DNA from: an uncultured Erysipelotrichaceae bacterium
GTDB taxonomy: Bacteria > Bacillota_I > Bacilli_A > RF39 > UBA660
Direction of reading: 5' to 3'
Length of the DNA stretch: 64,000 nucleotides
Assembly (NCBI GenBank): GCA_902791625.1
Contig: CADAWN010000012.1
Coordinates: 1-64,000 of the forward strand
Part shown: positions 1 through 64,000 of the stretch, piece after piece
How the letters are laid out: each line of letters opens with the position of its first letter
Position numbering within the stretch: position 1 is the first letter of the stretch
Made by a program: the position numbers and the translations under genes
Notes under the pieces: generated by a model
Told to the model about the DNA's origin: nothing
The model's input: only the letters and a program-made list of their open reading frames with translations
Database searches by the model: none

Positions 1-1
1 A

Positions 2-436
2 GGAAATGCCGTTAACAGAATGGTAGAGTCAGGTGTTAAAGGTGTTGAATTTATTGTTGCTAATACTGATTTACAAGTATTAAAAAATTCAAAAGCTGAT
101 GTTAAAATTCAAATAGGAGCTAATCTTACAGATGGATTAGGAGCAGGAGCTAAACCAGAAATAGGTAAAGAAGCTGCCCTAGAATCTAAAAAAGAATTAG
201 AAGATGCCCTTGCAGATGCAGATATGGTATTCATTACTTGCGGAATGGGTGGAGGAACAGGAACTGGTGCTGCACCAATAGTTGCTGAAATAGCTCAAGC
301 ACTAGGAGCTTTAACAGTAGCTATCGTTACTAAACCATTCTCATTTGAAGGAAAAAGAAGAATGGATAATGCTCTAAAAGGATTAGATGAATTAAAGAAA
401 CATGTTGATACATTAATCGTAATTACAAGCATTTAA
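2..436 (+). CDS. ftsZ: Cell division protein FtsZ, N-terminal part (5' end outside window, frameshifted)
   Basis: FtsZ is the tubulin-like GTPase that forms the cytokinetic ring. The reading frame is open from base 2 and begins inside the protein at the conserved GNAVNRM segment, so the true start lies upstream of the window. The tubulin signature [10 protein letters not shown] and the [10 protein letters not shown] segment are intact. The frame then breaks after TLIVI at about base 424 and ends in a short foreign tail and stop. The family normally continues with PNDR and an NTP-containing helix before AFKEVDN, so about 16 residues are missing and the frame changes. The rest of the protein is encoded directly downstream in another frame. 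Confidence 0.93.
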
Positions 437-1019
437 AGAAGTTGATAATGTACTACATAGAGGAGTTCAATCAATTTCAGACTTAATTGCTGTAGTTGGA
501 CTTGTTAACTTAGACTTTGCTGATATTAAATCAGTTATGAAAGATTCTGGTAATGCTATTATTGGAATTGGTATTGGAATGGGAGAAGATAGAGCAATCG
601 AAGCTGCAAAAGATGCTGTTTCATCACCACTCCTTGAAACTAGTATAACTGGAGCAACAGATGCAATTATTAATATTACTGGTGGAGTTAACTTAACATT
701 ATTTGAAGCTGAACAAGCTGCAGAAGTAGTTAGAGCTGCTGCTGGAAATGATATTAATACAATATTCGGTGCTGTTATTAATGAAAACTTAACTGATGAA
801 GTTATAGTTACAGTAATTGCTACAGGATTTGATCAAAAAGCTAAAATGAAAGCTATGGAAAAAGAAACTGTTAAAATACCAACACCTCCAGTTGAAAAAG
901 AACAACCTCGTCGTAGAAGTGAAGAAATTAGTTATATCGCAACTAAACCAGAAAAACTTGACGATGATACAGATGATGGATTTGAACTTCCACCATTCTT
1001 ACAAAATAGAAATTTCTAA
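426..1019 (+). CDS. ftsZ: FtsZ C-terminal part
   Basis: This is the continuation of FtsZ in the third frame, readable from base 426 (QAFKEVDN) although the first in-frame ATG is only at 537. It covers the end of the GTPase domain, the C-terminal domain (MNITGG-like [21 protein letters not shown]), a variable linker and the short C-terminal peptide PPFLQNRNF. That terminal peptide is the binding site for partners such as SepF and FtsA, and sepF is present at 44757. Joining the two parts requires about 47 lost bases, so the break looks like a local deletion, not a programmed frameshift. Confidence 0.92.
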
Positions 1020-1042
1020 AAGAACAGTAATGTTCTTTTTTT
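1018..1042 (+). terminator. Rho-independent terminator of ftsZ
   Basis: An inverted repeat (AAAGAACA / TGTTCTTT, loop GTAA) followed by a run of T starts at the ftsZ stop codon. Confidence 0.8.
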
Positions 1043-1088
1043 GTTTATAAAAAATGTGTAAAATTAAGGTAAAATATATTTCTAACAT

Positions 1089-1116
1089 TTGAAATCATTA
1101 ATTAAAATGTTATAAT
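1089..1116 (+). promoter_or_regulatory. Sigma-A-type promoter of ftsK
   Basis: TTGAAA at 1089-1094 and TATAAT at 1111-1116 are separated by 16 bases. Transcription would begin near 1123, which makes the ATG at 1124 unusable and supports the start at 1139. Confidence 0.65.
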
Positions 1117-1138
1117 AAAGATAATGGGGAGATTATTT

Positions 1139-3397
1139 ATGGCAAAGAGAAAAAGAAGAGTAGAAAAGAAGAAATTTGAACATAAAAATGAACTATTAGG
1201 AGTATTTCTAATATTATGTGCAATTCTTGGTATAGGTAAATATGGAATAGTAGGTAGAGGTATTGCATCTTTTGCTATATTTTTAGTTGGTGCATTATAT
1301 ATGGTTTTACTTGCTGTAACACTAATATTAGGGGTTTATTTAATAATAAATAGAGAAAAGCCAGAACTTTTCAGTACGAAAATGATAGGTATATATCTTG
1401 CTGTTATTGGAGTACTAGTTCTTATGCATAAAGAATTTGTTGTTCAAAATGATGGTAATGCCATGACTATATTTAAAGAAACAATTAATGAACTTACCGC
1501 ATCTTTCCATAGTATTATGAATACAGGTACAATAGATGATGTATTTGTAGTAGGTGGAGGATTAATTGGAGGAGTATTTGCTCTTGTATTTGATAAATTA
1601 TTCTCAATTACGGGTATGAAGATAGTTGCTATTCTTTTAATAGTATTAGGAATTCTAATGTTTACTGGATTCTCAATTCTTGAATACTTAAAGAATAAAG
1701 TAGATACTTCAAAAGAAAAATTAAGAGATAGACGTGAAGCTAAGAAAAATGAAAAACATGAAAGTAGTACTTTGTCACATGTAATTATAAATGGTAATGA
1801 AGACCCAGAAGTAGTTGAAGAACCAAAGAAAGTTATTACTTCAATTTCAGAAGTTACACATAAAGATGAACCTCATGTAATAGAAGCTGAAAGTATTCCA
1901 GTTGAGACACCACATGAGAATGTTCCAAAAGAACATAAACCTTATTTCTTGCCACCTATAGATTTACTTGATAAACCAAAGAAAAAGAAAAATGCGACTG
2001 ATCAAACATTAATAGAAAAGAATGTTAAAATACTTGAACAAGTATTAAGTGATTTTAAAATTATTGGTAAAGTAGTTGAAGTTCATATTGGACCATCAGT
2101 TGTTCAATATGAGTTGGAAATAGCTAGTGGTACACGTGTTAATAAGATTACAAGTATTAATCGTGAGATAGCACTTGCTCTTGCTAAAAAAGATGTTAGA
2201 ATTGAAGCTCCAATTCCAGGTAAAAACACAGTAGGAATTGAGTTTGCTAATGATTCACCAACACCTGTTGGTTTCTATGACATAATTAATAGTAAGAAAA
2301 TGCGTGAAGCTATGGATAAGAAATTAATGGTACCTCTTGGAAAAAGTATCATGGGTGAAATAGGTGTTTGTGAAATTAATAAAATGCCTCACTTACTAAT
2401 TGCTGGTACTACAGGTTCTGGTAAATCAGTATGTGTAAATGGTATTATTTGTTCAATATTAATGAGGGCTAGACCTGATGAAGTAAAACTTGTTATGGTT
2501 GATCCAAAAGTAGTTGAATTATCTGTTTATAACGGATTACCACATTTGTTATGTCCGGTAGTTACTGATCCTAAAAAAGCAAGTGTTGCTCTTTCTAAGA
2601 TGGTAATGGAGATGGAAAGAAGATATCAAGTATTTAGTGATTCACATACTAAAAATATTGAAGGATATAATGAGTATGTAGAAGATTGGAATAATAAACA
2701 TCCAGATGATCAAAAAGAAAAAATGCCATTTATCGTAATTATTATAGATGAGTTGGCTGACTTAATGATGGTTGCTGCTAAAGAAGTTGAAGATTCAATT
2801 TTAAGAATTACTCAAAAAGCACGTGCTGCAGGAATGCATTTAATCGTTGCTACACAAAGACCATCAACAGAAGTAATTACAGGTCTAATAAAAGCTAACA
2901 TTCCGTCACGTATTGCTTTCTCAGTTGGATCAGGAATTGATTCAAGAACAATACTTGATCAAACAGGTGCTGAAAACTTACTTGGTAAAGGAGATATGTT
3001 ATTCTTACCAATAGGAATGAATTCTCCCCTTCGTATTCAAGGTTCATTCATAACAGATGGTGAAATAAAAAGAATAATAGACTTTGTAAGTAATCAAAAA
3101 GGTGCAGATTATGATGATTCTATGATGAATTTAGATGCAGTTAGCGATAATAATCATAGTGAAGGTGGTACAGTAGATGTTGAGACAGATGAAGATGATC
3201 CACTATATAATGAAATAGTAGAATTTGTAGTAAGTACACAAAAAGCTAGTGCATCACTATTACAACGTAAGTTTAAACTAGGTTATAATAGAGCAGCTAG
3301 AATAATAGATTTACTAGAAGAACGTGGTATTATTGGACCACAAAATGGTTCTAAACCTCGTGAAGTGTTAGTAACTCTAGAAAATAAAGATGAGTAA
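1139..3397 (+). CDS. ftsK: DNA translocase FtsK/SpoIIIE
   Basis: This is a hexameric, membrane-anchored motor that pumps chromosomal DNA through the closing septum, or into the forespore if the cell sporulates. The N-terminal part carries about four hydrophobic membrane segments (residues 20-185), followed by a charged linker. The motor domain has a Walker A GTTGSGKS near residue 423 and a Walker B IIIDELADL near 535. The last 65 residues form the winged-helix gamma domain that reads polar DNA motifs. The start at 1139 is preferred over the ATG at 1124 because GGGGAG lies between them and the promoter -10 box ends at 1116. It cannot be assigned to FtsK, SftA or SpoIIIE specifically from sequence alone. 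Confidence 0.95.
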   Translation: MAKRKRRVEKKKFEHKNELLGVFLILCAILGIGKYGIVGRGIASFAIFLVGALYMVLLAVTLILGVYLIINREKPELFSTKMIGIYLAVIGVLVLMHKEFVVQNDGNAMTIFKETINELTASFHSIMNTGTIDDVFVVGGGLIGGVFALVFDKLFSITGMKIVAILLIVLGILMFTGFSILEYLKNKVDTSKEKLRDRREAKKNEKHESSTLSHVIINGNEDPEVVEEPKKVITSISEVTHKDEPHVIEAESIPVETPHENVPKEHKPYFLPPIDLLDKPKKKKNATDQTLIEKNVKILEQVLSDFKIIGKVVEVHIGPSVVQYELEIASGTRVNKITSINREIALALAKKDVRIEAPIPGKNTVGIEFANDSPTPVGFYDIINSKKMREAMDKKLMVPLGKSIMGEIGVCEINKMPHLLIAGTTGSGKSVCVNGIICSILMRARPDEVKLVMVDPKVVELSVYNGLPHLLCPVVTDPKKASVALSKMVMEMERRYQVFSDSHTKNIEGYNEYVEDWNNKHPDDQKEKMPFIVIIIDELADLMMVAAKEVEDSILRITQKARAAGMHLIVATQRPSTEVITGLIKANIPSRIAFSVGSGIDSRTILDQTGAENLLGKGDMLFLPIGMNSPLRIQGSFITDGEIKRIIDFVSNQKGADYDDSMMNLDAVSDNNHSEGGTVDVETDEDDPLYNEIVEFVVSTQKASASLLQRKFKLGYNRAARIIDLLEERGIIGPQNGSKPREVLVTLENKDE

Positions 3398-3400
3398 TAT

Positions 3401-3427
3401 AAGACTGAAGTAGTTTTCAGTCTTTTA
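3401..3427 (+). terminator. Terminator of ftsK
   Basis: The inverted repeat AAGACTGAA / TTCAGTCTT is followed by T residues just after the stop codon. Confidence 0.7.
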
Positions 3428-3462
3428 TGGTAAAATATAAAAAAAGAATAGGAGGAAATATT

Positions 3463-4176
3463 ATGCCAACACCACATATAGAAGCAAAAAAAGAAGATAT
3501 TGCAAAAGTAGTATTAATGCCAGGAGACCCACTAAGGGCAAAACTAATCGCAGAAAAATATTTGGAGGATTATAAGCTAGTTAATTCAGTAAGAAATATG
3601 CTTGCTTATACTGGAACATATAAAGGAATGCGTATAACAGTATTCGCATCAGGTATGGGTAATCCAAGTATAGGAATATATTCATATGAATTATATAAGT
3701 TTTATGATGTAGAAAAAATTATAAGAATAGGAAGCTGTGGAGCAAATTCAGAAGACATAGATTTATATAGTTTAATACTTGCAGATAAATCATATTCACG
3801 TTCTGCATATGATGATATTTTAAATGGAGAAAATGTACCTTATTCAGAATCAAGTATGGAGATGAATCAAACTATTTTAACAACAGCTAAAGAAATAAAC
3901 TATGATGTATTATATGGAAATATTAGTTGTACTGATGTATTCTATAATGAACTTGAAAATCCTTCGAGATTATATAATGATTATGGATGTTTAGGTACAG
4001 AAATGGAGAGTTTTGCACTTTTCTTAAATGCTAAAAAATTAAAAAAACAAGCAGCTTGCTTACTTACAGTATCAGATAATATGATTACAAAAGAACAAAC
4101 TACAAGTGAAGAAAGACAAAATGCTTTTACAGATATGATTTTTCTTGCTTTAGAATCAATGCTTTTACAGATATGA
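3463..4176 (+). CDS. deoD: Purine nucleoside phosphorylase, DeoD type, C-terminus altered by a tandem duplication
   Basis: The enzyme splits purine nucleosides with phosphate in the salvage pathway. The protein shows the DeoD family opening MPTPHIEAKK, the phosphate-binding MPGDPLRAK, and the GTEMESFAL segment corresponding to the nucleoside-binding MExxAL motif. The start at 3463 follows AGGAGG; an upstream in-frame start has no ribosome binding site. A 38-bp tandem duplication (4121-4196) shifts the last codons, replacing the normal end (ALKME, stop at 4212-4214) with MLLQI. The core enzyme is complete, so activity may survive if the duplication is real; an assembly error is more likely. 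Confidence 0.93.
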   Translation: MPTPHIEAKKEDIAKVVLMPGDPLRAKLIAEKYLEDYKLVNSVRNMLAYTGTYKGMRITVFASGMGNPSIGIYSYELYKFYDVEKIIRIGSCGANSEDIDLYSLILADKSYSRSAYDDILNGENVPYSESSMEMNQTILTTAKEINYDVLYGNISCTDVFYNELENPSRLYNDYGCLGTEMESFALFLNAKKLKKQAACLLTVSDNMITKEQTTSEERQNAFTDMIFLALESMLLQI

Positions 4177-4196
4177 TTTTTCTTGCTTTAGAATCA
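4121..4196 (+). repeat. 38-bp perfect tandem duplication inside deoD
   Basis: The unit at 4121-4158 is repeated exactly at 4159-4196. Because 38 is not a multiple of three, it changes the reading frame of the deoD 3' end. Removing one copy restores a normal DeoD C-terminus. Confidence 0.95.
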
Positions 4197-4267
4197 GCTC
4201 TAAAAATGGAGTAAAAAGAATAAATAAAAATTTTTAGAAAATACTAATATAGAAAAGAGGCGATATA

Positions 4268-5530
4268 ATGGAACATGTAGTAAAAGATCTAGGAAATTAT
4301 AAATTACATCTTATTAAAACAGATAAATTTAAAACTATAAGAATGAAGTTGTTCTTTTATTCACCAATAAAAAAAGATGAAATAACTATAAGAAATTTTT
4401 TAATTGGTATGTTAAAAGTAACTAATAAAAAATATCCTACTAAAAGAGAACTTGCTCTTAAATGTCAAGATTTATATGCTTGTGGTTTAGGATATGATAT
4501 TACTAGATTTGGTAATTTTTATAATTATTATTTCGTGATAGATGCCTTAGAAGATAAATATACAGAAAAAGGTAACTTTGAAAAGTGTGTAGAACTTTTA
4601 AGTGATGTAATATATAATCCAAATGTTACTGATAATAAATTTGATGAAAAGTATTTTAATATAATAAAACATGATGCAACTCTTTCTATTAATAGTATAA
4701 AAGAAAATCCTAATGTTTATAGTAGAATACGTGCTTTAGAAGAAATGGATAATGACAGTCCACTTTCTTATCGAATGGTTGGAAATATTGATGATTTAAA
4801 TAAAATTACACCTGAAAACTTATACGAGTATTATGAAAAAGTAATGAGAGAAGATTACATGGATATATATGTAATTGGCAATTTTCAGTTTGATGAAATG
4901 GAAGAACTTGTTAAAAAGTATTTTAAACAAAAAATATATAAGAGCAATAATAAACCATTTAAATTAGATGAATATAAAGGTAGAGTTAAACAAAAAGAAA
5001 TAATAGAAGAAAATGATACTAATCAATCTAATCTTGTAATAGGCTGTAGAATAAAAAACTTAACTGATTTTGAATTAAAATATGTTATTAATATCTATAA
5101 CATAATTCTTGGTGGTGGAAGTAATTCTAAATTATTCCAAAATATTAGAGAAAAGAATTCATTATGTTACTATATTCATTCAGTTGTTAATAAATTAGAT
5201 AATCTAATGCTTATAAGAGCAGGTATTACTAATGAAAACTATCAAAAAGTAGTAAAATTAGTAAAAGAAGAATTAAAAAATATGAAGAAGGGTAAATTCA
5301 CAGATAAAGATATAGAGAATGCTAAACAATTATATTTAAGTTCTTTAGATGAAATAGAAGAAAGTGAAGATGATATAGTTGATTCGTATTATATGATGGA
5401 TTTACTTGGTGTAGATGATATAGAAACTAAGAAGAAAAAAATAGTAACTGTTACTAAAGAAGATATTGAAAAAGTAAGTCATAAAATATTTATTGACACT
5501 ATATATATGTTAGAAGGTGTTAAAGAATGA
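4268..5530 (+). CDS. yfmF: M16 peptidase-like protein, YfmF type
   Basis: This 420-residue protein belongs to the pitrilysin/insulinase (M16) family but lacks the HxxEH zinc motif, as expected for the inactive partner in a YfmF/YfmH pair. The second M16 domain is recognisable by GGGSNSKLFQNIREKNSLCYYI around residue 280. Homologous pairs are annotated as associated with elongation factor P modification in Bacillus; whether that role applies here is unknown. It starts at an ATG behind an AGAGGCG ribosome binding site and its TGA stop overlaps the ATG of the next gene by four bases, so the pair is translationally coupled. Confidence 0.82.
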   Translation: MEHVVKDLGNYKLHLIKTDKFKTIRMKLFFYSPIKKDEITIRNFLIGMLKVTNKKYPTKRELALKCQDLYACGLGYDITRFGNFYNYYFVIDALEDKYTEKGNFEKCVELLSDVIYNPNVTDNKFDEKYFNIIKHDATLSINSIKENPNVYSRIRALEEMDNDSPLSYRMVGNIDDLNKITPENLYEYYEKVMREDYMDIYVIGNFQFDEMEELVKKYFKQKIYKSNNKPFKLDEYKGRVKQKEIIEENDTNQSNLVIGCRIKNLTDFELKYVINIYNIILGGGSNSKLFQNIREKNSLCYYIHSVVNKLDNLMLIRAGITNENYQKVVKLVKEELKNMKKGKFTDKDIENAKQLYLSSLDEIEESEDDIVDSYYMMDLLGVDDIETKKKKIVTVTKEDIEKVSHKIFIDTIYMLEGVKE

Positions 5531-5856
5531 AAAAACATGATTTAAAAAATATGGATATTTCAGTTTATACTGAGACACTTAGTAATGGTTTAGAAATATA
5601 TTTAGTACCTTATACTAAAGTAAAAAGATATTATATTTCATATGGAACAAAGTTTGGTTCTTTAATAACTGATTTTACTCCTTATGGTAGTAAAGAAGAA
5701 TGCCATGTTCCAAATGGAGTTGCTCATTTTCTTGAACATAAAATGTTTGAACAAGCTAGTGGTGAAGATCCATATGATTTCTTTGGAAAAACAGGAACTT
5801 ATGTAAATGCATCTACTGGTTTTGAAGCATTTAAGATATTTATTAAACTTTGTTAA
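5527..5856 (+). CDS. yfmH: M16 zinc peptidase YfmH, N-terminal part (frameshifted)
   Basis: This is the start of the catalytic partner of the preceding protein. It carries the zinc motif HFLEH at residues 67-71 within NGVAHFLEHKMF, and reads normally to GTYVNASTGFEA at about base 5829. The family usually continues with an aromatic stretch and a helix before the NLRYLLNFV segment. Here that segment follows immediately in another frame, so about 20 residues and the frame are lost. The break resembles those in ftsZ and ileS. Confidence 0.88.
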   Translation: MKKHDLKNMDISVYTETLSNGLEIYLVPYTKVKRYYISYGTKFGSLITDFTPYGSKEECHVPNGVAHFLEHKMFEQASGEDPYDFFGKTGTYVNASTGFEAFKIFIKLC

Positions 5857-6793
5857 TAATCCTTATTTTACAGATCAAAATGTTGAAAAAGAAAAAGGAA
5901 TAATTATAGAAGAAGTAAATATGTATAAAGATCATCCAGAGTCAGCACTAGATGATACATGTAGAAAATGTTTATTTAATGAAGATCATAGAAAAATTGA
6001 TATTGGTGGAGAAGTAGAAGATGTAGAAAAAATAACTAAGGAAGACTTATATTTATGTTATGAAAACTTCTATCAACCACAAAATATGTTTGTATTAATA
6101 GTAGGTAATATTGATGTTAATAATACTTTAGATATCTTGAAAAAAGAGTTAGAAAATAGAGAAAATAAGTATGATAAGATGCCTAAAGTTAAGAAAATAG
6201 AAGAAGATTATCCTGTTCATAAGAAAGAAGAAGTAGTAAGATTTAATATAGAAGTACCAAAAGTATCTTATATGTTAAAGTTAAGAAAGAAAGATTTTAA
6301 TATAAAAGAAGAATATGAATTAGATGTATATTTAAATACAATATTAAAATGTCTTTTTGGAACTACTTCAGTATTTAATGAAGAAGCAAAGTCTAATGAT
6401 TTATATACAAGTTTTTATCACTCTTTTGATACAACAGAAGATTATATAGTAGTGTACTTATGTGCGGAGACTACTAAACAAAATGAATTATTAAAGTTTA
6501 TTGAAAAAACTCTAAAAAATAGAAATAATCTTTTAAATGAAGAAGATTTCACACGAAGTAAAAAAGTAAATATAGCTAATAAAATAAAAAGTAGTTGTTA
6601 CATAGATTTTATTAGTGATAGTATTTTTGGAGATTTAATAAATTATAATAAAGTTATATATAATAAAATAGATATAATTAGAAACTTAGAATATAGTAAA
6701 TTACTTAAAGTAAGTGAAGATTTAAAAATAGATAATAAGTCTATTGTTGTTTATGTTTCTAATAATGATAAAAAATATAAAATAGAAATATAA
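5807..6793 (+). CDS. yfmH: M16 zinc peptidase YfmH, C-terminal part
   Basis: This is the continuation of YfmH in another frame. Homology begins at about base 5831 (LRYLLNFVNNPYF); the earlier codons are the old frame read out of register. The segment KGIIIEEVNMYKD contains the third zinc ligand glutamate of the M16 family. The rest is the second, non-catalytic M16 domain. Together the two parts would give a protein of normal YfmH size once the missing codons are restored. Confidence 0.87.
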   Translation: MHLLVLKHLRYLLNFVNNPYFTDQNVEKEKGIIIEEVNMYKDHPESALDDTCRKCLFNEDHRKIDIGGEVEDVEKITKEDLYLCYENFYQPQNMFVLIVGNIDVNNTLDILKKELENRENKYDKMPKVKKIEEDYPVHKKEEVVRFNIEVPKVSYMLKLRKKDFNIKEEYELDVYLNTILKCLFGTTSVFNEEAKSNDLYTSFYHSFDTTEDYIVVYLCAETTKQNELLKFIEKTLKNRNNLLNEEDFTRSKKVNIANKIKSSCYIDFISDSIFGDLINYNKVIYNKIDIIRNLEYSKLLKVSEDLKIDNKSIVVYVSNNDKKYKIEI

Positions 6794-6858
6794 AATTTAT
6801 GTAAAGTGAGTTTTATATTTTTTTTATGTATGTTACACTTAAAATAGGGAGTGGTTAT

Positions 6859-7476
6859 ATGGCTAAACTTTATTTTAAATATGGAGCAATGTCTTGTGGT
6901 AAAACTACAGAATTATTACAAGTTGTTTATAATTATAATAGAAAAGGATTTAATGTAATACTTGTTAAACCAGAAGTAGATAAAAAAGGAGATACTAAAG
7001 TTGTATCTAGATTAGGCGTTGAAAGAGAAGTGGATTATATATTAAGTGATGATGAATTACTTAGTGATAAAGTAGAACTAGATACTGTTGATAGTATAGT
7101 TGTAGATGAAGCACAATTTATGAATGAAAAACAAATTAATGAGTTATGGATGATAAGTAAACTATATGATATACCTGTTTTAGCCTATGGACTTAAAAGT
7201 AATTTTCAAGGACATTTATTTGAAGGTAGTAAAACGCTTTTAGAAAAAGCTGATGTAATTGAAGAATTAGTAACTATTTGTAGTTGTGGTAAAAAAGCAA
7301 GATTTAATGCAAGAAAACTAGGTGAAGAATATACAATTAGTGGTGATGAAGTAGCGATAGATGGAATAGATGCAACATATGAAGCTTTATGTCCAGAATG
7401 TTTTATAAAAAAAGTTTTAAAAGTAGAAGATCAAAAAGAAATACCTAAAGTTTTGAGGAAGAAAAATGAAAAGTAG
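6859..7476 (+). CDS. tdk: Thymidine kinase
   Basis: It phosphorylates thymidine with ATP to dTMP in pyrimidine salvage. The Walker A motif GAMSCGKTT lies at residues 9-17, the Walker B region reads VDEAQF, and the structural zinc site is formed by CSCG near residue 140 and CPEC near 185. The ATG at 6859 follows GGGAG, whereas the upstream in-frame start has no binding site. The end overlaps the next gene by 11 bases. A ThyX-like protein is encoded at 49033, so both salvage and de novo dTMP supply appear possible. Confidence 0.95.
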   Translation: MAKLYFKYGAMSCGKTTELLQVVYNYNRKGFNVILVKPEVDKKGDTKVVSRLGVEREVDYILSDDELLSDKVELDTVDSIVVDEAQFMNEKQINELWMISKLYDIPVLAYGLKSNFQGHLFEGSKTLLEKADVIEELVTICSCGKKARFNARKLGEEYTISGDEVAIDGIDATYEALCPECFIKKVLKVEDQKEIPKVLRKKNEK

Positions 7477-8137
7477 TGAACTAATAAAAATACTAAAAGA
7501 AAACGAAGATATAGAATATAAAAAGTTTAGTGAAAGAATAATAGATACTAATTATCCTATGATAGGAATAAGAACACCAATACTAAAAAAACTATCTAAA
7601 AATGTATCAAAAGATATACTAGAATTAAACAATGAAAAGTATTATGAAGAAGTACTACTTAAACTATTTGTTATTTCAAATATTAAAGATAAAGAAGAGT
7701 ATGATAAATTCTTTAACAAATATATTTACAAAATAGATTGTTGGTCATTATGTGATTCATTTGTTACTGCTTCTAAAATAATTAAGAAGAATAAAGAATA
7801 TTACTTTAATGTAGTAGAAGAGTTATTAAAAGATGATTATTTATTCGCAGTAAGAGTAGGACTAGTAATACTATTAAATTATTATGTAGAAGAAGAATAT
7901 TTATCTAAGATATTTGATCTAGTTGATAATATTAATAGAGAAGAGTACTATATTAAAATGGCTATAGCTTGGTTACTTAGTATTTGTTATATAAAATATC
8001 CAAAAGAAACAAGTAAGTATTTAGATAATACTAAAATAGATGATTTTACATATAATAAAACTATTTCTAAAATATGTGATTCCTATAGAATAGATAAAGA
8101 GACAAAACAAGAACTTAAAAAGAAAAGAAGAAACTAA
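7466..8137 (+). CDS. DNA alkylation repair protein, AlkD-like (HEAT repeats)
   Basis: The 223-residue protein matches the DNA alkylation repair family (PF08713), helical repeat proteins that include the AlkC/AlkD glycosylases. Family landmarks are IGIRTPILKKL near the N-terminus, the DCWSLCDSF segment, FAVRVGLVILLNYY, and KMAIAWLLSICYIKYP. It overlaps thymidine kinase by 11 bases and is probably co-translated with it. Glycosylase activity towards alkylated purines is inferred from the family; some members have no proven activity. Confidence 0.85.
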   Translation: MKSSELIKILKENEDIEYKKFSERIIDTNYPMIGIRTPILKKLSKNVSKDILELNNEKYYEEVLLKLFVISNIKDKEEYDKFFNKYIYKIDCWSLCDSFVTASKIIKKNKEYYFNVVEELLKDDYLFAVRVGLVILLNYYVEEEYLSKIFDLVDNINREEYYIKMAIAWLLSICYIKYPKETSKYLDNTKIDDFTYNKTISKICDSYRIDKETKQELKKKRRN

Positions 8138-8151
8138 TGTTTCTTCCTTTT
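8127..8151. terminator. Bidirectional terminator
   Basis: The inverted repeat GAAGAAAC / GTTTCTTC lies between the convergent AlkD-like and lipoprotein genes and has T-rich flanks. Confidence 0.7.
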
Positions 8152-9017
8152 TAATATATTTCTTGTTTAATTGTTTCTAAGTTTTTCTTCATTAAAGATA
8201 TATAATTTTCTTTATCATCACGTTCTTTATCAGTTAAGTTTTCAATTTTATTTAATTCTAGAGTTTTAATAGAAGAATGACTCTCTAACATTTTATCAAC
8301 ATTATCACTATTTTTTTCATCTTTAAATTTAAATATATAACTAATGTTACCACTATTAATTAATTCTTCAACTTCATTATATGTTTTATCAGTTGCTTTA
8401 TTATCAAGAACTATAACTGTAAGTCCTAACTTTTCTAAGAATTTTAAATTCTTATTATTTACAACAATAGTTTTATTTTTACTATTTTCAATATTTACAC
8501 GATAATCAGCATCAAGTTCTGATAAAGATACTTTTAATTTTTCATAATTAGATTTTATTTCTTTCTTTAAATAACTATTGCTGATATATTCATCTAATCC
8601 CATTTCAATATTCTTAGCCATCATTAGTAGGTAAGAAGGATTAAGCCATAATTCTTCTTCACTATTTTCAATTTCTAGAATATATGAAGTATCTATTATT
8701 TTTAGATTATTATTTAAATCAAGAAGTTCAACTGCTAATTTACTTTCTCTATTAACAAGTCCTGTATATACAAATAATTCTTCTTCACTAATATCCTTTT
8801 TTCTTTTCTTTGAAATTTTATAGTTTTTAACAACAACACCATCAGGATAAACTGATTTAATATTCGCATGTTCTCCGTATAATTCAGTTAAGATATATTC
8901 AGTAGGATAATTAGTAACCATTATATCTATATCTTCCATATTATCTTTTCTACAACCTGTTGTTAATGTTAATATACTTATCAATAATAAGCATGAAATA
9001 ATTTTAAACTTTTTCAT
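8151..9017 (-). CDS. ZnuA-like metal-ABC substrate-binding lipoprotein lacking the usual histidine ligands
   Basis: The N-terminus has a lipoprotein signal ending LTLTTGC. The fold follows the ZnuA/TroA family (PF01297): [27 protein letters not shown], a [14 protein letters not shown] helix, and a C-terminal domain with a [15 protein letters not shown] segment. The histidines expected at GxxPHxY, HxWLDP and SHxAF are replaced here (VVVKNY, ELWLNP, VNNKNL). No matching permease or ATPase genes are nearby. It is therefore a family member that probably does not bind zinc or manganese in the usual way. The gene start overlaps the end of yidD by 14 bases. Confidence 0.75.
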
Positions 9018-9240
9018 TTTTTCTTCCTTTCTTTAAAGGTACAGGATCATATCCATAACTACCCCAAGGATTACACCTTAATATTCTTTTTATAGCTAGA
9101 TAACTACCTTTAATAGATCCAAATCTATCAATAGCTATTTTCGCATATTCGGAGCAAGTAGGAACAAAACGACATGAACTATGCCATCTACCAGGTATTT
9201 TTTGATAACAATTAATTAAGGAAATTAATACCTGTTTCAT
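9004..9240 (-). CDS. yidD: Membrane protein insertion efficiency factor YidD
   Basis: YidD is a small membrane-associated helper of YidC-dependent insertion. The 78 residues contain the signature [11 protein letters not shown] and the C-terminal RCNPWG with YDPVP. In most bacteria yidD sits with rnpA and yidC near the origin; here it stands alone, overlapping the start of a lipoprotein gene. The start follows GGAGGA. Confidence 0.95.
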
Positions 9241-9339
9241 AAATCCTCCACATAATTATTTTACTAAAAAAAACTATTTGTTTCAATATAATCTTTTAAT
9301 AATTTAATAAATGATATATAATTAACATGGTGATAACTT

Positions 9340-10002
9340 ATGGAAAAACTATTTAAAAAATTAAAAATTAAACCTAAAAATATAGAATTATATGAGACTG
9401 CTTTTTCTCATTCTAGTTATGCAAATGAACATAAAAAGAAACATGATTATGAAAGATTAGAATTTTTAGGTGATGCAGTAGTAGATTTAGTAATGGCTGA
9501 TTATCTTTATGAGAATTTTTCTGAAAAAGAAGGAGAAATGACTAAAGTAAGAGCAAGCTATGTATGTGAGAATGCATTATATACTTATTCTAAAGATTTA
9601 GAATTAGATACTTATATAAAACTAGGTCATGGAGAACAAAAAGATAATATTCATATAAAGAAAGCTATTATTGCAGATGTATTTGAAGCAATGCTTGGAG
9701 CTATTTATATTGATTTAGGATATGCGACTGCAAGAAGAGTTGCTTTAGGTATAATTATTCCATATGTAAAACGTAATGTTACATTCTTTAGTGATTATAA
9801 ATCAGCACTTCAAGAAGCAGCTCAAACACATAAGAAAAGTGTTGAATATATATTATTAAATGAAGAAGGACCAGCTCATGATAAAACATTTACATTCGAA
9901 GTAAGAATAGATGGTATTACTTATGGAAGAGGTACTAATAAAAGTAAAAAAGAAGCAGAACAAGATGCTGCAAAAGACGCACTAGACAAATTAGTATATT
10001 AG
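9340..10002 (+). CDS. rnc: Ribonuclease III
   Basis: It cleaves double-stranded RNA during rRNA processing and mRNA decay. The catalytic signature ERLEFLGDAV gives E41 and D45, and the second metal-site pair is D113 and E116 in ADVFEAMLG. A double-stranded RNA-binding domain occupies residues 150-220 and ends with KKEAEQDAAKDAL. The length of 220 is normal. It is followed by an RNase J gene, so two RNA-processing enzymes are adjacent. Confidence 0.96.
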   Translation: MEKLFKKLKIKPKNIELYETAFSHSSYANEHKKKHDYERLEFLGDAVVDLVMADYLYENFSEKEGEMTKVRASYVCENALYTYSKDLELDTYIKLGHGEQKDNIHIKKAIIADVFEAMLGAIYIDLGYATARRVALGIIIPYVKRNVTFFSDYKSALQEAAQTHKKSVEYILLNEEGPAHDKTFTFEVRIDGITYGRGTNKSKKEAEQDAAKDALDKLVY

Positions 10003-10089
10003 TGATATAATGTAGACGTTATTTACTTTGAAGAAATTATTATAAATTTTATTTTTAAACAGAACCAAAAATTTAATAAATAAATAAAA

Positions 10090-10119
10090 AATAATATTTC
10101 TTTTTGAAATATTATTTTA
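10090..10119 (+). terminator. Weak terminator after rnc
   Basis: An 11-bp stem (AATAATATTTC / GAAATATTATT, loop TTTTT) is followed by only a short T run. Confidence 0.5.
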
Positions 10120-10175
10120 GTTAATGATGATTTCTTTAAGTATAATTATAAAAATATTAAGAAAGGATGAAAAAA

Positions 10176-11831
10176 ATGAGTAAAATTAGAATTTTTAGTT
10201 TGGGTGGACTAAACGAAAATGGTAAGAATTTATATGTAGTAGAAGTAGATAAAAAGATATTTGTTTTTGATGCAGGATTAAAATATGATAATGATAGTAA
10301 TTTAGGAATAGATTATATTATTCCAAATTATGATTATTTAATTAAGAATAAGAAAAACATTGTAGGAATGTTTTTATCTCATGGTCATGAAAGTCATATA
10401 GGAGCAGTACCTGATATTTTAAAAAATATTCCAGGACTTAATGTATATGGAACTAAACTTACTTTAGAAATATTAAAAAGAGATATGACTGATGAAGAAA
10501 TTAAGAAATCTAATCTTATTGAAATTAAACCACATGTTAAAATTAATTTTGGTAGACTTTCAATATTCCCAATTAGTGTAACTCACTCAATACCAGATTC
10601 TGTATTATATGTACTTTATACTAAAGATGGAGCAATAGTATATACAGGAGACTATGTATTTGATGGAGCTGCAACTGGAATATATAAAACAGATATAGGA
10701 AAACTAGCTTATGTTGGAAAACAAGGAGTATTATGTTTACTTTCTGAATCAATTTATGCAGAAAGAGAAGGACATACTAGTCCAAATAATAGAGCATCTT
10801 CATTTATTAGAGAAGTATTTCAAAAAAGTGAAGATAGAATTATCGCAACAGTATTTCCTGCTCACTTCTATAGAATTCAAGAAATATTTGATGAAGCATT
10901 AAAAACACATCGTAAAGTAGTAATTATGGGAAAACAATTACAAGAAACTATTAATTATGCATCAGATAATGGTTATATTACAATAGAAAAAAGTATTATA
11001 GGAGATTTAAATAATCTAAATGATAAGAATGCTTTAGTACTTATTTCTGATGCTAAAGAAAAACCATTTGCTAACTTAGTTAGAATTATTAGAGGCTTTG
11101 ATAAATATATAAAGATTAAAGAAAATGATACTATATTTATAACTGAACCTACATATGATGGTATTGAAAAAATAACTGCTGAAGTAATGGATGAAGTTGC
11201 TATGCTTGGTGCAGATGCAGTTATACTTTCAAGTAAAAAACATTTACTTCATCATGCATCACAAGAAGATTTAATGTTAATGTTAAACTTAATGAATCCA
11301 AAATACTATTTTCCAGTAAAAGGAGAATATCGTTATCAACTTGCGAATGCTAAAGTAGCTGAAAAGGTAGGTATGGATAAAGATAATATTATTCTTAAAC
11401 AAAATGGTGATGTTGTTGAATTTGTTAATGGAGAGTTAAATCTTGAATGCTTTGATAAAGTAAAATGTGATGAAATACTAGTAGATGGTAATAATGGTGA
11501 AGATATTGGAGACTTAGTTCTAAAAGATCGTGAAATGTTAGGAGAAAATGGTATAGTTATTATCAGCTGTACACTTGATAAAGCTACTAAAAAGATAGTA
11601 GGTGGACCAGAAATATTAACACGTGGATTTATCTTTGTTAAAGAAAATCAAGAACTACTAGAAGAAACAAGAGACTTATGTTATGAATTAATTGATAATA
11701 ATACTCGTGAAGCTACTAAGAGAGTAGATTATAGTAAGATTAAAAATGATGTTCGTGAAAAACTAGGACACTTCTTCTATGAAAAAACAGAACTTAAACC
11801 AATGATTATAACAGTAATTCAAGAAGTATAA
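10176..11831 (+). CDS. Ribonuclease J family protein with altered metal site (J2-like)
   Basis: RNase J is a metallo-beta-lactamase/beta-CASP nuclease for 5' exonucleolytic and endonucleolytic RNA turnover. The overall order is normal: beta-lactamase core, beta-CASP insert and C-terminal domain with the GGPEILTRGF signature. The HxHxDH motif reads H69-G-H71-E-S73-H74, with serine for the metal-binding aspartate. The later HxSGHA region reads KHLLHHAS, and PVHGEYR is PVKGEYR. This pattern fits the catalytically weak J2 subunit of a J1/J2 pair better than J1; no second copy lies in the window. The start at 10176 is preferred because the AAAGGA site leaves almost no spacing before the ATG at 10167. 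Confidence 0.87.
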   Translation: MSKIRIFSLGGLNENGKNLYVVEVDKKIFVFDAGLKYDNDSNLGIDYIIPNYDYLIKNKKNIVGMFLSHGHESHIGAVPDILKNIPGLNVYGTKLTLEILKRDMTDEEIKKSNLIEIKPHVKINFGRLSIFPISVTHSIPDSVLYVLYTKDGAIVYTGDYVFDGAATGIYKTDIGKLAYVGKQGVLCLLSESIYAEREGHTSPNNRASSFIREVFQKSEDRIIATVFPAHFYRIQEIFDEALKTHRKVVIMGKQLQETINYASDNGYITIEKSIIGDLNNLNDKNALVLISDAKEKPFANLVRIIRGFDKYIKIKENDTIFITEPTYDGIEKITAEVMDEVAMLGADAVILSSKKHLLHHASQEDLMLMLNLMNPKYYFPVKGEYRYQLANAKVAEKVGMDKDNIILKQNGDVVEFVNGELNLECFDKVKCDEILVDGNNGEDIGDLVLKDREMLGENGIVIISCTLDKATKKIVGGPEILTRGFIFVKENQELLEETRDLCYELIDNNTREATKRVDYSKIKNDVREKLGHFFYEKTELKPMIITVIQEV

Positions 11832-11857
11832 AAACTACAAAATTTGTAGTTTTTTAT
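11831..11857. terminator. Bidirectional terminator shared by RNase J and rodA
   Basis: The inverted repeat AAAACTACAAA / TTTGTAGTTTT lies between the convergent genes and includes the last codons of rodA. T runs follow on both strands. Confidence 0.75.
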
Positions 11858-12956
11858 TATTTGCTACATTTAAAATAATTCCTAACATAATCATATAAGA
11901 TATAAGACTTGAGCCTCCATAACTAATAAAGGGAAGAGTAATACCAGTAATAGGAAGTATTCCTATTGTCATACTTATATTTTGTATTTGTTGAAATATT
12001 AAACAAGAACTTATTCCTGCGATTACAAGTTTATCTTTTAGTGATATTTTTTTCTTCATTAATCTAATAATATAAATATCAAAAAATAAAGTAATACAAA
12101 TAAATAGTAGGGTAAGTAGTAAACCAAAATTAGAAGCTAATACCGCAAAAATAAAGTCAGTTGAAGATTCTGGAAAATATAGTGGTGTTTTATTAAAACC
12201 ATGTCCTATAGGTCCACTTGATGAAATAGACATAAGACTATTTTCTAGTTGTAATCCACTACCTTTTTTCCAATCAAATATTCTATCAAATCTATAGAAA
12301 AAGTCTGTTCCAAATATTTTAATAAATAAATTACTTTTGTATATATAAATTAAAAAGAAAGATACTATTAATATAACTATAATTATTCCAAAAGAAATAA
12401 ACCAACGTGATCTAATACCTGATATTATTAACATAGTTCCATATATTATTAAATACATCATTACCGCACCTGTATCTGGTTCTAAAAAAGTAAGTATAGA
12501 TGGTATTAAAATAATAATAAAAGATTTTAGAAGAAATATAAATTCATCTTTTACAGACGGATTAGGTTTATCTTTATGAAACTTATCTGTTATAGTACTT
12601 AGTATTAAAATAATAGCAATTTTTACAAATTCACTAGGTTGAAAACTACCAATACCAGGTATTATAAACCAACATTTACTATTATTTACTTCGTTACCAA
12701 AAAAAAGTAGTAAGAAGAGTAGAATAACAGAAAATACATAAAATACTATTGAGTACTTATAAAAAAACTCATTTTTAAGTTTATATATTAAAACAATAAT
12801 ACCTATTCCTATTAAATACCAAATACTCTGTTTTAAGACTAAATTTCCTAAAGATGTTTGGGTATAAGTAGATGCACTTTTAATACATATAATACTTACT
12901 ATATAGAAAAAAGATAAAAATAATATTAGTTTTTTATCAATAAGTTTTCTTTTCAT
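11835..12956 (-). CDS. rodA: Rod shape-determining SEDS protein RodA
   Basis: RodA is a membrane glycosyltransferase that polymerises peptidoglycan from lipid II with class B PBPs. The 373 residues contain about ten membrane segments and the SEDS signatures GSFQPSEFVKIA, LEPDTGAVM, ESSTDFIFAVLASNFG and GITLPFISYGGSS. The absence of an FtsW-type extension and the position away from the division genes favour RodA over FtsW, which is not certain. The start follows AGGTGAT on the minus strand. Its 3' end lies within the shared terminator hairpin, only three bases from the RNase J stop. Confidence 0.88.
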   Translation of the reverse strand: MKRKLIDKKLILFLSFFYIVSIICIKSASTYTQTSLGNLVLKQSIWYLIGIGIIVLIYKLKNEFFYKYSIVFYVFSVILLFLLLFFGNEVNNSKCWFIIPGIGSFQPSEFVKIAIILILSTITDKFHKDKPNPSVKDEFIFLLKSFIIILIPSILTFLEPDTGAVMMYLIIYGTMLIISGIRSRWFISFGIIIVILIVSFFLIYIYKSNLFIKIFGTDFFYRFDRIFDWKKGSGLQLENSLMSISSSGPIGHGFNKTPLYFPESSTDFIFAVLASNFGLLLTLLFICITLFFDIYIIRLMKKKISLKDKLVIAGISSCLIFQQIQNISMTIGILPITGITLPFISYGGSSLISYMIMLGIILNVANNKKLQIL

Positions 12957-13009
12957 TTACATCACCTATAATTATTATGGAAAATAAAGTAAAAATTACT
13001 CATTAATTA

Positions 13010-13017
13010 CATAAAAT
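13010..13017 (+). promoter_or_regulatory. Possible sporulation-type -10 element
   Basis: CATAAAAT resembles the mother-cell sigma-E -10 consensus (CATACANT) one base short of a match, 16 bases before the start at 13034. In such AT-rich DNA this alone is weak; the neighbouring coat genes add some support. Confidence 0.3.
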
Positions 13018-13033
13018 TAATAGAGGTGAATAA

Positions 13034-13336
13034 ATGAAAAAATTACCAAGTATATATCACAAAGATATAAATAGAAATATATCTAATAATCAAGATGTTT
13101 GTTATGTAGGTGAAGAAGTAAGAAATGTTAGTAAAAGTATAAGTACTAATATAGAAGAGGAGATAGATAACTTATTTAAAGAGGATGGTTATATATTTAA
13201 TAAACCATTATTGATTAAGACTAGTGATGGAGTGTATGATACTGCTATTATTAAAAAGACTAATAATAAAATATATACTTTAACAGATGATATTATAGAT
13301 ATTAATGATATTATTTCTATTGAAAGAACAAAATAA
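13034..13336 (+). CDS. Hypothetical protein next to spore-coat genes
   Basis: The 100-residue protein has no signal peptide or membrane segment and no domain I can name. Residues 55-98 alternate hydrophobic and polar positions (LLIKTSDGVYDTAIIKK, YTLTDDIIDINDIISIER), which suggests a small beta-rich domain. It starts behind AGAGGTG, is convergent with the coat-protein pair, and may be read from a sporulation-type promoter. A spore-related role is inference from position only. Confidence 0.6.
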   Translation: MKKLPSIYHKDINRNISNNQDVCYVGEEVRNVSKSISTNIEEEIDNLFKEDGYIFNKPLLIKTSDGVYDTAIIKKTNNKIYTLTDDIIDINDIISIERTK

Positions 13337-13339
13337 AAG

Positions 13340-13362
13340 AACATACTAAGTATGTTTTTTAT
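13340..13362. terminator. Bidirectional terminator
   Basis: AACATAC / GTATGTT with a three-base loop and a T run separates the convergent 13034 gene and coat operon. Confidence 0.7.
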
Positions 13363-13773
13363 TTAACAAATATCTACAAAAGTATCTGGTAGACATCTTA
13401 CTGCACTTACACAATTTAAATTTATTGTAAAGAATTGATTAGTTGCTGTATAAGTACCATCACCATTATCTATTAAGATACGACATGTAAGACAACAATC
13501 ATCTAATTTTTCACATCTAAATACAGTTGATTGAGCTTCTGTACCATTTGTTGTATAGAATATACTCCATAACTCTCCATTTTGACAATTATATAAAGTT
13601 ATTGGTCTAGTATTATAACAAACTACTTCTGGAGTTGGACCTAAGAACGGTTTATCACAACCACCTAAATTACAACAACTAGAATCTTGCTTTTGAAGTT
13701 GGATAATAGTATTTAATAAATTATATAGACAAGAACATTCTAAATTGTTTGTATTATTGTTTTCTTCACACAT
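13363..13773 (-). CDS. CotY/CotZ-like spore coat protein
   Basis: The 136-residue, cysteine-rich protein (about 14 Cys) matches the CotY/CotZ outer-coat family. It shares with its neighbour the order GCDKPFLGP, CYNTRPI, the STVFRCEKLDDCC core with TCRIL, and a FFTINLNCVSAVRCL ending. Family members form disulfide-linked lattices in the spore crust or exosporium. It is the second gene of a two-gene operon, 14 bases downstream of its paralog, with an AAAGGAG binding site. Confidence 0.85.
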   Translation of the reverse strand: MCEENNNTNNLECSCLYNLLNTIIQLQKQDSSCCNLGGCDKPFLGPTPEVVCYNTRPITLYNCQNGELWSIFYTTNGTEAQSTVFRCEKLDDCCLTCRILIDNGDGTYTATNQFFTINLNCVSAVRCLPDTFVDIC

Positions 13774-13787
13774 ATAAATTCTCCTTT

Positions 13788-14186
13788 CTAAATATCTTCA
13801 AGTACGACATCATTTAAACACTTAATCGCACATATACATTTTAAATTAATAGTTATGAAATTATCTGTTGATACAATACTATTAATATCATCAGGATTAC
13901 TTAATGCGAGTATTCTACATTTACAACAACAATTATTAACTTTTTCTACTCTAAAAATATTACTAGTAGCAGTAGTTTCTCCATTATTATAGTTTGCAGT
14001 AAATAAATTACCATTTCTTATATAGAATTGAACAGGTCTAGTATTATAACATAATAGTTCAGTAGAAGGACCTAAGAAAGGTCTATCACAACCACCTTCA
14101 CAACAGATAGAATCATCATTCTTATTTTGCAATATTTCTATAACTTTTAATATTTTTGCAAAACAACAACTTTCATTATTTACCAT
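13788..14186 (-). CDS. CotY/CotZ-like spore coat protein
   Basis: This paralog of the following gene contains GCDRPFLGP, CYNTRPVQFY, an FRVEKVNNCCCKCRIL cluster and FITINLKCICAIKCL. The ATG at 14186 is chosen because GAGGTGG ends five bases upstream; the GTG at 14195 lies within that site. A CATATTTTA element just upstream fits a mother-cell sigma-K -10 box. Two coat genes in tandem are direct evidence that this lineage retains at least part of the sporulation programme. Confidence 0.85.
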   Translation of the reverse strand: MVNNESCCFAKILKVIEILQNKNDDSICCEGGCDRPFLGPSTELLCYNTRPVQFYIRNGNLFTANYNNGETTATSNIFRVEKVNNCCCKCRILALSNPDDINSIVSTDNFITINLKCICAIKCLNDVVLEDI

Positions 14187-14206
14187 ATTTTCCACCTCTT
14201 TATTAA

Positions 14207-14215
14207 TAAAATATG
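14207..14215 (-). promoter_or_regulatory. Predicted mother-cell (sigma-K-like) -10 element of the coat operon
   Basis: On the minus strand the sequence reads CATATTTTA, matching the CATANNNTA consensus, with an AC 16 bases further upstream. The resulting leader would be very short, about 14 bases, but includes the ribosome binding site. Confidence 0.45.
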
Positions 14216-14333
14216 AATAAGTTATTTATTTGTGTAGGTATTAACCTAATAAACTATATGTATAATATTTAAATTGTTTACAACTTTGTTAAATTAATAT
14301 ATAATATTATTTAGTAATAGAAAGGAATGTCAT

Positions 14334-14654
14334 ATGGGAAAATATATATTAGAATATGCGATAATAGGAGCAGTTCTACTTGTTATTTTACTTGCTGTAC
14401 TTAAAGCAAATAAAAAAGATGCAAGTATGGATTTAAATAAATTAGTTGAATATTTAGGAGGAAAAGATAATATTATTAAGACTGAAGTAGAGATGTCTAG
14501 ATTTAAAGTAACTCTTAAAGATGTAACTAAAGCTAATAAAGAAGGAATTCAGAAACTAGGTGCTAAAGGAATAGTAGAGATTGATAATCAATTAAAAATT
14601 ATTCTTGATAAAGAATCTAAACAATTAAAAAAATATATAGATGAATTGAAGTAA
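14334..14654 (+). CDS. Membrane-anchored EIIB-like domain without the phosphocysteine
   Basis: The 106-residue protein has one N-terminal membrane segment (residues 6-23) and then a domain resembling the glucose-family PTS EIIB domain (PF00367): LVEYLGGKDNI near residue 38, then RFKVTLKD, GIQKLGAKGIV and a final IDNQLKIILD. In real EIIB proteins the phosphorylated cysteine sits in a CxTRLR motif. Here the position reads VEMSRFKVTL with no cysteine, and no PTS genes are nearby. It is therefore probably a regulatory or structural relative rather than a sugar phosphotransferase. Confidence 0.7.
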   Translation: MGKYILEYAIIGAVLLVILLAVLKANKKDASMDLNKLVEYLGGKDNIIKTEVEMSRFKVTLKDVTKANKEGIQKLGAKGIVEIDNQLKIILDKESKQLKKYIDELK

Positions 14655-14679
14655 AGAGGTAAAATCTTTACTTTTTTTA
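14650..14679 (+). terminator. Terminator of the EIIB-like gene
   Basis: AGTAAAGA / TCTTTACT with a seven-base loop is followed by a T run. It overlaps the promoter region of the next gene. Confidence 0.75.
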
Positions 14680-14689
14680 TATTTTATGG

Positions 14690-14695
14690 TATAAT
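14690..14695 (+). promoter_or_regulatory. Promoter -10 box of the double alarmone synthetase gene
   Basis: TATAAT at 14690-14695 with a TTTACT 17 bases upstream, inside the preceding terminator, would start transcription near 14702 and give a leader of about 40 bases. Confidence 0.5.
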
Positions 14696-14742
14696 ATGTA
14701 CTTGTTTGAAGGGGAAAAAGTGATACCGGAAAGGATGAATTT

Positions 14743-16026
14743 ATGTTAGGTAGAAAAGAGCAGGAAAAGATGAAGTTTGAGTATACATCAGCAAGAAAAA
14801 TGTTAAATGCACATCTACATATATGTATTAAAAATTTTGAAAAAGTTAACCATTCAAAACCAGTTGAACATTATGCAGATCGTCTAAAAGAAAACTCAAG
14901 TGTAAAAGAAAAGTTAAAATTAAAGAATTTATTATTAACTAGAGAAAATATAGAAAAATTACATGATATAGTTGGTGCAAGACTTGTTTGTCCATTCATA
15001 GATGATGTTTATGATATGGTTGAACTTATAAAGAAAAGTGATTTATTACAAATATATGAAATAAAGAATTATATACAAGAACCAAAAAAATCAGGATATC
15101 AAGGTATACATGTTTTAGTAGGTATCCCTGTTAGAATGGGTGAAAGAATAAAATATGTAAAAGGTGAAATACAAGTAAGAACTGTTGCTATGGATGCTTG
15201 GGCTGCGGCTGAACACAGATTAAAATATAAGCCTAAAGGAAATGGTAAACTTGATAAAGAAGCAAAAGAGATGCTAATTACTTGTTCAAGAGCATTTAAA
15301 GGATTAGAACAATATTTAATTGGTTTCTTACCAAAAGAAAAAGAAATTAAACAAGAAAGAATTAAATTATTGGATTTTGATTCTGATAGATTAAGAAATT
15401 TAAATGAATTAAATCAAAAGGCTTTAGAACAGTTAAAAACGTATTTAAATGTAGCAATTGACTATTATCACTTAAAAAATGGCCAAAATAAGATTGAACA
15501 TTTCGACTATCGTTTAAAACCACTTGATAGTGCTTTAAGAAAGTTAAAAGAAAAAGATTGTGAGTTAACAATGGATTCACTTGAAAATAATGTTCGTGAC
15601 TATGTTGGTATAAGACTAGTTTGTCCATTTATTGATGATGTTTATGATGTTGTCGATCTAATTAAATCAAGTGATTTTCTTGAAGTTTATGAAGAAAAAG
15701 ATTATATTGAAAATCCTAAAGAATCAGGATATCAAAGTGTTCATTTATTAGTTAAAGTGCCAGTTATTGATGGAAATGATACAAAATTGGTTAAAGCAGA
15801 AATTCAAGTTAGAACACTTACAATGGATGCTTGGGCAGCTTTAGAAGATAGAATTAAATATTTAGGACAGAATAATACTTTAACAACTAAGCAAAGAGAT
15901 GAGTTAAAGACTTGTGCAGATGCATTTAAAGAAATAGATGAATATATGAATAGTCTTAATAAAAATGCGAATAAAAAAGATAATTCAGATGATGAAATTA
16001 TAAAAGTTTTAAAGAAAAAAATATAA
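14743..16026 (+). CDS. Tandem double (p)ppGpp synthetase (two RelA/SpoT synthetase domains)
   Basis: The 427-residue protein contains two complete copies of the small alarmone synthetase domain (PF04607), about residues 40-195 and 250-405. There is no hydrolase, TGS or ACT domain. Domain 1 has D75 (HDIVGARL), the G-loop tyrosine Y119 (SGYQ) and E142 (EIQVRT). Domain 2 has D286 (RDYVGIRL), Y330 and E353. Over 86 aligned core positions 57 are identical by hand count, so the copies arose by internal duplication. EHRLKY of domain 1 is EDRIKY in domain 2, which may weaken that copy. Single-domain relatives (RelQ/RelP) are about half this length. Synthesis of pppGpp/ppGpp is inferred from the family. 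The start follows AAAGGATG. Confidence 0.9.
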   Translation: MLGRKEQEKMKFEYTSARKMLNAHLHICIKNFEKVNHSKPVEHYADRLKENSSVKEKLKLKNLLLTRENIEKLHDIVGARLVCPFIDDVYDMVELIKKSDLLQIYEIKNYIQEPKKSGYQGIHVLVGIPVRMGERIKYVKGEIQVRTVAMDAWAAAEHRLKYKPKGNGKLDKEAKEMLITCSRAFKGLEQYLIGFLPKEKEIKQERIKLLDFDSDRLRNLNELNQKALEQLKTYLNVAIDYYHLKNGQNKIEHFDYRLKPLDSALRKLKEKDCELTMDSLENNVRDYVGIRLVCPFIDDVYDVVDLIKSSDFLEVYEEKDYIENPKESGYQSVHLLVKVPVIDGNDTKLVKAEIQVRTLTMDAWAALEDRIKYLGQNNTLTTKQRDELKTCADAFKEIDEYMNSLNKNANKKDNSDDEIIKVLKKKI

Positions 16027-16029
16027 AAT

Positions 16030-16054
16030 AAGTCCTAATTTTATTAGGACTTTT
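16030..16054 (+). terminator. Terminator of the alarmone synthetase gene
   Basis: AAGTCCTAAT / ATTAGGACTT forms a 10-bp stem followed by T residues. Confidence 0.8.
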
Positions 16055-16108
16055 ATCTTGACTAAATATTTTAAAAATTATAATATAACGTTGAAAAGGG
16101 ATGATATA

Positions 16109-17239
16109 ATGATTTATTTAGATTATAGTGCGACAACACCTGTAGATAAAAGAGTACTTGATACATATGTAAAAGTAACTGAAAAATATATAGGTAATCC
16201 AAATTCACTTCATAAATTGGGATTTGAAGCTAAAAAATTAATTGATGATGCAACTATTCAAATAAAAAAACTACTTAATACTGATAAAGAAGTAATTTAT
16301 ACAAGTGGAGCAAGTGAAGCAAATAACTTAGCTATTTTTGGAGTATGTAGGAAATATAAAAATAGAGGTAATCATATTATTACAACTCATCTTGAACATT
16401 CTTCTGTAATTGAACCTATAAAAGAATTAGAAAAAGAAGGATATAAGGTTGATTATGTAAAAATAGATGAATATGGAAAAGTAGATTTAGAAGATTTAGA
16501 AAGACTAATTACTGATAAAACTATTTTAGTATCTATATGTGCAGTTAATAGTGAAATAGGTATTGAACAAGATTTAGATAGTATTTCTAAAATAATTAAG
16601 AAGTATCCTAAAGTAATATTTCATAGTGATGTAACTCAAATAATAGGTAAGAAAAAGATTAATTTAGATTGTATAGATCTAGCTAGTATGTCAGCACAAA
16701 AGTTTTATGGTATGAAAGGTGTAGGATGTCTACTAAAAAATAAAAAGTTAGAAATAGATCCAATTATATATGGTGGAAAGAGTACTACTATTTATAGAAG
16801 TGGAACACCTGCTACTAGTTTAATAGCCTCACTTTCTAAAGCACTTAGATTAGTAATAGATGGTATTGATAATAATTATAAATATGTAGAAGATTTAAAT
16901 AAATACTTATTAGATAAATTATCTAAAGTAGATAATGTTGTAATTAACAGTACTAAATACTCTATACCACACATAGTAAATATTAGTGTTAATAATATTA
17001 AACCAGAGACACTTTTACATGCATTAGAGGAAAAAGATATTTATATATCAACTAAGACTGCTTGTAATAAAGGAGAAGATATAAGTATACCAGTATATGA
17101 ACTTACAAAAGATGAAGAAAGAAGTAAACATAGCTTAAGAATTAGTATTTCACATCTTACAACTAAAGAAGAATTAGATAAGTTTATAGAAGTATTTGAA
17201 GAAAAATTACAAAAGTTAACACAATTAACAAGTAAATAA
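16109..17239 (+). CDS. Cysteine desulfurase (NifS/IscS family)
   Basis: This PLP enzyme takes sulfur from cysteine for Fe-S clusters or tRNA thiolation. It opens with MIYLDYSATTP; the PLP lysine is K198 in SAQKFYG, the aspartate contacting the cofactor is in HSDVTQ, and the persulfide cysteine is C319 in TKTACNKG. The ATG at 16109 is chosen because the family starts exactly there and AAAAGGGATG lies upstream. No scaffold gene (iscU, sufU) or ThiI is adjacent, so its acceptor is unclear. A group I NifS-like enzyme for tRNA thiolation is one possibility. Confidence 0.92.
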   Translation: MIYLDYSATTPVDKRVLDTYVKVTEKYIGNPNSLHKLGFEAKKLIDDATIQIKKLLNTDKEVIYTSGASEANNLAIFGVCRKYKNRGNHIITTHLEHSSVIEPIKELEKEGYKVDYVKIDEYGKVDLEDLERLITDKTILVSICAVNSEIGIEQDLDSISKIIKKYPKVIFHSDVTQIIGKKKINLDCIDLASMSAQKFYGMKGVGCLLKNKKLEIDPIIYGGKSTTIYRSGTPATSLIASLSKALRLVIDGIDNNYKYVEDLNKYLLDKLSKVDNVVINSTKYSIPHIVNISVNNIKPETLLHALEEKDIYISTKTACNKGEDISIPVYELTKDEERSKHSLRISISHLTTKEELDKFIEVFEEKLQKLTQLTSK

Positions 17240-17335
17240 TTGTAAAAAACTCTACAAAAAAAATTTAATATGTTATAATAAGCATAGAATGAACGCAAAT
17301 TTGTGTATTCTAAATTAATTATTAGGAGGATTAAT

Positions 17336-18289
17336 ATGGGATTAATTAGAGCACTTGTAAGTGCAACATCACAATCATTAGGAGATCAATTTAAAGAATA
17401 TGTAACTTGTCCAGAAGTTAATAATGACGTAATTATTCAAAGAGGAGAAGTTCATCATGGTTCAGGTAACCCTGGAGCTCAAGAAGGAATTATTTCTAAT
17501 GGAAGTACAATAGCTGTACCAGAAGGAATGGCTATGATGATTATCGACAATGGTAAAATTGCTGAATTTACTGCAGAAGCTGGAACATTTACTTGGGATA
17601 CAAGTAGTGAACCAAGTATCTTTACTGGAGGTCTTGGAAAAGGTATTCTAAATACATTTAAGACTATTGGAAAACGTTTCACATATGGTGGACAACCAGC
17701 TAAAGATCAAAGAGTTTATTTCATTAATATTAAAAATATACCTGGAAATACTTTTGGTTCTCAACAACCAGAAACAATTTATGATCCAGTATATGGAAGT
17801 GTAGAAATTACTTATAATGGAGAATATGCTATTAAAGTAGATGATCCAATTATCTTAGTTAACAATGTTATTGGAGCTAATCCAAAAGATACATTAACAT
17901 TTGATGATATCTTTGTAGTAGATGGATTAAATCAATTAAAATCTAAATTTGGTCAAAAAGTTAGTGAAGCTATTTCTGATATTATGACTGAACAAAATAT
18001 TTCATTCAATAGAATTCAAGGTAAAAAATCAGAAGTAACTGATAAAATGAATGAAATTCTAGATTCTGATTGGAAAGAAAAATATGGTATTATCGTTTCA
18101 GATGTTTCATTAAGAATTAATGCTAGTGATGAAGCTAAAGAAATCATTAGAGAAATGGATAGAAAAGTTGCTGAAACAACTCGTCTTGGAGAAGTATATA
18201 GTAACAATATGACTGGTACAATGGCTGCTGCAACTGGAGAAGCTATGAAAGGTGCTGCTACTAATCCAAATGGTGGTATGATGCTATGA
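17336..18289 (+). CDS. SPFH-domain protein, YdjI type, main part (frameshifted near the C-terminus)
   Basis: The protein begins with an amphipathic helix (GLIRALVSATSQSLGDQFKEY) and continues with an SPFH/band-7 domain to about residue 300. It resembles Bacillus YdjI, a membrane-associated partner of PspA-type stress proteins. The start at 17336 follows AGGAGG. A 41-bp tandem duplication at 18242-18323 stops the frame at 18289, so the zinc-ribbon tail is in another frame (next entry). Removing one repeat copy restores one protein of about 370 residues. Role in membrane stress is inferred from the family. Confidence 0.85.
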   Translation: MGLIRALVSATSQSLGDQFKEYVTCPEVNNDVIIQRGEVHHGSGNPGAQEGIISNGSTIAVPEGMAMMIIDNGKIAEFTAEAGTFTWDTSSEPSIFTGGLGKGILNTFKTIGKRFTYGGQPAKDQRVYFINIKNIPGNTFGSQQPETIYDPVYGSVEITYNGEYAIKVDDPIILVNNVIGANPKDTLTFDDIFVVDGLNQLKSKFGQKVSEAISDIMTEQNISFNRIQGKKSEVTDKMNEILDSDWKEKYGIIVSDVSLRINASDEAKEIIREMDRKVAETTRLGEVYSNNMTGTMAAATGEAMKGAATNPNGGMML

Positions 18290-18323
18290 AAGGTGCTGCT
18301 ACTAATCCAAATGGTGGTATGAT
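18242..18323 (+). repeat. 41-bp perfect tandem duplication inside the SPFH gene
   Basis: The unit at 18242-18282 recurs at 18283-18323. It encodes a segment with MKGAATNPNGGMM. Its length is not divisible by three, so it breaks the frame. Confidence 0.95.
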
Positions 18324-18492
18324 GGGATTCATGGGAATGAACATGGCTCAAAATGCTGGAGCAAACATGATGGGAGCAGTTGCTAATATTGAAAATAATC
18401 AAGCTGCACAAAACACTAAAGTTTGTCCTAAGTGTGGAGCACAAGTAACTACTAAATTCTGTCCTAATTGTGGAGCACAAGTAGAAGAATAA
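18286..18492 (+). CDS. SPFH protein C-terminal zinc-ribbon tail
   Basis: This is the out-of-frame remainder of the SPFH protein: a Gly/Met/Asn-rich linker and a double CxxC zinc ribbon (CPKCGAQ, CPNCGAQ). It has no binding site of its own, so independent translation is unlikely. It should be read as the end of the preceding gene. Confidence 0.8.
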   Translation: MKGAATNPNGGMMGFMGMNMAQNAGANMMGAVANIENNQAAQNTKVCPKCGAQVTTKFCPNCGAQVEE

Positions 18493-18501
18493 TAAAAGTT
18501 T

Positions 18502-18530
18502 AAGTTCATGATAAATTCATGAACTTTTTT
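18502..18530 (+). terminator. Terminator of the SPFH gene
   Basis: AAGTTCATGA / TCATGAACTT with a five-base loop and a T run. Confidence 0.85.
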
Positions 18531-18575
18531 AGTTTTTTTAATATCATCTCATTATAATACAATAGAGGTGATAAT

Positions 18576-19466
18576 ATGAATTATTATAATGAGATAAAAG
18601 AAAAATTATTAAAAAGTGAAATATATGATAGAGTAAAAGATTATTCAAAAGATAGAAATAAAGTATTTGTATACTTCGAAACAGGTAGACTATTAAGTGA
18701 AGCAGGTAAAGAATACGGTAAAAATATTATTAAACAATATTCAGAAAAACTAATGATTGAAGTTGGCAAAAAGTATAATGAAAGAACGTTAAGAAGAATA
18801 AGACAATTTTATGAAATTTTTCATAATCAAAAATGGTCCACAATGTGGACCAAATTGTGTTGGAGTCATTATCGTGAGGTCTTATCACTTAAAGATATAA
18901 ATGAAATAATATATTATTTAAATGAATGTGAAAATAAAAATCTAACTCAAAGACAATTACATGATTTAATAAAAAATAATACTTATAATAGGTTGCCCTG
19001 TATTACAAAGAATAAAATTATAAAACGACAAGAACTTGATATAAAAGATTTAATTCCAAATCCAATAATTATTAAAAAGACTTCTTCTAATGAAAAATTT
19101 TCTGAATATGTTTTAAAAGAATCTATATTAAATAATTTAGATAGTTTTTTATTACAATTAGGTAATGGATATAGTTATGTAGGAAATGAATATAAAATAA
19201 AGATTGGAAGTTCATATAACTACATAGATTTATTACTGTTTAATTATAAATATAACTGCTTTGTAATAGTAGAACTAAAAGTAACAGAGTTAAAAAAAGA
19301 ACATATTGGTCAAATAGAGGTATATATGAATTATATAGATAATAATTTAAGGAGACTAAATCAAGATAAAACTATAGGAATAGTTATTTGTAGAAGAAAC
19401 AACAAATATGTAATAGAGTATTCAAGTGATTCTAGAATAATATCCAGAGAATATCTATTAATATAA
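18576..19466 (+). CDS. PDDEXK nuclease-family protein, YhcG/DUF1016 type
   Basis: The 296-residue protein has the helical DUF1016 N-terminal domain (LLSEAGKEYGKNII, YNERTLRRIRQFYEIF, LCWSHYREVLSL) and a C-terminal restriction-like nuclease domain. Catalytic residues visible are the aspartate in NYIDLLLF, the E-x-K of VELKV, and a glutamine in HIGQIEVYMNY. Such genes are scattered accessory genes associated with defence or DNA repair and are often found alone, as here; the true function is not settled. The core genes around it suggest a single-gene insertion. The start follows AGAGGTGAT. Confidence 0.85.
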   Translation: MNYYNEIKEKLLKSEIYDRVKDYSKDRNKVFVYFETGRLLSEAGKEYGKNIIKQYSEKLMIEVGKKYNERTLRRIRQFYEIFHNQKWSTMWTKLCWSHYREVLSLKDINEIIYYLNECENKNLTQRQLHDLIKNNTYNRLPCITKNKIIKRQELDIKDLIPNPIIIKKTSSNEKFSEYVLKESILNNLDSFLLQLGNGYSYVGNEYKIKIGSSYNYIDLLLFNYKYNCFVIVELKVTELKKEHIGQIEVYMNYIDNNLRRLNQDKTIGIVICRRNNKYVIEYSSDSRIISREYLLI

Positions 19467-19517
19467 TTATATAAAAGTTTAACTTTTTATTGTATAATAT
19501 ATCTTGGAGTGATTAGT

Positions 19518-20213
19518 ATGACTTTAAAAATCAAAAATTTATCTAAAAATTATGGAAAAAAAGAAGTATTAAAAAATGTAGACTTTACTTTTGAAGAAAA
19601 TAAAATATATGGACTTGTTGGAAGAAATGGAGCAGGTAAGACTACTTTTTTTGAAATATTAAATAGTGATATAGACTCTAATAGTGGTGAGATCAATTTA
19701 GATGATAAACCACTAAATGATCATAATGTATCATTAGTACCTGCAATACCAAATGTTCCACCATTTTTAACAGGTAAAGAGTTTATTGATTTTTTTATAG
19801 AAATTAACAAAGAAAAAATACCTAATCTAAAAACAAGTAGTGAATATTTTAAATTGGTTGATATAAATGAGGATGATCAAAATAAACTAATGAAAGATTA
19901 TTCTACTGGTATGAAAAACAAAGTTCAAACACTACTCGGAATAATTAGTAATAAAGAAATACTACTTCTAGATGAACCCCTTACATCACTTGATATAGTT
20001 GTTCAAGAAGAAATGAAAGAACTTCTTAAAAGTGTTAAAAAGAATCGCATAACAATAGTTACCACACATATATTAGATATAGCATTAGATTTGTGTGATG
20101 AAATAGTAATATTAAAAGATAAAAAATTAGAATTAATAGAGAAAAAAGATCTTAATAATCAAAAATATAGACAAAGTATAATAAATGCTTTGAAGGATGA
20201 TAAGAATGATTAA
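19518..20213 (+). CDS. ABC transporter ATP-binding protein
   Basis: The 232-residue ATPase has Walker A GRNGAGKTT near residue 37, a variant signature YSTGMKNK, Walker B EILLLDEPLTSLD and the H-loop TTH. It most resembles the ATPases of BcrA/YxlF-type exporters. The ATG at 19518 follows TGGAG; a GTG nine bases upstream lies in that site. It overlaps the permease gene by eight bases. The substrate cannot be inferred. Confidence 0.9.
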   Translation: MTLKIKNLSKNYGKKEVLKNVDFTFEENKIYGLVGRNGAGKTTFFEILNSDIDSNSGEINLDDKPLNDHNVSLVPAIPNVPPFLTGKEFIDFFIEINKEKIPNLKTSSEYFKLVDINEDDQNKLMKDYSTGMKNKVQTLLGIISNKEILLLDEPLTSLDIVVQEEMKELLKSVKKNRITIVTTHILDIALDLCDEIVILKDKKLELIEKKDLNNQKYRQSIINALKDDKND

Positions 20214-21744
20214 AAATCTAGTATTACAAAATAAAGTATCAAATAGAGTATTACTAAATACAAGATTATATCAATTAAGAAAACTAGGTTTACTTAAAGA
20301 TACAAATTTAAGTAGTTTTGTTAAAAAAATAGTTTTTATATCAGGAATATTTACTAATTTGATAAAAAATATACTTACTAAATTATTGTATTTAATTACT
20401 ATCTATTTCATAATAGATAAAATTACTACATATAATCCTAGTATATTTATTAATTCATATATATTCTTAGCTCTTTTTGGAGCAATTATTAATTCTAAAA
20501 TATTAAAGACTAGTAAAAGTAAATATCATAATGTAATACTTTTGAATATGGATTGTAAGAGTTTTACTATTTCAGATGTTTTTTCATCAATTGTTTTTGG
20601 AACTATATTTCAGTTTATTACATTTATCATATTTAATAGTTATTTAAAACTATCTTTTAGTACGATTATTTTACTAACTATCTTTTATATGACTATAAAA
20701 ATAGTAGGAGAGGGTTTCAATATTCTTTATTATAAAAAGACTAATAAAACGTTTTTAACTAATACAGTTTTATATTTTACTGTATTAGGACTAATATTTT
20801 TATCACTTATATTAACATCAGTTTTTAAAGTATATATATCTAATCAAATACTTATTTATTCAGTAATAATACTTTCAGTATTAAGTATATTTTCAATAGT
20901 TTATATATTTAGTATTGATAATTATAAACATATATATAAAAGAGTAATGAATCTTGGAAGTTATTCAGATGGAACACAATTATCAAGAGAAGAAGTATAT
21001 AGTATTAATAAAGAATATGCAACTCATGTAAAATATAATAAGAATCCATATAAATATTTTAATAATATATTTATTAAAAGACATAGTAAAATACTTCTAA
21101 AACCTATAGTAAGAGAAACAATATTAATATCAATACTTGCCTTAATTTTAATAATATTTATGTTCAATAATAATGAAGTTATGGGAGAAGTTAGAAAGTA
21201 TTTACCAGAGTACTTCAATGTGTTATTTCTTATTATACATATTCTTAATAAGAGTTATATGGTAACAGAAAGCATGTTTACTAATTGTGATAGAAGTATG
21301 CTTACATATGATTTTTATAAAGAAAAAGAAGTAATAAATAATATATTTAAAGAAAGACTAAAATCTTTAATTAAAATAAATTGTTTACCTATTATAGCTA
21401 TTTCTGTTTTTGTAACAACAATTTTAATTATATGTGGCTATAAACTAAATATAGAGTTATTTTTAATACCTTTTATGTTTATATGTTTATCTGCATTTTT
21501 CACAACATATCATCTTATGATGTACTATTTATTGCAACCATATGATAAAGATTCAAATGTCAAGGATTTAAAGGCACAAATTTTAAATATGATTATAACA
21601 TTTATATTACTTTTCATGATAAAATTTAAAATAAAACTATTTATTTTAGAAATGATAATTATACCAATTTCCTTGATATATATAGGTATTTCTATTTATT
21701 TGGTTAGAAAGAAAGCTACGAATACTTTTAAAATTAAGCACTAA
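20206..21744 (+). CDS. ABC transporter permease-like membrane protein
   Basis: The protein of about 512 residues has around ten hydrophobic segments distributed through its length and no recognisable soluble domain. It is translationally coupled to the preceding ATPase. The ATG at 20206 is preferred because the AAGGATGAT site is nine bases upstream and only one base from the ATG at 20197. It is probably the membrane half of an exporter; the family was not recognised. Confidence 0.7.
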   Translation: MIKNLVLQNKVSNRVLLNTRLYQLRKLGLLKDTNLSSFVKKIVFISGIFTNLIKNILTKLLYLITIYFIIDKITTYNPSIFINSYIFLALFGAIINSKILKTSKSKYHNVILLNMDCKSFTISDVFSSIVFGTIFQFITFIIFNSYLKLSFSTIILLTIFYMTIKIVGEGFNILYYKKTNKTFLTNTVLYFTVLGLIFLSLILTSVFKVYISNQILIYSVIILSVLSIFSIVYIFSIDNYKHIYKRVMNLGSYSDGTQLSREEVYSINKEYATHVKYNKNPYKYFNNIFIKRHSKILLKPIVRETILISILALILIIFMFNNNEVMGEVRKYLPEYFNVLFLIIHILNKSYMVTESMFTNCDRSMLTYDFYKEKEVINNIFKERLKSLIKINCLPIIAISVFVTTILIICGYKLNIELFLIPFMFICLSAFFTTYHLMMYYLLQPYDKDSNVKDLKAQILNMIITFILLFMIKFKIKLFILEMIIIPISLIYIGISIYLVRKKATNTFKIKH

Positions 21745-21759
21745 TAGGCTTTACAAAAT

Positions 21760-21788
21760 TTGACAAATAAAATTATTTATGATATAAT
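21760..21788 (+). promoter_or_regulatory. Consensus sigma-A promoter
   Basis: TTGACA and TATAAT are separated by exactly 17 bases upstream of the glucosaminidase gene. Confidence 0.85.
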
Positions 21789-21820
21789 TCATATGTATTC
21801 GTTTGAATAAGGAGAATAAG

Positions 21821-22471
21821 ATGAAGAAATTAAATTATGTTGCTGCTGGATTATCAACTATTGGATTCTCATTAATATTAGCAGCTGTAATAATCTTAAA
21901 TAATACTAATGTTTCTACACTTTCTATTTCTAACAGCGTATTTACTTTAAAAGAAGAAAGTACTAGTACTGAAGCTGTTACTAATAATAGTAACATTAGA
22001 AAGATGTCTGCAGTAGTTCAAGAGGAAAGAGATATTGCTCCTTCTAAATTATTGAGAGTTGAAGTATATGATGGACTTACAATAGAAGAATTATCTGCTA
22101 GATTAAATAGAAACTTAGGTAATGCTGCATTAGCAGGTAAGGGTGAATTAATTGCTAACTACTGTTTATCTAAAGGTGTTGACCCTTATGTTGCGACAGC
22201 TATTATGATCCATGAAACTGGTCGTGGTACAAGTACTATGATTAGAACATGTAATAATGTTGCTGGTCAAAAAGGTTCACCATCATGTATGGGAGCTTAT
22301 AAAGGATATGATACTATTGATGATGGTATTAGAGGTGCAATAGATAACTTATATAGAAACTACTATGCAGTAGGATTAGATACTGTTGAAAAAATGGGAC
22401 CTAAATATGCTGAAGGTAGTGAATGGCCTTCAAAAATAAATGGTTATGTTGCTAAAATAAAAAATAGTTAA
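21821..22471 (+). CDS. Exported glucosaminidase-type cell wall hydrolase
   Basis: The protein has an N-terminal membrane segment or signal (residues 8-28), a spacer rich in Ser, Thr and Asn, and a lysozyme-like domain of the glucosaminidase family (PF01832-like) at residues 95-215. The catalytic glutamate is E132 in HETGRGTS. Downstream are the conserved YDTIDDGIRGAIDNLYRNYY and EWPSKINGYV segments. It would trim N-acetylglucosaminyl bonds in peptidoglycan. The ATG follows AAGGAG. A much larger hydrolase with a related domain is encoded at 30872. Confidence 0.82.
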   Translation: MKKLNYVAAGLSTIGFSLILAAVIILNNTNVSTLSISNSVFTLKEESTSTEAVTNNSNIRKMSAVVQEERDIAPSKLLRVEVYDGLTIEELSARLNRNLGNAALAGKGELIANYCLSKGVDPYVATAIMIHETGRGTSTMIRTCNNVAGQKGSPSCMGAYKGYDTIDDGIRGAIDNLYRNYYAVGLDTVEKMGPKYAEGSEWPSKINGYVAKIKNS

Positions 22472-22493
22472 GATTAATTTCTTAACTATTTTT
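22463..22493. terminator. Bidirectional terminator
   Basis: AATAGTTAAG / CTTAACTATT with an eight-base loop and T run lies between the hydrolase and the convergent ferredoxin gene. Confidence 0.8.
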
Positions 22494-22685
22494 TTAGTTT
22501 TCTTCTTCAATTGCACTAGTTGGACAAGAATCAATTGCTTCAATTACGTTATCTTTGTTTTCTTCAGGTACTTTCTCAACTAGAACATTAGATAAACCAT
22601 CATCACCAATTTCAAATACATTAGGTTCAATAGCAGCACATGCACCGCATCCGATACATTGATCTTTATTAACACAAACTTTCAT
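22494..22685 (-). CDS. 4Fe-4S ferredoxin
   Basis: The 63-residue protein has one cluster-binding set: CIGCGAC near residues 10-16 with the fourth cysteine in SCPTSAI near residue 54. This is the monocluster ferredoxin type found as an electron carrier in Firmicutes. It is monocistronic with an AGAGGT binding site. Confidence 0.93.
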   Translation of the reverse strand: MKVCVNKDQCIGCGACAAIEPNVFEIGDDGLSNVLVEKVPEENKDNVIEAIDSCPTSAIEEEN

Positions 22686-22793
22686 TTTTTTACCTCTCTT
22701 TCAATATATATTACAATATCATAATAATTATAATAAAACAATAACTATAATATGTATTTTTATGTAAAATAAGTAAAAAAAGAGTAAATTAAA

Positions 22794-22822
22794 TTGATAT
22801 TAAATGATAAAATTGATATATT
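22794..22822 (+). promoter_or_regulatory. Promoter of the camelysin-like gene
   Basis: TTGATA and TATATT are spaced by 17 bases. The leader contains TAGAATAGAGGGAT, also found before the related gene at 38223. Confidence 0.5.
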
Positions 22823-22844
22823 AATAATAGAATAGAGGGATACT

Positions 22845-23435
22845 ATGAATAAGATGAAAAGAAAAAGAAATAGTAAATTAATTTTTTCGGTTTTGATCCT
22901 TGCTGTTTTCATATTAAGTGGATTAGTAGGTTATTCATATTTACATGAGACATTAACAGTAGATGGTAATACTGATGTATATAGTAATAATTGGAATGTA
23001 CATTTTGATACAGAATCATTACATGTTACAGAAAATTCTGCTCAAGTACTAGCTGCTCCAACATTTACTGATAATGCGACTAAAATTAATTTTGGAATAA
23101 ATTTAGATAAACCAGGTGATAAATACGCTTTCACTGTTGATTTAAAAAACGATGGTAGTATTGATGGAAGACTTGCTTACGTTAATATTGAAGGATTAGA
23201 AAATACATCAAATTATTTGGATTACTCTATTACTTATGATGATGGAGTAGAAATAAAACAAGGTGATGCTTTAAGATTTCATAGTAAGGAAACAATCAAA
23301 GTATATTTAGAATTTAAAAAAGATATTACAGATAATGATTTATTAAATAATGATGCAAATCTTAATTTAACACTAGATTTAAAATATGAACAAGCAGATG
23401 GTACAGAAGTAGACGTTAACCATGTTCATGATTAA
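22845..23435 (+). CDS. Exported camelysin/TasA-like protein
   Basis: The 196-residue protein has a basic start, one hydrophobic segment (residues 13-32) ending GYSYL, and a beta-rich exported domain. The segment NNWNVHF after the signal and the later VDLKNDGSIDGRLAYV and LDLKYEQADG recall the camelysin/TasA family, whose signals are removed by SipW-type peptidases. The gene at 39067 has the same architecture plus an extra C-terminal domain. Function is probably structural at the cell surface. No signal peptidase gene lies nearby. Confidence 0.65.
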   Translation: MNKMKRKRNSKLIFSVLILAVFILSGLVGYSYLHETLTVDGNTDVYSNNWNVHFDTESLHVTENSAQVLAAPTFTDNATKINFGINLDKPGDKYAFTVDLKNDGSIDGRLAYVNIEGLENTSNYLDYSITYDDGVEIKQGDALRFHSKETIKVYLEFKKDITDNDLLNNDANLNLTLDLKYEQADGTEVDVNHVHD

Positions 23436-23482
23436 TCTAAAAACTAAATAATTTTTTAGAATTATATTTCCGAGGTGATTAT

Positions 23483-24406
23483 ATGGAAAGTAGAATGAAT
23501 AGATATGAGGAAGAACCTACTAAAAAAATGAGTAGGAGTGCACGTAATAGAGAACTATATGAAAGATTAAGTGATAATAATACTTATACAACATATACAG
23601 ATGTTAATAATGCTAATGCAATAGTTTTAGATGCTGCTAGTAAGAATTATCGTACTAGAGAAGGTTATCAAAAAATTAAAGAATATAGTGATTTAATACC
23701 TCAACCAAAAATGAAACAAAAATTAGAAGATTTAAATAATTTATATCAAGATAATGAAAATAAAGTTTATGATATTAATAGTGTTATAGAAGAAGCTAAG
23801 AAAAATCGTGTAGAAAAAGATGAATTAGAGGATAGAAGAAGATTAAAAAATGAAAATTATAATATTTTAACTAGTATTGATGAAAAGAAATTAGAAGAAT
23901 TTAGAGCTAATAGAAATAAAGTTATTAGAGCTGATCAAGATGAAATAAAAGGTTTAATTAATACTATAACTACTAAAGCTATTAATGGAGAATTAGATAA
24001 AGAAACGAGTGTTAACTTACTTAGTGATTTAATGGCTACACAAGCTCTTGATAGAGTAGAAGCTATGGGTGAAGATGAACAAGTAGTAGAAGATAAAAAA
24101 GAAGAAAATAAAGAGGAAAAACAAGATATATTAAGTGAATCTGATTTAAAACTTGTTGAAGAAAAGAAAGATGAATTTGAAGTTACTAATCAAGATACAA
24201 ATCATAATAAAGTAATATTTAAAGATATGGATCAATCATTCTATACTAGAAGTATGGATTTATCCGATAAAGACTTTGATTTAAAAGATAAAGAAGATGA
24301 AGATGGACAAAAAAAAGGACATACTGGTTTAAAAGTATTCTTTGTATTATTCTTACTTGCAATAGTAGGAGTACTTGTATTTTTTATACTTAAAAAGAAA
24401 ATATAA
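23483..24406 (+). CDS. Tail-anchored hypothetical protein with charged helical region
   Basis: I do not recognise a family. The 307 residues are mainly charged and probably helical or coiled coil (residues 60-200), with a very acidic stretch (200-285) and one C-terminal membrane segment (residues 283-303) ending in KKKI. There is no N-terminal signal, so the bulk would face the cytoplasm as a tail-anchored protein. The start follows GAGGTGAT. It lies between a surface-protein gene and polC. Confidence 0.6.
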   Translation: MESRMNRYEEEPTKKMSRSARNRELYERLSDNNTYTTYTDVNNANAIVLDAASKNYRTREGYQKIKEYSDLIPQPKMKQKLEDLNNLYQDNENKVYDINSVIEEAKKNRVEKDELEDRRRLKNENYNILTSIDEKKLEEFRANRNKVIRADQDEIKGLINTITTKAINGELDKETSVNLLSDLMATQALDRVEAMGEDEQVVEDKKEENKEEKQDILSESDLKLVEEKKDEFEVTNQDTNHNKVIFKDMDQSFYTRSMDLSDKDFDLKDKEDEDGQKKGHTGLKVFFVLFLLAIVGVLVFFILKKKI

Positions 24407-24422
24407 ATTAAAATAAATTAAA

Positions 24423-24449
24423 ATTACACTAAAAAAGTGTAGTTTTTTT
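24423..24449 (+). terminator. Terminator
   Basis: ATTACACT / AGTGTAGT with a loop of A residues is followed by seven T. Confidence 0.8.
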
Positions 24450-24486
24450 ATGTAAAAATATGATATTATATTATTGGTGAAGTAGT

Positions 24487-25323
24487 ATGAATGTAAAGTT
24501 TATTGTTAATGAGTATACATTAGTATGGTATTTGTTATTTCAACAATCTATATCAGTTAAACTTAATAAGTATAAACAAAAGTTATGGAATAATTTTCAA
24601 AAAGAATATATACATCTAGAAAAAGAAAAACAATTAATTTTAAAAGATCCTAAAAATTATATTCCAGATAATGATACTATATATGATTTAATAAAAGACT
24701 TTGATGATTACGAAGATATATTAAAAGATACTGATAAATATAAAGTTAATGTTTTAAAAGTATGGGATACATATAAAACTAAAGTAAAAAAAGAACTTTC
24801 AAATATATTAAGATTTGAAATTAAAGATTATAATATATTACTTGTTAATCCTAAACTTAATGTAATAGATTTATCATCTAAAGGTGATGGTAAAACAAAT
24901 ACAATAGTTTATGGTAAAAAAATGAAAACTAATCCAGTAGAAGCAATGATGGAATTAGTATATATTATTTTAAGAAAAGAATTAAAAGGATTTAATGAAG
25001 AAAATAGAGAAATAGTTGAAGCTGTCGTTGAACTTGCAATATTAAATGAACTTGGAACTAGAATTACTGGTAAGAGTTGTTATTTAATTGGTAGAAGTGA
25101 ATATCAATTATTAAAAAGACAAATATATCCATATTTCTTAATGTATTTAGGAGTAGATAGAGATGATTTAGTCTCATATATGAGAAGAGATGGAATTATA
25201 TTTGATCAATCTTCATATACAAATGAAGTAAAACTTAGAAAGATTAATTTAAAGGAGTTTATTAATTTTTGTATAAATAACAAAAAAATAATATTAAGAT
25301 TAGATAAACTTGGGGTTAGATAA
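24487..25323 (+). CDS. Hypothetical protein upstream of polC
   Basis: The 278-residue protein has no signal or clear membrane segment. The first half is lysine-rich and helical. The second half holds what look like conserved segments (EAVVELAILNELGTR and KRQIYPYFLMYLGV), but the family was not recognised. It ends 16 bases before the polC start and likely shares its transcript, so a housekeeping or replication-linked role is possible but unproven. Confidence 0.6.
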   Translation: MNVKFIVNEYTLVWYLLFQQSISVKLNKYKQKLWNNFQKEYIHLEKEKQLILKDPKNYIPDNDTIYDLIKDFDDYEDILKDTDKYKVNVLKVWDTYKTKVKKELSNILRFEIKDYNILLVNPKLNVIDLSSKGDGKTNTIVYGKKMKTNPVEAMMELVYIILRKELKGFNEENREIVEAVVELAILNELGTRITGKSCYLIGRSEYQLLKRQIYPYFLMYLGVDRDDLVSYMRRDGIIFDQSSYTNEVKLRKINLKEFINFCINNKKIILRLDKLGVR

Positions 25324-25339
25324 GCAGGAGGTGATTATA

Positions 25340-28300
25340 ATGGATGATAAGATTAAGATATTACTTGAGAAATTAAGTATAGATAAGGACCATTATAATC
25401 ACTTTTTAAGTGCAATTTTAACTAAGATAAAATTAAATCAAAAAGAAAAGAAATGTATTATTTATATAGAAAATAATACTATGTTTGATAAAGAAATAAT
25501 TAAAGAGTTAGATGAGAAGAAAAACTTAATCTCACCTGATATGAAAGATGTAAAAATAGTATATGATTTTAAAGAAAAAAACAATGAGAAGTACTTAGAT
25601 TATTATGAAGTAGTACTTGATAAATTAAAATCAGATTTAAGAATAATAGAAATATATAAAGATAAATTAAGACTAGAAGATAATTCTTTTGTGTTAGTAG
25701 CTAATAATAAAGTAGAAGAGACTAAGTTAAATAAAGTACTTGATAAAATTAACTCTTTTTATCATGATTTAGGACTAGATCAAGATATAAAAGTAGTATT
25801 TAGAGAAGAAAATATAATTAAAGAAGAAATTAAGAAAAATATAGATGAAAGTATTGAAAGTGCGAAGAGTTTAACAGAAGAAGTTAAGAAAGTAGAAGTT
25901 AAAGAAGAATCTAAACCAAGATTTACAAGACGACCTACTAAAGATCCTGATAGTGTTATTGGAGTTAAAATAGAAGATAAACCTATACCTATTAAATCTA
26001 TTTTAGGAGAAGATAATAATGTTACTATATGGGCAGAAGTATTTGGAATAGATTACTTTGAATCTAGTAAGAGTGATTTTAAAATTATTACTTTAAAAGT
26101 AACTGATTATGAAGATAGTATTTATTGTAAAGTTTTTGCTCGTGGTCAAGAAGAGTATGATAGAATTTGTAAAGAGTTAAAAAAGGGTAAATGGTATAAG
26201 ATACGTGGTTATGTTAAAAGTGATAACTTTAGTAATAATGAACTTGTATTAAATGCTAGAGATATTATTTTAGAAGATAAAGCTAAAGAAGAAAGAAAAG
26301 ATAATAGTGAAATTAAAAGAGTAGAATTACATGCTCATACTAAAATGAGTCAAATGGACGGAGTATGTGATGAAGTTGAACTTGTTAATCAAGCTATTAA
26401 ATGGGGACATAAAGCTATAGCTATCACTGACCATAATGGATGTCAGTCTTTTCCTCATGTATTTAATACAGTTACTTCATATAATAAAGGAAAAGAAGAA
26501 AGTGAAAAATTTAAAGCTATATATGGAACAGAACTAACTTTAATAGATGATACTGTAGATATAGTAGTAAGACCTACTAAAGATAAATTATTAGATTTAG
26601 AGTATGTTGTGTTCGATTTTGAAACAACAGGTTTTAATGCTGGTGGAAAAGATTCTATTATTGAAATAGGTGCTGTTAAGATGAAAGATGGCGTTATTGT
26701 TGAAAAATATGATGAACTTATTAATCCAGGTGTTAAACTAGAACAAAAGATTATAGATGTAACAAGTATTACAGATGAAATGCTTGAAGGAAAAGATAAT
26801 GAAGAAAATGCGATTAAAAGATTTATTGAATGGTTTGGAGATTTACCAATGGTCGCACATAATGCTAAGTTTGATGTTTCATTCTTAGAGATGGCTTATA
26901 AAAAATATAATTTAGGAACATTTAAAAATACTGTTATTGATACATTAGAACTTTCAAGAACATTAGATAATAATTTTGCAAGACATAGTTTAAGTGCTTT
27001 AGTTAAAAGATATGATGTACCTTGGGATGAAGAAAGTCACCATAGAGGAGATTATGATGCTGAAGGTACTGCCTTAGTGTTCTATAAAATGTTAAAGAAA
27101 CTAGATAATCGTAACATAGAAAATATGAATCAACTAGATGAATTAGTTAGTCGTGATGAAATACATAAATATGGTAAGAGTTATCATGTAAATTTACTTG
27201 CACTAAACAAGACTGGTCTTAAAAATATATTTAAACTTATTAGTTTAGCTAATACTAAGTATTTATATAAAACTCCAAGAATATTGCGTAGTGAAATAGA
27301 TAGTCATAGAGAAGGTGTTTTAGTTGGTAGTGGTTGTTATGAAAGTGAAGTATTCTTACAAGCAAGAAGTAAAGCAGATCAAGAATTAACTAATATAATT
27401 AGATTTTATGATTATGTGGAAGTTCAACCAATAGAGTGCTATAATCACTTAATTCAAAGTGGAGATTTTGCAAATGAATATGAACTATCTCATCACTTAC
27501 AAAAAATAATTAGAGTAACAGATGAAGCAGGTAAACTAATTGTTGCAACAGGTGATGTTCATCATATAAATAGAGAAGATAAGATTTATCGTGAAATAAT
27601 AGTTAATCAAAAAGTACCAGGAGGAGGACGTCATCCGCTTGCTCGTAATAATATTAAAGAAATACCATCTAATCATTTTAGAACAACAGATGAGATGTTA
27701 GAAGACTTTAAGTTCTTAGAGAATGAAAAGTTAATTAAGAAGATTGTAATTGATAATCCAAATAAAATAGCTGATATGACTGAAATAATAGAAGTTATTA
27801 TTGATACAGGTGGAATACCTTTCTCACCACGTGTAAAAAGTGATGATGGTAAAACTTATCTTGATTGTAAAAGAGTTGTTACTGATTTAGTATATACAAA
27901 AGCAAAAGATTGGTATGGAGAAAACCTACCACATAATATAGAAGAAAGAATTGCAACTGAGTTATATGGAGATATTGTCTTTAAAGCAGTTAAATATAAA
28001 TTAGAAAGTGAGAATAATGATTCAGTAGAAGATAGTTTTAAAATGCTTCATGAAGTAATTGTTAAAGGATATGATGAAGTAATTAGTTTTGTAAGAGAGT
28101 ATTTAAAGAAAACTAGTGAAGAAGATTTAGATGATAAAGAACTAGATAAACTTCTTAATAAAAAACTTGGAGGAATTATTGGTGGAGGATTTGATCCTAT
28201 TTACTTAATTGCTCAACGTCTAGTTAAACACTCTAATGATGAAGGTTATTTAGTTGGTTCCCGTGGTTCAGTAGGTTCAAGCTTTGTTGCTACTATGATG

Positions 28301-29956
28301 GGAATAACAGAAGTCAATCCACTTCCAGCTCACTATAGATGTGAAAAATGTAAGATGAGTATTTTTGATGATGATAATGGTAATCCACTAGGATCAACTT
28401 ATTCATCTGGTTTTGACTTACCAGATAAAATGTGTCCTGATTGTAATATACCAATGCGTAAAGATGGACAAGATATGCCGTTTGCTACTTTCTTAGGATT
28501 TAATGCAGATAAAGTACCAGATATTGATCTTAACTTCTCAGATTTAAATCAAGCTAGTGCTCATGCATATACTAAAGTATTGTTTGGAGAAGATAATGTT
28601 TATCGTGCTGGTACTATTGGTACAGTAGCTGATAAAACAGCCTTTGGTTTTGTTAAAGGTTGGGCAGAAGAACATGGTAAAGAATTACGTACAGCTGAAG
28701 TTGAACGTCTTGCAATTGGATGTACTGGTGTAAAAAGAACAACTGGTCAACATCCAGGAGGAATAGTTGTTATTCCAGATTATATGGAAGTATTTGATTT
28801 TACGCCATTCCAATTTCCTGCAGATGATGTAACTGCTGAGTGGAGAACAACTCACTTTGATTACCATGCAATCGATCAATGTGTCTTAAAACTAGATATT
28901 TTAGGTCACTCTGATCCTACACAGTTAAGACTTATTCAAAATGAATCAAAGACTGATATTATGAAAGTACCTTTAGATGATAAGGATACTATGAGTATAT
29001 TTACTAAAACAGATGCATTAGGAGTTACAACTGATCAAATTATGTGTAATACAGGAACACTTGGTATTCCAGAATTTGGTACTCCATTTACTATAAAATT
29101 AGTTGAAGATACTAAACCAACTACATTTGCTGAACTTGTTAAAATATCAGGTTTATCACATGGTACTGATGTATGGTTAGGAAACGCTCAAGAATTAATT
29201 AAAAATAATATTGTTCCTTTCTCTGAAACTATAGGCTGTCGTGATGATATTATGGTTTACTTAATGTATCATGGAGTTGAACCTATTAAAGCATTTAAAA
29301 TTATGGAGTTTGTTCGTAAAGGAAAAGCATCAAAAGATCCAGAAACATGGAAAACCCATGTTGAGACAATGAGAAAAAGTGATATACCAGAATGGTTTAT
29401 AGATTCATGTTTTAAAATTAAATACATGTTCCCTAAAGCACATGCTGCCGCATACGTTATTAGTGCCTTTAGAATAGCTTGGTATAAAGTACATATGCCA
29501 GTATACTTCTATGCATCATGGTATTCATCAAAAGCAACAGATGTAAATGTTGATGCAATGATAGGGGGATATGATAAAATTAAACAGGCGTTACTTGATA
29601 TTCAAGCTAAAGGATATGAAGCATCTAATAAAGAAAATGGACAAGCTGAAAGTCTTAAAATTGCACTAGAAGCAACAGCTAGAGGTATTAAATTTTTAAA
29701 TGTTGATTTATATGAAAGTGAAGCAACAGTTTGGAAAGTTAAAAACGATAAAGAAATTTATCCACCATTCTCATCAATTGATGGATTAGGTGATACAGTT
29801 GCTCAAAACATTGTAAAAGAAAGAGAGAAAAAACCTTTCTTAAGCATTGAAGATGTACAAACTAGAGGAAAAGTCTCAGGTACTCTAATTGAAAAAATGA
29901 AAGAGATGAAAATACTTGATAATTTACCTGAATCAAATCAACTTTCATTATTCTAA
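25340..29956 (+). CDS. polC: DNA polymerase III PolC-type alpha subunit
   Basis: PolC is the main replicative polymerase of Firmicutes. The 1538 residues show an N-terminal region, an OB fold (about 220-310), a PHP domain starting VELHAHT near residue 328, an inserted DEDD proofreading exonuclease with FDFETTG near 425, and the polymerase core. A zinc-binding CxxC pair (CEKCK, CPDCN) lies near residue 1000-1040. The start at 25340 follows a perfect AGGAGGTGAT; an earlier in-frame start is inside the previous gene. The presence of PolC with in-line exonuclease is a strong Firmicutes marker. Confidence 0.97.
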   Translation: MDDKIKILLEKLSIDKDHYNHFLSAILTKIKLNQKEKKCIIYIENNTMFDKEIIKELDEKKNLISPDMKDVKIVYDFKEKNNEKYLDYYEVVLDKLKSDLRIIEIYKDKLRLEDNSFVLVANNKVEETKLNKVLDKINSFYHDLGLDQDIKVVFREENIIKEEIKKNIDESIESAKSLTEEVKKVEVKEESKPRFTRRPTKDPDSVIGVKIEDKPIPIKSILGEDNNVTIWAEVFGIDYFESSKSDFKIITLKVTDYEDSIYCKVFARGQEEYDRICKELKKGKWYKIRGYVKSDNFSNNELVLNARDIILEDKAKEERKDNSEIKRVELHAHTKMSQMDGVCDEVELVNQAIKWGHKAIAITDHNGCQSFPHVFNTVTSYNKGKEESEKFKAIYGTELTLIDDTVDIVVRPTKDKLLDLEYVVFDFETTGFNAGGKDSIIEIGAVKMKDGVIVEKYDELINPGVKLEQKIIDVTSITDEMLEGKDNEENAIKRFIEWFGDLPMVAHNAKFDVSFLEMAYKKYNLGTFKNTVIDTLELSRTLDNNFARHSLSALVKRYDVPWDEESHHRGDYDAEGTALVFYKMLKKLDNRNIENMNQLDELVSRDEIHKYGKSYHVNLLALNKTGLKNIFKLISLANTKYLYKTPRILRSEIDSHREGVLVGSGCYESEVFLQARSKADQELTNIIRFYDYVEVQPIECYNHLIQSGDFANEYELSHHLQKIIRVTDEAGKLIVATGDVHHINREDKIYREIIVNQKVPGGGRHPLARNNIKEIPSNHFRTTDEMLEDFKFLENEKLIKKIVIDNPNKIADMTEIIEVIIDTGGIPFSPRVKSDDGKTYLDCKRVVTDLVYTKAKDWYGENLPHNIEERIATELYGDIVFKAVKYKLESENNDSVEDSFKMLHEVIVKGYDEVISFVREYLKKTSEEDLDDKELDKLLNKKLGGIIGGGFDPIYLIAQRLVKHSNDEGYLVGSRGSVGSSFVATMMGITEVNPLPAHYRCEKCKMSIFDDDNGNPLGSTYSSGFDLPDKMCPDCNIPMRKDGQDMPFATFLGFNADKVPDIDLNFSDLNQASAHAYTKVLFGEDNVYRAGTIGTVADKTAFGFVKGWAEEHGKELRTAEVERLAIGCTGVKRTTGQHPGGIVVIPDYMEVFDFTPFQFPADDVTAEWRTTHFDYHAIDQCVLKLDILGHSDPTQLRLIQNESKTDIMKVPLDDKDTMSIFTKTDALGVTTDQIMCNTGTLGIPEFGTPFTIKLVEDTKPTTFAELVKISGLSHGTDVWLGNAQELIKNNIVPFSETIGCRDDIMVYLMYHGVEPIKAFKIMEFVRKGKASKDPETWKTHVETMRKSDIPEWFIDSCFKIKYMFPKAHAAAYVISAFRIAWYKVHMPVYFYASWYSSKATDVNVDAMIGGYDKIKQALLDIQAKGYEASNKENGQAESLKIALEATARGIKFLNVDLYESEATVWKVKNDKEIYPPFSSIDGLGDTVAQNIVKEREKKPFLSIEDVQTRGKVSGTLIEKMKEMKILDNLPESNQLSLF

Positions 29957-29990
29957 AATTATGTTATAATTATAATAGGTGAGGAATATA

Positions 29991-30752
29991 ATGGAAAAAG
30001 TAATAGAGTTTTTAATGGATAAGAAAAAAAGATATATTGTAGTAGGAGCATTTTTTATAATAGTTTTACTAATAGTATTATCTAGTTGTAGTAAACCTAC
30101 CACACTAGAAGAAAAATCTATAAAAGATGTTAGTAAAAGAGTTATGCCTTATATGGATAGAATAGAAAATTCTAAAGAAAGTAAACTAAATAAATATGTT
30201 TATTATGCCTTAGAATATGCTTATAATGAGAATAATAAAACAGAGTTAACTGTTAATGAAGTTAAAAAGATTATCTTAGATGTATTTAATTATGATGCAA
30301 GTAGTAAAAAATTAAAAAATGTTGTAATTTCACCTGAAATGATGCAAAACTATATTACATATGATTTTGTAACTGAAAAATATAGAATAGATAAATCTCA
30401 AATTACTCAAAGTGAAATTGCTAAAAAGAAACTTACTTTCTATGAAATTGATAGTATTAAAAAAATATCAAGTGAACATTTTAAAGTTACATACGATAAA
30501 TATGTAGTAACTAATCCATATGAAATATTAAATTACTATTCTGATTTGAATAATAAAAAGAATTCAAAGAAAAAATATGATATAACACCAATATATAATT
30601 ATTTAGTAGCTAAAGGTAAAGAAAAAGATATTAAGAACTATGTAATAGGTGCTAATTTTGAGAGATTTGCTAAGAAAAAAGGTGAATTGAAAGTAGATTA
30701 TGTAGTTAAAAATAATAAGTTAGTGATTGATTCATATAAAAGTGTAAAATAG
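29991..30752 (+). CDS. Hypothetical membrane-anchored or lipoprotein
   Basis: The 253-residue protein has a hydrophobic segment at residues 16-32 ending in LSSC, which would serve as a lipobox, though the preceding basic region is unusually long. The remaining 220 residues are lysine-rich with no known domain; a sequence YVVKNNKLVIDS at the end recalls secreted domains of unknown function. It has its own TATAAT at 29964 and GGTGAGG binding site. Confidence 0.6.
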   Translation: MEKVIEFLMDKKKRYIVVGAFFIIVLLIVLSSCSKPTTLEEKSIKDVSKRVMPYMDRIENSKESKLNKYVYYALEYAYNENNKTELTVNEVKKIILDVFNYDASSKKLKNVVISPEMMQNYITYDFVTEKYRIDKSQITQSEIAKKKLTFYEIDSIKKISSEHFKVTYDKYVVTNPYEILNYYSDLNNKKNSKKKYDITPIYNYLVAKGKEKDIKNYVIGANFERFAKKKGELKVDYVVKNNKLVIDSYKSVK

Positions 30753-30772
30753 TTGATTTTTCAACTATTTTT
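30748..30772 (+). terminator. Terminator
   Basis: AATAGTTGA / TCAACTATT with a four-base loop and T run at the stop codon. Confidence 0.8.
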
Positions 30773-30871
30773 TATTTTGTTTGTCAATAAATGTAAATTT
30801 TACTATTTTTATGTAAAATAGGTAGTATTCTATATGATAAAATTAAGGTGAGATAGAAGGGAGTGATAATA

Positions 30872-33800
30872 ATGAAAAAGAAATATTTGTTCTTTGTTTT
30901 TGTTTTTGTATTATTGTTATCTCCTAAGGGTATAAAAGCTTTAACAAAAGATGAAATTGCAGGACGTAATACATGTGGTAATTATGAAGTTGCGATTGCT
31001 ATAGAAAGTAGAGCAGGTGATCCTAGTAGTACTAGTATTCAACACTTAAATTGTTATGATGATTATTATTCTGCACTTAATGCTATGAATAATACTAATA
31101 ATAATGATGCTATTTTATTAGAAAGGAGAAATAATTATACTAAGATTATAAATGCTAAATATGCGTTAGTTGATCTTACTGGTAGGGGTAATAAGGTGAC
31201 TTATTATTATCCAACAGCTAGTAGTTCAAGTCGTGATGCATATATGGTAACTAGTAGTCAAACTGGTGCAGTAGAAGGAGCTTTCTTAGAATTTGATCCA
31301 AACTCTAGACGTGCAAGAATTAAAATAAGTGGGTATACTGGTTGGGTTGATGAAGATGCTTATAATATAGTGCCTATTGTTTGGGTATATTCAATTGGAT
31401 ATTATAAAAGTACTAATAACGAATTTAAACATGTATTTGCTCGTGATATAACAACAACTAGTAGTAGTTCATATGGAATAGCTTTAAGTAAAACACCCGA
31501 AGGACTATCAAATGGAAAAGTATATTTTAGTTATGATGGACATTATTTCTATACTAATCAATATACAATGATAGGTGATTATAAAGCAGGTAATTATAAT
31601 AATGCGGCAAATAAAAATAATCCATATTATAACTATTATCAATATTTACCTAATCACTCTAAAACTAATTATTCAGCAACTAATATAAATCAATATATTA
31701 GAGATGGTTTAGGATATAACTATACAGTATTTGGTAATACCTTAAATATTAAAGGTAGTTTTGATACTGATCAAATTTCTAAATTGTATGGTATGGGTAC
31801 ATACTTTATACATGGTCAAGAACAATATGGAGCTAATGCTATACTTTCTCTTGGTTTAAATAGAAATGAAAGTGGAGATGGAAGAAGTAGTATTTCTGTT
31901 CTTAAGAACAATGGATTTGGTCAAGGAGCAGTAGATTCTTCACCATTTGGTTCTGCTTATGGATTCTTAACATATCAAGGTGGTATTTATAATCATGCTC
32001 AACACTTTGTTGGTGATATGTATGAAAATCCAAATCACTCTTATTATAATGGTGGACATTTTGGTAATAAATCAGGTGGATGGAATATTAATTATGCATC
32101 TGATCCATTCTGGGGTGAAAAAGCAGCTTCATACTATTATAGATTTGACAGATATTATGGATTCCAAGATTATAACTTCTATCAATTAGCTATTAATACA
32201 AGAAGTACACAAGTATATGCTAGTCCAAATACAAGTTCTCGTGCAATTTATTTAATTGGAAATGAGGAAATACCAGTAATTATTGAAGAAGAAGTAACTG
32301 GTACAAGTGTAGATGGCAATAATAAATGGTATAAAATAGTTAGTGATAAAAATATAAATAGTAATAAAGATCCATATGGAAATTATGCTGAAAAATTTGA
32401 TTGGGAAAATAGTTATGCTTATGTACCAGCCGCATACTTTAAAAAGATTAATACACCAGTATCAGGATTAAAAAGTGTAAATGATGTTTATCCACATCAA
32501 GGAAATGACTATAGTTATAGTTTCTATAATGATGGTAATACTTTAACTCCTAAAGTTGGTAAAACTAATAGAGAAACATCTTACTATTACGATGGTGCTT
32601 TAACAGAAGCTACAGGTAAAAAAGTACTAAGTGATAAATACGTAATGGTATATGATAGAGCAATCGATAGAAATGGTAATGTTGTAAGTTATCAAATAAC
32701 AAGTAATTATAAATATGATCAAAAAGAATGGGTAAGTGCAAATGATGTAACTATTGTTGGTGGTAAATATGGTAAGCAAACAGTAGATCCTGAAGGATAT
32801 AGTTCTAATGTATTTAGAAATGCAGGATCTGGTGGAGTTATAAGTGGTATTTATGATGGAACTTATATTCCAGTACTTGAAGAAGTTAATGTTAATGGAA
32901 CAATTTATCTAAAAGTACCAGTAAGTTTAGATAGTAATGATAATAGTTATGGTTATACATTAAAGACTGATAGTGATGCAAGAATAGAAATATTTAATGA
33001 TTATGAAGTAGTTCAAAATGATAAACCAGTTATTACTGTAAGTGATAAAACAATAAAAGAAGGAACAGAAATTGATCTTAAATCACTTGCTACTGCAACA
33101 GATAAAGAAGATGGAGATTTAACAAGTAAAATAGTAATTGAAGGAACAGTAAATAATAAAGCACCTGGTAAATATACTATTACTTATAAAGTAACTGATA
33201 GTTTTAATCAAACTGTAGAAAAACAAATTACTATTGAAGTTATTAAAGATGAAGAACCAGTTATAACTGCAAGTGATATTACTGTTAGAGAAGGTACAAC
33301 ATATAATTTATTAACAGGAGTAAGTGCTTCTGATAAAGAAGACGGAGACTTAACAAATAAAGTTAGTATCAAGTCTAATAATGTTGACTTTAATAAACCA
33401 GGTAAATATCAAGTAACTTATAAAGTAGTTGATAGTTATAATCATGAAGTAACAAAAACTATTAATGTAACTGTTGCTTCTAAGGATACTACAATTGAGA
33501 CTAGAGTAGAAAGAGATGGAGAATTCTATCTTGATGGATTAACTTATAATAAAGATAATAAAAAAATAGAAATTAGTGGTTACTTAATTATTAAAGGAGT
33601 TAATAATAAAATATCTGATGATATAAAATATGAACTAGTATTAAAAGATAAGAATAGTGATAAAAAATATTATTTTGATGTTAATCGTTGGAAAGAAAAT
33701 ATTCCATTTGAACTAGGAATTGAAAACAATTTTGATTATAATGGTGCTTGGTTTAAAGGATATATAGATTTCTCAAAAGATAATCTTGAAGGTGATTATG

Positions 33801-34438
33801 ACTTATATATGAAAGCAAGTACAGATACAGATTATACTGAACAAAAAGTAACTAATATATTTAATCGTAATATTTCAAGAAGAAGTGAAGATAGTAAATA
33901 TGGTTATAACTTTAGAGTTAATCTTTCATCTAAAAAACGTGAAATAGAATTAAATATCAGAAAAGATAAATTAATTACAACAAGCGTATCTAATACTTAT
34001 AGAAATATGATTAATAATTATGATGACATGAAATTTGTAGATAATAAATTACAAGTTATTGGTACTTCATATAATTATGATATAAGTTATGATGATAATA
34101 ACTTTGTAGAAAGAAAAATAGTATTAGAAAATACTAAAACTTATAAGCAATATACATTTGATATAGGTTCTACTAAAGATGGTAGTTATAAAGTAAATGC
34201 GAATGATAATAAAGATAAAACTTTAGCTTGGTATAATAACTCTATTGATGTTAGTAACTTAGAAAAAGGTACATATTCAATGATTGTATATACTAAGACA
34301 AAAGATGTAGCTGATTATGGTGAAATAGTTGATGTATTCGCATCTATTAATCCAGCAAGTGCAACAATTAATAATAAAAATTATAAACTACAAGTTAATA
34401 CAAAAAGAAATAATAGAATAGAATTAGTTGTAGAATAA
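30872..34438 (+). CDS. Large exported multidomain cell wall hydrolase
   Basis: The 1188-residue protein has a signal peptide (residues 1-24), a long N-terminal region, and a glucosaminidase domain at about 300-420 with catalytic E333 in NRNESGDGRS. It is followed by an SH3-like domain (about 440-530), a further beta-rich stretch, then two tandem Ig-like DUF5011-type repeats at about 714-790 and 793-870, each with a DKEDGDLT motif. The last 320 residues contain two related beta-rich modules. No sortase motif or transmembrane anchor is visible at the C-terminus. It probably cleaves peptidoglycan at the cell surface. The ATG at 30872 follows GGGAGTGAT. Confidence 0.82.
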   Translation: MKKKYLFFVFVFVLLLSPKGIKALTKDEIAGRNTCGNYEVAIAIESRAGDPSSTSIQHLNCYDDYYSALNAMNNTNNNDAILLERRNNYTKIINAKYALVDLTGRGNKVTYYYPTASSSSRDAYMVTSSQTGAVEGAFLEFDPNSRRARIKISGYTGWVDEDAYNIVPIVWVYSIGYYKSTNNEFKHVFARDITTTSSSSYGIALSKTPEGLSNGKVYFSYDGHYFYTNQYTMIGDYKAGNYNNAANKNNPYYNYYQYLPNHSKTNYSATNINQYIRDGLGYNYTVFGNTLNIKGSFDTDQISKLYGMGTYFIHGQEQYGANAILSLGLNRNESGDGRSSISVLKNNGFGQGAVDSSPFGSAYGFLTYQGGIYNHAQHFVGDMYENPNHSYYNGGHFGNKSGGWNINYASDPFWGEKAASYYYRFDRYYGFQDYNFYQLAINTRSTQVYASPNTSSRAIYLIGNEEIPVIIEEEVTGTSVDGNNKWYKIVSDKNINSNKDPYGNYAEKFDWENSYAYVPAAYFKKINTPVSGLKSVNDVYPHQGNDYSYSFYNDGNTLTPKVGKTNRETSYYYDGALTEATGKKVLSDKYVMVYDRAIDRNGNVVSYQITSNYKYDQKEWVSANDVTIVGGKYGKQTVDPEGYSSNVFRNAGSGGVISGIYDGTYIPVLEEVNVNGTIYLKVPVSLDSNDNSYGYTLKTDSDARIEIFNDYEVVQNDKPVITVSDKTIKEGTEIDLKSLATATDKEDGDLTSKIVIEGTVNNKAPGKYTITYKVTDSFNQTVEKQITIEVIKDEEPVITASDITVREGTTYNLLTGVSASDKEDGDLTNKVSIKSNNVDFNKPGKYQVTYKVVDSYNHEVTKTINVTVASKDTTIETRVERDGEFYLDGLTYNKDNKKIEISGYLIIKGVNNKISDDIKYELVLKDKNSDKKYYFDVNRWKENIPFELGIENNFDYNGAWFKGYIDFSKDNLEGDYDLYMKASTDTDYTEQKVTNIFNRNISRRSEDSKYGYNFRVNLSSKKREIELNIRKDKLITTSVSNTYRNMINNYDDMKFVDNKLQVIGTSYNYDISYDDNNFVERKIVLENTKTYKQYTFDIGSTKDGSYKVNANDNKDKTLAWYNNSIDVSNLEKGTYSMIVYTKTKDVADYGEIVDVFASINPASATINNKNYKLQVNTKRNNRIELVVE

Positions 34439-34463
34439 GAAAGCTTTAAGCTTTCTTATTTGT
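34434..34463 (+). terminator. Terminator of the large hydrolase gene
   Basis: AATAAGAAAGC / GCTTTCTTATT forms an 11-bp stem at the stop codon. Confidence 0.8.
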
Positions 34464-34492
34464 TTGACAATGTTAATAAAATATATTAAAAT
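34464..34492 (+). promoter_or_regulatory. Promoter of the ABC exporter operon
   Basis: TTGACA and TAAAAT are separated by 17 bases, directly after the preceding terminator. Confidence 0.65.
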
Positions 34493-34521
34493 TTTAATGC
34501 ATAAGTTATACAGGAGGTATT

Positions 34522-36285
34522 ATGATAAAAGTATTAAAAAACTTAGGTAAAAAAGAATTATTTTTTGCATTTTTATGTCTGGTTTTTATTTTTAGTCAAG
34601 TATGGTTAGAATTAAAAATACCAGATTATATGTCAAAAATAACAGTATTAGTTAAGACACCAGGTACTGCTATGGGTGATGTTTTAAAAGAAGGATTATT
34701 CATGACTTTATGTGCTTTAGGTAGTTTAGCTACTAGTATATTAGTTGGATATTTTGCATCTTTCATTGCTGCTAAATTTGGTTTTGTTATGCGTAAAAAA
34801 GTATTTGATAAAGTTGAAAACTTTGGTATGGAAGAAATAAAGATGTTTTCAACAAGTAGTCTAATTACTAGAACTACTAATGATGTTTTTCAAGTACAAA
34901 TGTTAATAGCAATAGGACTTCAAGCATTTATTAAAGCCCCAATTATGGCAGTATGGGCTATAACTAAGATTGCTGGTAAAGGAAGTAGTTGGACAATAGC
35001 AACTGTAGTTGCTGTAGTATTCTTATTACTTGTTGTAGGAATACTTATGAAACTAGTTATTCCTAAATTTAAAAAATTACAAAAACTAACAGATGGATTA
35101 AATAGAGTAACAAGAGAAAACTTAACAGGAATTCGTGTAATAAGAGCATTTAATGCAGAAGAGTATCAAACAGATAAGTTTGAGAGTGTTAATGATGATT
35201 TAACAAAAACCCAAATGTTTATTCAAAGAAGTATGTCTGTTATGGGACCTGTAATGACACTTATTTTATCTGCTTTACCACTTGCTATTTATTTAATAGG
35301 AGCATTCTTAATAAATGAAGCAAATATGATGGATAAGATTACTTTATTTAGTAATATGGTTGTATTCTCATCATATGCAATACAAGTAGTTATGTCTTTT
35401 GTTATGTTAATAGTAATATTTATTATTTATCCAAGAGCAAGTGTTTCAGCTAATAGAATTAATGAAGTATTGGATTGTGAAACTAAAATAGTAGATGGTA
35501 ATGTTTCTAAAGATAAAACAAAAGAAAAAGGTACGATAGAGTTTAAGAATGTATCATTTAGATATCCTGATGCAGAAGAGTATATTCTAGAAAATATTAG
35601 TTTTAAAGTTAAAAAAGGTGATACTGTTGCTTTTATTGGATCAACTGGTTCAGGAAAAAGTACACTAGTAAACTTAATACCAAGATTCTATGATGTTTCT
35701 AAAGGAGAAATACTTGTAGATGGAGTTAATGTTAAAGAATATAAGCAAGAATTTTTACATAATAAAATAGGTTATATTCCCCAAAAGGCAGTTATGTTCA
35801 GTGGAACGGTAAAAGAAAATGTTTTATATGGAGATAATGGTAAAAAAGATATAAATGATAAAGAATTAATAGAAGTATTAAAAATAGCTCAAGGGTATGA
35901 ATTTGTATCTAAAATGGAAGAAGGAATAAACTCACATGTAGCTCAAGGAGGTACAAATATATCAGGTGGACAAAAACAAAGACTTTCTATTGCAAGAGCT
36001 ATCGCAAGACATCCAGAAATATATATATTTGATGATTCATTTAGTGCGCTTGACTATAAAACAGATTTTATCTTAAGACAAGAATTAAAAAAATATATGA
36101 AGGATGCTACTACTTTAATAGTTGCTCAACGTATCGGAACAATTAAAGATGCAGATAAAATACTTGTGCTTGATAATGGTAAAGTAGTGGGAGAAGGAAC
36201 ACATAAAGAATTACTTAAAAACTGTGAAGTTTATAAAGAAATTGCTTTATCACAACTTAGTAAGGAGGAATTAGAAAATGCCTAG
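34522..36285 (+). CDS. ABC exporter half-transporter (degenerate ATP site partner)
   Basis: The 587-residue protein has six membrane segments (residues 15-320) and a nucleotide-binding domain (345-580). Walker A is GSTGSGKS and the signature is ISGGQKQR. Walker B reads IFDDSFSALD with aspartate where the catalytic glutamate is expected. This is typical of one half of heterodimeric multidrug exporters, the partner carrying the complete site. It overlaps the next gene by eight bases. The binding site is AGGAGG. Confidence 0.93.
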   Translation: MIKVLKNLGKKELFFAFLCLVFIFSQVWLELKIPDYMSKITVLVKTPGTAMGDVLKEGLFMTLCALGSLATSILVGYFASFIAAKFGFVMRKKVFDKVENFGMEEIKMFSTSSLITRTTNDVFQVQMLIAIGLQAFIKAPIMAVWAITKIAGKGSSWTIATVVAVVFLLLVVGILMKLVIPKFKKLQKLTDGLNRVTRENLTGIRVIRAFNAEEYQTDKFESVNDDLTKTQMFIQRSMSVMGPVMTLILSALPLAIYLIGAFLINEANMMDKITLFSNMVVFSSYAIQVVMSFVMLIVIFIIYPRASVSANRINEVLDCETKIVDGNVSKDKTKEKGTIEFKNVSFRYPDAEEYILENISFKVKKGDTVAFIGSTGSGKSTLVNLIPRFYDVSKGEILVDGVNVKEYKQEFLHNKIGYIPQKAVMFSGTVKENVLYGDNGKKDINDKELIEVLKIAQGYEFVSKMEEGINSHVAQGGTNISGGQKQRLSIARAIARHPEIYIFDDSFSALDYKTDFILRQELKKYMKDATTLIVAQRIGTIKDADKILVLDNGKVVGEGTHKELLKNCEVYKEIALSQLSKEELENA

Positions 36286-38089
36286 TACAGAAAATAGAAG
36301 ACCACATGGTCCTATGGGAAGATTTAATTCCGAAAAACCAAAAGATTTCAAAAAATCAATAAAAATGCTTTTTAAGTATTCAAAAGAATATGTACCATTT
36401 ATAATAATTGCAATTATTCTTACAACAGCATCATCAATATTCTCAATAATTGGTCCAGATAAACTAAAAGATATAACAGATATCATTACTAAAGGATTAA
36501 TGACGAGTATTAATCTAGATGAAATAAAAAGTATTGGAATATTCTTAATTATTATATATTTATTAGGAGCTATATTTAATTATATTCAAGGTTTTATAAT
36601 GGCTACTATAAATAATAAGTTTTCTAAAAAACTTAGAAAAGAAATATCTAATAAGATAAATAAGTTACCACTTAATTATTTTGATAAAAATAGTTATGGT
36701 GATGTACTTTCTCGTGTTACAAATGATGTTGATAACTTAAGTCAGACAATTAATCAAAGTATTGCAACATTATTTAGTTCAATAACTTTATTTATTGGTT
36801 CTTTAATAATGATGTTTATAACTAACTTTTATATGTCAATTACAGCTATAGTTGCATCTATTATTGGATTTGTTTTAATGGGATTAATTATGAAAAAGTC
36901 TCAAAAATATTTTAAAGCTCAACAAGAAGAATTAGGTAAACTTAATGGACATATTGAAGATATATATTCAGGTCATATTGTTGTAAAAGCATATAATGGT
37001 ATAAAAGATTCTGATAAGAAATTTGATGAAGTAAATGAAAAATTATTTGAAAGTGCAAGAAAAAGTCAATTCTTATCTGGTCTTATGCATCCATTAATGG
37101 CTTTCATTGGTAACTTTGGATATGTTTGTGTATGTATAGTAGGAGCAATTCTTGTTATAAATAATTCCATTTCATTTGGTGTAATAGTTGCATTCATGAT
37201 TTATATAAGATTATTTACTCAACCATTAAGTCAAATAGCTCAAGCTATGACACAAATGCAGTCAGCTGCAGCAGCTAGTGAAAGAGTATTTAATTTCTTA
37301 AGAGAAAAAGAAATGGAAAATGAAAAAGATAAAAAGGAACACCTAGATAAGAATAGTGTTAAAGGTAAGATAGAGTTTAAACATGTTAAATTTAGTTATG
37401 ATAAAGACAAAGAAATCATTAAAGACTTTAATTTAAGCGCTAAACCAGGTGATAAAATTGCAATAGTTGGTCCAACTGGAGCAGGTAAGACTACTATGGT
37501 TAACTTACTTATGAAGTTTTATGATATAAATGATGGAGATATTAAAATAGATAATAAATCTATAAATAATTTAACAAGAGAAAATATTCATGATTTATTT
37601 ATAATGGTTTTACAAGATACTTGGTTATTTGAAGGAACAATAAAAGATAATATTATTTATAATAGTAATGATGTTACTTTAAAAGAAGTAAAAGATGCTT
37701 GTAAAAAAGTAGGACTTGATCACTTCATCAAGACACTTCCAAAAGGATATGACACAATGCTTGGTGATGTTGAAAGCTTATCTCAAGGACAAAAACAATT
37801 ACTTACTATTGCTCGTGGTATGATTAAAAATGCTCCATTCTTAATACTAGATGAAGCAACATCAAGTGTAGATACAAGAACAGAAGAATTAGTACAAAAA
37901 GCAATGGATAAGTTAACAGAAGGAAGAACTAGCTTTATAATCGCACATCGTCTTTCAACAATAAAAAATGCTGATGTAATAGTAGTTATGAAAGATGGGG
38001 ATATAATTGAAGTTGGTAACCACGATGAATTAATTAAAAAAGGTGGTTTCTATAAAGAACTTTATAATTCACAGTTTGAAAAAATTTAA
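36278..38089 (+). CDS. ABC exporter half-transporter (catalytic partner)
   Basis: The 603-residue partner has six membrane segments (about 35-330) and an ATPase with Walker A GPTGAGKT, a variant signature LSQGQKQ and Walker B LILDEATSSVD including the catalytic glutamate. With the preceding protein it would form a heterodimeric multidrug- or lipid-exporter. The start follows AAGGAGGAATT within the end of the upstream gene, so translation is coupled. Substrate unknown. Confidence 0.94.
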   Translation: MPSTENRRPHGPMGRFNSEKPKDFKKSIKMLFKYSKEYVPFIIIAIILTTASSIFSIIGPDKLKDITDIITKGLMTSINLDEIKSIGIFLIIIYLLGAIFNYIQGFIMATINNKFSKKLRKEISNKINKLPLNYFDKNSYGDVLSRVTNDVDNLSQTINQSIATLFSSITLFIGSLIMMFITNFYMSITAIVASIIGFVLMGLIMKKSQKYFKAQQEELGKLNGHIEDIYSGHIVVKAYNGIKDSDKKFDEVNEKLFESARKSQFLSGLMHPLMAFIGNFGYVCVCIVGAILVINNSISFGVIVAFMIYIRLFTQPLSQIAQAMTQMQSAAAASERVFNFLREKEMENEKDKKEHLDKNSVKGKIEFKHVKFSYDKDKEIIKDFNLSAKPGDKIAIVGPTGAGKTTMVNLLMKFYDINDGDIKIDNKSINNLTRENIHDLFIMVLQDTWLFEGTIKDNIIYNSNDVTLKEVKDACKKVGLDHFIKTLPKGYDTMLGDVESLSQGQKQLLTIARGMIKNAPFLILDEATSSVDTRTEELVQKAMDKLTEGRTSFIIAHRLSTIKNADVIVVMKDGDIIEVGNHDELIKKGGFYKELYNSQFEKI

Positions 38090-38114
38090 AAACTTCGTTA
38101 AGAAGTTTTTATTT
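38088..38114 (+). terminator. Terminator of the exporter operon
   Basis: AAAAACTTC / GAAGTTTTT with a five-base loop and T run. Confidence 0.8.
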
Positions 38115-38166
38115 TACAAAAATTGTACATAATAATGTAAAGATAATTATAAAATAATTTATAAAA

Positions 38167-38196
38167 TTGACTTGAAAGTATCGAATATTGTATTAT
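38167..38196 (+). promoter_or_regulatory. Promoter of the 38223 gene
   Basis: TTGACT and TATTAT are separated by 18 bases; the leader ends in TAGAATAGAGGGAT as at 22845. Confidence 0.5.
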
Positions 38197-38222
38197 ATAA
38201 GTAGTAGAATAGAGGGATTATT

Positions 38223-39038
38223 ATGAAAAATAATAAACTTAAAATTTATTTAGTAGTTGCTCTTTTTTTAGTAATGGGTGTTGGTTATGCTTTTTTAAAT
38301 CAAGATGTAGAACTTGATAATAGTGTAACTATTAACAACTATGAAAAGATTGAATGGGTATTACCTCAAGGAAAAACAGTATCCACTTTAGAAGTTGGAG
38401 ATGAGTTGTGTAGAAAAGATCAATGCTTTAATTTTATAAAATATGACGTTAATAATGTAGTATTACTTTCTAAATATAATTTAAATGTAGGACATAATCC
38501 AAAGGGAACTGAAACATTTTTACAAGATAGTGGAGTAATAGGTGATAATAGTAAGGGTAAGACATTATATGGAAATGTAGCATTCTCTCAAACAAATTAT
38601 TGGTATGATAATGAAAATTATTATATAAAACCACAATATGGAACACGTAGTGCAAATAATATTTATGATACCAACTATAAGACAATTCCTGATTTTAATG
38701 CAAATGGATATAGTACACCAGGCTATAGTATAGCTTATTACATAGAAAAATATAAACAAATACTTGAAAGTAATACATATAGAGCAACAATTGAGAATGC
38801 AAGATTATTAACATATCAAGAAGCATATAATCTTGATTGTATTTCAAGCAATTATGCATGCCCAACTTCTGGGGTTAAATCATTTGTAACTAATACATCA
38901 TTTTGGCTTGGATCTGTAGATAATGCTAGTTATATATGGTATGTTAATTCAAATGGTACTTATGATATTTATGCTTATAATGCTGATTATTCTTTAGGCG
39001 TAAGACCAGTAATAATTGTAGCGAAATCTAATATTTGA
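38223..39038 (+). CDS. Exported protein with signal anchor and surface domain shared with 39067
   Basis: The 271-residue protein starts with a short basic region and one hydrophobic segment (residues 7-22, ending GVGYAFL), like the camelysin-like proteins here. The exported part begins with LEVGDELCRKDQCFNFIKYD and ends with an ARLLTYQEAY segment, a W-containing block and the terminal GVRPVIIVAKSNI. The same end pattern closes the 39067 protein, so both carry a common surface domain (DUF6273-like by eye). It has paired cysteines. Role unknown; a structural or adhesive surface function is inference. Confidence 0.62.
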   Translation: MKNNKLKIYLVVALFLVMGVGYAFLNQDVELDNSVTINNYEKIEWVLPQGKTVSTLEVGDELCRKDQCFNFIKYDVNNVVLLSKYNLNVGHNPKGTETFLQDSGVIGDNSKGKTLYGNVAFSQTNYWYDNENYYIKPQYGTRSANNIYDTNYKTIPDFNANGYSTPGYSIAYYIEKYKQILESNTYRATIENARLLTYQEAYNLDCISSNYACPTSGVKSFVTNTSFWLGSVDNASYIWYVNSNGTYDIYAYNADYSLGVRPVIIVAKSNI

Positions 39039-39066
39039 AAAAATAATTATATGAAAGGAGAAAACT

Positions 39067-40407
39067 ATGAAAAGAAATAGAAAAAAATTTAAGAGAAAAT
39101 CTAATGTTAAGCTATACTTAATTATAGTTTTCTCTTTATCATTATTTATAGGATTAGGTTATTCATATTTACAGACTGCACTTGGAATAAATGGATTAAC
39201 TAAGGTTTCTAAGAATAGTTGGGATGTTCACTTTGAAAATTTAAAAGCACCAAATAATAATACTACTTTAGATGGTACTACAAGTGTAAAATCAACAATA
39301 ACTTTAAATCCAGGTGATGTTTATTACTATACAGTTGATGTAGTAAACAATGGAACAATAGATGCTAAAGTAGGAAACATTTCTCCTATTACTATTGAAA
39401 GTGCTTATAGAAATATCTTAGAAGTAGATGCTAATTATGTAAATCCAGCAAATGGTGAAGTTTTATCACAAAATGATATTTTAAGAGCAGGTACTAAAGA
39501 AAGAATTAAATTTAAAGTAAGATATAAAAGTGAAGATGAATTGGCAGGTAATGTAACTGGAACTACATTAACTTTAAAACTAACAATTAATTATGTTCAA
39601 GCAGATGAGAATGTTACAGAAGTTAATCATACATCACCAGCACTTTGTGTAAAAGCAAGCAAGTTACATACCGAAGAATGTAGTAGAAGTAGTGGAGGAT
39701 GTTATTCATCTGGTTATTATGTAGGTGGAAGTAAAAATACTACAACTATTACATATGGAACAAACACTGGAAGCTTAACTACAGGTTATGCACTTGATTG
39801 TGATGTTAACTTTAATGGTGAAATAGATGTTGATGAAAATGGTAATTCAACTGAAAGATTCTATTATGTCGGTGATAAAGATGGTAGTACTAGTGAATAT
39901 GCTACACTAATTTATTATAAAAATATTAATAATGGTGAATATAACAGTAATGATAATTCATTTGGACCATCAAATAATCTACTTTCTAAATTACCAGATA
40001 ATAATTGGGATAATCCTAAATTAATAAAAAACATGACTAGACAGATTTATAATGAATTAGGAACAACTACTACTACTGGTGGAGATTTACCTAATTTTAA
40101 TTATAAAGATAAGTCAGCTAGACTTATAACATATAATGAAATAAAGACAGCTACTAGTGGTTCTGATGTGACTGCTACTGATGCTTTAAGTAATTATAAT
40201 TTCTTATTAGAAAATACAGATTATAGTAAAGAAACATGTACAGATAATTGTAATTATTGGACTGAAACTCCATTATCAAGTAGTAATAAAGCAGTATGGA
40301 TTGTAGATGGAACAGCAAGTAATCTTATTACTATAGATGGTGGAACTACTACTATTGGTGTAAGACCAGTAATAGAAGTACTTAAAACTAATATTTCTAT
40401 AGACTAA
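39067..40407 (+). CDS. Exported camelysin-like protein with additional C-terminal surface domain
   Basis: The 446 residues comprise a basic start, a hydrophobic segment (16-33, ending GLGYSYL), a camelysin-like domain (40-190: NSWDVHFENL, TVDVVNNGTIDAKV, LTINYVQADE) and a second domain (200-446) ending ARLITYNE, NYWTETP and GVRPVIEVLKTNI. Domain 1 matches the 22845 protein and domain 2 the 38223 protein, so this gene joins features of both. It is 29 bases downstream of 38223 with an AAAGGAG site and no terminator between, so they form an operon. Confidence 0.68.
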   Translation: MKRNRKKFKRKSNVKLYLIIVFSLSLFIGLGYSYLQTALGINGLTKVSKNSWDVHFENLKAPNNNTTLDGTTSVKSTITLNPGDVYYYTVDVVNNGTIDAKVGNISPITIESAYRNILEVDANYVNPANGEVLSQNDILRAGTKERIKFKVRYKSEDELAGNVTGTTLTLKLTINYVQADENVTEVNHTSPALCVKASKLHTEECSRSSGGCYSSGYYVGGSKNTTTITYGTNTGSLTTGYALDCDVNFNGEIDVDENGNSTERFYYVGDKDGSTSEYATLIYYKNINNGEYNSNDNSFGPSNNLLSKLPDNNWDNPKLIKNMTRQIYNELGTTTTTGGDLPNFNYKDKSARLITYNEIKTATSGSDVTATDALSNYNFLLENTDYSKETCTDNCNYWTETPLSSSNKAVWIVDGTASNLITIDGGTTTIGVRPVIEVLKTNISID

Positions 40408-40435
40408 AATTAGTATTTAAATATACTAATTTTTT
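40406..40435 (+). terminator. Terminator of the surface-protein operon
   Basis: AAAATTAGTA / TACTAATTTT followed by T residues directly after the stop codon. Confidence 0.8.
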
Positions 40436-40464
40436 GTTTATAATAATTTATAGGAAGTGATAAT

Positions 40465-40803
40465 ATGCATGAGATGAAATTAAAACCAAGATATTATGAT
40501 TTTATAAAAAGTGGTACTAAAAGAATAGAAATAAGATTAAATGATGAAAAAAGAAAAAGAATTAAAATAGGTGATACAATTAGATTCTTTAAAGAACCAG
40601 AATTAGAAGAGTATTTTGATACTAAAGTTGTTAATTTATATAAATATAATTCTTTAGTTGATATGTTTAATGATTTTGATATATCTATTCTTGCTGATAA
40701 GTCAATATCAAAAGAAGAATTAATTAATATTTTTGAAGAATTTTATACAAAGGAAAAACAAAAAGAGTATGGAATTCTTGGAATAGAAATAGAATTAATA
40801 TAA
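40465..40803 (+). CDS. ASCH-domain protein
   Basis: The 112-residue protein fits the ASCH family, small beta-barrel proteins of the PUA-like fold proposed to bind RNA: it opens MKLKPRYYDFIKSGTKRIEIRL with the basic motif, then KIGDTIRFF, and closes with YGILGIEIEL. Catalytic function is unknown for this subgroup. Its binding site is AGGAAGTGAT. Confidence 0.85.
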   Translation: MHEMKLKPRYYDFIKSGTKRIEIRLNDEKRKRIKIGDTIRFFKEPELEEYFDTKVVNLYKYNSLVDMFNDFDISILADKSISKEELINIFEEFYTKEKQKEYGILGIEIELI

Positions 40804-40886
40804 TTTACAACTGTTTACAGAGTATTATATTAATAATATTGTTTAGAAAAAATAATATTATTATAATGTAGTTAAGGAGGTATACT

Positions 40887-41171
40887 ATGTATTTTAATTT
40901 AACAAAAGAGCAACATAAGAAATATGAAAAAGGATTTAGAAAGACATATGTTGGTAAGAAGATGTTCATAGTTTATATAATTACTCTTGTTATGTTTACT
41001 TTAACAACTTTTGGTGTTTTATCTTTAAATTGTTTTACCAATACTAAAGAAATATTAGAAAGAGTTGTTCCAATATGTTTCTTAGCATTAGTTTTTCTTG
41101 TTTTGGTTGTATACTATGAAAAACTTTATTATTATGAATTAAAAGATTATATAAAATCTCAAAAAAAATAA
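40887..41171 (+). CDS. Small membrane protein, unknown
   Basis: The 94-residue protein has two hydrophobic segments (about residues 27-48 and 61-78) flanked by lysine-rich ends. No family was recognised. It starts behind AAGGAGG and ends at its own terminator, so it is a real single-gene unit. Confidence 0.65.
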   Translation: MYFNLTKEQHKKYEKGFRKTYVGKKMFIVYIITLVMFTLTTFGVLSLNCFTNTKEILERVVPICFLALVFLVLVVYYEKLYYYELKDYIKSQKK

Positions 41172-41190
41172 GAACCATTTGGTTCTTTTT
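41170..41190 (+). terminator. Terminator
   Basis: AAGAACC / GGTTCTT with a four-base loop and T run. Confidence 0.8.
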
Positions 41191-41270
41191 CATTAGAATA
41201 AATTGCCAATAATTGTTAAAATTATTTCAATTTATTGGTATTAGTAATTAATTATTTATTTTTATAACTT

Positions 41271-41939
41271 TTAATCTAATTTTTTTAGTGATTTTACAAT
41301 TGCAAATGGTTTTTCATTTGAATAATTATTTTCTATCTTATTAGATAGATATGTTTCTAAAAAAGACTGTATTCTTTCTAATTCACTAACTGAAATAGAA
41401 TCTATTAATTTAATTTTAATTAATTCTATTAATTGATTATAATATTGTTTAATACCTTGTTGATTTTTATTTAATTCTTGAATTTTTAATAATTTTTCTA
41501 ATTCATGTAGTTTTGCTTTTTTCTTTTCTATATCTTTAATATCAATTTCAAAAAATTCTTTGTTTATAGAATCAATTTTATCATCTATAGGTATATTAGT
41601 GGAAATATCATAATTAAAGATTTGTTGTAAAACTCTTGAATCATTTTCTAAAAGTCTATTTATTAAATTTACTAACTCTGGTGCATTATATTCATCATAG
41701 CTAACAAATACAGTTTCCCTTGTTTCTACAAAATAATCCACATAGTTATTTGTTAATTCAAATTTATAATTTCTAACAATTTTATTTGTAAGTCTTGGTA
41801 CATGATCACAATAGTACTCTTTATGTTCTATATAACTGCAATTATCGATAATTGCATCCCTTAATTTTTCTATTTCTTTTTTATCAAAGTCAATTTGGTA
41901 TTTTTCTATTACATCGTTATTTTTAATAAAATATATCAT
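41271..41939 (-). CDS. Hypothetical protein
   Basis: The 222-residue protein is soluble by composition. Residues 1-110 look globular (with cysteine and histidine around 34-47), and residues 120-205 are charged and helical, probably coiled coil. No family was recognised. The start follows GGAGGG on the minus strand. It lies just downstream of the tRNA-Met gene on the same strand but is separated from it by a terminator. Confidence 0.6.
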   Translation of the reverse strand: MIYFIKNNDVIEKYQIDFDKKEIEKLRDAIIDNCSYIEHKEYYCDHVPRLTNKIVRNYKFELTNNYVDYFVETRETVFVSYDEYNAPELVNLINRLLENDSRVLQQIFNYDISTNIPIDDKIDSINKEFFEIDIKDIEKKKAKLHELEKLLKIQELNKNQQGIKQYYNQLIELIKIKLIDSISVSELERIQSFLETYLSNKIENNYSNEKPFAIVKSLKKLD

Positions 41940-42002
41940 ATAAACCCTCCATTACAAATTATTATATCATAATTATTTTTAAGTTAAATAAATTTTATGT
42001 AT

Positions 42003-42029
42003 AAAAAAACTCAAACGCTAAGTTTGAGT
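42003..42029 (-). terminator. Terminator of tRNA-Met
   Basis: On the minus strand ACTCAAAC / GTTTGAGT with a five-base loop is followed by a run of T, 11 bases after the CCA end. Confidence 0.8.
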
Positions 42030-42039
42030 ATAGTCATTT

Positions 42040-42116
42040 TGGTAGCGCCGGAGAGATTCGAACTCACGACCTATCGGGTATGAACCGATTGCTCTAGCCA
42101 ACTGAGCTACAGCGCC
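42040..42116 (-). tRNA. tRNA-Met (CAU), elongator type
   Basis: The 77-base gene has an encoded CCA. The anticodon loop is TTCATAC with anticodon CAT, the D-stem is GCTC/GAGC and the acceptor has G1 paired with U72 as in the Bacillus elongator tRNA-Met, to which it is very similar by memory. The T-stem (GTGAG/CTCTC) has a U-U mismatch at its second pair, which is unusual. A tRNA-Ile2 with lysidine is less likely given the Bacillus match. Confidence 0.9.
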
Positions 42117-42135
42117 ATTTCAAAATTACTTCTAT

Positions 42136-42164
42136 AGTATAACAAATAAATATATCTTTGACAA
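42136..42164 (-). promoter_or_regulatory. Promoter of tRNA-Met
   Basis: On the minus strand TTGTCA and TATACT are separated by 17 bases, about 20 bases before the tRNA 5' end. Confidence 0.75.
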
Positions 42165-42227
42165 GTAATTTACTAAAAAAAGTATTAAAAAAATATATTA
42201 TTTGTTATAATTAAAAGAGGTGATAGT

Positions 42228-43103
42228 ATGAAAAAGTTCTTAAATATATTTTTAGTTTTTTTAACATTTATAATTTTTTTAGCACTTACTTATTTAATAA
42301 ACATCAAATATTTTGTTAAGAGTGGAAGACTAACAAGTTCACTAGAACAAATATCATTAGTAGATAAAACTAATATAAAACTAGATAGGGAAAACGAGTT
42401 TATAGACAATATTAATAAAACATATATTGATTTAAAAGAAATGAACTTAGATGATGATGATATAAGAACAATAGAAAAAAATACCAATTTAGATCAAGTT
42501 CTAGTTAACATTATTAATAATAAAATTAAATATATTTTAAATGAAGAAAAATTAAAAACTGTTTATACTAAAGAACAACTTGATAAAATTTTAACTAAAA
42601 AAATTAAAGAAAATGAAATTAAAGAATATATATTAAGTAATAATTATAAAATAATAGACTTTGAAAAGAACTTAAACACTCAAGTTAAAGAATTAAAAAA
42701 CAATAATACATTTGATTTAGTATTTAGTCTATATGACTTATCAATACTTGTTGTTTGCTTTATATTAGTTATATGCTTTATCTTATTACTTGTAGTTAAT
42801 AAAGTAAATGGTATTAAATATATAATAAATACTCTTCTTGTAAATAATATATTTAATATACTTACAGCATCAATTATTATAATACTATATAAATACATAT
42901 TCAAAAATAGTATTATTAATTATTTATTTGATGAGATGACTACTAAATTCTTTAATCAATTTATATTAATTTCAATTATGTTTATTGTTCTACTTATTAT
43001 ATTATCCATAATTTATAGTATTATTACAAAAGATAAAAACGATACTAGATTAAAACCTAGAATTGAGAAGAGGCGTAAAGATGAAGAAGATTTTAATTTC
43101 TGA
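42228..43103 (+). CDS. Hypothetical multi-pass membrane protein
   Basis: The 291-residue protein has one N-terminal membrane segment (residues 5-25), a charged extracytoplasmic region of about 135 residues and three further membrane segments (165-185, 205-225, 245-268), then a basic tail. No family was recognised. Its end overlaps the start of the HAD/lipid-kinase fusion by 23 bases, so the two are translated together, which suggests a membrane or lipid context. Confidence 0.62.
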   Translation: MKKFLNIFLVFLTFIIFLALTYLINIKYFVKSGRLTSSLEQISLVDKTNIKLDRENEFIDNINKTYIDLKEMNLDDDDIRTIEKNTNLDQVLVNIINNKIKYILNEEKLKTVYTKEQLDKILTKKIKENEIKEYILSNNYKIIDFEKNLNTQVKELKNNNTFDLVFSLYDLSILVVCFILVICFILLLVVNKVNGIKYIINTLLVNNIFNILTASIIIILYKYIFKNSIINYLFDEMTTKFFNQFILISIMFIVLLIILSIIYSIITKDKNDTRLKPRIEKRRKDEEDFNF

Positions 43104-44679
43104 TTATGATGGAACTATATTTCAAGATGAAGAAACAACAAAAAATAATATTTTAGCTATTAATAAATTTAGAAAAAAGCATGTGTTTTCTATTGCGACG
43201 GGAAGAAGTTATGATAGCTTTAAAAAAGCAATAGATGAGTTTAATATTAAATGTGACTTTTATATTTTAAACTATGGAGCTGAAATACTAGATAGTAAAT
43301 TTAACTTAATTAACTCTATAACATTAAAAGAAGAAGAGTTAGATGAAATAGAAGAATTCTTTGAAAAAAAGAATTGTAAACTAGAGTATTGCTTAGAAAA
43401 AGAAAGCGTTGATAAAAGAAAGAGTTGTGTTTATAAAGTAATAGTTAAATATAAAAAGAAAGAAGATTTATTAAAAGATTATAAAGTATTTTCTAAGAAT
43501 TCTAAATATAACTTATTTATTCTTAAAAATCATCCACATTTAGAAATAGTACCTAAAAGTGTTAATAAAAGTTATGCGGTTGACTTTGTTAGTAGGTATG
43601 CAGATGTTTATGATATTAACGTAATAGGTGATAGTGAAAGTGATATAGATATGGTTAAGAAATATAGTGGATCATCTGTCAAAAGTAATTGTTTAGAATT
43701 AGAAAAAGTATCACGTAAAACATATCTAGAATTTAGTGATTATGTTAATGAGTTATTAAAAGAAAATAAAGTTAAGAATATAGCTATTATTTATAATCCA
43801 GAAAGTGGTAAACATAATAATGGTAAATTTATAAAGTATGTCTTAAAATTAATGGAAGAACATAATTATAATGGTATGTTTTGTCCAACTCAAAGAAAGG
43901 CAGATGCTACTGAAATAATAAAACATTTACCAGAAGACTTAGATATAGTTTTAGTTGCTGGAGGAGACGGAACACTTAACGAAGCTATTAATGGTAATTG
44001 TATGAGAAAAAATAGACTTGCAATTGCTTATATTCCTTTTGGTACAACTAATGATGTTGGTAAGATGTATGGTTTTACTAAAAACTATATAAAAGATTTA
44101 GAAGTAATATTTAAACAAATTGATGTTTGTTACATTAATGAAAAAGCATTTGTATATGTAGCTTGTGCAGGAAACTATATGAATGTAAGTTATGATACTC
44201 CAAGAAGACTTAAGAAAAGATATGGAAAAATGGGTTATGCAATATATGCTTTAAAACAGATTAGAAAGAAAGTTAAGTCATATGATTTAAAATATAAAGT
44301 TAATGGTATAGAAAAAGAAGGTAATTATAGTTTTATGTTTATTACTAATACAAGTCGTATAGCAGGACAAAATGGAATATATAAAGATGTAAAGTTAGAT
44401 GACAGAATGTTTGAAGTAGTATTCGCAAAAGCAAAAAAGAGAAAAGAAATGGTAAGAATACTATATTTACTTAAAACACATGATTTAGAAGATATTAAAG
44501 AAATAGAATATTACAAGACAAATAAGATTGAAATAGAGTTTACAGGTGAAATACCAGTATGGTGTTTAGATGGTGAAAAACATGATGTAAATGATAAAAA
44601 ATATACCTTTACAGTAGATTATGGTACTAAAATGTTAATGCCAAAGAAGAATATTGACAAATTATTTGAAAAAAAATAA
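43081..44679 (+). CDS. Fusion of a HAD-IIB hydrolase and a diacylglycerol-kinase-type lipid kinase
   Basis: The protein of about 532 residues combines two enzymes. Residues 1-230 are a Cof-type HAD phosphatase: DYDGT (nucleophile D8, acid D10), an ATGRS motif, a lysine in NKSYAVDFV and GDSESDIDM. Residues 235-532 are a YegS/DgkB-like kinase: NPESGK near 242 and the nucleotide-binding GGDGTLNEA near 295, then PFGTTNDVGK. The fusion suggests linked phosphorylation and dephosphorylation of a lipid or polyol, but the substrates are unknown. The ATG at 43081 is preferred to the one at 43063 because GAAGAGG precedes it. Confidence 0.9.
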   Translation: MKKILISDYDGTIFQDEETTKNNILAINKFRKKHVFSIATGRSYDSFKKAIDEFNIKCDFYILNYGAEILDSKFNLINSITLKEEELDEIEEFFEKKNCKLEYCLEKESVDKRKSCVYKVIVKYKKKEDLLKDYKVFSKNSKYNLFILKNHPHLEIVPKSVNKSYAVDFVSRYADVYDINVIGDSESDIDMVKKYSGSSVKSNCLELEKVSRKTYLEFSDYVNELLKENKVKNIAIIYNPESGKHNNGKFIKYVLKLMEEHNYNGMFCPTQRKADATEIIKHLPEDLDIVLVAGGDGTLNEAINGNCMRKNRLAIAYIPFGTTNDVGKMYGFTKNYIKDLEVIFKQIDVCYINEKAFVYVACAGNYMNVSYDTPRRLKKRYGKMGYAIYALKQIRKKVKSYDLKYKVNGIEKEGNYSFMFITNTSRIAGQNGIYKDVKLDDRMFEVVFAKAKKRKEMVRILYLLKTHDLEDIKEIEYYKTNKIEIEFTGEIPVWCLDGEKHDVNDKKYTFTVDYGTKMLMPKKNIDKLFEKK

Positions 44680-44756
44680 GTGTAAAGTACTTTTCTATCA
44701 AAAAATATTATGTTATAATAAAGTATAGTTAAATAAAATAATAGGAGGCTAATTAT

Positions 44757-45197
44757 ATGGCATTTGAAAAATTTAAAAATATGTTAGGTGGAGGAGACAA
44801 AGAAGAAGAGGAAGTAACTTCACCAGATGAAGAATTTTATTCTGAAACAAGAGAAGAATATACTCAAGAAAATGGACCTGCTGGATCTAGAATGTTATTA
44901 TTAGAACCACGTGCATATTCTGAATCACAACAAGTTGCAGACTATCTTAAAGGAAGAAATGCAGTTGTTGTAAACCTAAAAAGAGTAACACCAGATCAAG
45001 CTAAGAGAATAGTTGATTTCTTAAGCGGTACACTTTATGCAATCGGAGGAGGACTTCAAAAATTAGGTGGAGGAGTATTCTTATGTACACCTAATAACGT
45101 AAATGTTGAAGGAAAAATCTCAGATGAGAAAGATGCTCCTGCAAAAGGAAAATCTAAAGCAAAAGAAGAAGAAGACTCAGACGAATTTAATTGGTAA
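44757..45197 (+). CDS. sepF: Cell division protein SepF
   Basis: SepF tethers FtsZ to the membrane in Firmicutes. The 146 residues have an N-terminal amphipathic helix ([11 protein letters not shown]), an acidic linker and the SepF core ([43 protein letters not shown]). An acidic C-terminal tail follows. The gene is preceded by TATAAT at 44714 and AGGAGG, and divIVA follows after 25 bases, reproducing the classic sepF-divIVA-ileS order without the ylmG and ylmH genes usually between them. Confidence 0.95.
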
Positions 45198-45231
45198 AAA
45201 AATATAAATTAAATATCCAGAGGTGATGGAG

Positions 45232-45684
45232 TTGGAAAAATTTAATTATGAAGCAAATGGTTATAACAGAAAAGAAGTAAATCAGTTTGTTAGTGATGTT
45301 ATCGACCAAACTTCTGGATTAGTTAATAAATATATTGAACAAAAAGAAACAATAAAGAATCAAAAAAAAGATATAGTTAATCTAAAATTAGAGTTAGATC
45401 GTTATAAAACTCTAGAAAGTAATTTAAAAGATCAAATACTTAGAAGTGAAAGAAATGCTGAACAAATTAAGATACATGCTAAAGAAGAAGCAAATATGAT
45501 TATAATGGATGCTAAAAGTAGTGCAAGTAGAATAGTTAATGAAGCATTGATTAAAGCTGAAGAAGTAGAAATGAAAACTAGAATTGCAGCTAGAAATTTA
45601 AAAATATTTAAACAAAAACTTAAAATAGTAGTTGAACAACAAAAAGCAATTGTTGATGAAATTGATGATATTGAGATAATATAA
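45232..45684 (+). CDS. divIVA: DivIVA-family protein, TTG start likely
   Basis: DivIVA proteins bind curved membrane and organise the poles and septum. The 151-residue protein has the membrane-binding N-terminus (FNYEANGYNRKEVNQFVSDV) and a long coiled coil with two segments. GAGGTGAT at 45221-45227 is best spaced for the TTG at 45232; the ATG at 45226 lies within this site, so the TTG start is inferred. Position between sepF and ileS supports the identity. DivIVA could also serve the GpsB role here. Confidence 0.88.
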   Translation: MEKFNYEANGYNRKEVNQFVSDVIDQTSGLVNKYIEQKETIKNQKKDIVNLKLELDRYKTLESNLKDQILRSERNAEQIKIHAKEEANMIIMDAKSSASRIVNEALIKAEEVEMKTRIAARNLKIFKQKLKIVVEQQKAIVDEIDDIEII

Positions 45685-45686
45685 AG

Positions 45687-45716
45687 TATTTTCAAGGAAA
45701 ACTTGAAAATATTTTT
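45687..45716 (+). terminator. Terminator of divIVA
   Basis: TATTTTCAAG / CTTGAAAATA with a five-base loop and T run. Confidence 0.85.
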
Positions 45717-45717
45717 C

Positions 45718-45746
45718 TTGAAAAAGAAATATCTATGTGATATAAC
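45718..45746 (+). promoter_or_regulatory. Promoter of the T-box-ileS unit
   Basis: TTGAAA and TATAAC are separated by 17 bases, directly after the divIVA terminator. Confidence 0.65.
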
Positions 45747-45751
45747 ATTAT

Positions 45752-45958
45752 TAGTAACGCAAAGGCGAAAGACGAAAATAAATGAAGATTTATAGAGAAC
45801 TCTAGTTTGGTGGAATAGAGTAATTAGTAATTTATTTTAGATCACTTTCAAGTGCCCTTTATGGATAAGATAAAGGCGGGTAATACACGTTAAGTATAAT
45901 GAGTAAATAAAAGGTGGTACCGCGAGTATAACTCGTCCTTGGGTAACCATCTTTTTTT
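45752..45958 (+). promoter_or_regulatory. T-box riboswitch of ileS
   Basis: The leader contains the conserved T-box core AGGTGGTACCGCG at 45912-45924 and a stem-I apical loop around GGTGGAA near 45810. The terminator hairpin uses that GGTGGTACC core paired with the GGGTAACCATC before a T run at 45952. An ATC in the lower stem-I bulge near 45840 is the likely isoleucine specifier. Uncharged tRNA-Ile would stabilise the antiterminator and turn on ileS. Confidence 0.92.
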
Positions 45959-45974
45959 GTTAGGAGGAATAATT

Positions 45975-47144
45975 ATGAAATTTGAAAAACTTAGTGAAGG
46001 AAAAGTATCAGTAGTAGAAAAACAAATCTCTAAAAAATGGGGAGGAGTATATGATATCTTAAATAAAACAATAGATTATAGAAAAGATGCTCCTAAATTT
46101 GTTTTCTATGATGGACCAGCTACAGCTAATGGATTTCCAGGACTTCATCATATGATGGCTAAATTCTTAAAAGATTCATTCTGTAAATATCAAACTATGA
46201 AAGGTCATAAAGTACTACGTAAAGTAGGATGGGATACACATGGATTACCAGTAGAATTACAAGTAGAAAAAGAATTAGGATTCTCAGGTAAAAAAGATAT
46301 TGAAAAATATGGTATTGAAGCATTTAATAAAGAATGTCGTAATATCGTATGGAAAAATGAAGAAGCGTTTACACGTCTTACAGAAGAAATGGGACAATTT
46401 ATTGATCTTAAAAATCCATATGTTACTTATGATAATAATTATATTGAAACAGAATGGTGGATACTTCAAAAATTCTTTGAAGAAGGATTATTCTATGAAG
46501 GAAGTAAAATTCTTCCATATTGTCCAAGATGTGGTACAGGACTTGCTTCACATGAAGTTGCTCAAGGATATGAAGATATGGCTGCTAATACAGTAATCGT
46601 ACCATTTAAGAAAAAAGATGAAGATTGTTACTTTTTAGTATGGACAACAACTCCATGGACATTAAGTAGTAATGTTGCTTTATGTGTTAATCCAAATGAA
46701 AAGTATGCTAAAGTTAAATCAAAAGATAATACATTTATTTTAGCTGAAAAATTAGTTACTAAAGTATTTGATACAGAGACAGAAGTATTAGAAGAATATC
46801 TAGGTAAAGATTTAGAATATACTGAATATGAACAATTAATTCCTGATTATAAATTAGATGGAAAAGCATTCTTTGTTACTTGTGCTGATTATGTAACTAT
46901 GGAAGATGGTACTGGTATTGTTCATATCGCACCTGCTTTTGGTGAAGATGATGCACAAGTTGGTAAACAATATAAATTACCTTATCTTAATCCAGTAGGA
47001 GAAGATGGAAAATATAAAGAAGGTACTTGGAAAGGTATGTTAGTATTTGATGCTGACTTAGAAGTTATTAAATACTTAAAAGATGTCATACACCACTTAT
47101 TTATTATTCTAAACCAAGTTTCTATATTGAAACTACTAAGTTAA
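45975..47144 (+). CDS. ileS: Isoleucyl-tRNA synthetase, N-terminal part (frameshifted)
   Basis: This part carries the class I catalytic start (FYDGPATANGFPGLHHMMAK, with the HxxH-type HIGH motif as LHHMMA) and most of the editing domain (VWTTTPWTLSSN, GTGIVHIAPAFGEDD). The frame is lost at about base 47080 after LEVIKYLK. The family continues with about 20 residues, including HCWR, before the CHTPLIYYS segment that follows here directly in another frame. The start at 45975 follows TAGGAGG. Confidence 0.95.
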   Translation: MKFEKLSEGKVSVVEKQISKKWGGVYDILNKTIDYRKDAPKFVFYDGPATANGFPGLHHMMAKFLKDSFCKYQTMKGHKVLRKVGWDTHGLPVELQVEKELGFSGKKDIEKYGIEAFNKECRNIVWKNEEAFTRLTEEMGQFIDLKNPYVTYDNNYIETEWWILQKFFEEGLFYEGSKILPYCPRCGTGLASHEVAQGYEDMAANTVIVPFKKKDEDCYFLVWTTTPWTLSSNVALCVNPNEKYAKVKSKDNTFILAEKLVTKVFDTETEVLEEYLGKDLEYTEYEQLIPDYKLDGKAFFVTCADYVTMEDGTGIVHIAPAFGEDDAQVGKQYKLPYLNPVGEDGKYKEGTWKGMLVFDADLEVIKYLKDVIHHLFIILNQVSILKLLS

Positions 47145-49006
47145 AAGATAAAATAATAGCAGCTAATAAAACAGTTAATTGGCATCCAGAATTTGTTGGA
47201 GAAAAAAGATTTGGTAACTGGCTTGAAAATATGAAAGACTGGGCTATATCTAGAAATAGATATTGGGGTACACCACTTCCTTTATGGAGATGTAGCTGTG
47301 GACATATGGAAATGATAGGTTCACGTAAAGAATTAGTAGAAAAAGCTATAGAAGATATAGATAAAAATATTGATTTACATAGACCATATGTAGATGATAT
47401 TCATATTAAATGTCCAGATTGTGGTAAAGAAATGAGCCGTGTAACAGATGTAATTGACTGTTGGTTTGATTCAGGATCAATGCCTTTTGCTCAATATCAT
47501 TATCCATTTGAAAATAAAGAATTATGGGAAGAACAATTCCCTGCAGACTTTATTGCTGAAGGAATAGATCAAACTAGAGGATGGTTCTATACACTTCTTG
47601 TAATATCTGTATTTGTAACAGGAAAAGCACCATATAAGAATGTACTTGTTAATGACTTGTTATTAGATAAATTTGGTAAGAAGATGTCTAAATCTAAAGG
47701 TAATATAGTTGAACCATTTACAACAATAGAAGAATATGGAGCTGATACTGTAAGATTCTATTTACCTTATGTTTCACCTGTATGGACACCTTTAAGATTC
47801 GATAGTGAAGGATTAAAAGAAATTTATTCTAAATATATATCTACATTTAAAAATGCTTATTCATTCTTTGAAATGTATGCAAATGCAGATAATATTGATC
47901 CAAGAGAATATTTTATTGAACAAGCTGATAGAGAACTTATTGATAAATGGTTACTATCTAAATTAAATAAATTAGTTAAAACAGTAACTGAAGGTTATGA
48001 AGAATATGATTTAAATAAAGTAGTTAGAGCTATTATTCCATTCTTAAATGATGATCTTTCTAACTGGTATATTAGATCTAATAGAAGAAGATTCTGGGAT
48101 AGTGAATTATCAGAAAGTAAAAAAGCAGTATACTTAACTACTTATGAAGTATTAGTTACTTTAGCTAAATTAACCGCACCAATCACACCATTTATTTCAG
48201 ATGAAATTTATACCAAATTAACAGGTGAAGAAAGTGTACATCTTGCAGATTTCCCTAGTGTAAAAGTAAAACTTATTAACGATAAGATTGAAGAAAAAAT
48301 GGATTTAGTAAGAGATATTTGTAGTCTAGGAAGAGATGCTAGAGAAAGTGCTAATATTAAGGTTAGACAACCAATTAGTGAAGTAATTATTGATAGTAGT
48401 GTAAAAGATATTATTGGAGACTTAGATTCTATAATTAAAGAAGAATTAAATGTTAAAGAAATAAGTTATAAGAGTGATATGACTGATTACTTAAAATATA
48501 GCCTAAAACCTAACTTTAAAGTATTAGGTAAAGAGTTAGGACCTAAAGTAAAACTACTTGGAGAAGTTCTATCTAAATTATCAAGCCCTGATTGTTATAA
48601 AGCATATAATGATTTATTAACTGTTAAATTAGATGGAGAAGACTTTACATTAGATCGTGAAAATACAATTTTATCTATGGAAGTAAAAGATGGTTATACT
48701 GCATCAAGTAATAGTAATATATGTGTAGTTCTTAATACTAACTTAACAGAAAACTTAATTCTAGAAGGTCTTGCTCGTGAAATGGTAAGAACAGTTCAAA
48801 GCTTACGTAAAGAAGCTGACTTTGTAATAACTGATCATATTAAAGTTTATTATAAAGGGGATAACGATATAGATGATATGTTAAAAGAATTTAATGAATA
48901 TGTTAAGAATGAAACTCTTGCAGAAGAAATAGTTAAAAAAGATGTTAAGAGTCCTGATTATGATTTAAATGGTCATAGTGTTAAAATAGAAGTAGAAAGA
49001 ATTTAA
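47084..49006 (+). CDS. ileS: Isoleucyl-tRNA synthetase, C-terminal part
   Basis: This is the remainder of IleS in another frame from CHTPLIYYSKPSFYIE at 47084; the first in-frame ATG is only at 47231. It includes AISRNRYWGTPLP, the CxxC/CPDC zinc-like pairs, the KMSKSKGN catalytic lysine motif near 47685, and the anticodon-binding domain. There is no C-terminal zinc-finger extension. A cell cannot live without IleS, so a real disruption at this point is implausible unless a second copy exists. Confidence 0.93.
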   Translation, partial: CHTPLIYYSKPSFYIETTKLKDKIIAANKTVNWHPEFVGEKRFGNWLENMKDWAISRNRYWGTPLPLWRCSCGHMEMIGSRKELVEKAIEDIDKNIDLHRPYVDDIHIKCPDCGKEMSRVTDVIDCWFDSGSMPFAQYHYPFENKELWEEQFPADFIAEGIDQTRGWFYTLLVISVFVTGKAPYKNVLVNDLLLDKFGKKMSKSKGNIVEPFTTIEEYGADTVRFYLPYVSPVWTPLRFDSEGLKEIYSKYISTFKNAYSFFEMYANADNIDPREYFIEQADRELIDKWLLSKLNKLVKTVTEGYEEYDLNKVVRAIIPFLNDDLSNWYIRSNRRRFWDSELSESKKAVYLTTYEVLVTLAKLTAPITPFISDEIYTKLTGEESVHLADFPSVKVKLINDKIEEKMDLVRDICSLGRDARESANIKVRQPISEVIIDSSVKDIIGDLDSIIKEELNVKEISYKSDMTDYLKYSLKPNFKVLGKELGPKVKLLGEVLSKLSSPDCYKAYNDLLTVKLDGEDFTLDRENTILSMEVKDGYTASSNSNICVVLNTNLTENLILEGLAREMVRTVQSLRKEADFVITDHIKVYYKGDNDIDDMLKEFNEYVKNETLAEEIVKKDVKSPDYDLNGHSVKIEVERI

Positions 49007-49032
49007 TATAATTATAGGGAGGAAGGTTAATT

Positions 49033-50196
49033 ATGGATCAAATAAAAGTAGAATTAATACCTAGTGATTATTCAAAAGAAGATAATACACTTAATGTAGA
49101 AAAAGTAATAAGTGCAGCTGGTCACTATGCAGGTGTATGTTATGAAGAAGAGGGATTAAATAAATTATTAAAAGAAGACCCAGAAAAGACAGAAAAACGT
49201 GCAATGAGAGCTTTAAAGCAATGTCATCATAGTGTCTTTGGTCATACTCATATAACATTAAATATAGAAAATATTCCTAAGATTTTAGCAATGATTCTAA
49301 ATAATGAAAAAGAGTATAATACAAGTGAAAAATCAGCTCGTTATACACCAGTTGTAAGAACTGATAATAGTATTATTACTAAAACTGAAGAAGAACTTTA
49401 TAATAAATGGATGGATATTTTTACAGATAAAATAATAGAAGAGTATCCAGATAGTTTTACCTCATTTAAAATTAAGACATTATCTCAAGAAAATGCTAGA
49501 TATTTAGTAACAACATTTATGCCTACTAAAATGGTATATACAACATCTATAAGACAAATAAACTATATAGTTTCTTGGATGTTTAAATATATTAATGAAA
49601 ATGGTTATAAAGATGAGTTTAATAATAAATTATGTGATTCAATGATGGATTTTATATTTGAACTTGAAAGACTACATATAGTGATAGATGGGTTACTTAC
49701 GAATGATAAAAATAGAAGTTTATCTTTATTTGGAAAAGATTTAGATAAAAAAGAAATTCATTATGGAGATAATTATTCAATTTTATATAAAGCATCTTTT
49801 GCAAGTGTTGCTCAAGCAAATAGACACAGAAGTATTTCATATCAAATTGAGATGGTCAATGAGAATAATAAAGAGTATTTTGTTCCTCCTATATTAGAAG
49901 ATAATGATTCATTAGTTAATGAGTGGCTTACTGATATGGAAAAAGTAAAGGATGTTATTCCTCAAGGAGAACTTGTTAAAGTTTATGAATGTGATTCATT
50001 TGATAATTTAATTTCAAAAGCAAAAGAAAGATTATGTACACATGCTCAACTTGAAATTATGAGACAAACTAGAAAAACATTAGAAGAGTATTACAACAAT
50101 TTAAGTCCTAATTGTTCATTGACTAAAGAAGATATTAAAAAGTATCTAAAAGGAGCAAGATGTACTTTCTCAGATTATAATTGTAATAGTGATTGA
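49033..50196 (+). CDS. Divergent two-lobe flavin-dependent thymidylate synthase-like protein (ThyX family)
   Basis: The 387-residue protein is about 1.7 times the canonical ThyX length. The N-half follows the ThyX order: HHSVFGHTHITLNIEN, SEKSARYTPV, and QENARYLVTTFMPTKMVYTTSIRQ. The C-half has a second set: ASVAQANRHRSISYQ and KERLCTHAQLEIMRQTR. The RHR motif of ThyX (RHRx7S) appears only in the C-half and lacks the trailing serine. It is best described as a duplicated ThyX-like protein; synthase activity is inferred. It follows ileS by 26 bases and has GGGAGGAAGG as its binding site. Confidence 0.75.
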   Translation: MDQIKVELIPSDYSKEDNTLNVEKVISAAGHYAGVCYEEEGLNKLLKEDPEKTEKRAMRALKQCHHSVFGHTHITLNIENIPKILAMILNNEKEYNTSEKSARYTPVVRTDNSIITKTEEELYNKWMDIFTDKIIEEYPDSFTSFKIKTLSQENARYLVTTFMPTKMVYTTSIRQINYIVSWMFKYINENGYKDEFNNKLCDSMMDFIFELERLHIVIDGLLTNDKNRSLSLFGKDLDKKEIHYGDNYSILYKASFASVAQANRHRSISYQIEMVNENNKEYFVPPILEDNDSLVNEWLTDMEKVKDVIPQGELVKVYECDSFDNLISKAKERLCTHAQLEIMRQTRKTLEEYYNNLSPNCSLTKEDIKKYLKGARCTFSDYNCNSD

Positions 50197-50225
50197 AAAG
50201 AAAAATTTAAGTTTTTCTTTTTTTT
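50197..50225 (+). terminator. Terminator of the ThyX-like gene
   Basis: AAAGAAAAA / TTTTTCTTT with a six-base loop and T run. Confidence 0.75.
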
Positions 50226-50273
50226 CGTCAAAATATTACAACTAGTTATGCATATAATTATACTGGTGATTAT

Positions 50274-50732
50274 ATGAAAATAAATTTTAAGAAGTTAATA
50301 CTTATAATTTTAGGTACTATTTTAGTAGGTGGTATATTTGCAATGCTTACAATGGGTAAGAGTAGTTATAGTGATTTAAATAAACCATTTGATGTTCCTA
50401 GTATAGTATTTCCAATAGTATGGGTAATTCTCTATATTTTGATGGGAATATCTATTTATATTATTAGTGAAGATAAATATAAAGATAAGACTAAAGCATA
50501 TACTTTATATATTGTTCAGTTAATAATGAATTCACTATGGACACTTTTCTTCTTTGGATTTAACTGGTATACATTTTCTGCTATATGGATCATTCTTCTT
50601 TTGATTGCAGTAATTCTTATGATTATTAGTTTCTTTAAAATAGATAAAAAAGCAGCATATCTACAAATACCATATGTATTATGGCTATTATTCGCATTAT
50701 ATTTAAATGTGTCAATTGCTATTATGAATTAA
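50274..50732 (+). CDS. TspO/MBR family protein
   Basis: The 152-residue protein has five membrane segments. Family markers are KPFDVPSIVFPIVWVILYILMG, NSLWTLFFFG, and a final YVLWLLFALYLN. TspO proteins bind porphyrins and act in stress responses in bacteria; the ligand here is unknown. It is monocistronic. Confidence 0.9.
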   Translation: MKINFKKLILIILGTILVGGIFAMLTMGKSSYSDLNKPFDVPSIVFPIVWVILYILMGISIYIISEDKYKDKTKAYTLYIVQLIMNSLWTLFFFGFNWYTFSAIWIILLLIAVILMIISFFKIDKKAAYLQIPYVLWLLFALYLNVSIAIMN

Positions 50733-50799
50733 TAAAAAAATATTGTGTAGTTTTATTCTAAGCATTATAATTAACTTATAATAGGAGGAGTAAAATATA

Positions 50800-51687
50800 A
50801 TGAATAATGAAGAACAAAATGTAGTTGTAGAAGAAAAACCAGTAGTAGTTGAAGAACAAAAAACAGTTGTAACACCAGAAGTTAAGAATTCAAATAATAA
50901 AGGTAACGGAGGATATAAAGCAGTAATAGTATTATTATTACTTGTAATATTATGTGGTGTTGGATATTTTTGTTATGATAAAGGTATAATATTTAATAAA
51001 AAAGATAATAGTGAGACAAAAGAAGAAAATAAGAAAGAAAATAATAAAGAAAGAAAATTAACTGAAGAAGAAAAAGAAAAATTTAAAGAAAGAATAGAAA
51101 CAATTACTAATACATTTGATATGTCTTTTCCAATAGAAGATGTTACTAAAATTAGTAATCAAGAATTATTATCTTTCGCATCTAGTAAACTAGCGAACAA
51201 TAATGGTAGATTCAGTAGTGAAGAAGTAGAAAAATTAATTACAAAGTATTTTGGAAGTAATATTAAAATTACTCATGAAAATATACTATGTAGCATAGAT
51301 AATGTTCCTTTCTATGATTATGATAGTACATCAAAACAATATATCTTCCATGAGAATCATCCAGGACATGGTGGCCCAAGTAGTGTACAAGGTTATTATT
51401 ATTTTGTAGATGGAAAAGTAACTAATGAAAATAAAATAGTTATTAATTCTCATATTATTTATGGAATATATAAAGGTGATACTTGGGGACCACAAAATTC
51501 TTATTATAAGAGTGCACAAGATTCAAAAAGTGGTGAACCTATAATAGGTAAAAGAGATGGACAAGAAGATATTGAATTAACAGATGATTTATATAATAGT
51601 GTTAAAGATAAACTTCCTACTACTACATATACATTTGAAAAAGATAAAAATGGAAATTATAATTTAATTAGTATACAAGTAAAATAG
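50800..51687 (+). CDS. Membrane-anchored hypothetical protein with acidic N-terminal tail
   Basis: The 295-residue protein has a Val/Glu-rich cytoplasmic tail (residues 1-35), one membrane segment (residues 41-60) ending in cysteines, a charged Lys/Glu stretch, and an extracytoplasmic domain (residues 95-295) with no recognised family. The tail is similar in composition to that of the 52742 protein (NNEEQNVVVEEKP against QENNEQVVTEEVK). It starts behind AGGAGG. Confidence 0.62.
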   Translation: MNNEEQNVVVEEKPVVVEEQKTVVTPEVKNSNNKGNGGYKAVIVLLLLVILCGVGYFCYDKGIIFNKKDNSETKEENKKENNKERKLTEEEKEKFKERIETITNTFDMSFPIEDVTKISNQELLSFASSKLANNNGRFSSEEVEKLITKYFGSNIKITHENILCSIDNVPFYDYDSTSKQYIFHENHPGHGGPSSVQGYYYFVDGKVTNENKIVINSHIIYGIYKGDTWGPQNSYYKSAQDSKSGEPIIGKRDGQEDIELTDDLYNSVKDKLPTTTYTFEKDKNGNYNLISIQVK

Positions 51688-51711
51688 GTACTTATTATAG
51701 TACCTTTTTTT
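51686..51711 (+). terminator. Terminator
   Basis: AGGTAC / GTACCT with an eight-base loop and T run. Confidence 0.75.
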
Positions 51712-51718
51712 ATATCCT

Positions 51719-51727
51719 CATACAATA
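51719..51727 (+). promoter_or_regulatory. Predicted mother-cell (sigma-E/K-like) -10 element
   Basis: CATACAATA matches CATACANT and CATANNNTA exactly and lies 26 bases before the ATG at 51754, which leaves a normal leader with GAGGGG. An AC occurs 15 bases upstream. Chance matches are not rare in AT-rich DNA. Confidence 0.5.
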
Positions 51728-51753
51728 TAATAAAGTAATTGAGGGGATAATTA

Positions 51754-52092
51754 ATGTATAAAAAAATAAATATTAGATGTATTACTAATTGCTATAATTA
51801 TGATTTAAAAATAAGTGATATTAATAATAATATAGTTAATTATAAAAAAGAAGGAAGAGACATTTACACCTTTTATGCACTTAAAGATGAAATATATATT
51901 ATAGATATTAAAGTTTTAAATCATACCTTTCGTGGGGTAATAAAAGTAAATGAAGATTATAAAATATTATTTAATTTAAATTTATATATTAATAATCTTC
52001 AAAATATTACCTTTTTATTAGAAGACAGGAATTATCCTGGCTTAAAAATAGAGAAAGGAGAATTAATTTTATGGCAAAACCTTATACAATAA
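51754..52092 (+). CDS. Hypothetical small beta-rich protein, possible spore-surface component
   Basis: The 112-residue protein has no signal or membrane segment. It looks like a short beta-sandwich domain with the C-terminal pattern LLEDRNYPGLKIEKGELILW. The same pattern ends the following protein (NLTDANYEGLTIATGTITL), so the two share a C-terminal motif. The next gene begins 22 bases before this one ends. A mother-cell type promoter lies upstream. No family was recognised; the spore role is inference. Confidence 0.55.
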   Translation: MYKKINIRCITNCYNYDLKISDINNNIVNYKKEGRDIYTFYALKDEIYIIDIKVLNHTFRGVIKVNEDYKILFNLNLYINNLQNITFLLEDRNYPGLKIEKGELILWQNLIQ

Positions 52093-52610
52093 ACATAGTA
52101 AATGGAACAGGACAAGCAAGTGTAGTTAATGATAGTTATACTGTATCATCAAGTGTAGTAGGATATGATAACACTTCTATTAATCCATCTAGTATTACTA
52201 TTGATGGTTCTACAACAACACAAAACTTCACAATTGCAGCAGATGGTACGTTAACTCTACATGTAACAGAAGATGGAACAACTACTGGAACACCAGTAGT
52301 AGGAGCAACATTTAATAGAACAGATTCAGAAGGAAATATATATGGGAACGTAATTACAACAGATTCTAATGGGGACGCAGTATTTAATAATGTACCATTT
52401 GCAGAAACTGGAGCACCAATAATCTACTATAAACAAATCGCATCAGACGGGGATCATAACTTTGATAGCACTGTAAAAAACACTACTTTAACGACAAGTA
52501 CTGAAACTCTACAAGTAGAAAATTCACTACCAACAACACAAACATTTAATTTAACTGATGCAAATTATGAAGGATTAACAATTGCAACAGGAACTATAAC
52601 ACTATCTTAG
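52071..52610 (+). CDS. Cytoplasmic-made prealbumin-like repeat protein, possible spore-surface component
   Basis: The 179 residues are rich in Thr, Ser, Asn and Gly and contain a SpaA/prealbumin-like module (residues 70-145: TPVVGATFNRTDSEG, TDSNGDAVFNNVPF, YYKQIASDG). Such domains normally occur in surface adhesins, but here there is no signal peptide or cell wall anchor. Base and codon use look somewhat richer in G and C (GGGAACG, GGGGACG) than the neighbours. It shares its C-terminal motif with the preceding protein. Synthesis in a mother cell and deposition on the spore would explain a surface-type domain without a signal. Confidence 0.58.
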   Translation: MAKPYTINIVNGTGQASVVNDSYTVSSSVVGYDNTSINPSSITIDGSTTTQNFTIAADGTLTLHVTEDGTTTGTPVVGATFNRTDSEGNIYGNVITTDSNGDAVFNNVPFAETGAPIIYYKQIASDGDHNFDSTVKNTTLTTSTETLQVENSLPTTQTFNLTDANYEGLTIATGTITLS

Positions 52611-52613
52611 TTT

Positions 52614-52636
52614 AAGACGCTATAAGCGTCTTTTTT
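52614..52636 (+). terminator. Terminator of the 51754-52610 operon
   Basis: AAGACGCT / AGCGTCTT with a three-base loop and T run. Confidence 0.85.
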
Positions 52637-52741
52637 ACATAAATTTACATCAATATTAATTAAAATAAACATAAAATGACACAAATCTAATAACGAAGTG
52701 TTATTATATTTATAGTGTATTACTAATAATTGGAGGATAAT

Positions 52742-53578
52742 ATGCAAGAAAATAATGAACAAGTAGTAACTGAAGAAGTTAAACCAGTTGAAGTTGTATC
52801 GGTTGATGAAATTGTTGGTCAACCTACTGAGTCAAATAATAGTAACAATAATTATAATAAAGGTAGAAGTACAAGAGAACTTGTGCTTATAGTAATTGCA
52901 GCTCTTACAATGATAGCATCAGGTGTATATTTTGCATTCTTTAATGAAGATGATGAAGAAGAATCAGGTAATAATAATCCTGAAACAGTAGAAAAAGAAG
53001 ATACGAAAGATACAACAGGAGATGAAACTAATAATACTGCAAGTGGGAAAACTAAAACAGAAGAAAAATCTAGTATTGGACCTACTGTATACTATACAAA
53101 TAGTTTTAATTCAGAAAAATACGATTTTAATGTTATTAAAAATTTAGTAACTAATGATACAATTACTGAACGTGACTTATCACAAGAAGGAAAGGAAATT
53201 ACATATACATTTGCTATTGAAAATAAGAAAGTAGTTGTAAGTAATTCATATAATAGTAAATATACAATTAGTAAAATTAATAATGCTAAACAATTATTAG
53301 TAGCATCAATAGGTCAATCACCAAGAACAGGTGCATTTATTGTAACAGAAGATAATAAGCTATATTCAATAGGATTATATGGTGATAATAAAACAGATCA
53401 AGTAATTACTGATTGTAAAGAATTAGAAAATGTAGTTAAAGAAGAAAATAGCAATGTTAAGACTATAAGTTCTGGAACATTAGCAGCAAAGAATACAACA
53501 GGTGGAGAAGGTGCAGTTTTAATTGAAACTAATGATAATAATAAATATGTATTAACCACTAGAGAAATAAAAGATTAA
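52742..53578 (+). CDS. Membrane-anchored hypothetical protein with acidic N-terminal tail
   Basis: The 278-residue protein has an acidic N-terminal tail (QVVTEEVKPVEVV), an Asn-rich linker, one membrane segment (residues 42-62), a very acidic Thr/Glu spacer and an extracytoplasmic domain (residues 110-278) of beta type. No family was recognised. It resembles the 50800 protein in layout, so the two may belong to one local family. The ATG at 52742 follows GGAGG. Confidence 0.62.
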   Translation: MQENNEQVVTEEVKPVEVVSVDEIVGQPTESNNSNNNYNKGRSTRELVLIVIAALTMIASGVYFAFFNEDDEEESGNNNPETVEKEDTKDTTGDETNNTASGKTKTEEKSSIGPTVYYTNSFNSEKYDFNVIKNLVTNDTITERDLSQEGKEITYTFAIENKKVVVSNSYNSKYTISKINNAKQLLVASIGQSPRTGAFIVTEDNKLYSIGLYGDNKTDQVITDCKELENVVKEENSNVKTISSGTLAAKNTTGGEGAVLIETNDNNKYVLTTREIKD

Positions 53579-53588
53579 ATAATAAAAT

Positions 53589-53614
53589 AGCAACCACCTA
53601 AGGTTGCTTTTTCT
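53589..53614 (+). terminator. Terminator
   Basis: AGCAACC / GGTTGCT with a six-base loop and T run. Confidence 0.8.
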
Positions 53615-53667
53615 TTGACAAATAAGGAAAAATATGATATAATATGTAGTGCTTATGGGGGGATTTT

Positions 53668-55140
53668 GTGAGAAGACAAGAGGATAAAATTATAATACTT
53701 TTTAAAGAATTATTAGAAAAGAAAATAAAAGAATTAAAAAAAGATGATAATACTGTTAGATTATCTAATCAGATTGCTTGTTTAAATGAAATAATAGAAA
53801 TTATGGAAGTTAATGAATTTGATTATATATCATCTAACATAATGCAAATTAGTTTAAATTTAAGTACTATATATGGTGATGAAGAAGCACTAAAAATAGA
53901 AATGGAGATTAGAGGATTACTAAGAAATGCTTTAAAATATAAAGATAATCCATATTTCCAAGATGAATATTTAAAAAGTACTAAAAAACTAAGAGGTTAT
54001 TATCACAGATTTAATAACGAAAGAAAAAATCTTAAAGAAGAACATAGAGAACTTAAAGATAATATTATTAAATATGATAGTTACTTATATAAGATTAACT
54101 ATGGTCAAAGATTTAGAAAAAATCAAATAGTAGATATACAACAATTCTTAGAAGAAGAAAATATAGATAAAAAAGTTGCTATTTATATACTTGAATCATT
54201 ATTTATAAGAAATAATGAAATTGCTAATTCTACACCTAAGGAATTTATGAATTCAAGAGTATATAAAGAAAAATTATTAAAACTATTAACTATAGGTTTT
54301 GAACAATTTGATACAAGAATTAAAAACTATTCTAATGAAAAAGAACTTAAGGATATGGGGGAAATAATAGATAATACTATTGAATGTTGGGATTTATGTT
54401 ATCAAGATTTTGAAACTAGTGGTTTTGAATGTCAATTGCCTACATTAGAAAACTATGATAAGTTTAAATTATACAATTTCTATGTTTTATTTATGGAAAA
54501 ACTTCAAGGTAAAATGTTGGAACAATTAGATAATATTCAAGATAAAGATTTCTTTATGGATTTAGAAACAAAAAGAGAAATAATATTTGATTTCAATAAA
54601 TATAAAAACTTATACTTATGTGTTCGTAATTTCTATGATGATATTTTTGATAAAATAATGGAAGAAATGAAATTAAACTCTAATGAAGTAGAACAAACGG
54701 TAGAAGAAGATGTTAATAAAATATTGTTCTTAAGAAATGATTCTGATGAAGTATTTATCATGAAAGATTTAGATAAGACTAATCCAGAATATTTACCTAA
54801 GATTGTTAAATTATTAAAAGATAAGAAAGCTGGATATACAGTAGATCAAAAGAATACTGATAAGCAAATTATTAGTAATGATAAACTAAGACAATTTAGA
54901 GAATTAAAAGATGATCAAATAAGAATAGTATATAGATATTTAAGTGATAATAAAGTTCTTATAATTGGTTGTGGAACTAAAAAAGATAATGTTGATTACA
55001 AATTATTGAATACTATGGCTAAACGTTATAATAAGTATTATAATAAGAATTTAATAGAACACTATATTGAACAATCGGATAAAGATTTTGATGAATGTAT
55101 AGAGTTTTGTGAAAATAATAAAAGAAAGGGAACTAGATAA
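53668..55140 (+). CDS. Large helical hypothetical protein with RelE/HigB-like C-terminal region
   Basis: The 490-residue protein starts with GTG behind GGGGGG. Residues 1-345 are charged and helical with no recognised family. Residues 350-460 resemble the RelE/HigB toxin fold: LRQFRELKDDQIRIVYRYL, then VLIIGCGTKKDN and a final YKLLNTMAKRYNKYY. A tail with LIEHYIEQ follows. It is coupled to the next small gene, one base after the stop. A toxin fused to a large partner domain is possible, but the match is by eye and the helical part could dominate the function. Confidence 0.55.
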   Translation: MRRQEDKIIILFKELLEKKIKELKKDDNTVRLSNQIACLNEIIEIMEVNEFDYISSNIMQISLNLSTIYGDEEALKIEMEIRGLLRNALKYKDNPYFQDEYLKSTKKLRGYYHRFNNERKNLKEEHRELKDNIIKYDSYLYKINYGQRFRKNQIVDIQQFLEEENIDKKVAIYILESLFIRNNEIANSTPKEFMNSRVYKEKLLKLLTIGFEQFDTRIKNYSNEKELKDMGEIIDNTIECWDLCYQDFETSGFECQLPTLENYDKFKLYNFYVLFMEKLQGKMLEQLDNIQDKDFFMDLETKREIIFDFNKYKNLYLCVRNFYDDIFDKIMEEMKLNSNEVEQTVEEDVNKILFLRNDSDEVFIMKDLDKTNPEYLPKIVKLLKDKKAGYTVDQKNTDKQIISNDKLRQFRELKDDQIRIVYRYLSDNKVLIIGCGTKKDNVDYKLLNTMAKRYNKYYNKNLIEHYIEQSDKDFDECIEFCENNKRKGTR

Positions 55141-55141
55141 T

Positions 55142-55495
55142 ATGAAAAATGACAAAATAGAAAAATTACAAGATGAAATTTTATCAGAGATTAATAGTGA
55201 TGAAAAGATAATTAATAATCTAAAAATATATGATGCTAGTTTTGATAAAATTAAAATGGCTAAGTTTACTCAAAATGATAAGAAATATGATAAAAATTTT
55301 CAAGAAGGTCTAGACGAGTATATGAAGTATTTAATAACTACATATTATTTAGATGAGGATTATTTTTACAATATAATTAATAATCTTAATACTGATGATT
55401 TTGAATATTTAATAGAGTATCTTAAAAAAGATAAGAGTGTTGAAAGCAAAGATATTAGTGTAAAGGTTCTTGAAAAGAAGAAGGAAAACAAATAG
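55142..55495 (+). CDS. Small helical protein, operon partner of 53668
   Basis: The 117-residue protein has no known domain. It is charged and helical (DKIEKLQDEILSEINSDEK; DDFEYLIEYLKKDKS) and ends in a lysine-rich tail. It starts one base after the stop of the previous gene with AAGAAAGGG upstream. Its size and arrangement would suit an antitoxin or accessory subunit, without further evidence. Confidence 0.55.
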   Translation: MKNDKIEKLQDEILSEINSDEKIINNLKIYDASFDKIKMAKFTQNDKKYDKNFQEGLDEYMKYLITTYYLDEDYFYNIINNLNTDDFEYLIEYLKKDKSVESKDISVKVLEKKKENK

Positions 55496-55508
55496 TTTTC
55501 CTTTTTAT
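55481..55508 (+). terminator. Terminator of the 53668-55495 operon
   Basis: AAGGAAAAC / GTTTTCCTT with a five-base loop and T run overlaps the end of the gene. Confidence 0.8.
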
Positions 55509-55522
55509 TTTCAATAAAAACG

Positions 55523-55551
55523 TTGACATAATAAGACTTTCATGATAAAAT
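55523..55551 (+). promoter_or_regulatory. Promoter of the rplU-rpmA operon
   Basis: TTGACA and TAAAAT are separated by 17 bases. Confidence 0.7.
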
Positions 55552-55557
55552 CATTAA

Positions 55558-55645
55558 TGTTTGAAGCTTCATGCTTTAAACCGCATTGAAGAGGTTTTAA
55601 AACGTAAGTACCTTTAGAGCGAGTCTTGAAAATTTAAAGGAGGTT
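55558..55645 (+). promoter_or_regulatory. Ribosomal protein L21 leader RNA
   Basis: The region between promoter and rplU contains a structured leader (AACCGCATTGAAGAGGTTTT and CGTAAGTACC around 55580-55615) typical of the Firmicutes L21 leader, thought to allow autoregulation by r-protein binding. The assignment is by position and resemblance; I could not compute the fold. Confidence 0.65.
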
Positions 55646-55647
55646 AT

Positions 55648-55914
55648 TACGTAACTGAAGGAAGTGAAATCTTTGTTGAAAAGATTACAAATGCTAACAG
55701 TGGTGATGTTGTTAAATTTGATCAAGTATTAATGCTTGATAACAAAGTTGGAAGTCCTTATCTTACTGGTGTTACAGTTGAAGGTGAAGTTCTAAAGAAT
55801 GGTAAACAAAGAAAAATTAAAGTATTCAAATATAAGAACAAATCTAGATCTAACCGTAAAACTCAAGGACATAGACAACCTTATACAAAAATTAAAATTA
55901 CTAAAATCGCTTAA
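55648..55914 (+). CDS. rplU: Ribosomal protein L21, N-terminus missing in this sequence
   Basis: The frame YVTEGSEIFVEKITN to KTQGHRQPYTKIKITKIA is clearly L21. The ribosome binding site AAAGGAGG at 55636-55643 is followed almost directly by codons for about residue 13, with no start codon in between. The expected opening (MYAIIETGGKQ) is absent, implying about 40 deleted bases. The first in-frame ATG at 55732 would remove a quarter of the protein. As rplU is essential or nearly so, an assembly deletion is the likely explanation. Confidence 0.9.
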   Translation, partial: YVTEGSEIFVEKITNANSGDVVKFDQVLMLDNKVGSPYLTGVTVEGEVLKNGKQRKIKVFKYKNKSRSNRKTQGHRQPYTKIKITKIA

Positions 55915-55916
55915 TT

Positions 55917-56219
55917 ATGATTAAAGTAGAAGTAAAGAAGGAAAAGGGTAAGTATACGGGTGTTAAAATACTAGGACATGCTATGTATGATGATTATGGT
56001 AAAGATATTGTATGTAGTGCAGCAAGTAGTATTGTAACAACAACAGTTAATGGTATACTTTCATTAAAAAAAGGTAGTCTAAGTTATATGATTAGTAAAC
56101 AAGGAATGAATATCAAAGTATTATCAGATGATAATAATACTCAAATATTAATTCAAAATATGATAAGTTTACTAAAAGAATTAGAAAAAAATTATAAAGA
56201 TAATATACAAGTAAAGTAA
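55917..56219 (+). CDS. prp: Ribosomal-processing cysteine protease Prp
   Basis: Prp cuts the N-terminal extension from L27 in Firmicutes. The 100 residues include the catalytic pair H21 in GHAMYD and C33 in VCSAASS. The gene lies between rplU and rpmA, three bases after the rplU stop, exactly the conserved order. The L27 in the next gene carries the matching extension. Confidence 0.95.
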   Translation: MIKVEVKKEKGKYTGVKILGHAMYDDYGKDIVCSAASSIVTTTVNGILSLKKGSLSYMISKQGMNIKVLSDDNNTQILIQNMISLLKELEKNYKDNIQVK

Positions 56220-56231
56220 GGAGGAATTATT

Positions 56232-56522
56232 GTGAAACTATTAAAGTTAAATATTCAATTATTCGCTCACCATAAAGGTCAAGGTTCTACATCAAATGGA
56301 CGTGATTCAGCAGGACGTAGACTTGGAGCTAAAAGAGCTGATGGACAAACTGTTACAGCAGGTTCAATTTTATATCGTCAAAGAGGAACTAAAATATTCC
56401 CAGGAAAGAACGTAAGACGTGGTAGCGATGATACATTATATACAACAGTAGACGGAGTTGTTAAATTCGAAAGAGTTGGAAGAAAAACTCAAGCTTCTGT
56501 TTATCCAGTTGAAAGTAAATAA
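56232..56522 (+). CDS. rpmA: Ribosomal protein L27 with Prp-cleaved extension
   Basis: The 96-residue protein starts at a GTG behind AAGGAGG and has the extension [12 protein letters not shown] followed by [14 protein letters not shown]. The sequence LNIQLFA fits the Prp cleavage motif, so mature L27 would begin HHKG. The rest matches L27 throughout ([25 protein letters not shown]). Confidence 0.96.
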
Positions 56523-56541
56523 GACCTAGTTAGGTCTTTTT
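56521..56541 (+). terminator. Terminator of the rplU-rpmA operon
   Basis: AAGACCTA / TAGGTCTT directly after the rpmA stop, followed by T residues. Confidence 0.8.
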
Positions 56542-56590
56542 ATTTTGTATTTGTGTGATATAATAGTATTACTATTTAAAGGAGTTTTTT

Positions 56591-57757
56591 ATGAAAATAA
56601 CTGTAGTTGGAGCTGGATATGTAGGATTATCTTTAGCAACTTTATTAAGTAAAGATAATGAAGTTGTTTTATTAGATATTATAAAAGAAAAACTAGATAT
56701 GATAGATAATAGAATAAGTCCAATAAAAGATAAAGATATTATAGATTATTTTAAAAATAAAAAATTAAATTTGAAAACTACATTAGATTATAAAGAAGCA
56801 TTTATTGATAGCAACTTTATTATTATTGCAACTCCAACTGATTATAATACAGAAACAAAAGTATTTGATACAAGAAGTGTAGAAGAAAATATAGAAAAAA
56901 TAATACAAGTAAATAGTGATGCTACTATAATTATTAAATCAACTGTACCTATAGGCTATACTAAAAATATTAGAAAAAAATATATCAAGAATAATATTAT
57001 ATTTTCTCCTGAATTTTTAAGAGAAGGAAAAGCTTTATATGATAATTTGTATCCATCTAGAATAATAATAGGAGATAAAAGTAGTGAAGCTAAAGAATTT
57101 GGAGAGCTTTTAAAAAATAGTTCTTTAAAAAAAAATGTAGTAGTTAAATATATGGATTCAAATGAAGCAGAATCAGTAAAACTATTTTCAAATACATATT
57201 TAGCTCTTAGAATATCTTATTTTAATGAATTAGATACATTTGCTAAGAAGAATAATTTAAATACAAAAGATATAATAGAAGGTGTATCTCTTGATCCAAG
57301 AATAGGTGATTTTTATAATAATCCTTCTTTTGGATATGGAGGTTATTGTCTTCCTAAAGATACTAAACAATTACTTTCTAATTATGAAAATATTCCACAA
57401 AACTTAATAGAATCAATAATTAAATCTAATGATACAAGAAAACATTTTATTTCAGAAGATATAATAAATAAAAAACCTAAATTAGTAGGTATTTATAAAT
57501 TAAGTATGAAAAAAGATTCAGATAATTATAGACAATCAGCTATATTAGATATAATTAATATTTTAAAAGATAATAATATAGATATGATTATTTATGATGA
57601 GACAATAAGAGATAATAGTTTTAATGGAATAAAAGTAGTAAATGATTTAAAAGTTTTTAAAAAAGAAAGTAGTATTATTTTAGCTAACAGAATTGATAAA
57701 GATTTAAGTGATGTAGATAATAAAGTTTATACGAGGGATATATTATTTAGAGATTAA
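56591..57757 (+). CDS. ugd: UDP-glucose 6-dehydrogenase
   Basis: The enzyme oxidises UDP-glucose to UDP-glucuronate with NAD. The 388 residues contain the Rossmann motif VGAGYVGLSLA at the start, a KSTVPIGYT loop, FSPEFLREGKA, and the active-site cysteine near residue 253 in GYGGYCLPKDTKQL. It precedes a UDP-sugar epimerase gene, so the pair probably supplies uronic acids for a capsule or wall polymer. It has a TATAAT at 56559. Confidence 0.94.
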   Translation: MKITVVGAGYVGLSLATLLSKDNEVVLLDIIKEKLDMIDNRISPIKDKDIIDYFKNKKLNLKTTLDYKEAFIDSNFIIIATPTDYNTETKVFDTRSVEENIEKIIQVNSDATIIIKSTVPIGYTKNIRKKYIKNNIIFSPEFLREGKALYDNLYPSRIIIGDKSSEAKEFGELLKNSSLKKNVVVKYMDSNEAESVKLFSNTYLALRISYFNELDTFAKKNNLNTKDIIEGVSLDPRIGDFYNNPSFGYGGYCLPKDTKQLLSNYENIPQNLIESIIKSNDTRKHFISEDIINKKPKLVGIYKLSMKKDSDNYRQSAILDIINILKDNNIDMIIYDETIRDNSFNGIKVVNDLKVFKKESSIILANRIDKDLSDVDNKVYTRDILFRD

Positions 57758-57788
57758 ACATTATTTACATTCAGGGAGGTTAAGTTAA

Positions 57789-58751
57789 ATGAAAACATAT
57801 TTAATTACAGGTGGGGCTGGTTTTATTGGTTCTAATTTAACAGATAGATTATTAGAAGATGGAAACAATGTAATTGCTATTGATAATTTTTGTAGTTTTT
57901 ATAATCCAAAATTAAAAGAGAAAAATATAGAAAATGCACTTAAGTATGGTAATTATAAATTATATAGAGAAGATATAAATGATAGAAGAAAATTAAGCGA
58001 TATATTCAAAAATAATAAAATAGATTGTGTAGTTCATTTAGCTGCTCAAGCTGGTGTTAGACCATCTATAAAGGATCCTCTATATTATGAAAAAGTTAAT
58101 ATGCAAGGTACATTAAATTTAATTGAGGAAATGAAAAACAATTATGTTAAAAAATTCTTATTAGCATCTTCTAGTAGTGTATATGGAAATTCTAATGATA
58201 TTCCATTTAATGAGAATATGTCAACTGATAGATGTATTAGTCCATATGCTGCTACTAAAAAAGCAGATGAAGTAATGAGTTATGTATATCACAATTTATA
58301 TGGTATGAATGTTATTATTCCAAGATTTTTTACTGTGTATGGACCTAGACAAAGACCAGATCTTGCAATAAGTAAGTTTACTGATTTAATATATAATGAT
58401 AAAAAAATACCTATGTATGGAGATGGAAGTACTTTTAGAGATTATACATATATAGATGATATAGTAGATGGAATTGTTAAATGTGCTCTTTATTTGGATA
58501 AAGAAGATGTTTATGAAATATTAAATTTAGGTAGTTCTAATCCAATTACTTTAAAGAAAATGATAGAAGTAATAGCTAAAGAATTAAATAAAGAACCTGA
58601 TATAGAACAACTTGATATGCAAAAAGGAGATGTATCTGGTACTTATGCTGATATAACGAAAGCAAAAGAATTAATTGGATATGAACCTAAAGTAAGTTTT
58701 GAAGAAGGAATAAAAAGATTTGTAAAGTATTATAAGAATAATAGAATCTAA
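57789..58751 (+). CDS. NAD-dependent nucleotide-sugar epimerase, probably UDP-glucuronate 4-epimerase
   Basis: The 320-residue short-chain dehydrogenase family enzyme has GGAGFIGSN at residues 7-15, the catalytic SSSSVYG and YAATKKADE (Tyr-x3-Lys), and DYTYIDDIVDGI downstream. It follows ugd by 31 bases, which makes UDP-glucuronate the likely substrate and UDP-galacturonate the product; UDP-glucose 4-epimerase is the alternative. The start follows GGGAGG. Confidence 0.88.
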   Translation: MKTYLITGGAGFIGSNLTDRLLEDGNNVIAIDNFCSFYNPKLKEKNIENALKYGNYKLYREDINDRRKLSDIFKNNKIDCVVHLAAQAGVRPSIKDPLYYEKVNMQGTLNLIEEMKNNYVKKFLLASSSSVYGNSNDIPFNENMSTDRCISPYAATKKADEVMSYVYHNLYGMNVIIPRFFTVYGPRQRPDLAISKFTDLIYNDKKIPMYGDGSTFRDYTYIDDIVDGIVKCALYLDKEDVYEILNLGSSNPITLKKMIEVIAKELNKEPDIEQLDMQKGDVSGTYADITKAKELIGYEPKVSFEEGIKRFVKYYKNNRI

Positions 58752-58780
58752 TTTACATGTTAAAAAATTAATGTTATAAT
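58752..58780 (+). promoter_or_regulatory. Promoter of obg
   Basis: TTTACA and TATAAT are separated by 17 bases, starting at the epimerase stop. Confidence 0.7.
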
Positions 58781-58806
58781 ACTGCTAGTTAAAAGGAGGG
58801 GATAGT

Positions 58807-60081
58807 ATGTTTGTAGATGAGGTCATTCTAAATGTAATAGCGGGTTCAGGTGGAGATGGATGTACTGCTTTTAGACGTGAAAAATATGTTGAAATGGGTG
58901 GACCATTTGGTGGTAATGGTGGTAAAGGATCAGATATAATATTTAAAGTTGATGAAGGATTACATACACTTCTTGATTTACGTTACCAAAAACAAATAAA
59001 AGGTAGTAAAGGAGAAAACGGTAAAGGTAAGAATCAACATGGTAAAAATAGTCCTGATGTTATAGTTAAAGTACCACTTGGAACAGTAGTTACTGATATG
59101 GATACTGGACTAATAATTTGTGATTTAAAGAAAAAAGATGATAGCTTTATTGTTGCTAAAGGTGGACGTGGTGGAAGAGGAAATACTGCTTTTAAAACTC
59201 AAACTAATACAGCTCCAGACTTTAGTGAAAATGGTGAACCAGGAGAAGAAAGAACTTTAAAGGTAGAAGTTAAGATGCTTGCAGATGTAGGACTTGTTGG
59301 TCTTCCAAGTGTTGGTAAAAGTACAATTATTTCATCTATTTCTAGATCAAAACCAAAGATTGCAGCTTATCACTTTACAACATTATCTCCTAATTTAGGA
59401 GTTACTAAAACAGATGATAATTATAGTTATGTAGTAGCGGATCTTCCTGGACTTATTGAAGGAGCAAGTCATGGTGAAGGACTTGGAGATAAATTTTTAA
59501 GGCATATAGAAAGAACTAAAGTTATCGCACATGTTATAGATATGGCTTCAGTTGAAGGAAGAAATCCATATGAAGATTATGTATTAATTAATAAAGAATT
59601 AGAAGAGTTTAATCCAAAACTACTTAAAAAACCAATGATTATAGTAGCTAATAAAATGGACTTAGAAGAAAGTTATGAAAATTTAAAAAGATTTAAAGAA
59701 AAAGTTAGTGATAAAGAAATATTTGAAGTAAGTGGAGCTACGGGTGAAGGATTAAGAGATGTAGTTAATTATCTTGGAAAATTATTACAAGAGTTACCAG
59801 AAGAAGAATTATTTGATGATGATAAGATAGAAAGTCATGTTCTATATAAATTTAAAAAAGAAGAAAAATATACTATTGAAAGAGAAGATGATGTTTGGGT
59901 AATTAAAGGTGATGAAATAGAAAAACTATTTAAAATGACTAAATTTTCATCAGATGAAGCAGTATATAGATTTGCTAAAAAGTTAACAAGAATGGGAATA
60001 GATAAGAAACTTGAATCACTTGGAGCTAAAGAAGGAGATCAAGTAAGAATTCTAGATTTCTATTTTGATTATAGAAAATAG
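58807..60081 (+). CDS. obg: GTPase Obg
   Basis: Obg is an essential large-subunit assembly GTPase. The 424 residues comprise the glycine-rich Obg fold (1-158, with GGDGCTAFRREKYVEMGGP), the G domain (G1 GLPSVGKS near 165, G3 DLPGLIEGA, G4 NKMD) and a C-terminal OCT domain (345-424). The order is normal for Firmicutes and the start follows AGGAGG. Confidence 0.96.
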   Translation: MFVDEVILNVIAGSGGDGCTAFRREKYVEMGGPFGGNGGKGSDIIFKVDEGLHTLLDLRYQKQIKGSKGENGKGKNQHGKNSPDVIVKVPLGTVVTDMDTGLIICDLKKKDDSFIVAKGGRGGRGNTAFKTQTNTAPDFSENGEPGEERTLKVEVKMLADVGLVGLPSVGKSTIISSISRSKPKIAAYHFTTLSPNLGVTKTDDNYSYVVADLPGLIEGASHGEGLGDKFLRHIERTKVIAHVIDMASVEGRNPYEDYVLINKELEEFNPKLLKKPMIIVANKMDLEESYENLKRFKEKVSDKEIFEVSGATGEGLRDVVNYLGKLLQELPEEELFDDDKIESHVLYKFKKEEKYTIEREDDVWVIKGDEIEKLFKMTKFSSDEAVYRFAKKLTRMGIDKKLESLGAKEGDQVRILDFYFDYRK

Positions 60082-60132
60082 TTTTAATTTTAAAAAAATA
60101 TGATATAATCATTATAGAATAGAGGTGCTAGG

Positions 60133-60924
60133 ATGAAGAGTATTAGTTTTTTAGAAGAAAATGGTGTTGATATTAAGAATAGTTTAGAACTTTTAGGTGA
60201 TGAAGCTACATATAATGAAACTGTAGGAGAATATCTAACAGGAGTTTATGATAAACTAAATCAATTAGTTGACTTTTTAAAGAAAGGTGATTTAGAAAAT
60301 TATAGTATTTATGTACATTCTTTAAAAAGTGATTCTAAGTATTATGGTTTTATGAAGCTTGCCGATATTGCATATGAACATGAAATGAAAAGTAAAGCCA
60401 ATGACATGGGATATGTACAAAGTCATATTTCTGATTTAGTTAATGAAGGAAATAATACAATTCGTCTTTTGAATGAATATGTTGAAGGTGAAAAACCAGA
60501 AGAAAAGAAAGAAGAAAAACAAGATATAGTAGTTTTTGATAAGAAAACAATACTAGTAGTAGATGATTCTAATATTGTTAGAAACTTTGTTAAAAGATCT
60601 TTTGATACTAAATATAATGTAGCAAGTGCTGAAGATGGAGAAGGAGCTATTAAAATAATAGAAGCTAATAAAGATAGTGATATGATTGAAGCAATACTAC
60701 TTGACTTAAATATGCCTAAAGTAGATGGTTTTGGAGTACTTGAATACATTAAAACTAATAATCTATTTAAAAAGATGCCTGTATCAATAATATCTGGAGA
60801 TTCATCAAAAGAAACGATAGATAAAGCTTTTACTTATCCAATTGTTGATATGTTACCTAAACCTTTTAATGATCAAAATGTAAAAGCTGTAATAGATAAG
60901 ACATTAATTTATAAACAATCTTAA
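60133..60924 (+). CDS. HPt-REC two-domain phosphotransfer protein
   Basis: The 263-residue protein has a helical histidine phosphotransfer domain (about 15-115) with H62 in VHSLKSDSKYYG, an acidic linker, and a C-terminal receiver domain (138-263) with acidic D144/D145, phosphoacceptor D191 in LLDLNMP, S221 and K243 in LPKPF. No histidine kinase or output domain is present, and no kinase gene is nearby. The HPt-before-REC order without kinase is unusual and suggests a relay or sink protein whose partner is elsewhere. It has its own promoter-like TATAAT upstream and a GAGGTG site. Confidence 0.87.
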   Translation: MKSISFLEENGVDIKNSLELLGDEATYNETVGEYLTGVYDKLNQLVDFLKKGDLENYSIYVHSLKSDSKYYGFMKLADIAYEHEMKSKANDMGYVQSHISDLVNEGNNTIRLLNEYVEGEKPEEKKEEKQDIVVFDKKTILVVDDSNIVRNFVKRSFDTKYNVASAEDGEGAIKIIEANKDSDMIEAILLDLNMPKVDGFGVLEYIKTNNLFKKMPVSIISGDSSKETIDKAFTYPIVDMLPKPFNDQNVKAVIDKTLIYKQS

Positions 60925-60950
60925 AAACACTTATTTAAAGTGTTTTTTTA
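60925..60950 (+). terminator. Terminator of the HPt-REC gene
   Basis: AAACACTT / AAGTGTTT with a five-base loop and T run. Confidence 0.8.
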
Positions 60951-61012
60951 ATTAATACTAGATTATAAATAATAATCGTGTTAAAATAATATAGAAAAAG
61001 AGGAGGATTAAT

Positions 61013-61738
61013 ATGAGTGGACATTCAAAATGGGCAACTATACATAGAAAAAAAGGAGAATTAGATGCAGCTCGTGGTAAAGTATTTCAAAAGTTAGCTA
61101 AAGAAATATATGTTGCAGCTAAACAAGGAACACCTGATCCTGCAAGTAATGCTTCTTTGAGAATGGTTATTGAAAAAGCAAGAAGTGCTAATATGCCTAA
61201 AGATAATATTGAAAAAGCTATTCAGAAAGCTAAAGGAGCTAGTGAAGGTGAAAACTATGAATTCATTAGATATGAAGGATATGGACCTAGTGGAGTAGCT
61301 ATTATTGTTGATTGTTTAACTGATAATAGAAATAGAACAGCAGGAGATGTAAGAAGTAAATTTACTAAACGTGGTGGTAATTTAGGAACTGCTGGAAGTG
61401 TAAGTTATATGTTTGAAAGAAAAGGAATCATTACTATTCCTAGTGAATATGATGAAGAAGAAATGATGATGACTGCTCTTGATGCAGGTGCTGATGATTT
61501 TGAAACAGAAGATGATGTTTATGTAATTACTACTAAACCTGAAGATTTTGTTAAAGTAAAAGAAAGCTTAGAACAAGCTGGAGTAAAAGAATTCTTAACA
61601 AGTGAAGTAACATTTACACCAAATAATATGGTTGAGTTAACAGATTCTGAACAAGTAGAAAAAGTACATAGTTTAATAGAAGCTTTAGAAGAACTTGATG
61701 ATGTACAAGATGTATATTGTAATTTAAAAGAAGATTAG
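61013..61738 (+). CDS. yebC: YebC/PmpR family protein (TACO1-like)
   Basis: The 241-residue protein matches the YebC family from MSGHSKWATIHRKKGELDAARGK to the final QDVYCNL. Family members have been reported as transcription regulators or translation factors easing stalls at proline runs. Here it lies upstream of a KilA-N remnant and ruvAB; in many bacteria yebC is next to ruvC-ruvAB. The start follows GAGGAGG. Confidence 0.96.
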   Translation: MSGHSKWATIHRKKGELDAARGKVFQKLAKEIYVAAKQGTPDPASNASLRMVIEKARSANMPKDNIEKAIQKAKGASEGENYEFIRYEGYGPSGVAIIVDCLTDNRNRTAGDVRSKFTKRGGNLGTAGSVSYMFERKGIITIPSEYDEEEMMMTALDAGADDFETEDDVYVITTKPEDFVKVKESLEQAGVKEFLTSEVTFTPNNMVELTDSEQVEKVHSLIEALEELDDVQDVYCNLKED

Positions 61739-61750
61739 TCTTCTTTTTTT
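61727..61750 (+). terminator. Terminator of yebC
   Basis: AAAGAAGA / TCTTCTTT with a four-base loop and T run overlaps the yebC stop codon. Confidence 0.8.
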
Positions 61751-61759
61751 ATTTTTATA

Positions 61760-61788
61760 TTGACAAACAAACGTACGAAATATATAAT
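61760..61788 (+). promoter_or_regulatory. Consensus sigma-A promoter
   Basis: TTGACA and TATAAT are separated by exactly 17 bases, upstream of the KilA-N remnant. Confidence 0.85.
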
Positions 61789-61816
61789 TAATTTATAATT
61801 ATTTCATGAGGAAAAT

Positions 61817-62069
61817 ATGAAGCAAGGTAAAATTTGTATATGATAATTAATTATGGCAAATTTACCATAATTAAAAGTCAGAAAATGAACTTATTTGTCT
61901 AGCTAATTTAGAAAGTTTGAACTCTGTTTTTATTAATGAAGGATTAAAACAATCAGAAAGATTAGAAAAACTAAATAAAATAGCTATATCTCAAATGAAA
62001 ATATTAAATAATAGTGATTTAGATTATACTTATAATGATGAAAAACAAATTAGTTTTCAAAATAATTAA
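61817..62069 (+). pseudogene. KilA-N-domain protein remnant
   Basis: A short start (MKQGKICI) with a GAGG binding site ends at TGA. About 45 bases later an open frame from about 61874 reads the C-terminal region (ENELICLANLESLNSVFINEG, SERLEKLNKIAISQMK) of the KilA-N-domain proteins common in gut Firmicutes. Those proteins are about 280 residues, so most of the coding sequence, including the KilA-N domain, is missing. The 10-bp inverted repeat TTAATTATGG / CCATAATTAA (61848-61875) lies at the junction. It is read as a decayed accessory gene, though an assembly deletion is possible. It fills the gap between yebC and ruvA. Confidence 0.7.
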
Positions 62070-62100
62070 TTATTGATATAATTGTATAGGAGGGTATTTT

Positions 62101-62664
62101 ATGTATGATTATATGAAAGGACTTGTTACTGATATAAGACCTGAAGGTATTACCTTAGAAGTTAATAATATTGGTTATTTTATAAATGTAGCTAATCCTT
62201 ATACTTTTGAAATAAATAAAGATACAACAGTATATTTACATCAACAAATAAAAGAAGATGAACATAATTTATTTGGTTTTAAAACTAAAGATGAGAAGAG
62301 TTTATTTTTAAGACTTATTAGTGTTAAAGGACTTGGTTGTAAGATGGCTTTACCGATTCTTGCAACTGGATCAATTGATGGTATAATTGATGCAATTGAT
62401 AAAGAAAATATTTCTTATTTAAAGAAATTTCCTAAGATTGGTGATAAATTAGCTAAACAAATGATTCTAGATTTAAAAGGTAAAATGGAGTCTAAAATAG
62501 GAGATGTAAGTAGTAATGTAGATCATAGTAATAGTGAATTACATGATGCTTTAATTGGACTTGGATATAAAGATAAAGAAATAAAGGGAATACTTGATAA
62601 AGTTGATTATAATTTAACTATAGGAGAACAAATAAAAGAAGCATTAAAATTATTACTAAAATAG
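62101..62664 (+). CDS. ruvA: Holliday junction branch migration protein RuvA
   Basis: RuvA recognises Holliday junctions and loads RuvB. The 187 residues include the N-terminal OB fold, the two helix-hairpin-helix motifs (ISVKGLGCKMALPIL, LKKFPKIGDKLAKQMILDLKGK) and the C-terminal domain III (SELHDALIGLGYKDKEI). The length is slightly below the usual 200. It starts after AGGAGG and is followed by ruvB after nine bases. Confidence 0.95.
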   Translation: MYDYMKGLVTDIRPEGITLEVNNIGYFINVANPYTFEINKDTTVYLHQQIKEDEHNLFGFKTKDEKSLFLRLISVKGLGCKMALPILATGSIDGIIDAIDKENISYLKKFPKIGDKLAKQMILDLKGKMESKIGDVSSNVDHSNSELHDALIGLGYKDKEIKGILDKVDYNLTIGEQIKEALKLLLK

Positions 62665-62673
62665 GAGGGTATT

Positions 62674-63672
62674 ATGGACGAGAGAATTGTTACAACTAGA
62701 GAAATAGATGATGATGGAATACTTGATAATAGTATTAGACCTGAAACAATAGATGAATATATTGGACAAAAAGATGTTAAAGAAAATATTAAAGTATTTG
62801 TAGAAGCAGCTAAAAAGAGAAATGAATCACTTGATCATGTTCTTTTATATGGTCCTCCTGGATTAGGAAAAACAACGCTTGCATATATTATTGCAAATGA
62901 ACTTGGGACAAATATTAAAACAGCAAGTGGACCTAGTATCGAAAAGTCAGGAGATCTTGCTGCAATACTTTCAACTCTTGAAAAAGGTGATGTACTATTT
63001 ATTGATGAGATACATCGTATGCCAAGATATATTGAAGAAATATTGTATCCTGCTATGGAAGATTTTACATTAGATATAATTATAGGGTCAGAGGGAAATA
63101 CTAGAAATATTAAAATAGATTTACCACCATTTACTTTAGTAGGAGCAACAACAAGAGCAGGAGATTTATCCGCACCATTAAGAGATAGGTTTGGTATTAT
63201 TTCTAAATTACAATATTATACAGTAGAAGAATTAACTGAAATTATTAAAAGAACTTCTCGTGTTTTAGATATTGAAATAGAAGATAATGCTGCAGTAGAA
63301 CTTGCATCACGTAGTAGAGGTACACCAAGAATAGCTAATAGATTATTTAAAAGAGTAAGAGATTTTGCAATAGTAGAAGATAAAAAATGTATAGATAAAG
63401 AAGTAGTTGATAAAGCCTTATCTCGTCTTAAAGTAGATGAAATTGGTTTAGATGAGACTGACCATGAATTATTACTTGCAATAATTAATAAATTTAATGG
63501 TGGACCAGTAGGAGTAGAAGCAGTAGCTAGTGCAATTGGAGAAGAAGTAACTACTATTGAAGATGTATATGAGCCATATTTACTTCAAACTGGACTTCTA
63601 AAGAGAACTACTAGAGGAAGAGTAGCAACAGAAAAAGCTTATGAAGTATTAAAAATAGAATACAAAAAATAA
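62674..63672 (+). CDS. ruvB: Holliday junction DNA helicase RuvB
   Basis: RuvB is the AAA+ motor driving branch migration. The 332 residues have an [11 protein letters not shown] start, Walker A GPPGLGKT, Walker B LFIDEIHR, sensor [18 protein letters not shown], and a winged-helix domain at the C-terminus. It forms an operon with ruvA, and queA follows after a terminator. Confidence 0.97.
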
Positions 63673-63699
63673 ATATATTCTCGTAATATATTTATTTTT
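63667..63699 (+). terminator. Terminator of ruvAB
   Basis: AAATAAATATA / TATATTTATTT with a nine-base loop overlaps the ruvB stop. Confidence 0.7.
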
Positions 63700-63733
63700 G
63701 TGTTATAATCATTATTAGTTTTTAGGAGGAAGT

Positions 63734-64000
63734 ATGAAAACAGAAGATTTTGATTATAAATTACCTGAAGAATTAATCGCACAAACACCACTTAAGAAAA
63801 GAGATTCATCTAGACTTCTTGTACTTGATAAAGAAACAGGTGAAGTTGAACATAAACATTTTTCTGATATCATTGATTATTTAGAAGAAGGAGATACTCT
63901 AGTATTAAATGATACTAAAGTATTACCTGCAAGACTAATTGGAGTAAAAGAAGAAACTGATGCAGTTATTGAAGTTTTACTTCTTAAAAATTTAGAGAAT
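63734..64000 (+). CDS. queA: S-adenosylmethionine:tRNA ribosyltransferase-isomerase (partial, 3' end outside window)
   Basis: QueA makes epoxyqueuosine in tRNA. The 89 residues available begin [20 protein letters not shown] and include [15 protein letters not shown] and [15 protein letters not shown], the QueA hallmark opening. It has AGGAGG at 63724 and TATAAT near 63704, and continues beyond the window. The ruvAB-queA order is conserved in Firmicutes. Confidence 0.95.

Follow-up and report, generated by a model that had tools for sequence, protein, structure and literature searches.

A gene in the window (the whole stretch of 64,000 nucleotides analyzed here, from a gut Bacilli bacterium) encodes a tandem small alarmone synthetase (SAS), in which two RelP-like synthetase domains, D1 and D2, are joined by a linker in one chain of 427 residues. 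We lean, with a probability of roughly 0.55, toward a reading in which D1 would be catalytic and D2 would be a retained partner that has a damaged ATP site and replaces a neighboring subunit of a RelP-like assembly. Work on SAS enzymes has dealt with symmetric homotetramers, where what one subunit contributes is difficult to tease apart. With a natural fusion that keeps ATP-site residues in one domain and has lost them in the other, catalysis and partner function would become separable by point mutations within one chain.

Two synthetase domains in one open frame

The tandem SAS gene, delimited from its open reading frame and Pfam matches, starts with ATG and occupies positions 14743–16026 of the forward strand. 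On the same strand, it encodes D1 (residues 1–196, 14743–15330), the interdomain linker (about residues 197–215, 15331–15387), and D2 (about residues 216–406, 15388–15960). RelA_SpoT matches (Pfam accession PF04607) at 14881–15237 in D1 (96.5 bits) and 15511–15870 in D2 (92.2 bits) separately exceed the curated cut-off of 27 bits, confirming an earlier note on this DNA that had described two synthetase domains in a single 427-residue frame. The note had also reported that both domains retain key catalytic residues. We find the catalytic Asp (D75 in D1 and D286 in D2), the G-loop Tyr (Y119 and Y330), and the ExQxRT Glu (E142 and E353) in each domain, as well as the reported change of the D1 motif EHRLKY to EDRIKY in D2.

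D1 and D2 are identical at 86 of 177 aligned protein positions (49%), with a local alignment score of 416 versus a mean of 38 (maximum 59) for shuffled sequences. Their ungapped core has 56 of 86 residues in common, close to the 57 of 86 counted by hand in the earlier note. At the DNA level, the 90-codon core is 69% identical and the two copies have no word of more than 15 bp in common; the duplication is therefore neither recent nor an assembly repeat.

The genome from which the window derives has a contamination of 6.3%, which raises the question of whether an assembly or sequencing artefact joined two genes or duplicated one. We rule this out and take the domain duplication to be real, since the two halves have diverged in DNA sequence to this extent and two independent metagenome-assembled genomes (MAGs) contain the same full-length fusion. 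Both belong to the genus of the window (labelled g1): the orthologue in G316 (UBA7476; locus L005) is 53% identical to the window protein and that in G239 (RGIG8845; locus L006) is 50% identical. A cysteine desulfurase gene lies downstream of the tandem in all three g1 tandem genomes.

The neighbors of the tandem SAS gene in the window encode an EIIB-domain protein and the cysteine desulfurase. The gene is probably a monocistronic unit, because a promoter-like site lies upstream and a terminator-like hairpin follows the stop codon. The promoter-like site (14667–14695, forward strand; hexamers TTTACT and TATAAT 17 nt apart, the latter preceded by TG) lies about 48 bp ahead of the start codon and is a consensus match only, of a kind no commoner than in shuffled sequences. 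The bidirectional, intrinsic-terminator-like hairpin (16030–16052, forward strand) directly follows the stop; two such hairpins were found, versus a mean of 0.3 in shuffles. No RNA elements were found near the gene. A functional operon with the cysteine desulfurase was considered and rejected, given the hairpin between the two genes in the window and the placement of the SAS gene in different loci in the other tandem genera.

The upstream neighbor (14334–14654) encodes a small protein in which a PTS EIIB-type domain (Pfam accession PF00367) accompanies an apparent membrane segment at the N-terminus, and it is kept upstream of the SAS gene in another g1 genome, G133, with 82% identity. Two adjoining CotZ-like spore coat genes (Pfam accession PF10612) at 13363–14195 of the reverse strand, here in a small-genome Bacilli MAG, occupy the same place in G133 (locus L047). 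Further along the window, 18576–19466 encodes a DUF1016_N and YhcG PDDEXK nuclease protein that matches the PADLOC candidate family PDC-S02.

Relationship to RelP and predicted structure

By sequence, the tandem SAS is a putative (p)ppGpp synthetase of the RelP/SAS2 type and is RelP-like in both domains. RelP/SAS2 structures (YwaC 6fgk, SaRelP 6ewz and 6fgj) rank first among solved structures for each half, with E-values for YwaC 6fgk of 1e-36 (D1) and 3.6e-41 (D2), and RelQ/YjbM structures are more distant (E about 1e-24). The NCBIfam YjbM equivalog model scores 249 on the tandem SAS against a cut-off of 320. Both domains share the fold, the catalytic residues, and the G-loop Pro (SaRelP Pro146; P114 in D1 and P325 in D2) with the RelP/SAS2/YwaC-SasA group (6fgk, 6fgj, and 6ewz). 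The tandem departs from the RelP/SAS2 norm in its layout: RelP chains carry one synthetase domain, about 210 residues long, and assemble in fours, whereas here two domains are fused in 427 residues and the second is without the ATP-ribose His.

RelP assembles as a tetramer and is not stimulated by pppGpp, and its G-loop Pro goes with a rigid G-loop that lacks this stimulation (PMC5794853). RelQ-type pppGpp allostery would not be expected in the tandem SAS, because it is RelP-like both in this Pro and in its nearest solved relatives, YwaC and SaRelP. RelQ/SAS1/YjbM (5dec, 5ded, and 5f2v) has the synthetase fold and catalytic residues in common with the tandem but shows lower similarity, and its pppGpp-site residues Phe42, Thr44, and Asn148 are replaced in both tandem domains, as they are in RelP.

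The tandem protein (P0001) matches the PADLOC model PDC-S33 with 171 bits, which would fit a toxic SAS (toxSAS) or an anti-phage effector instead of a housekeeping SAS. This match is non-specific, since PDC-S33 also matches B. subtilis YwaC and the single-domain orthologue described below. Moreover, the domains group with RelP/SAS2 references in the domain tree and carry the G-loop Pro, and no antitoxin-like small gene adjoins the EIIB-domain and cysteine desulfurase neighbors. We consider a toxic or anti-phage role highly improbable.

Structure prediction, which the earlier note had proposed as a check, yielded two complete synthetase folds for the whole 427-residue chain (AlphaFold2; mean pLDDT 77.7, pTM 0.74), with low confidence in the linker around residues 200–208. 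The model of the G316 orthologue likewise has a pTM of 0.74. These values are compatible with a packed domain pair. When the whole-chain model was used as a Foldseek query, SaRelP ranked first (6fgj, TM by target 0.82, 34% identity).

Two known systems resemble the tandem in part. RelZ (MS_RHII-RSD) of Mycobacterium smegmatis, termed a ‘dual-domain SAS’, also joins a SAS to a second domain, but that partner is RNase HII rather than a second synthetase (PMC7591505). E. coli RelA, a long RSH whose HD domain is inactive, offers a precedent for an alarmone-enzyme domain turned non-catalytic, although its degenerate domain is the hydrolase and that of the tandem is a duplicate synthetase (passages of the 2011 superfamily survey, PMC3153485). 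The terms ‘tandem’ and ‘two synthetase’ do not occur in that survey, and the same passages mention no double-synthetase protein. We found no description of a tandem or double synthetase architecture in the literature open to searching (subscription literature lies outside it), in line with the earlier note, whose author was aware of none.

Divergence of the second domain

As reference positions, we used SaRelP R78, K80, S84, K88, D107, R112, Y151, E174, and H190 (PMC5794853). Equivalents of the first eight are present in both D1 and D2 of the window protein. The ninth, H190, contacts the ATP ribose in SaRelP (PMC5794853) and corresponds to H158 in D1 and to D369 in D2 (codon at 15847–15849, forward strand). 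A Lys that comes after the next Tyr (K163 of D1) is present without exception in the 32 single-domain SAS compared and in 11 of 11 D1s, and is replaced by L, N, and N in the D2s of the three g1 tandems (L374 in the window, codon at 15862–15864, forward strand). SaRelP R91 is represented by Leu in D1 and Glu in D2; we dropped this Glu as a sign of D2 inactivation, as the position also varies in single-domain enzymes.

The earlier note had suggested from the EDRIKY motif that one copy could have turned regulatory, an idea that gains comparative support here. The H190 position is His in all 32 single-domain SAS; the three g1 D2s have an acidic residue there (D, D, and E), which none of their D1s has. 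Across the 26 columns that are invariant in the 32 single-domain SAS, each of the 11 tandem proteins has more deviations in D2 than in D1. The changes number 44 in D2 versus 12 in D1 (Wilcoxon p 0.0005), with a small effective number of independent comparisons because the 11 proteins represent only four genera; single-domain SAS show a mean of 0.19 deviations in leave-one-out comparison. D2 has decayed further in genus g39, with Arg112 changed to K, His155 to K, and Gln176 to I or L. One g39 genome, G172, is an exception in which the His has been lost in D1 (replaced by Trp) and not in D2.

These comparisons suggest a division of labor. D1 is the probable working active site, since it keeps every tested catalytic or ATP-contact position except that of R91, which is variable in single-domain enzymes too. 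D2 keeps the fold, the Mg-binding Asp/Glu, and the G-loop Tyr, and is probably weak or inactive because the ATP-ribose His and the invariant Lys have been lost. Most likely, D2 would serve as a permanent structural, and possibly regulatory, partner of D1. It may stand in for one neighbor in the RelP homotetramer, such that two tandem chains would form a pseudo-tetramer.

The main competing explanation, to which we give distinctly less weight, has D1 and D2 both making (p)ppGpp. In that case, fusion would simply double the active sites per chain or fix an obligate dimer, and the D2 changes would be tolerated drift. As far as its sequence goes, D2 may be active, since D286, Y330, H334, E353, R257, K259, S263, and K267 are kept, and the Mg-binding Asp/Glu, the G-loop Tyr/Pro, and most ATP-phosphate contacts are conserved in both domains of the window protein and of the g124 and g44 tandems. 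Tolerated drift, however, sits poorly with the surplus of D2 changes that every tandem shows at positions invariant in single-domain SAS and with the absence of the ATP-ribose His and the invariant Lys from all g1 D2s.

The excess drift of D2 can also mean changed rather than lost function. D2 might have acquired a new nucleotide specificity or might tune D1 by sensing a nucleotide, be it ATP, GTP, or the alarmone. Its preserved fold and G-loop would suit such a role, as would the acidic ATP-ribose side in two genera (D or E in g1, D in G339), but the residues that mediate pppGpp allostery in RelQ are RelP-like in both domains, and we regard a sensor or a new specificity as improbable.

Distribution and origin of the fusion

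The earlier note had proposed a search for tandem PF04607 hits across genomes. We identified tandem SAS proteins in 11 of 386 sampled genomes of one Bacilli family, representing 4 of 150 genera (g1, g124, g44, and g39). Many other genomes of the family encode a single-domain SAS of about 200–240 residues. Outside the family, no tandem was found among the matches listed for 395 class-level and 392 phylum-level genomes (overlapping samples), and all other listed matches in these samples lie in open frames of less than 300 residues. The rarity of the tandem is established for these family, class, and phylum samples. A phage or plasmid origin was rejected, as matches from phages, plasmids, and IMG/VR are about 380–750 bp long and thus correspond to single domains.

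A fourth g1 genome, G133, encodes a 197-residue single-domain SAS at the same locus, preceded in order by ftsW, two cotZ-like genes, and an EIIB-domain gene. The SAS frame closes with a stop codon, and the 122 bp of contig that remain contain no second domain. Because it occupies the same locus, the single-domain and tandem forms in g1 are orthologous. In the domain tree, the six g1 domains group together (99/94), the G133 single domain is their sister (97/93), and the g124 domains form a separate clade. These relationships suggest that a RelP/SAS2-type synthetase gene underwent an in-frame tandem duplication within genus g1, which would have produced the covalent domain pair.

Trees that place all D1s in one clade are rejected (p-AU 6e-25), as is a grouping of the D1s of g1, g44, and g39 (p 6e-4). 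The duplication thus appears to have arisen at least twice, unless the domains within each lineage have been homogenized by conversion. The rejection of a single clade of all 22 tandem domains against the single-domain proteins is borderline (p 0.0496), which leaves room for a common ancestral lineage prone to duplication.

A broader and more tentative proposal, which we hold short of even odds, is that covalent SAS pairs have arisen recurrently in this Bacilli family and that on each occasion the C-terminal copy evolved into a pseudo-synthetase, with a regulatory or scaffolding function toward the catalytic N-terminal copy. If true, homo-oligomers would have been converted repeatedly into single-chain enzymes that carry their own regulatory pseudo-domain. 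The apparently independent tandems in several genera and the single-domain orthologue at the same locus provide a small natural series in which to follow the change from a homo-oligomeric to an asymmetric, possibly self-regulated stringent-response enzyme.

The tandem gene directly follows full-length Rel in G374, G123, and G234, and arginine-deiminase-type genes (named by sequence reading) come next in G374 and G234. In genus g124 (loci L039, L041, and L042), it comes immediately after full-length Rel, with both genes on one strand. Look-alikes of arginine deiminase, carbamoyltransferase, and carbamate kinase genes follow in L039 and L042.

We also detected a second long-type RSH (about 475–515 residues) that is widespread in the family (L065–L079), including a copy in the window genome (L002:790–2229, contig C18). 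It comprises HD, RelA_SpoT, and TGS domains and is too short for ACT. Its HD motifs are intact and the Glu of its synthetase ExQxRT motif is Gln in 15 of 15 aligned proteins, which suggests a hydrolase-only enzyme with a pseudo-synthetase domain. The full-length Rel of the window genome (L001:780–2937, contig C13) is split into overlapping frames of 182 and 554 residues, through either a frameshift error in sequencing or a genuine disruption of the gene.
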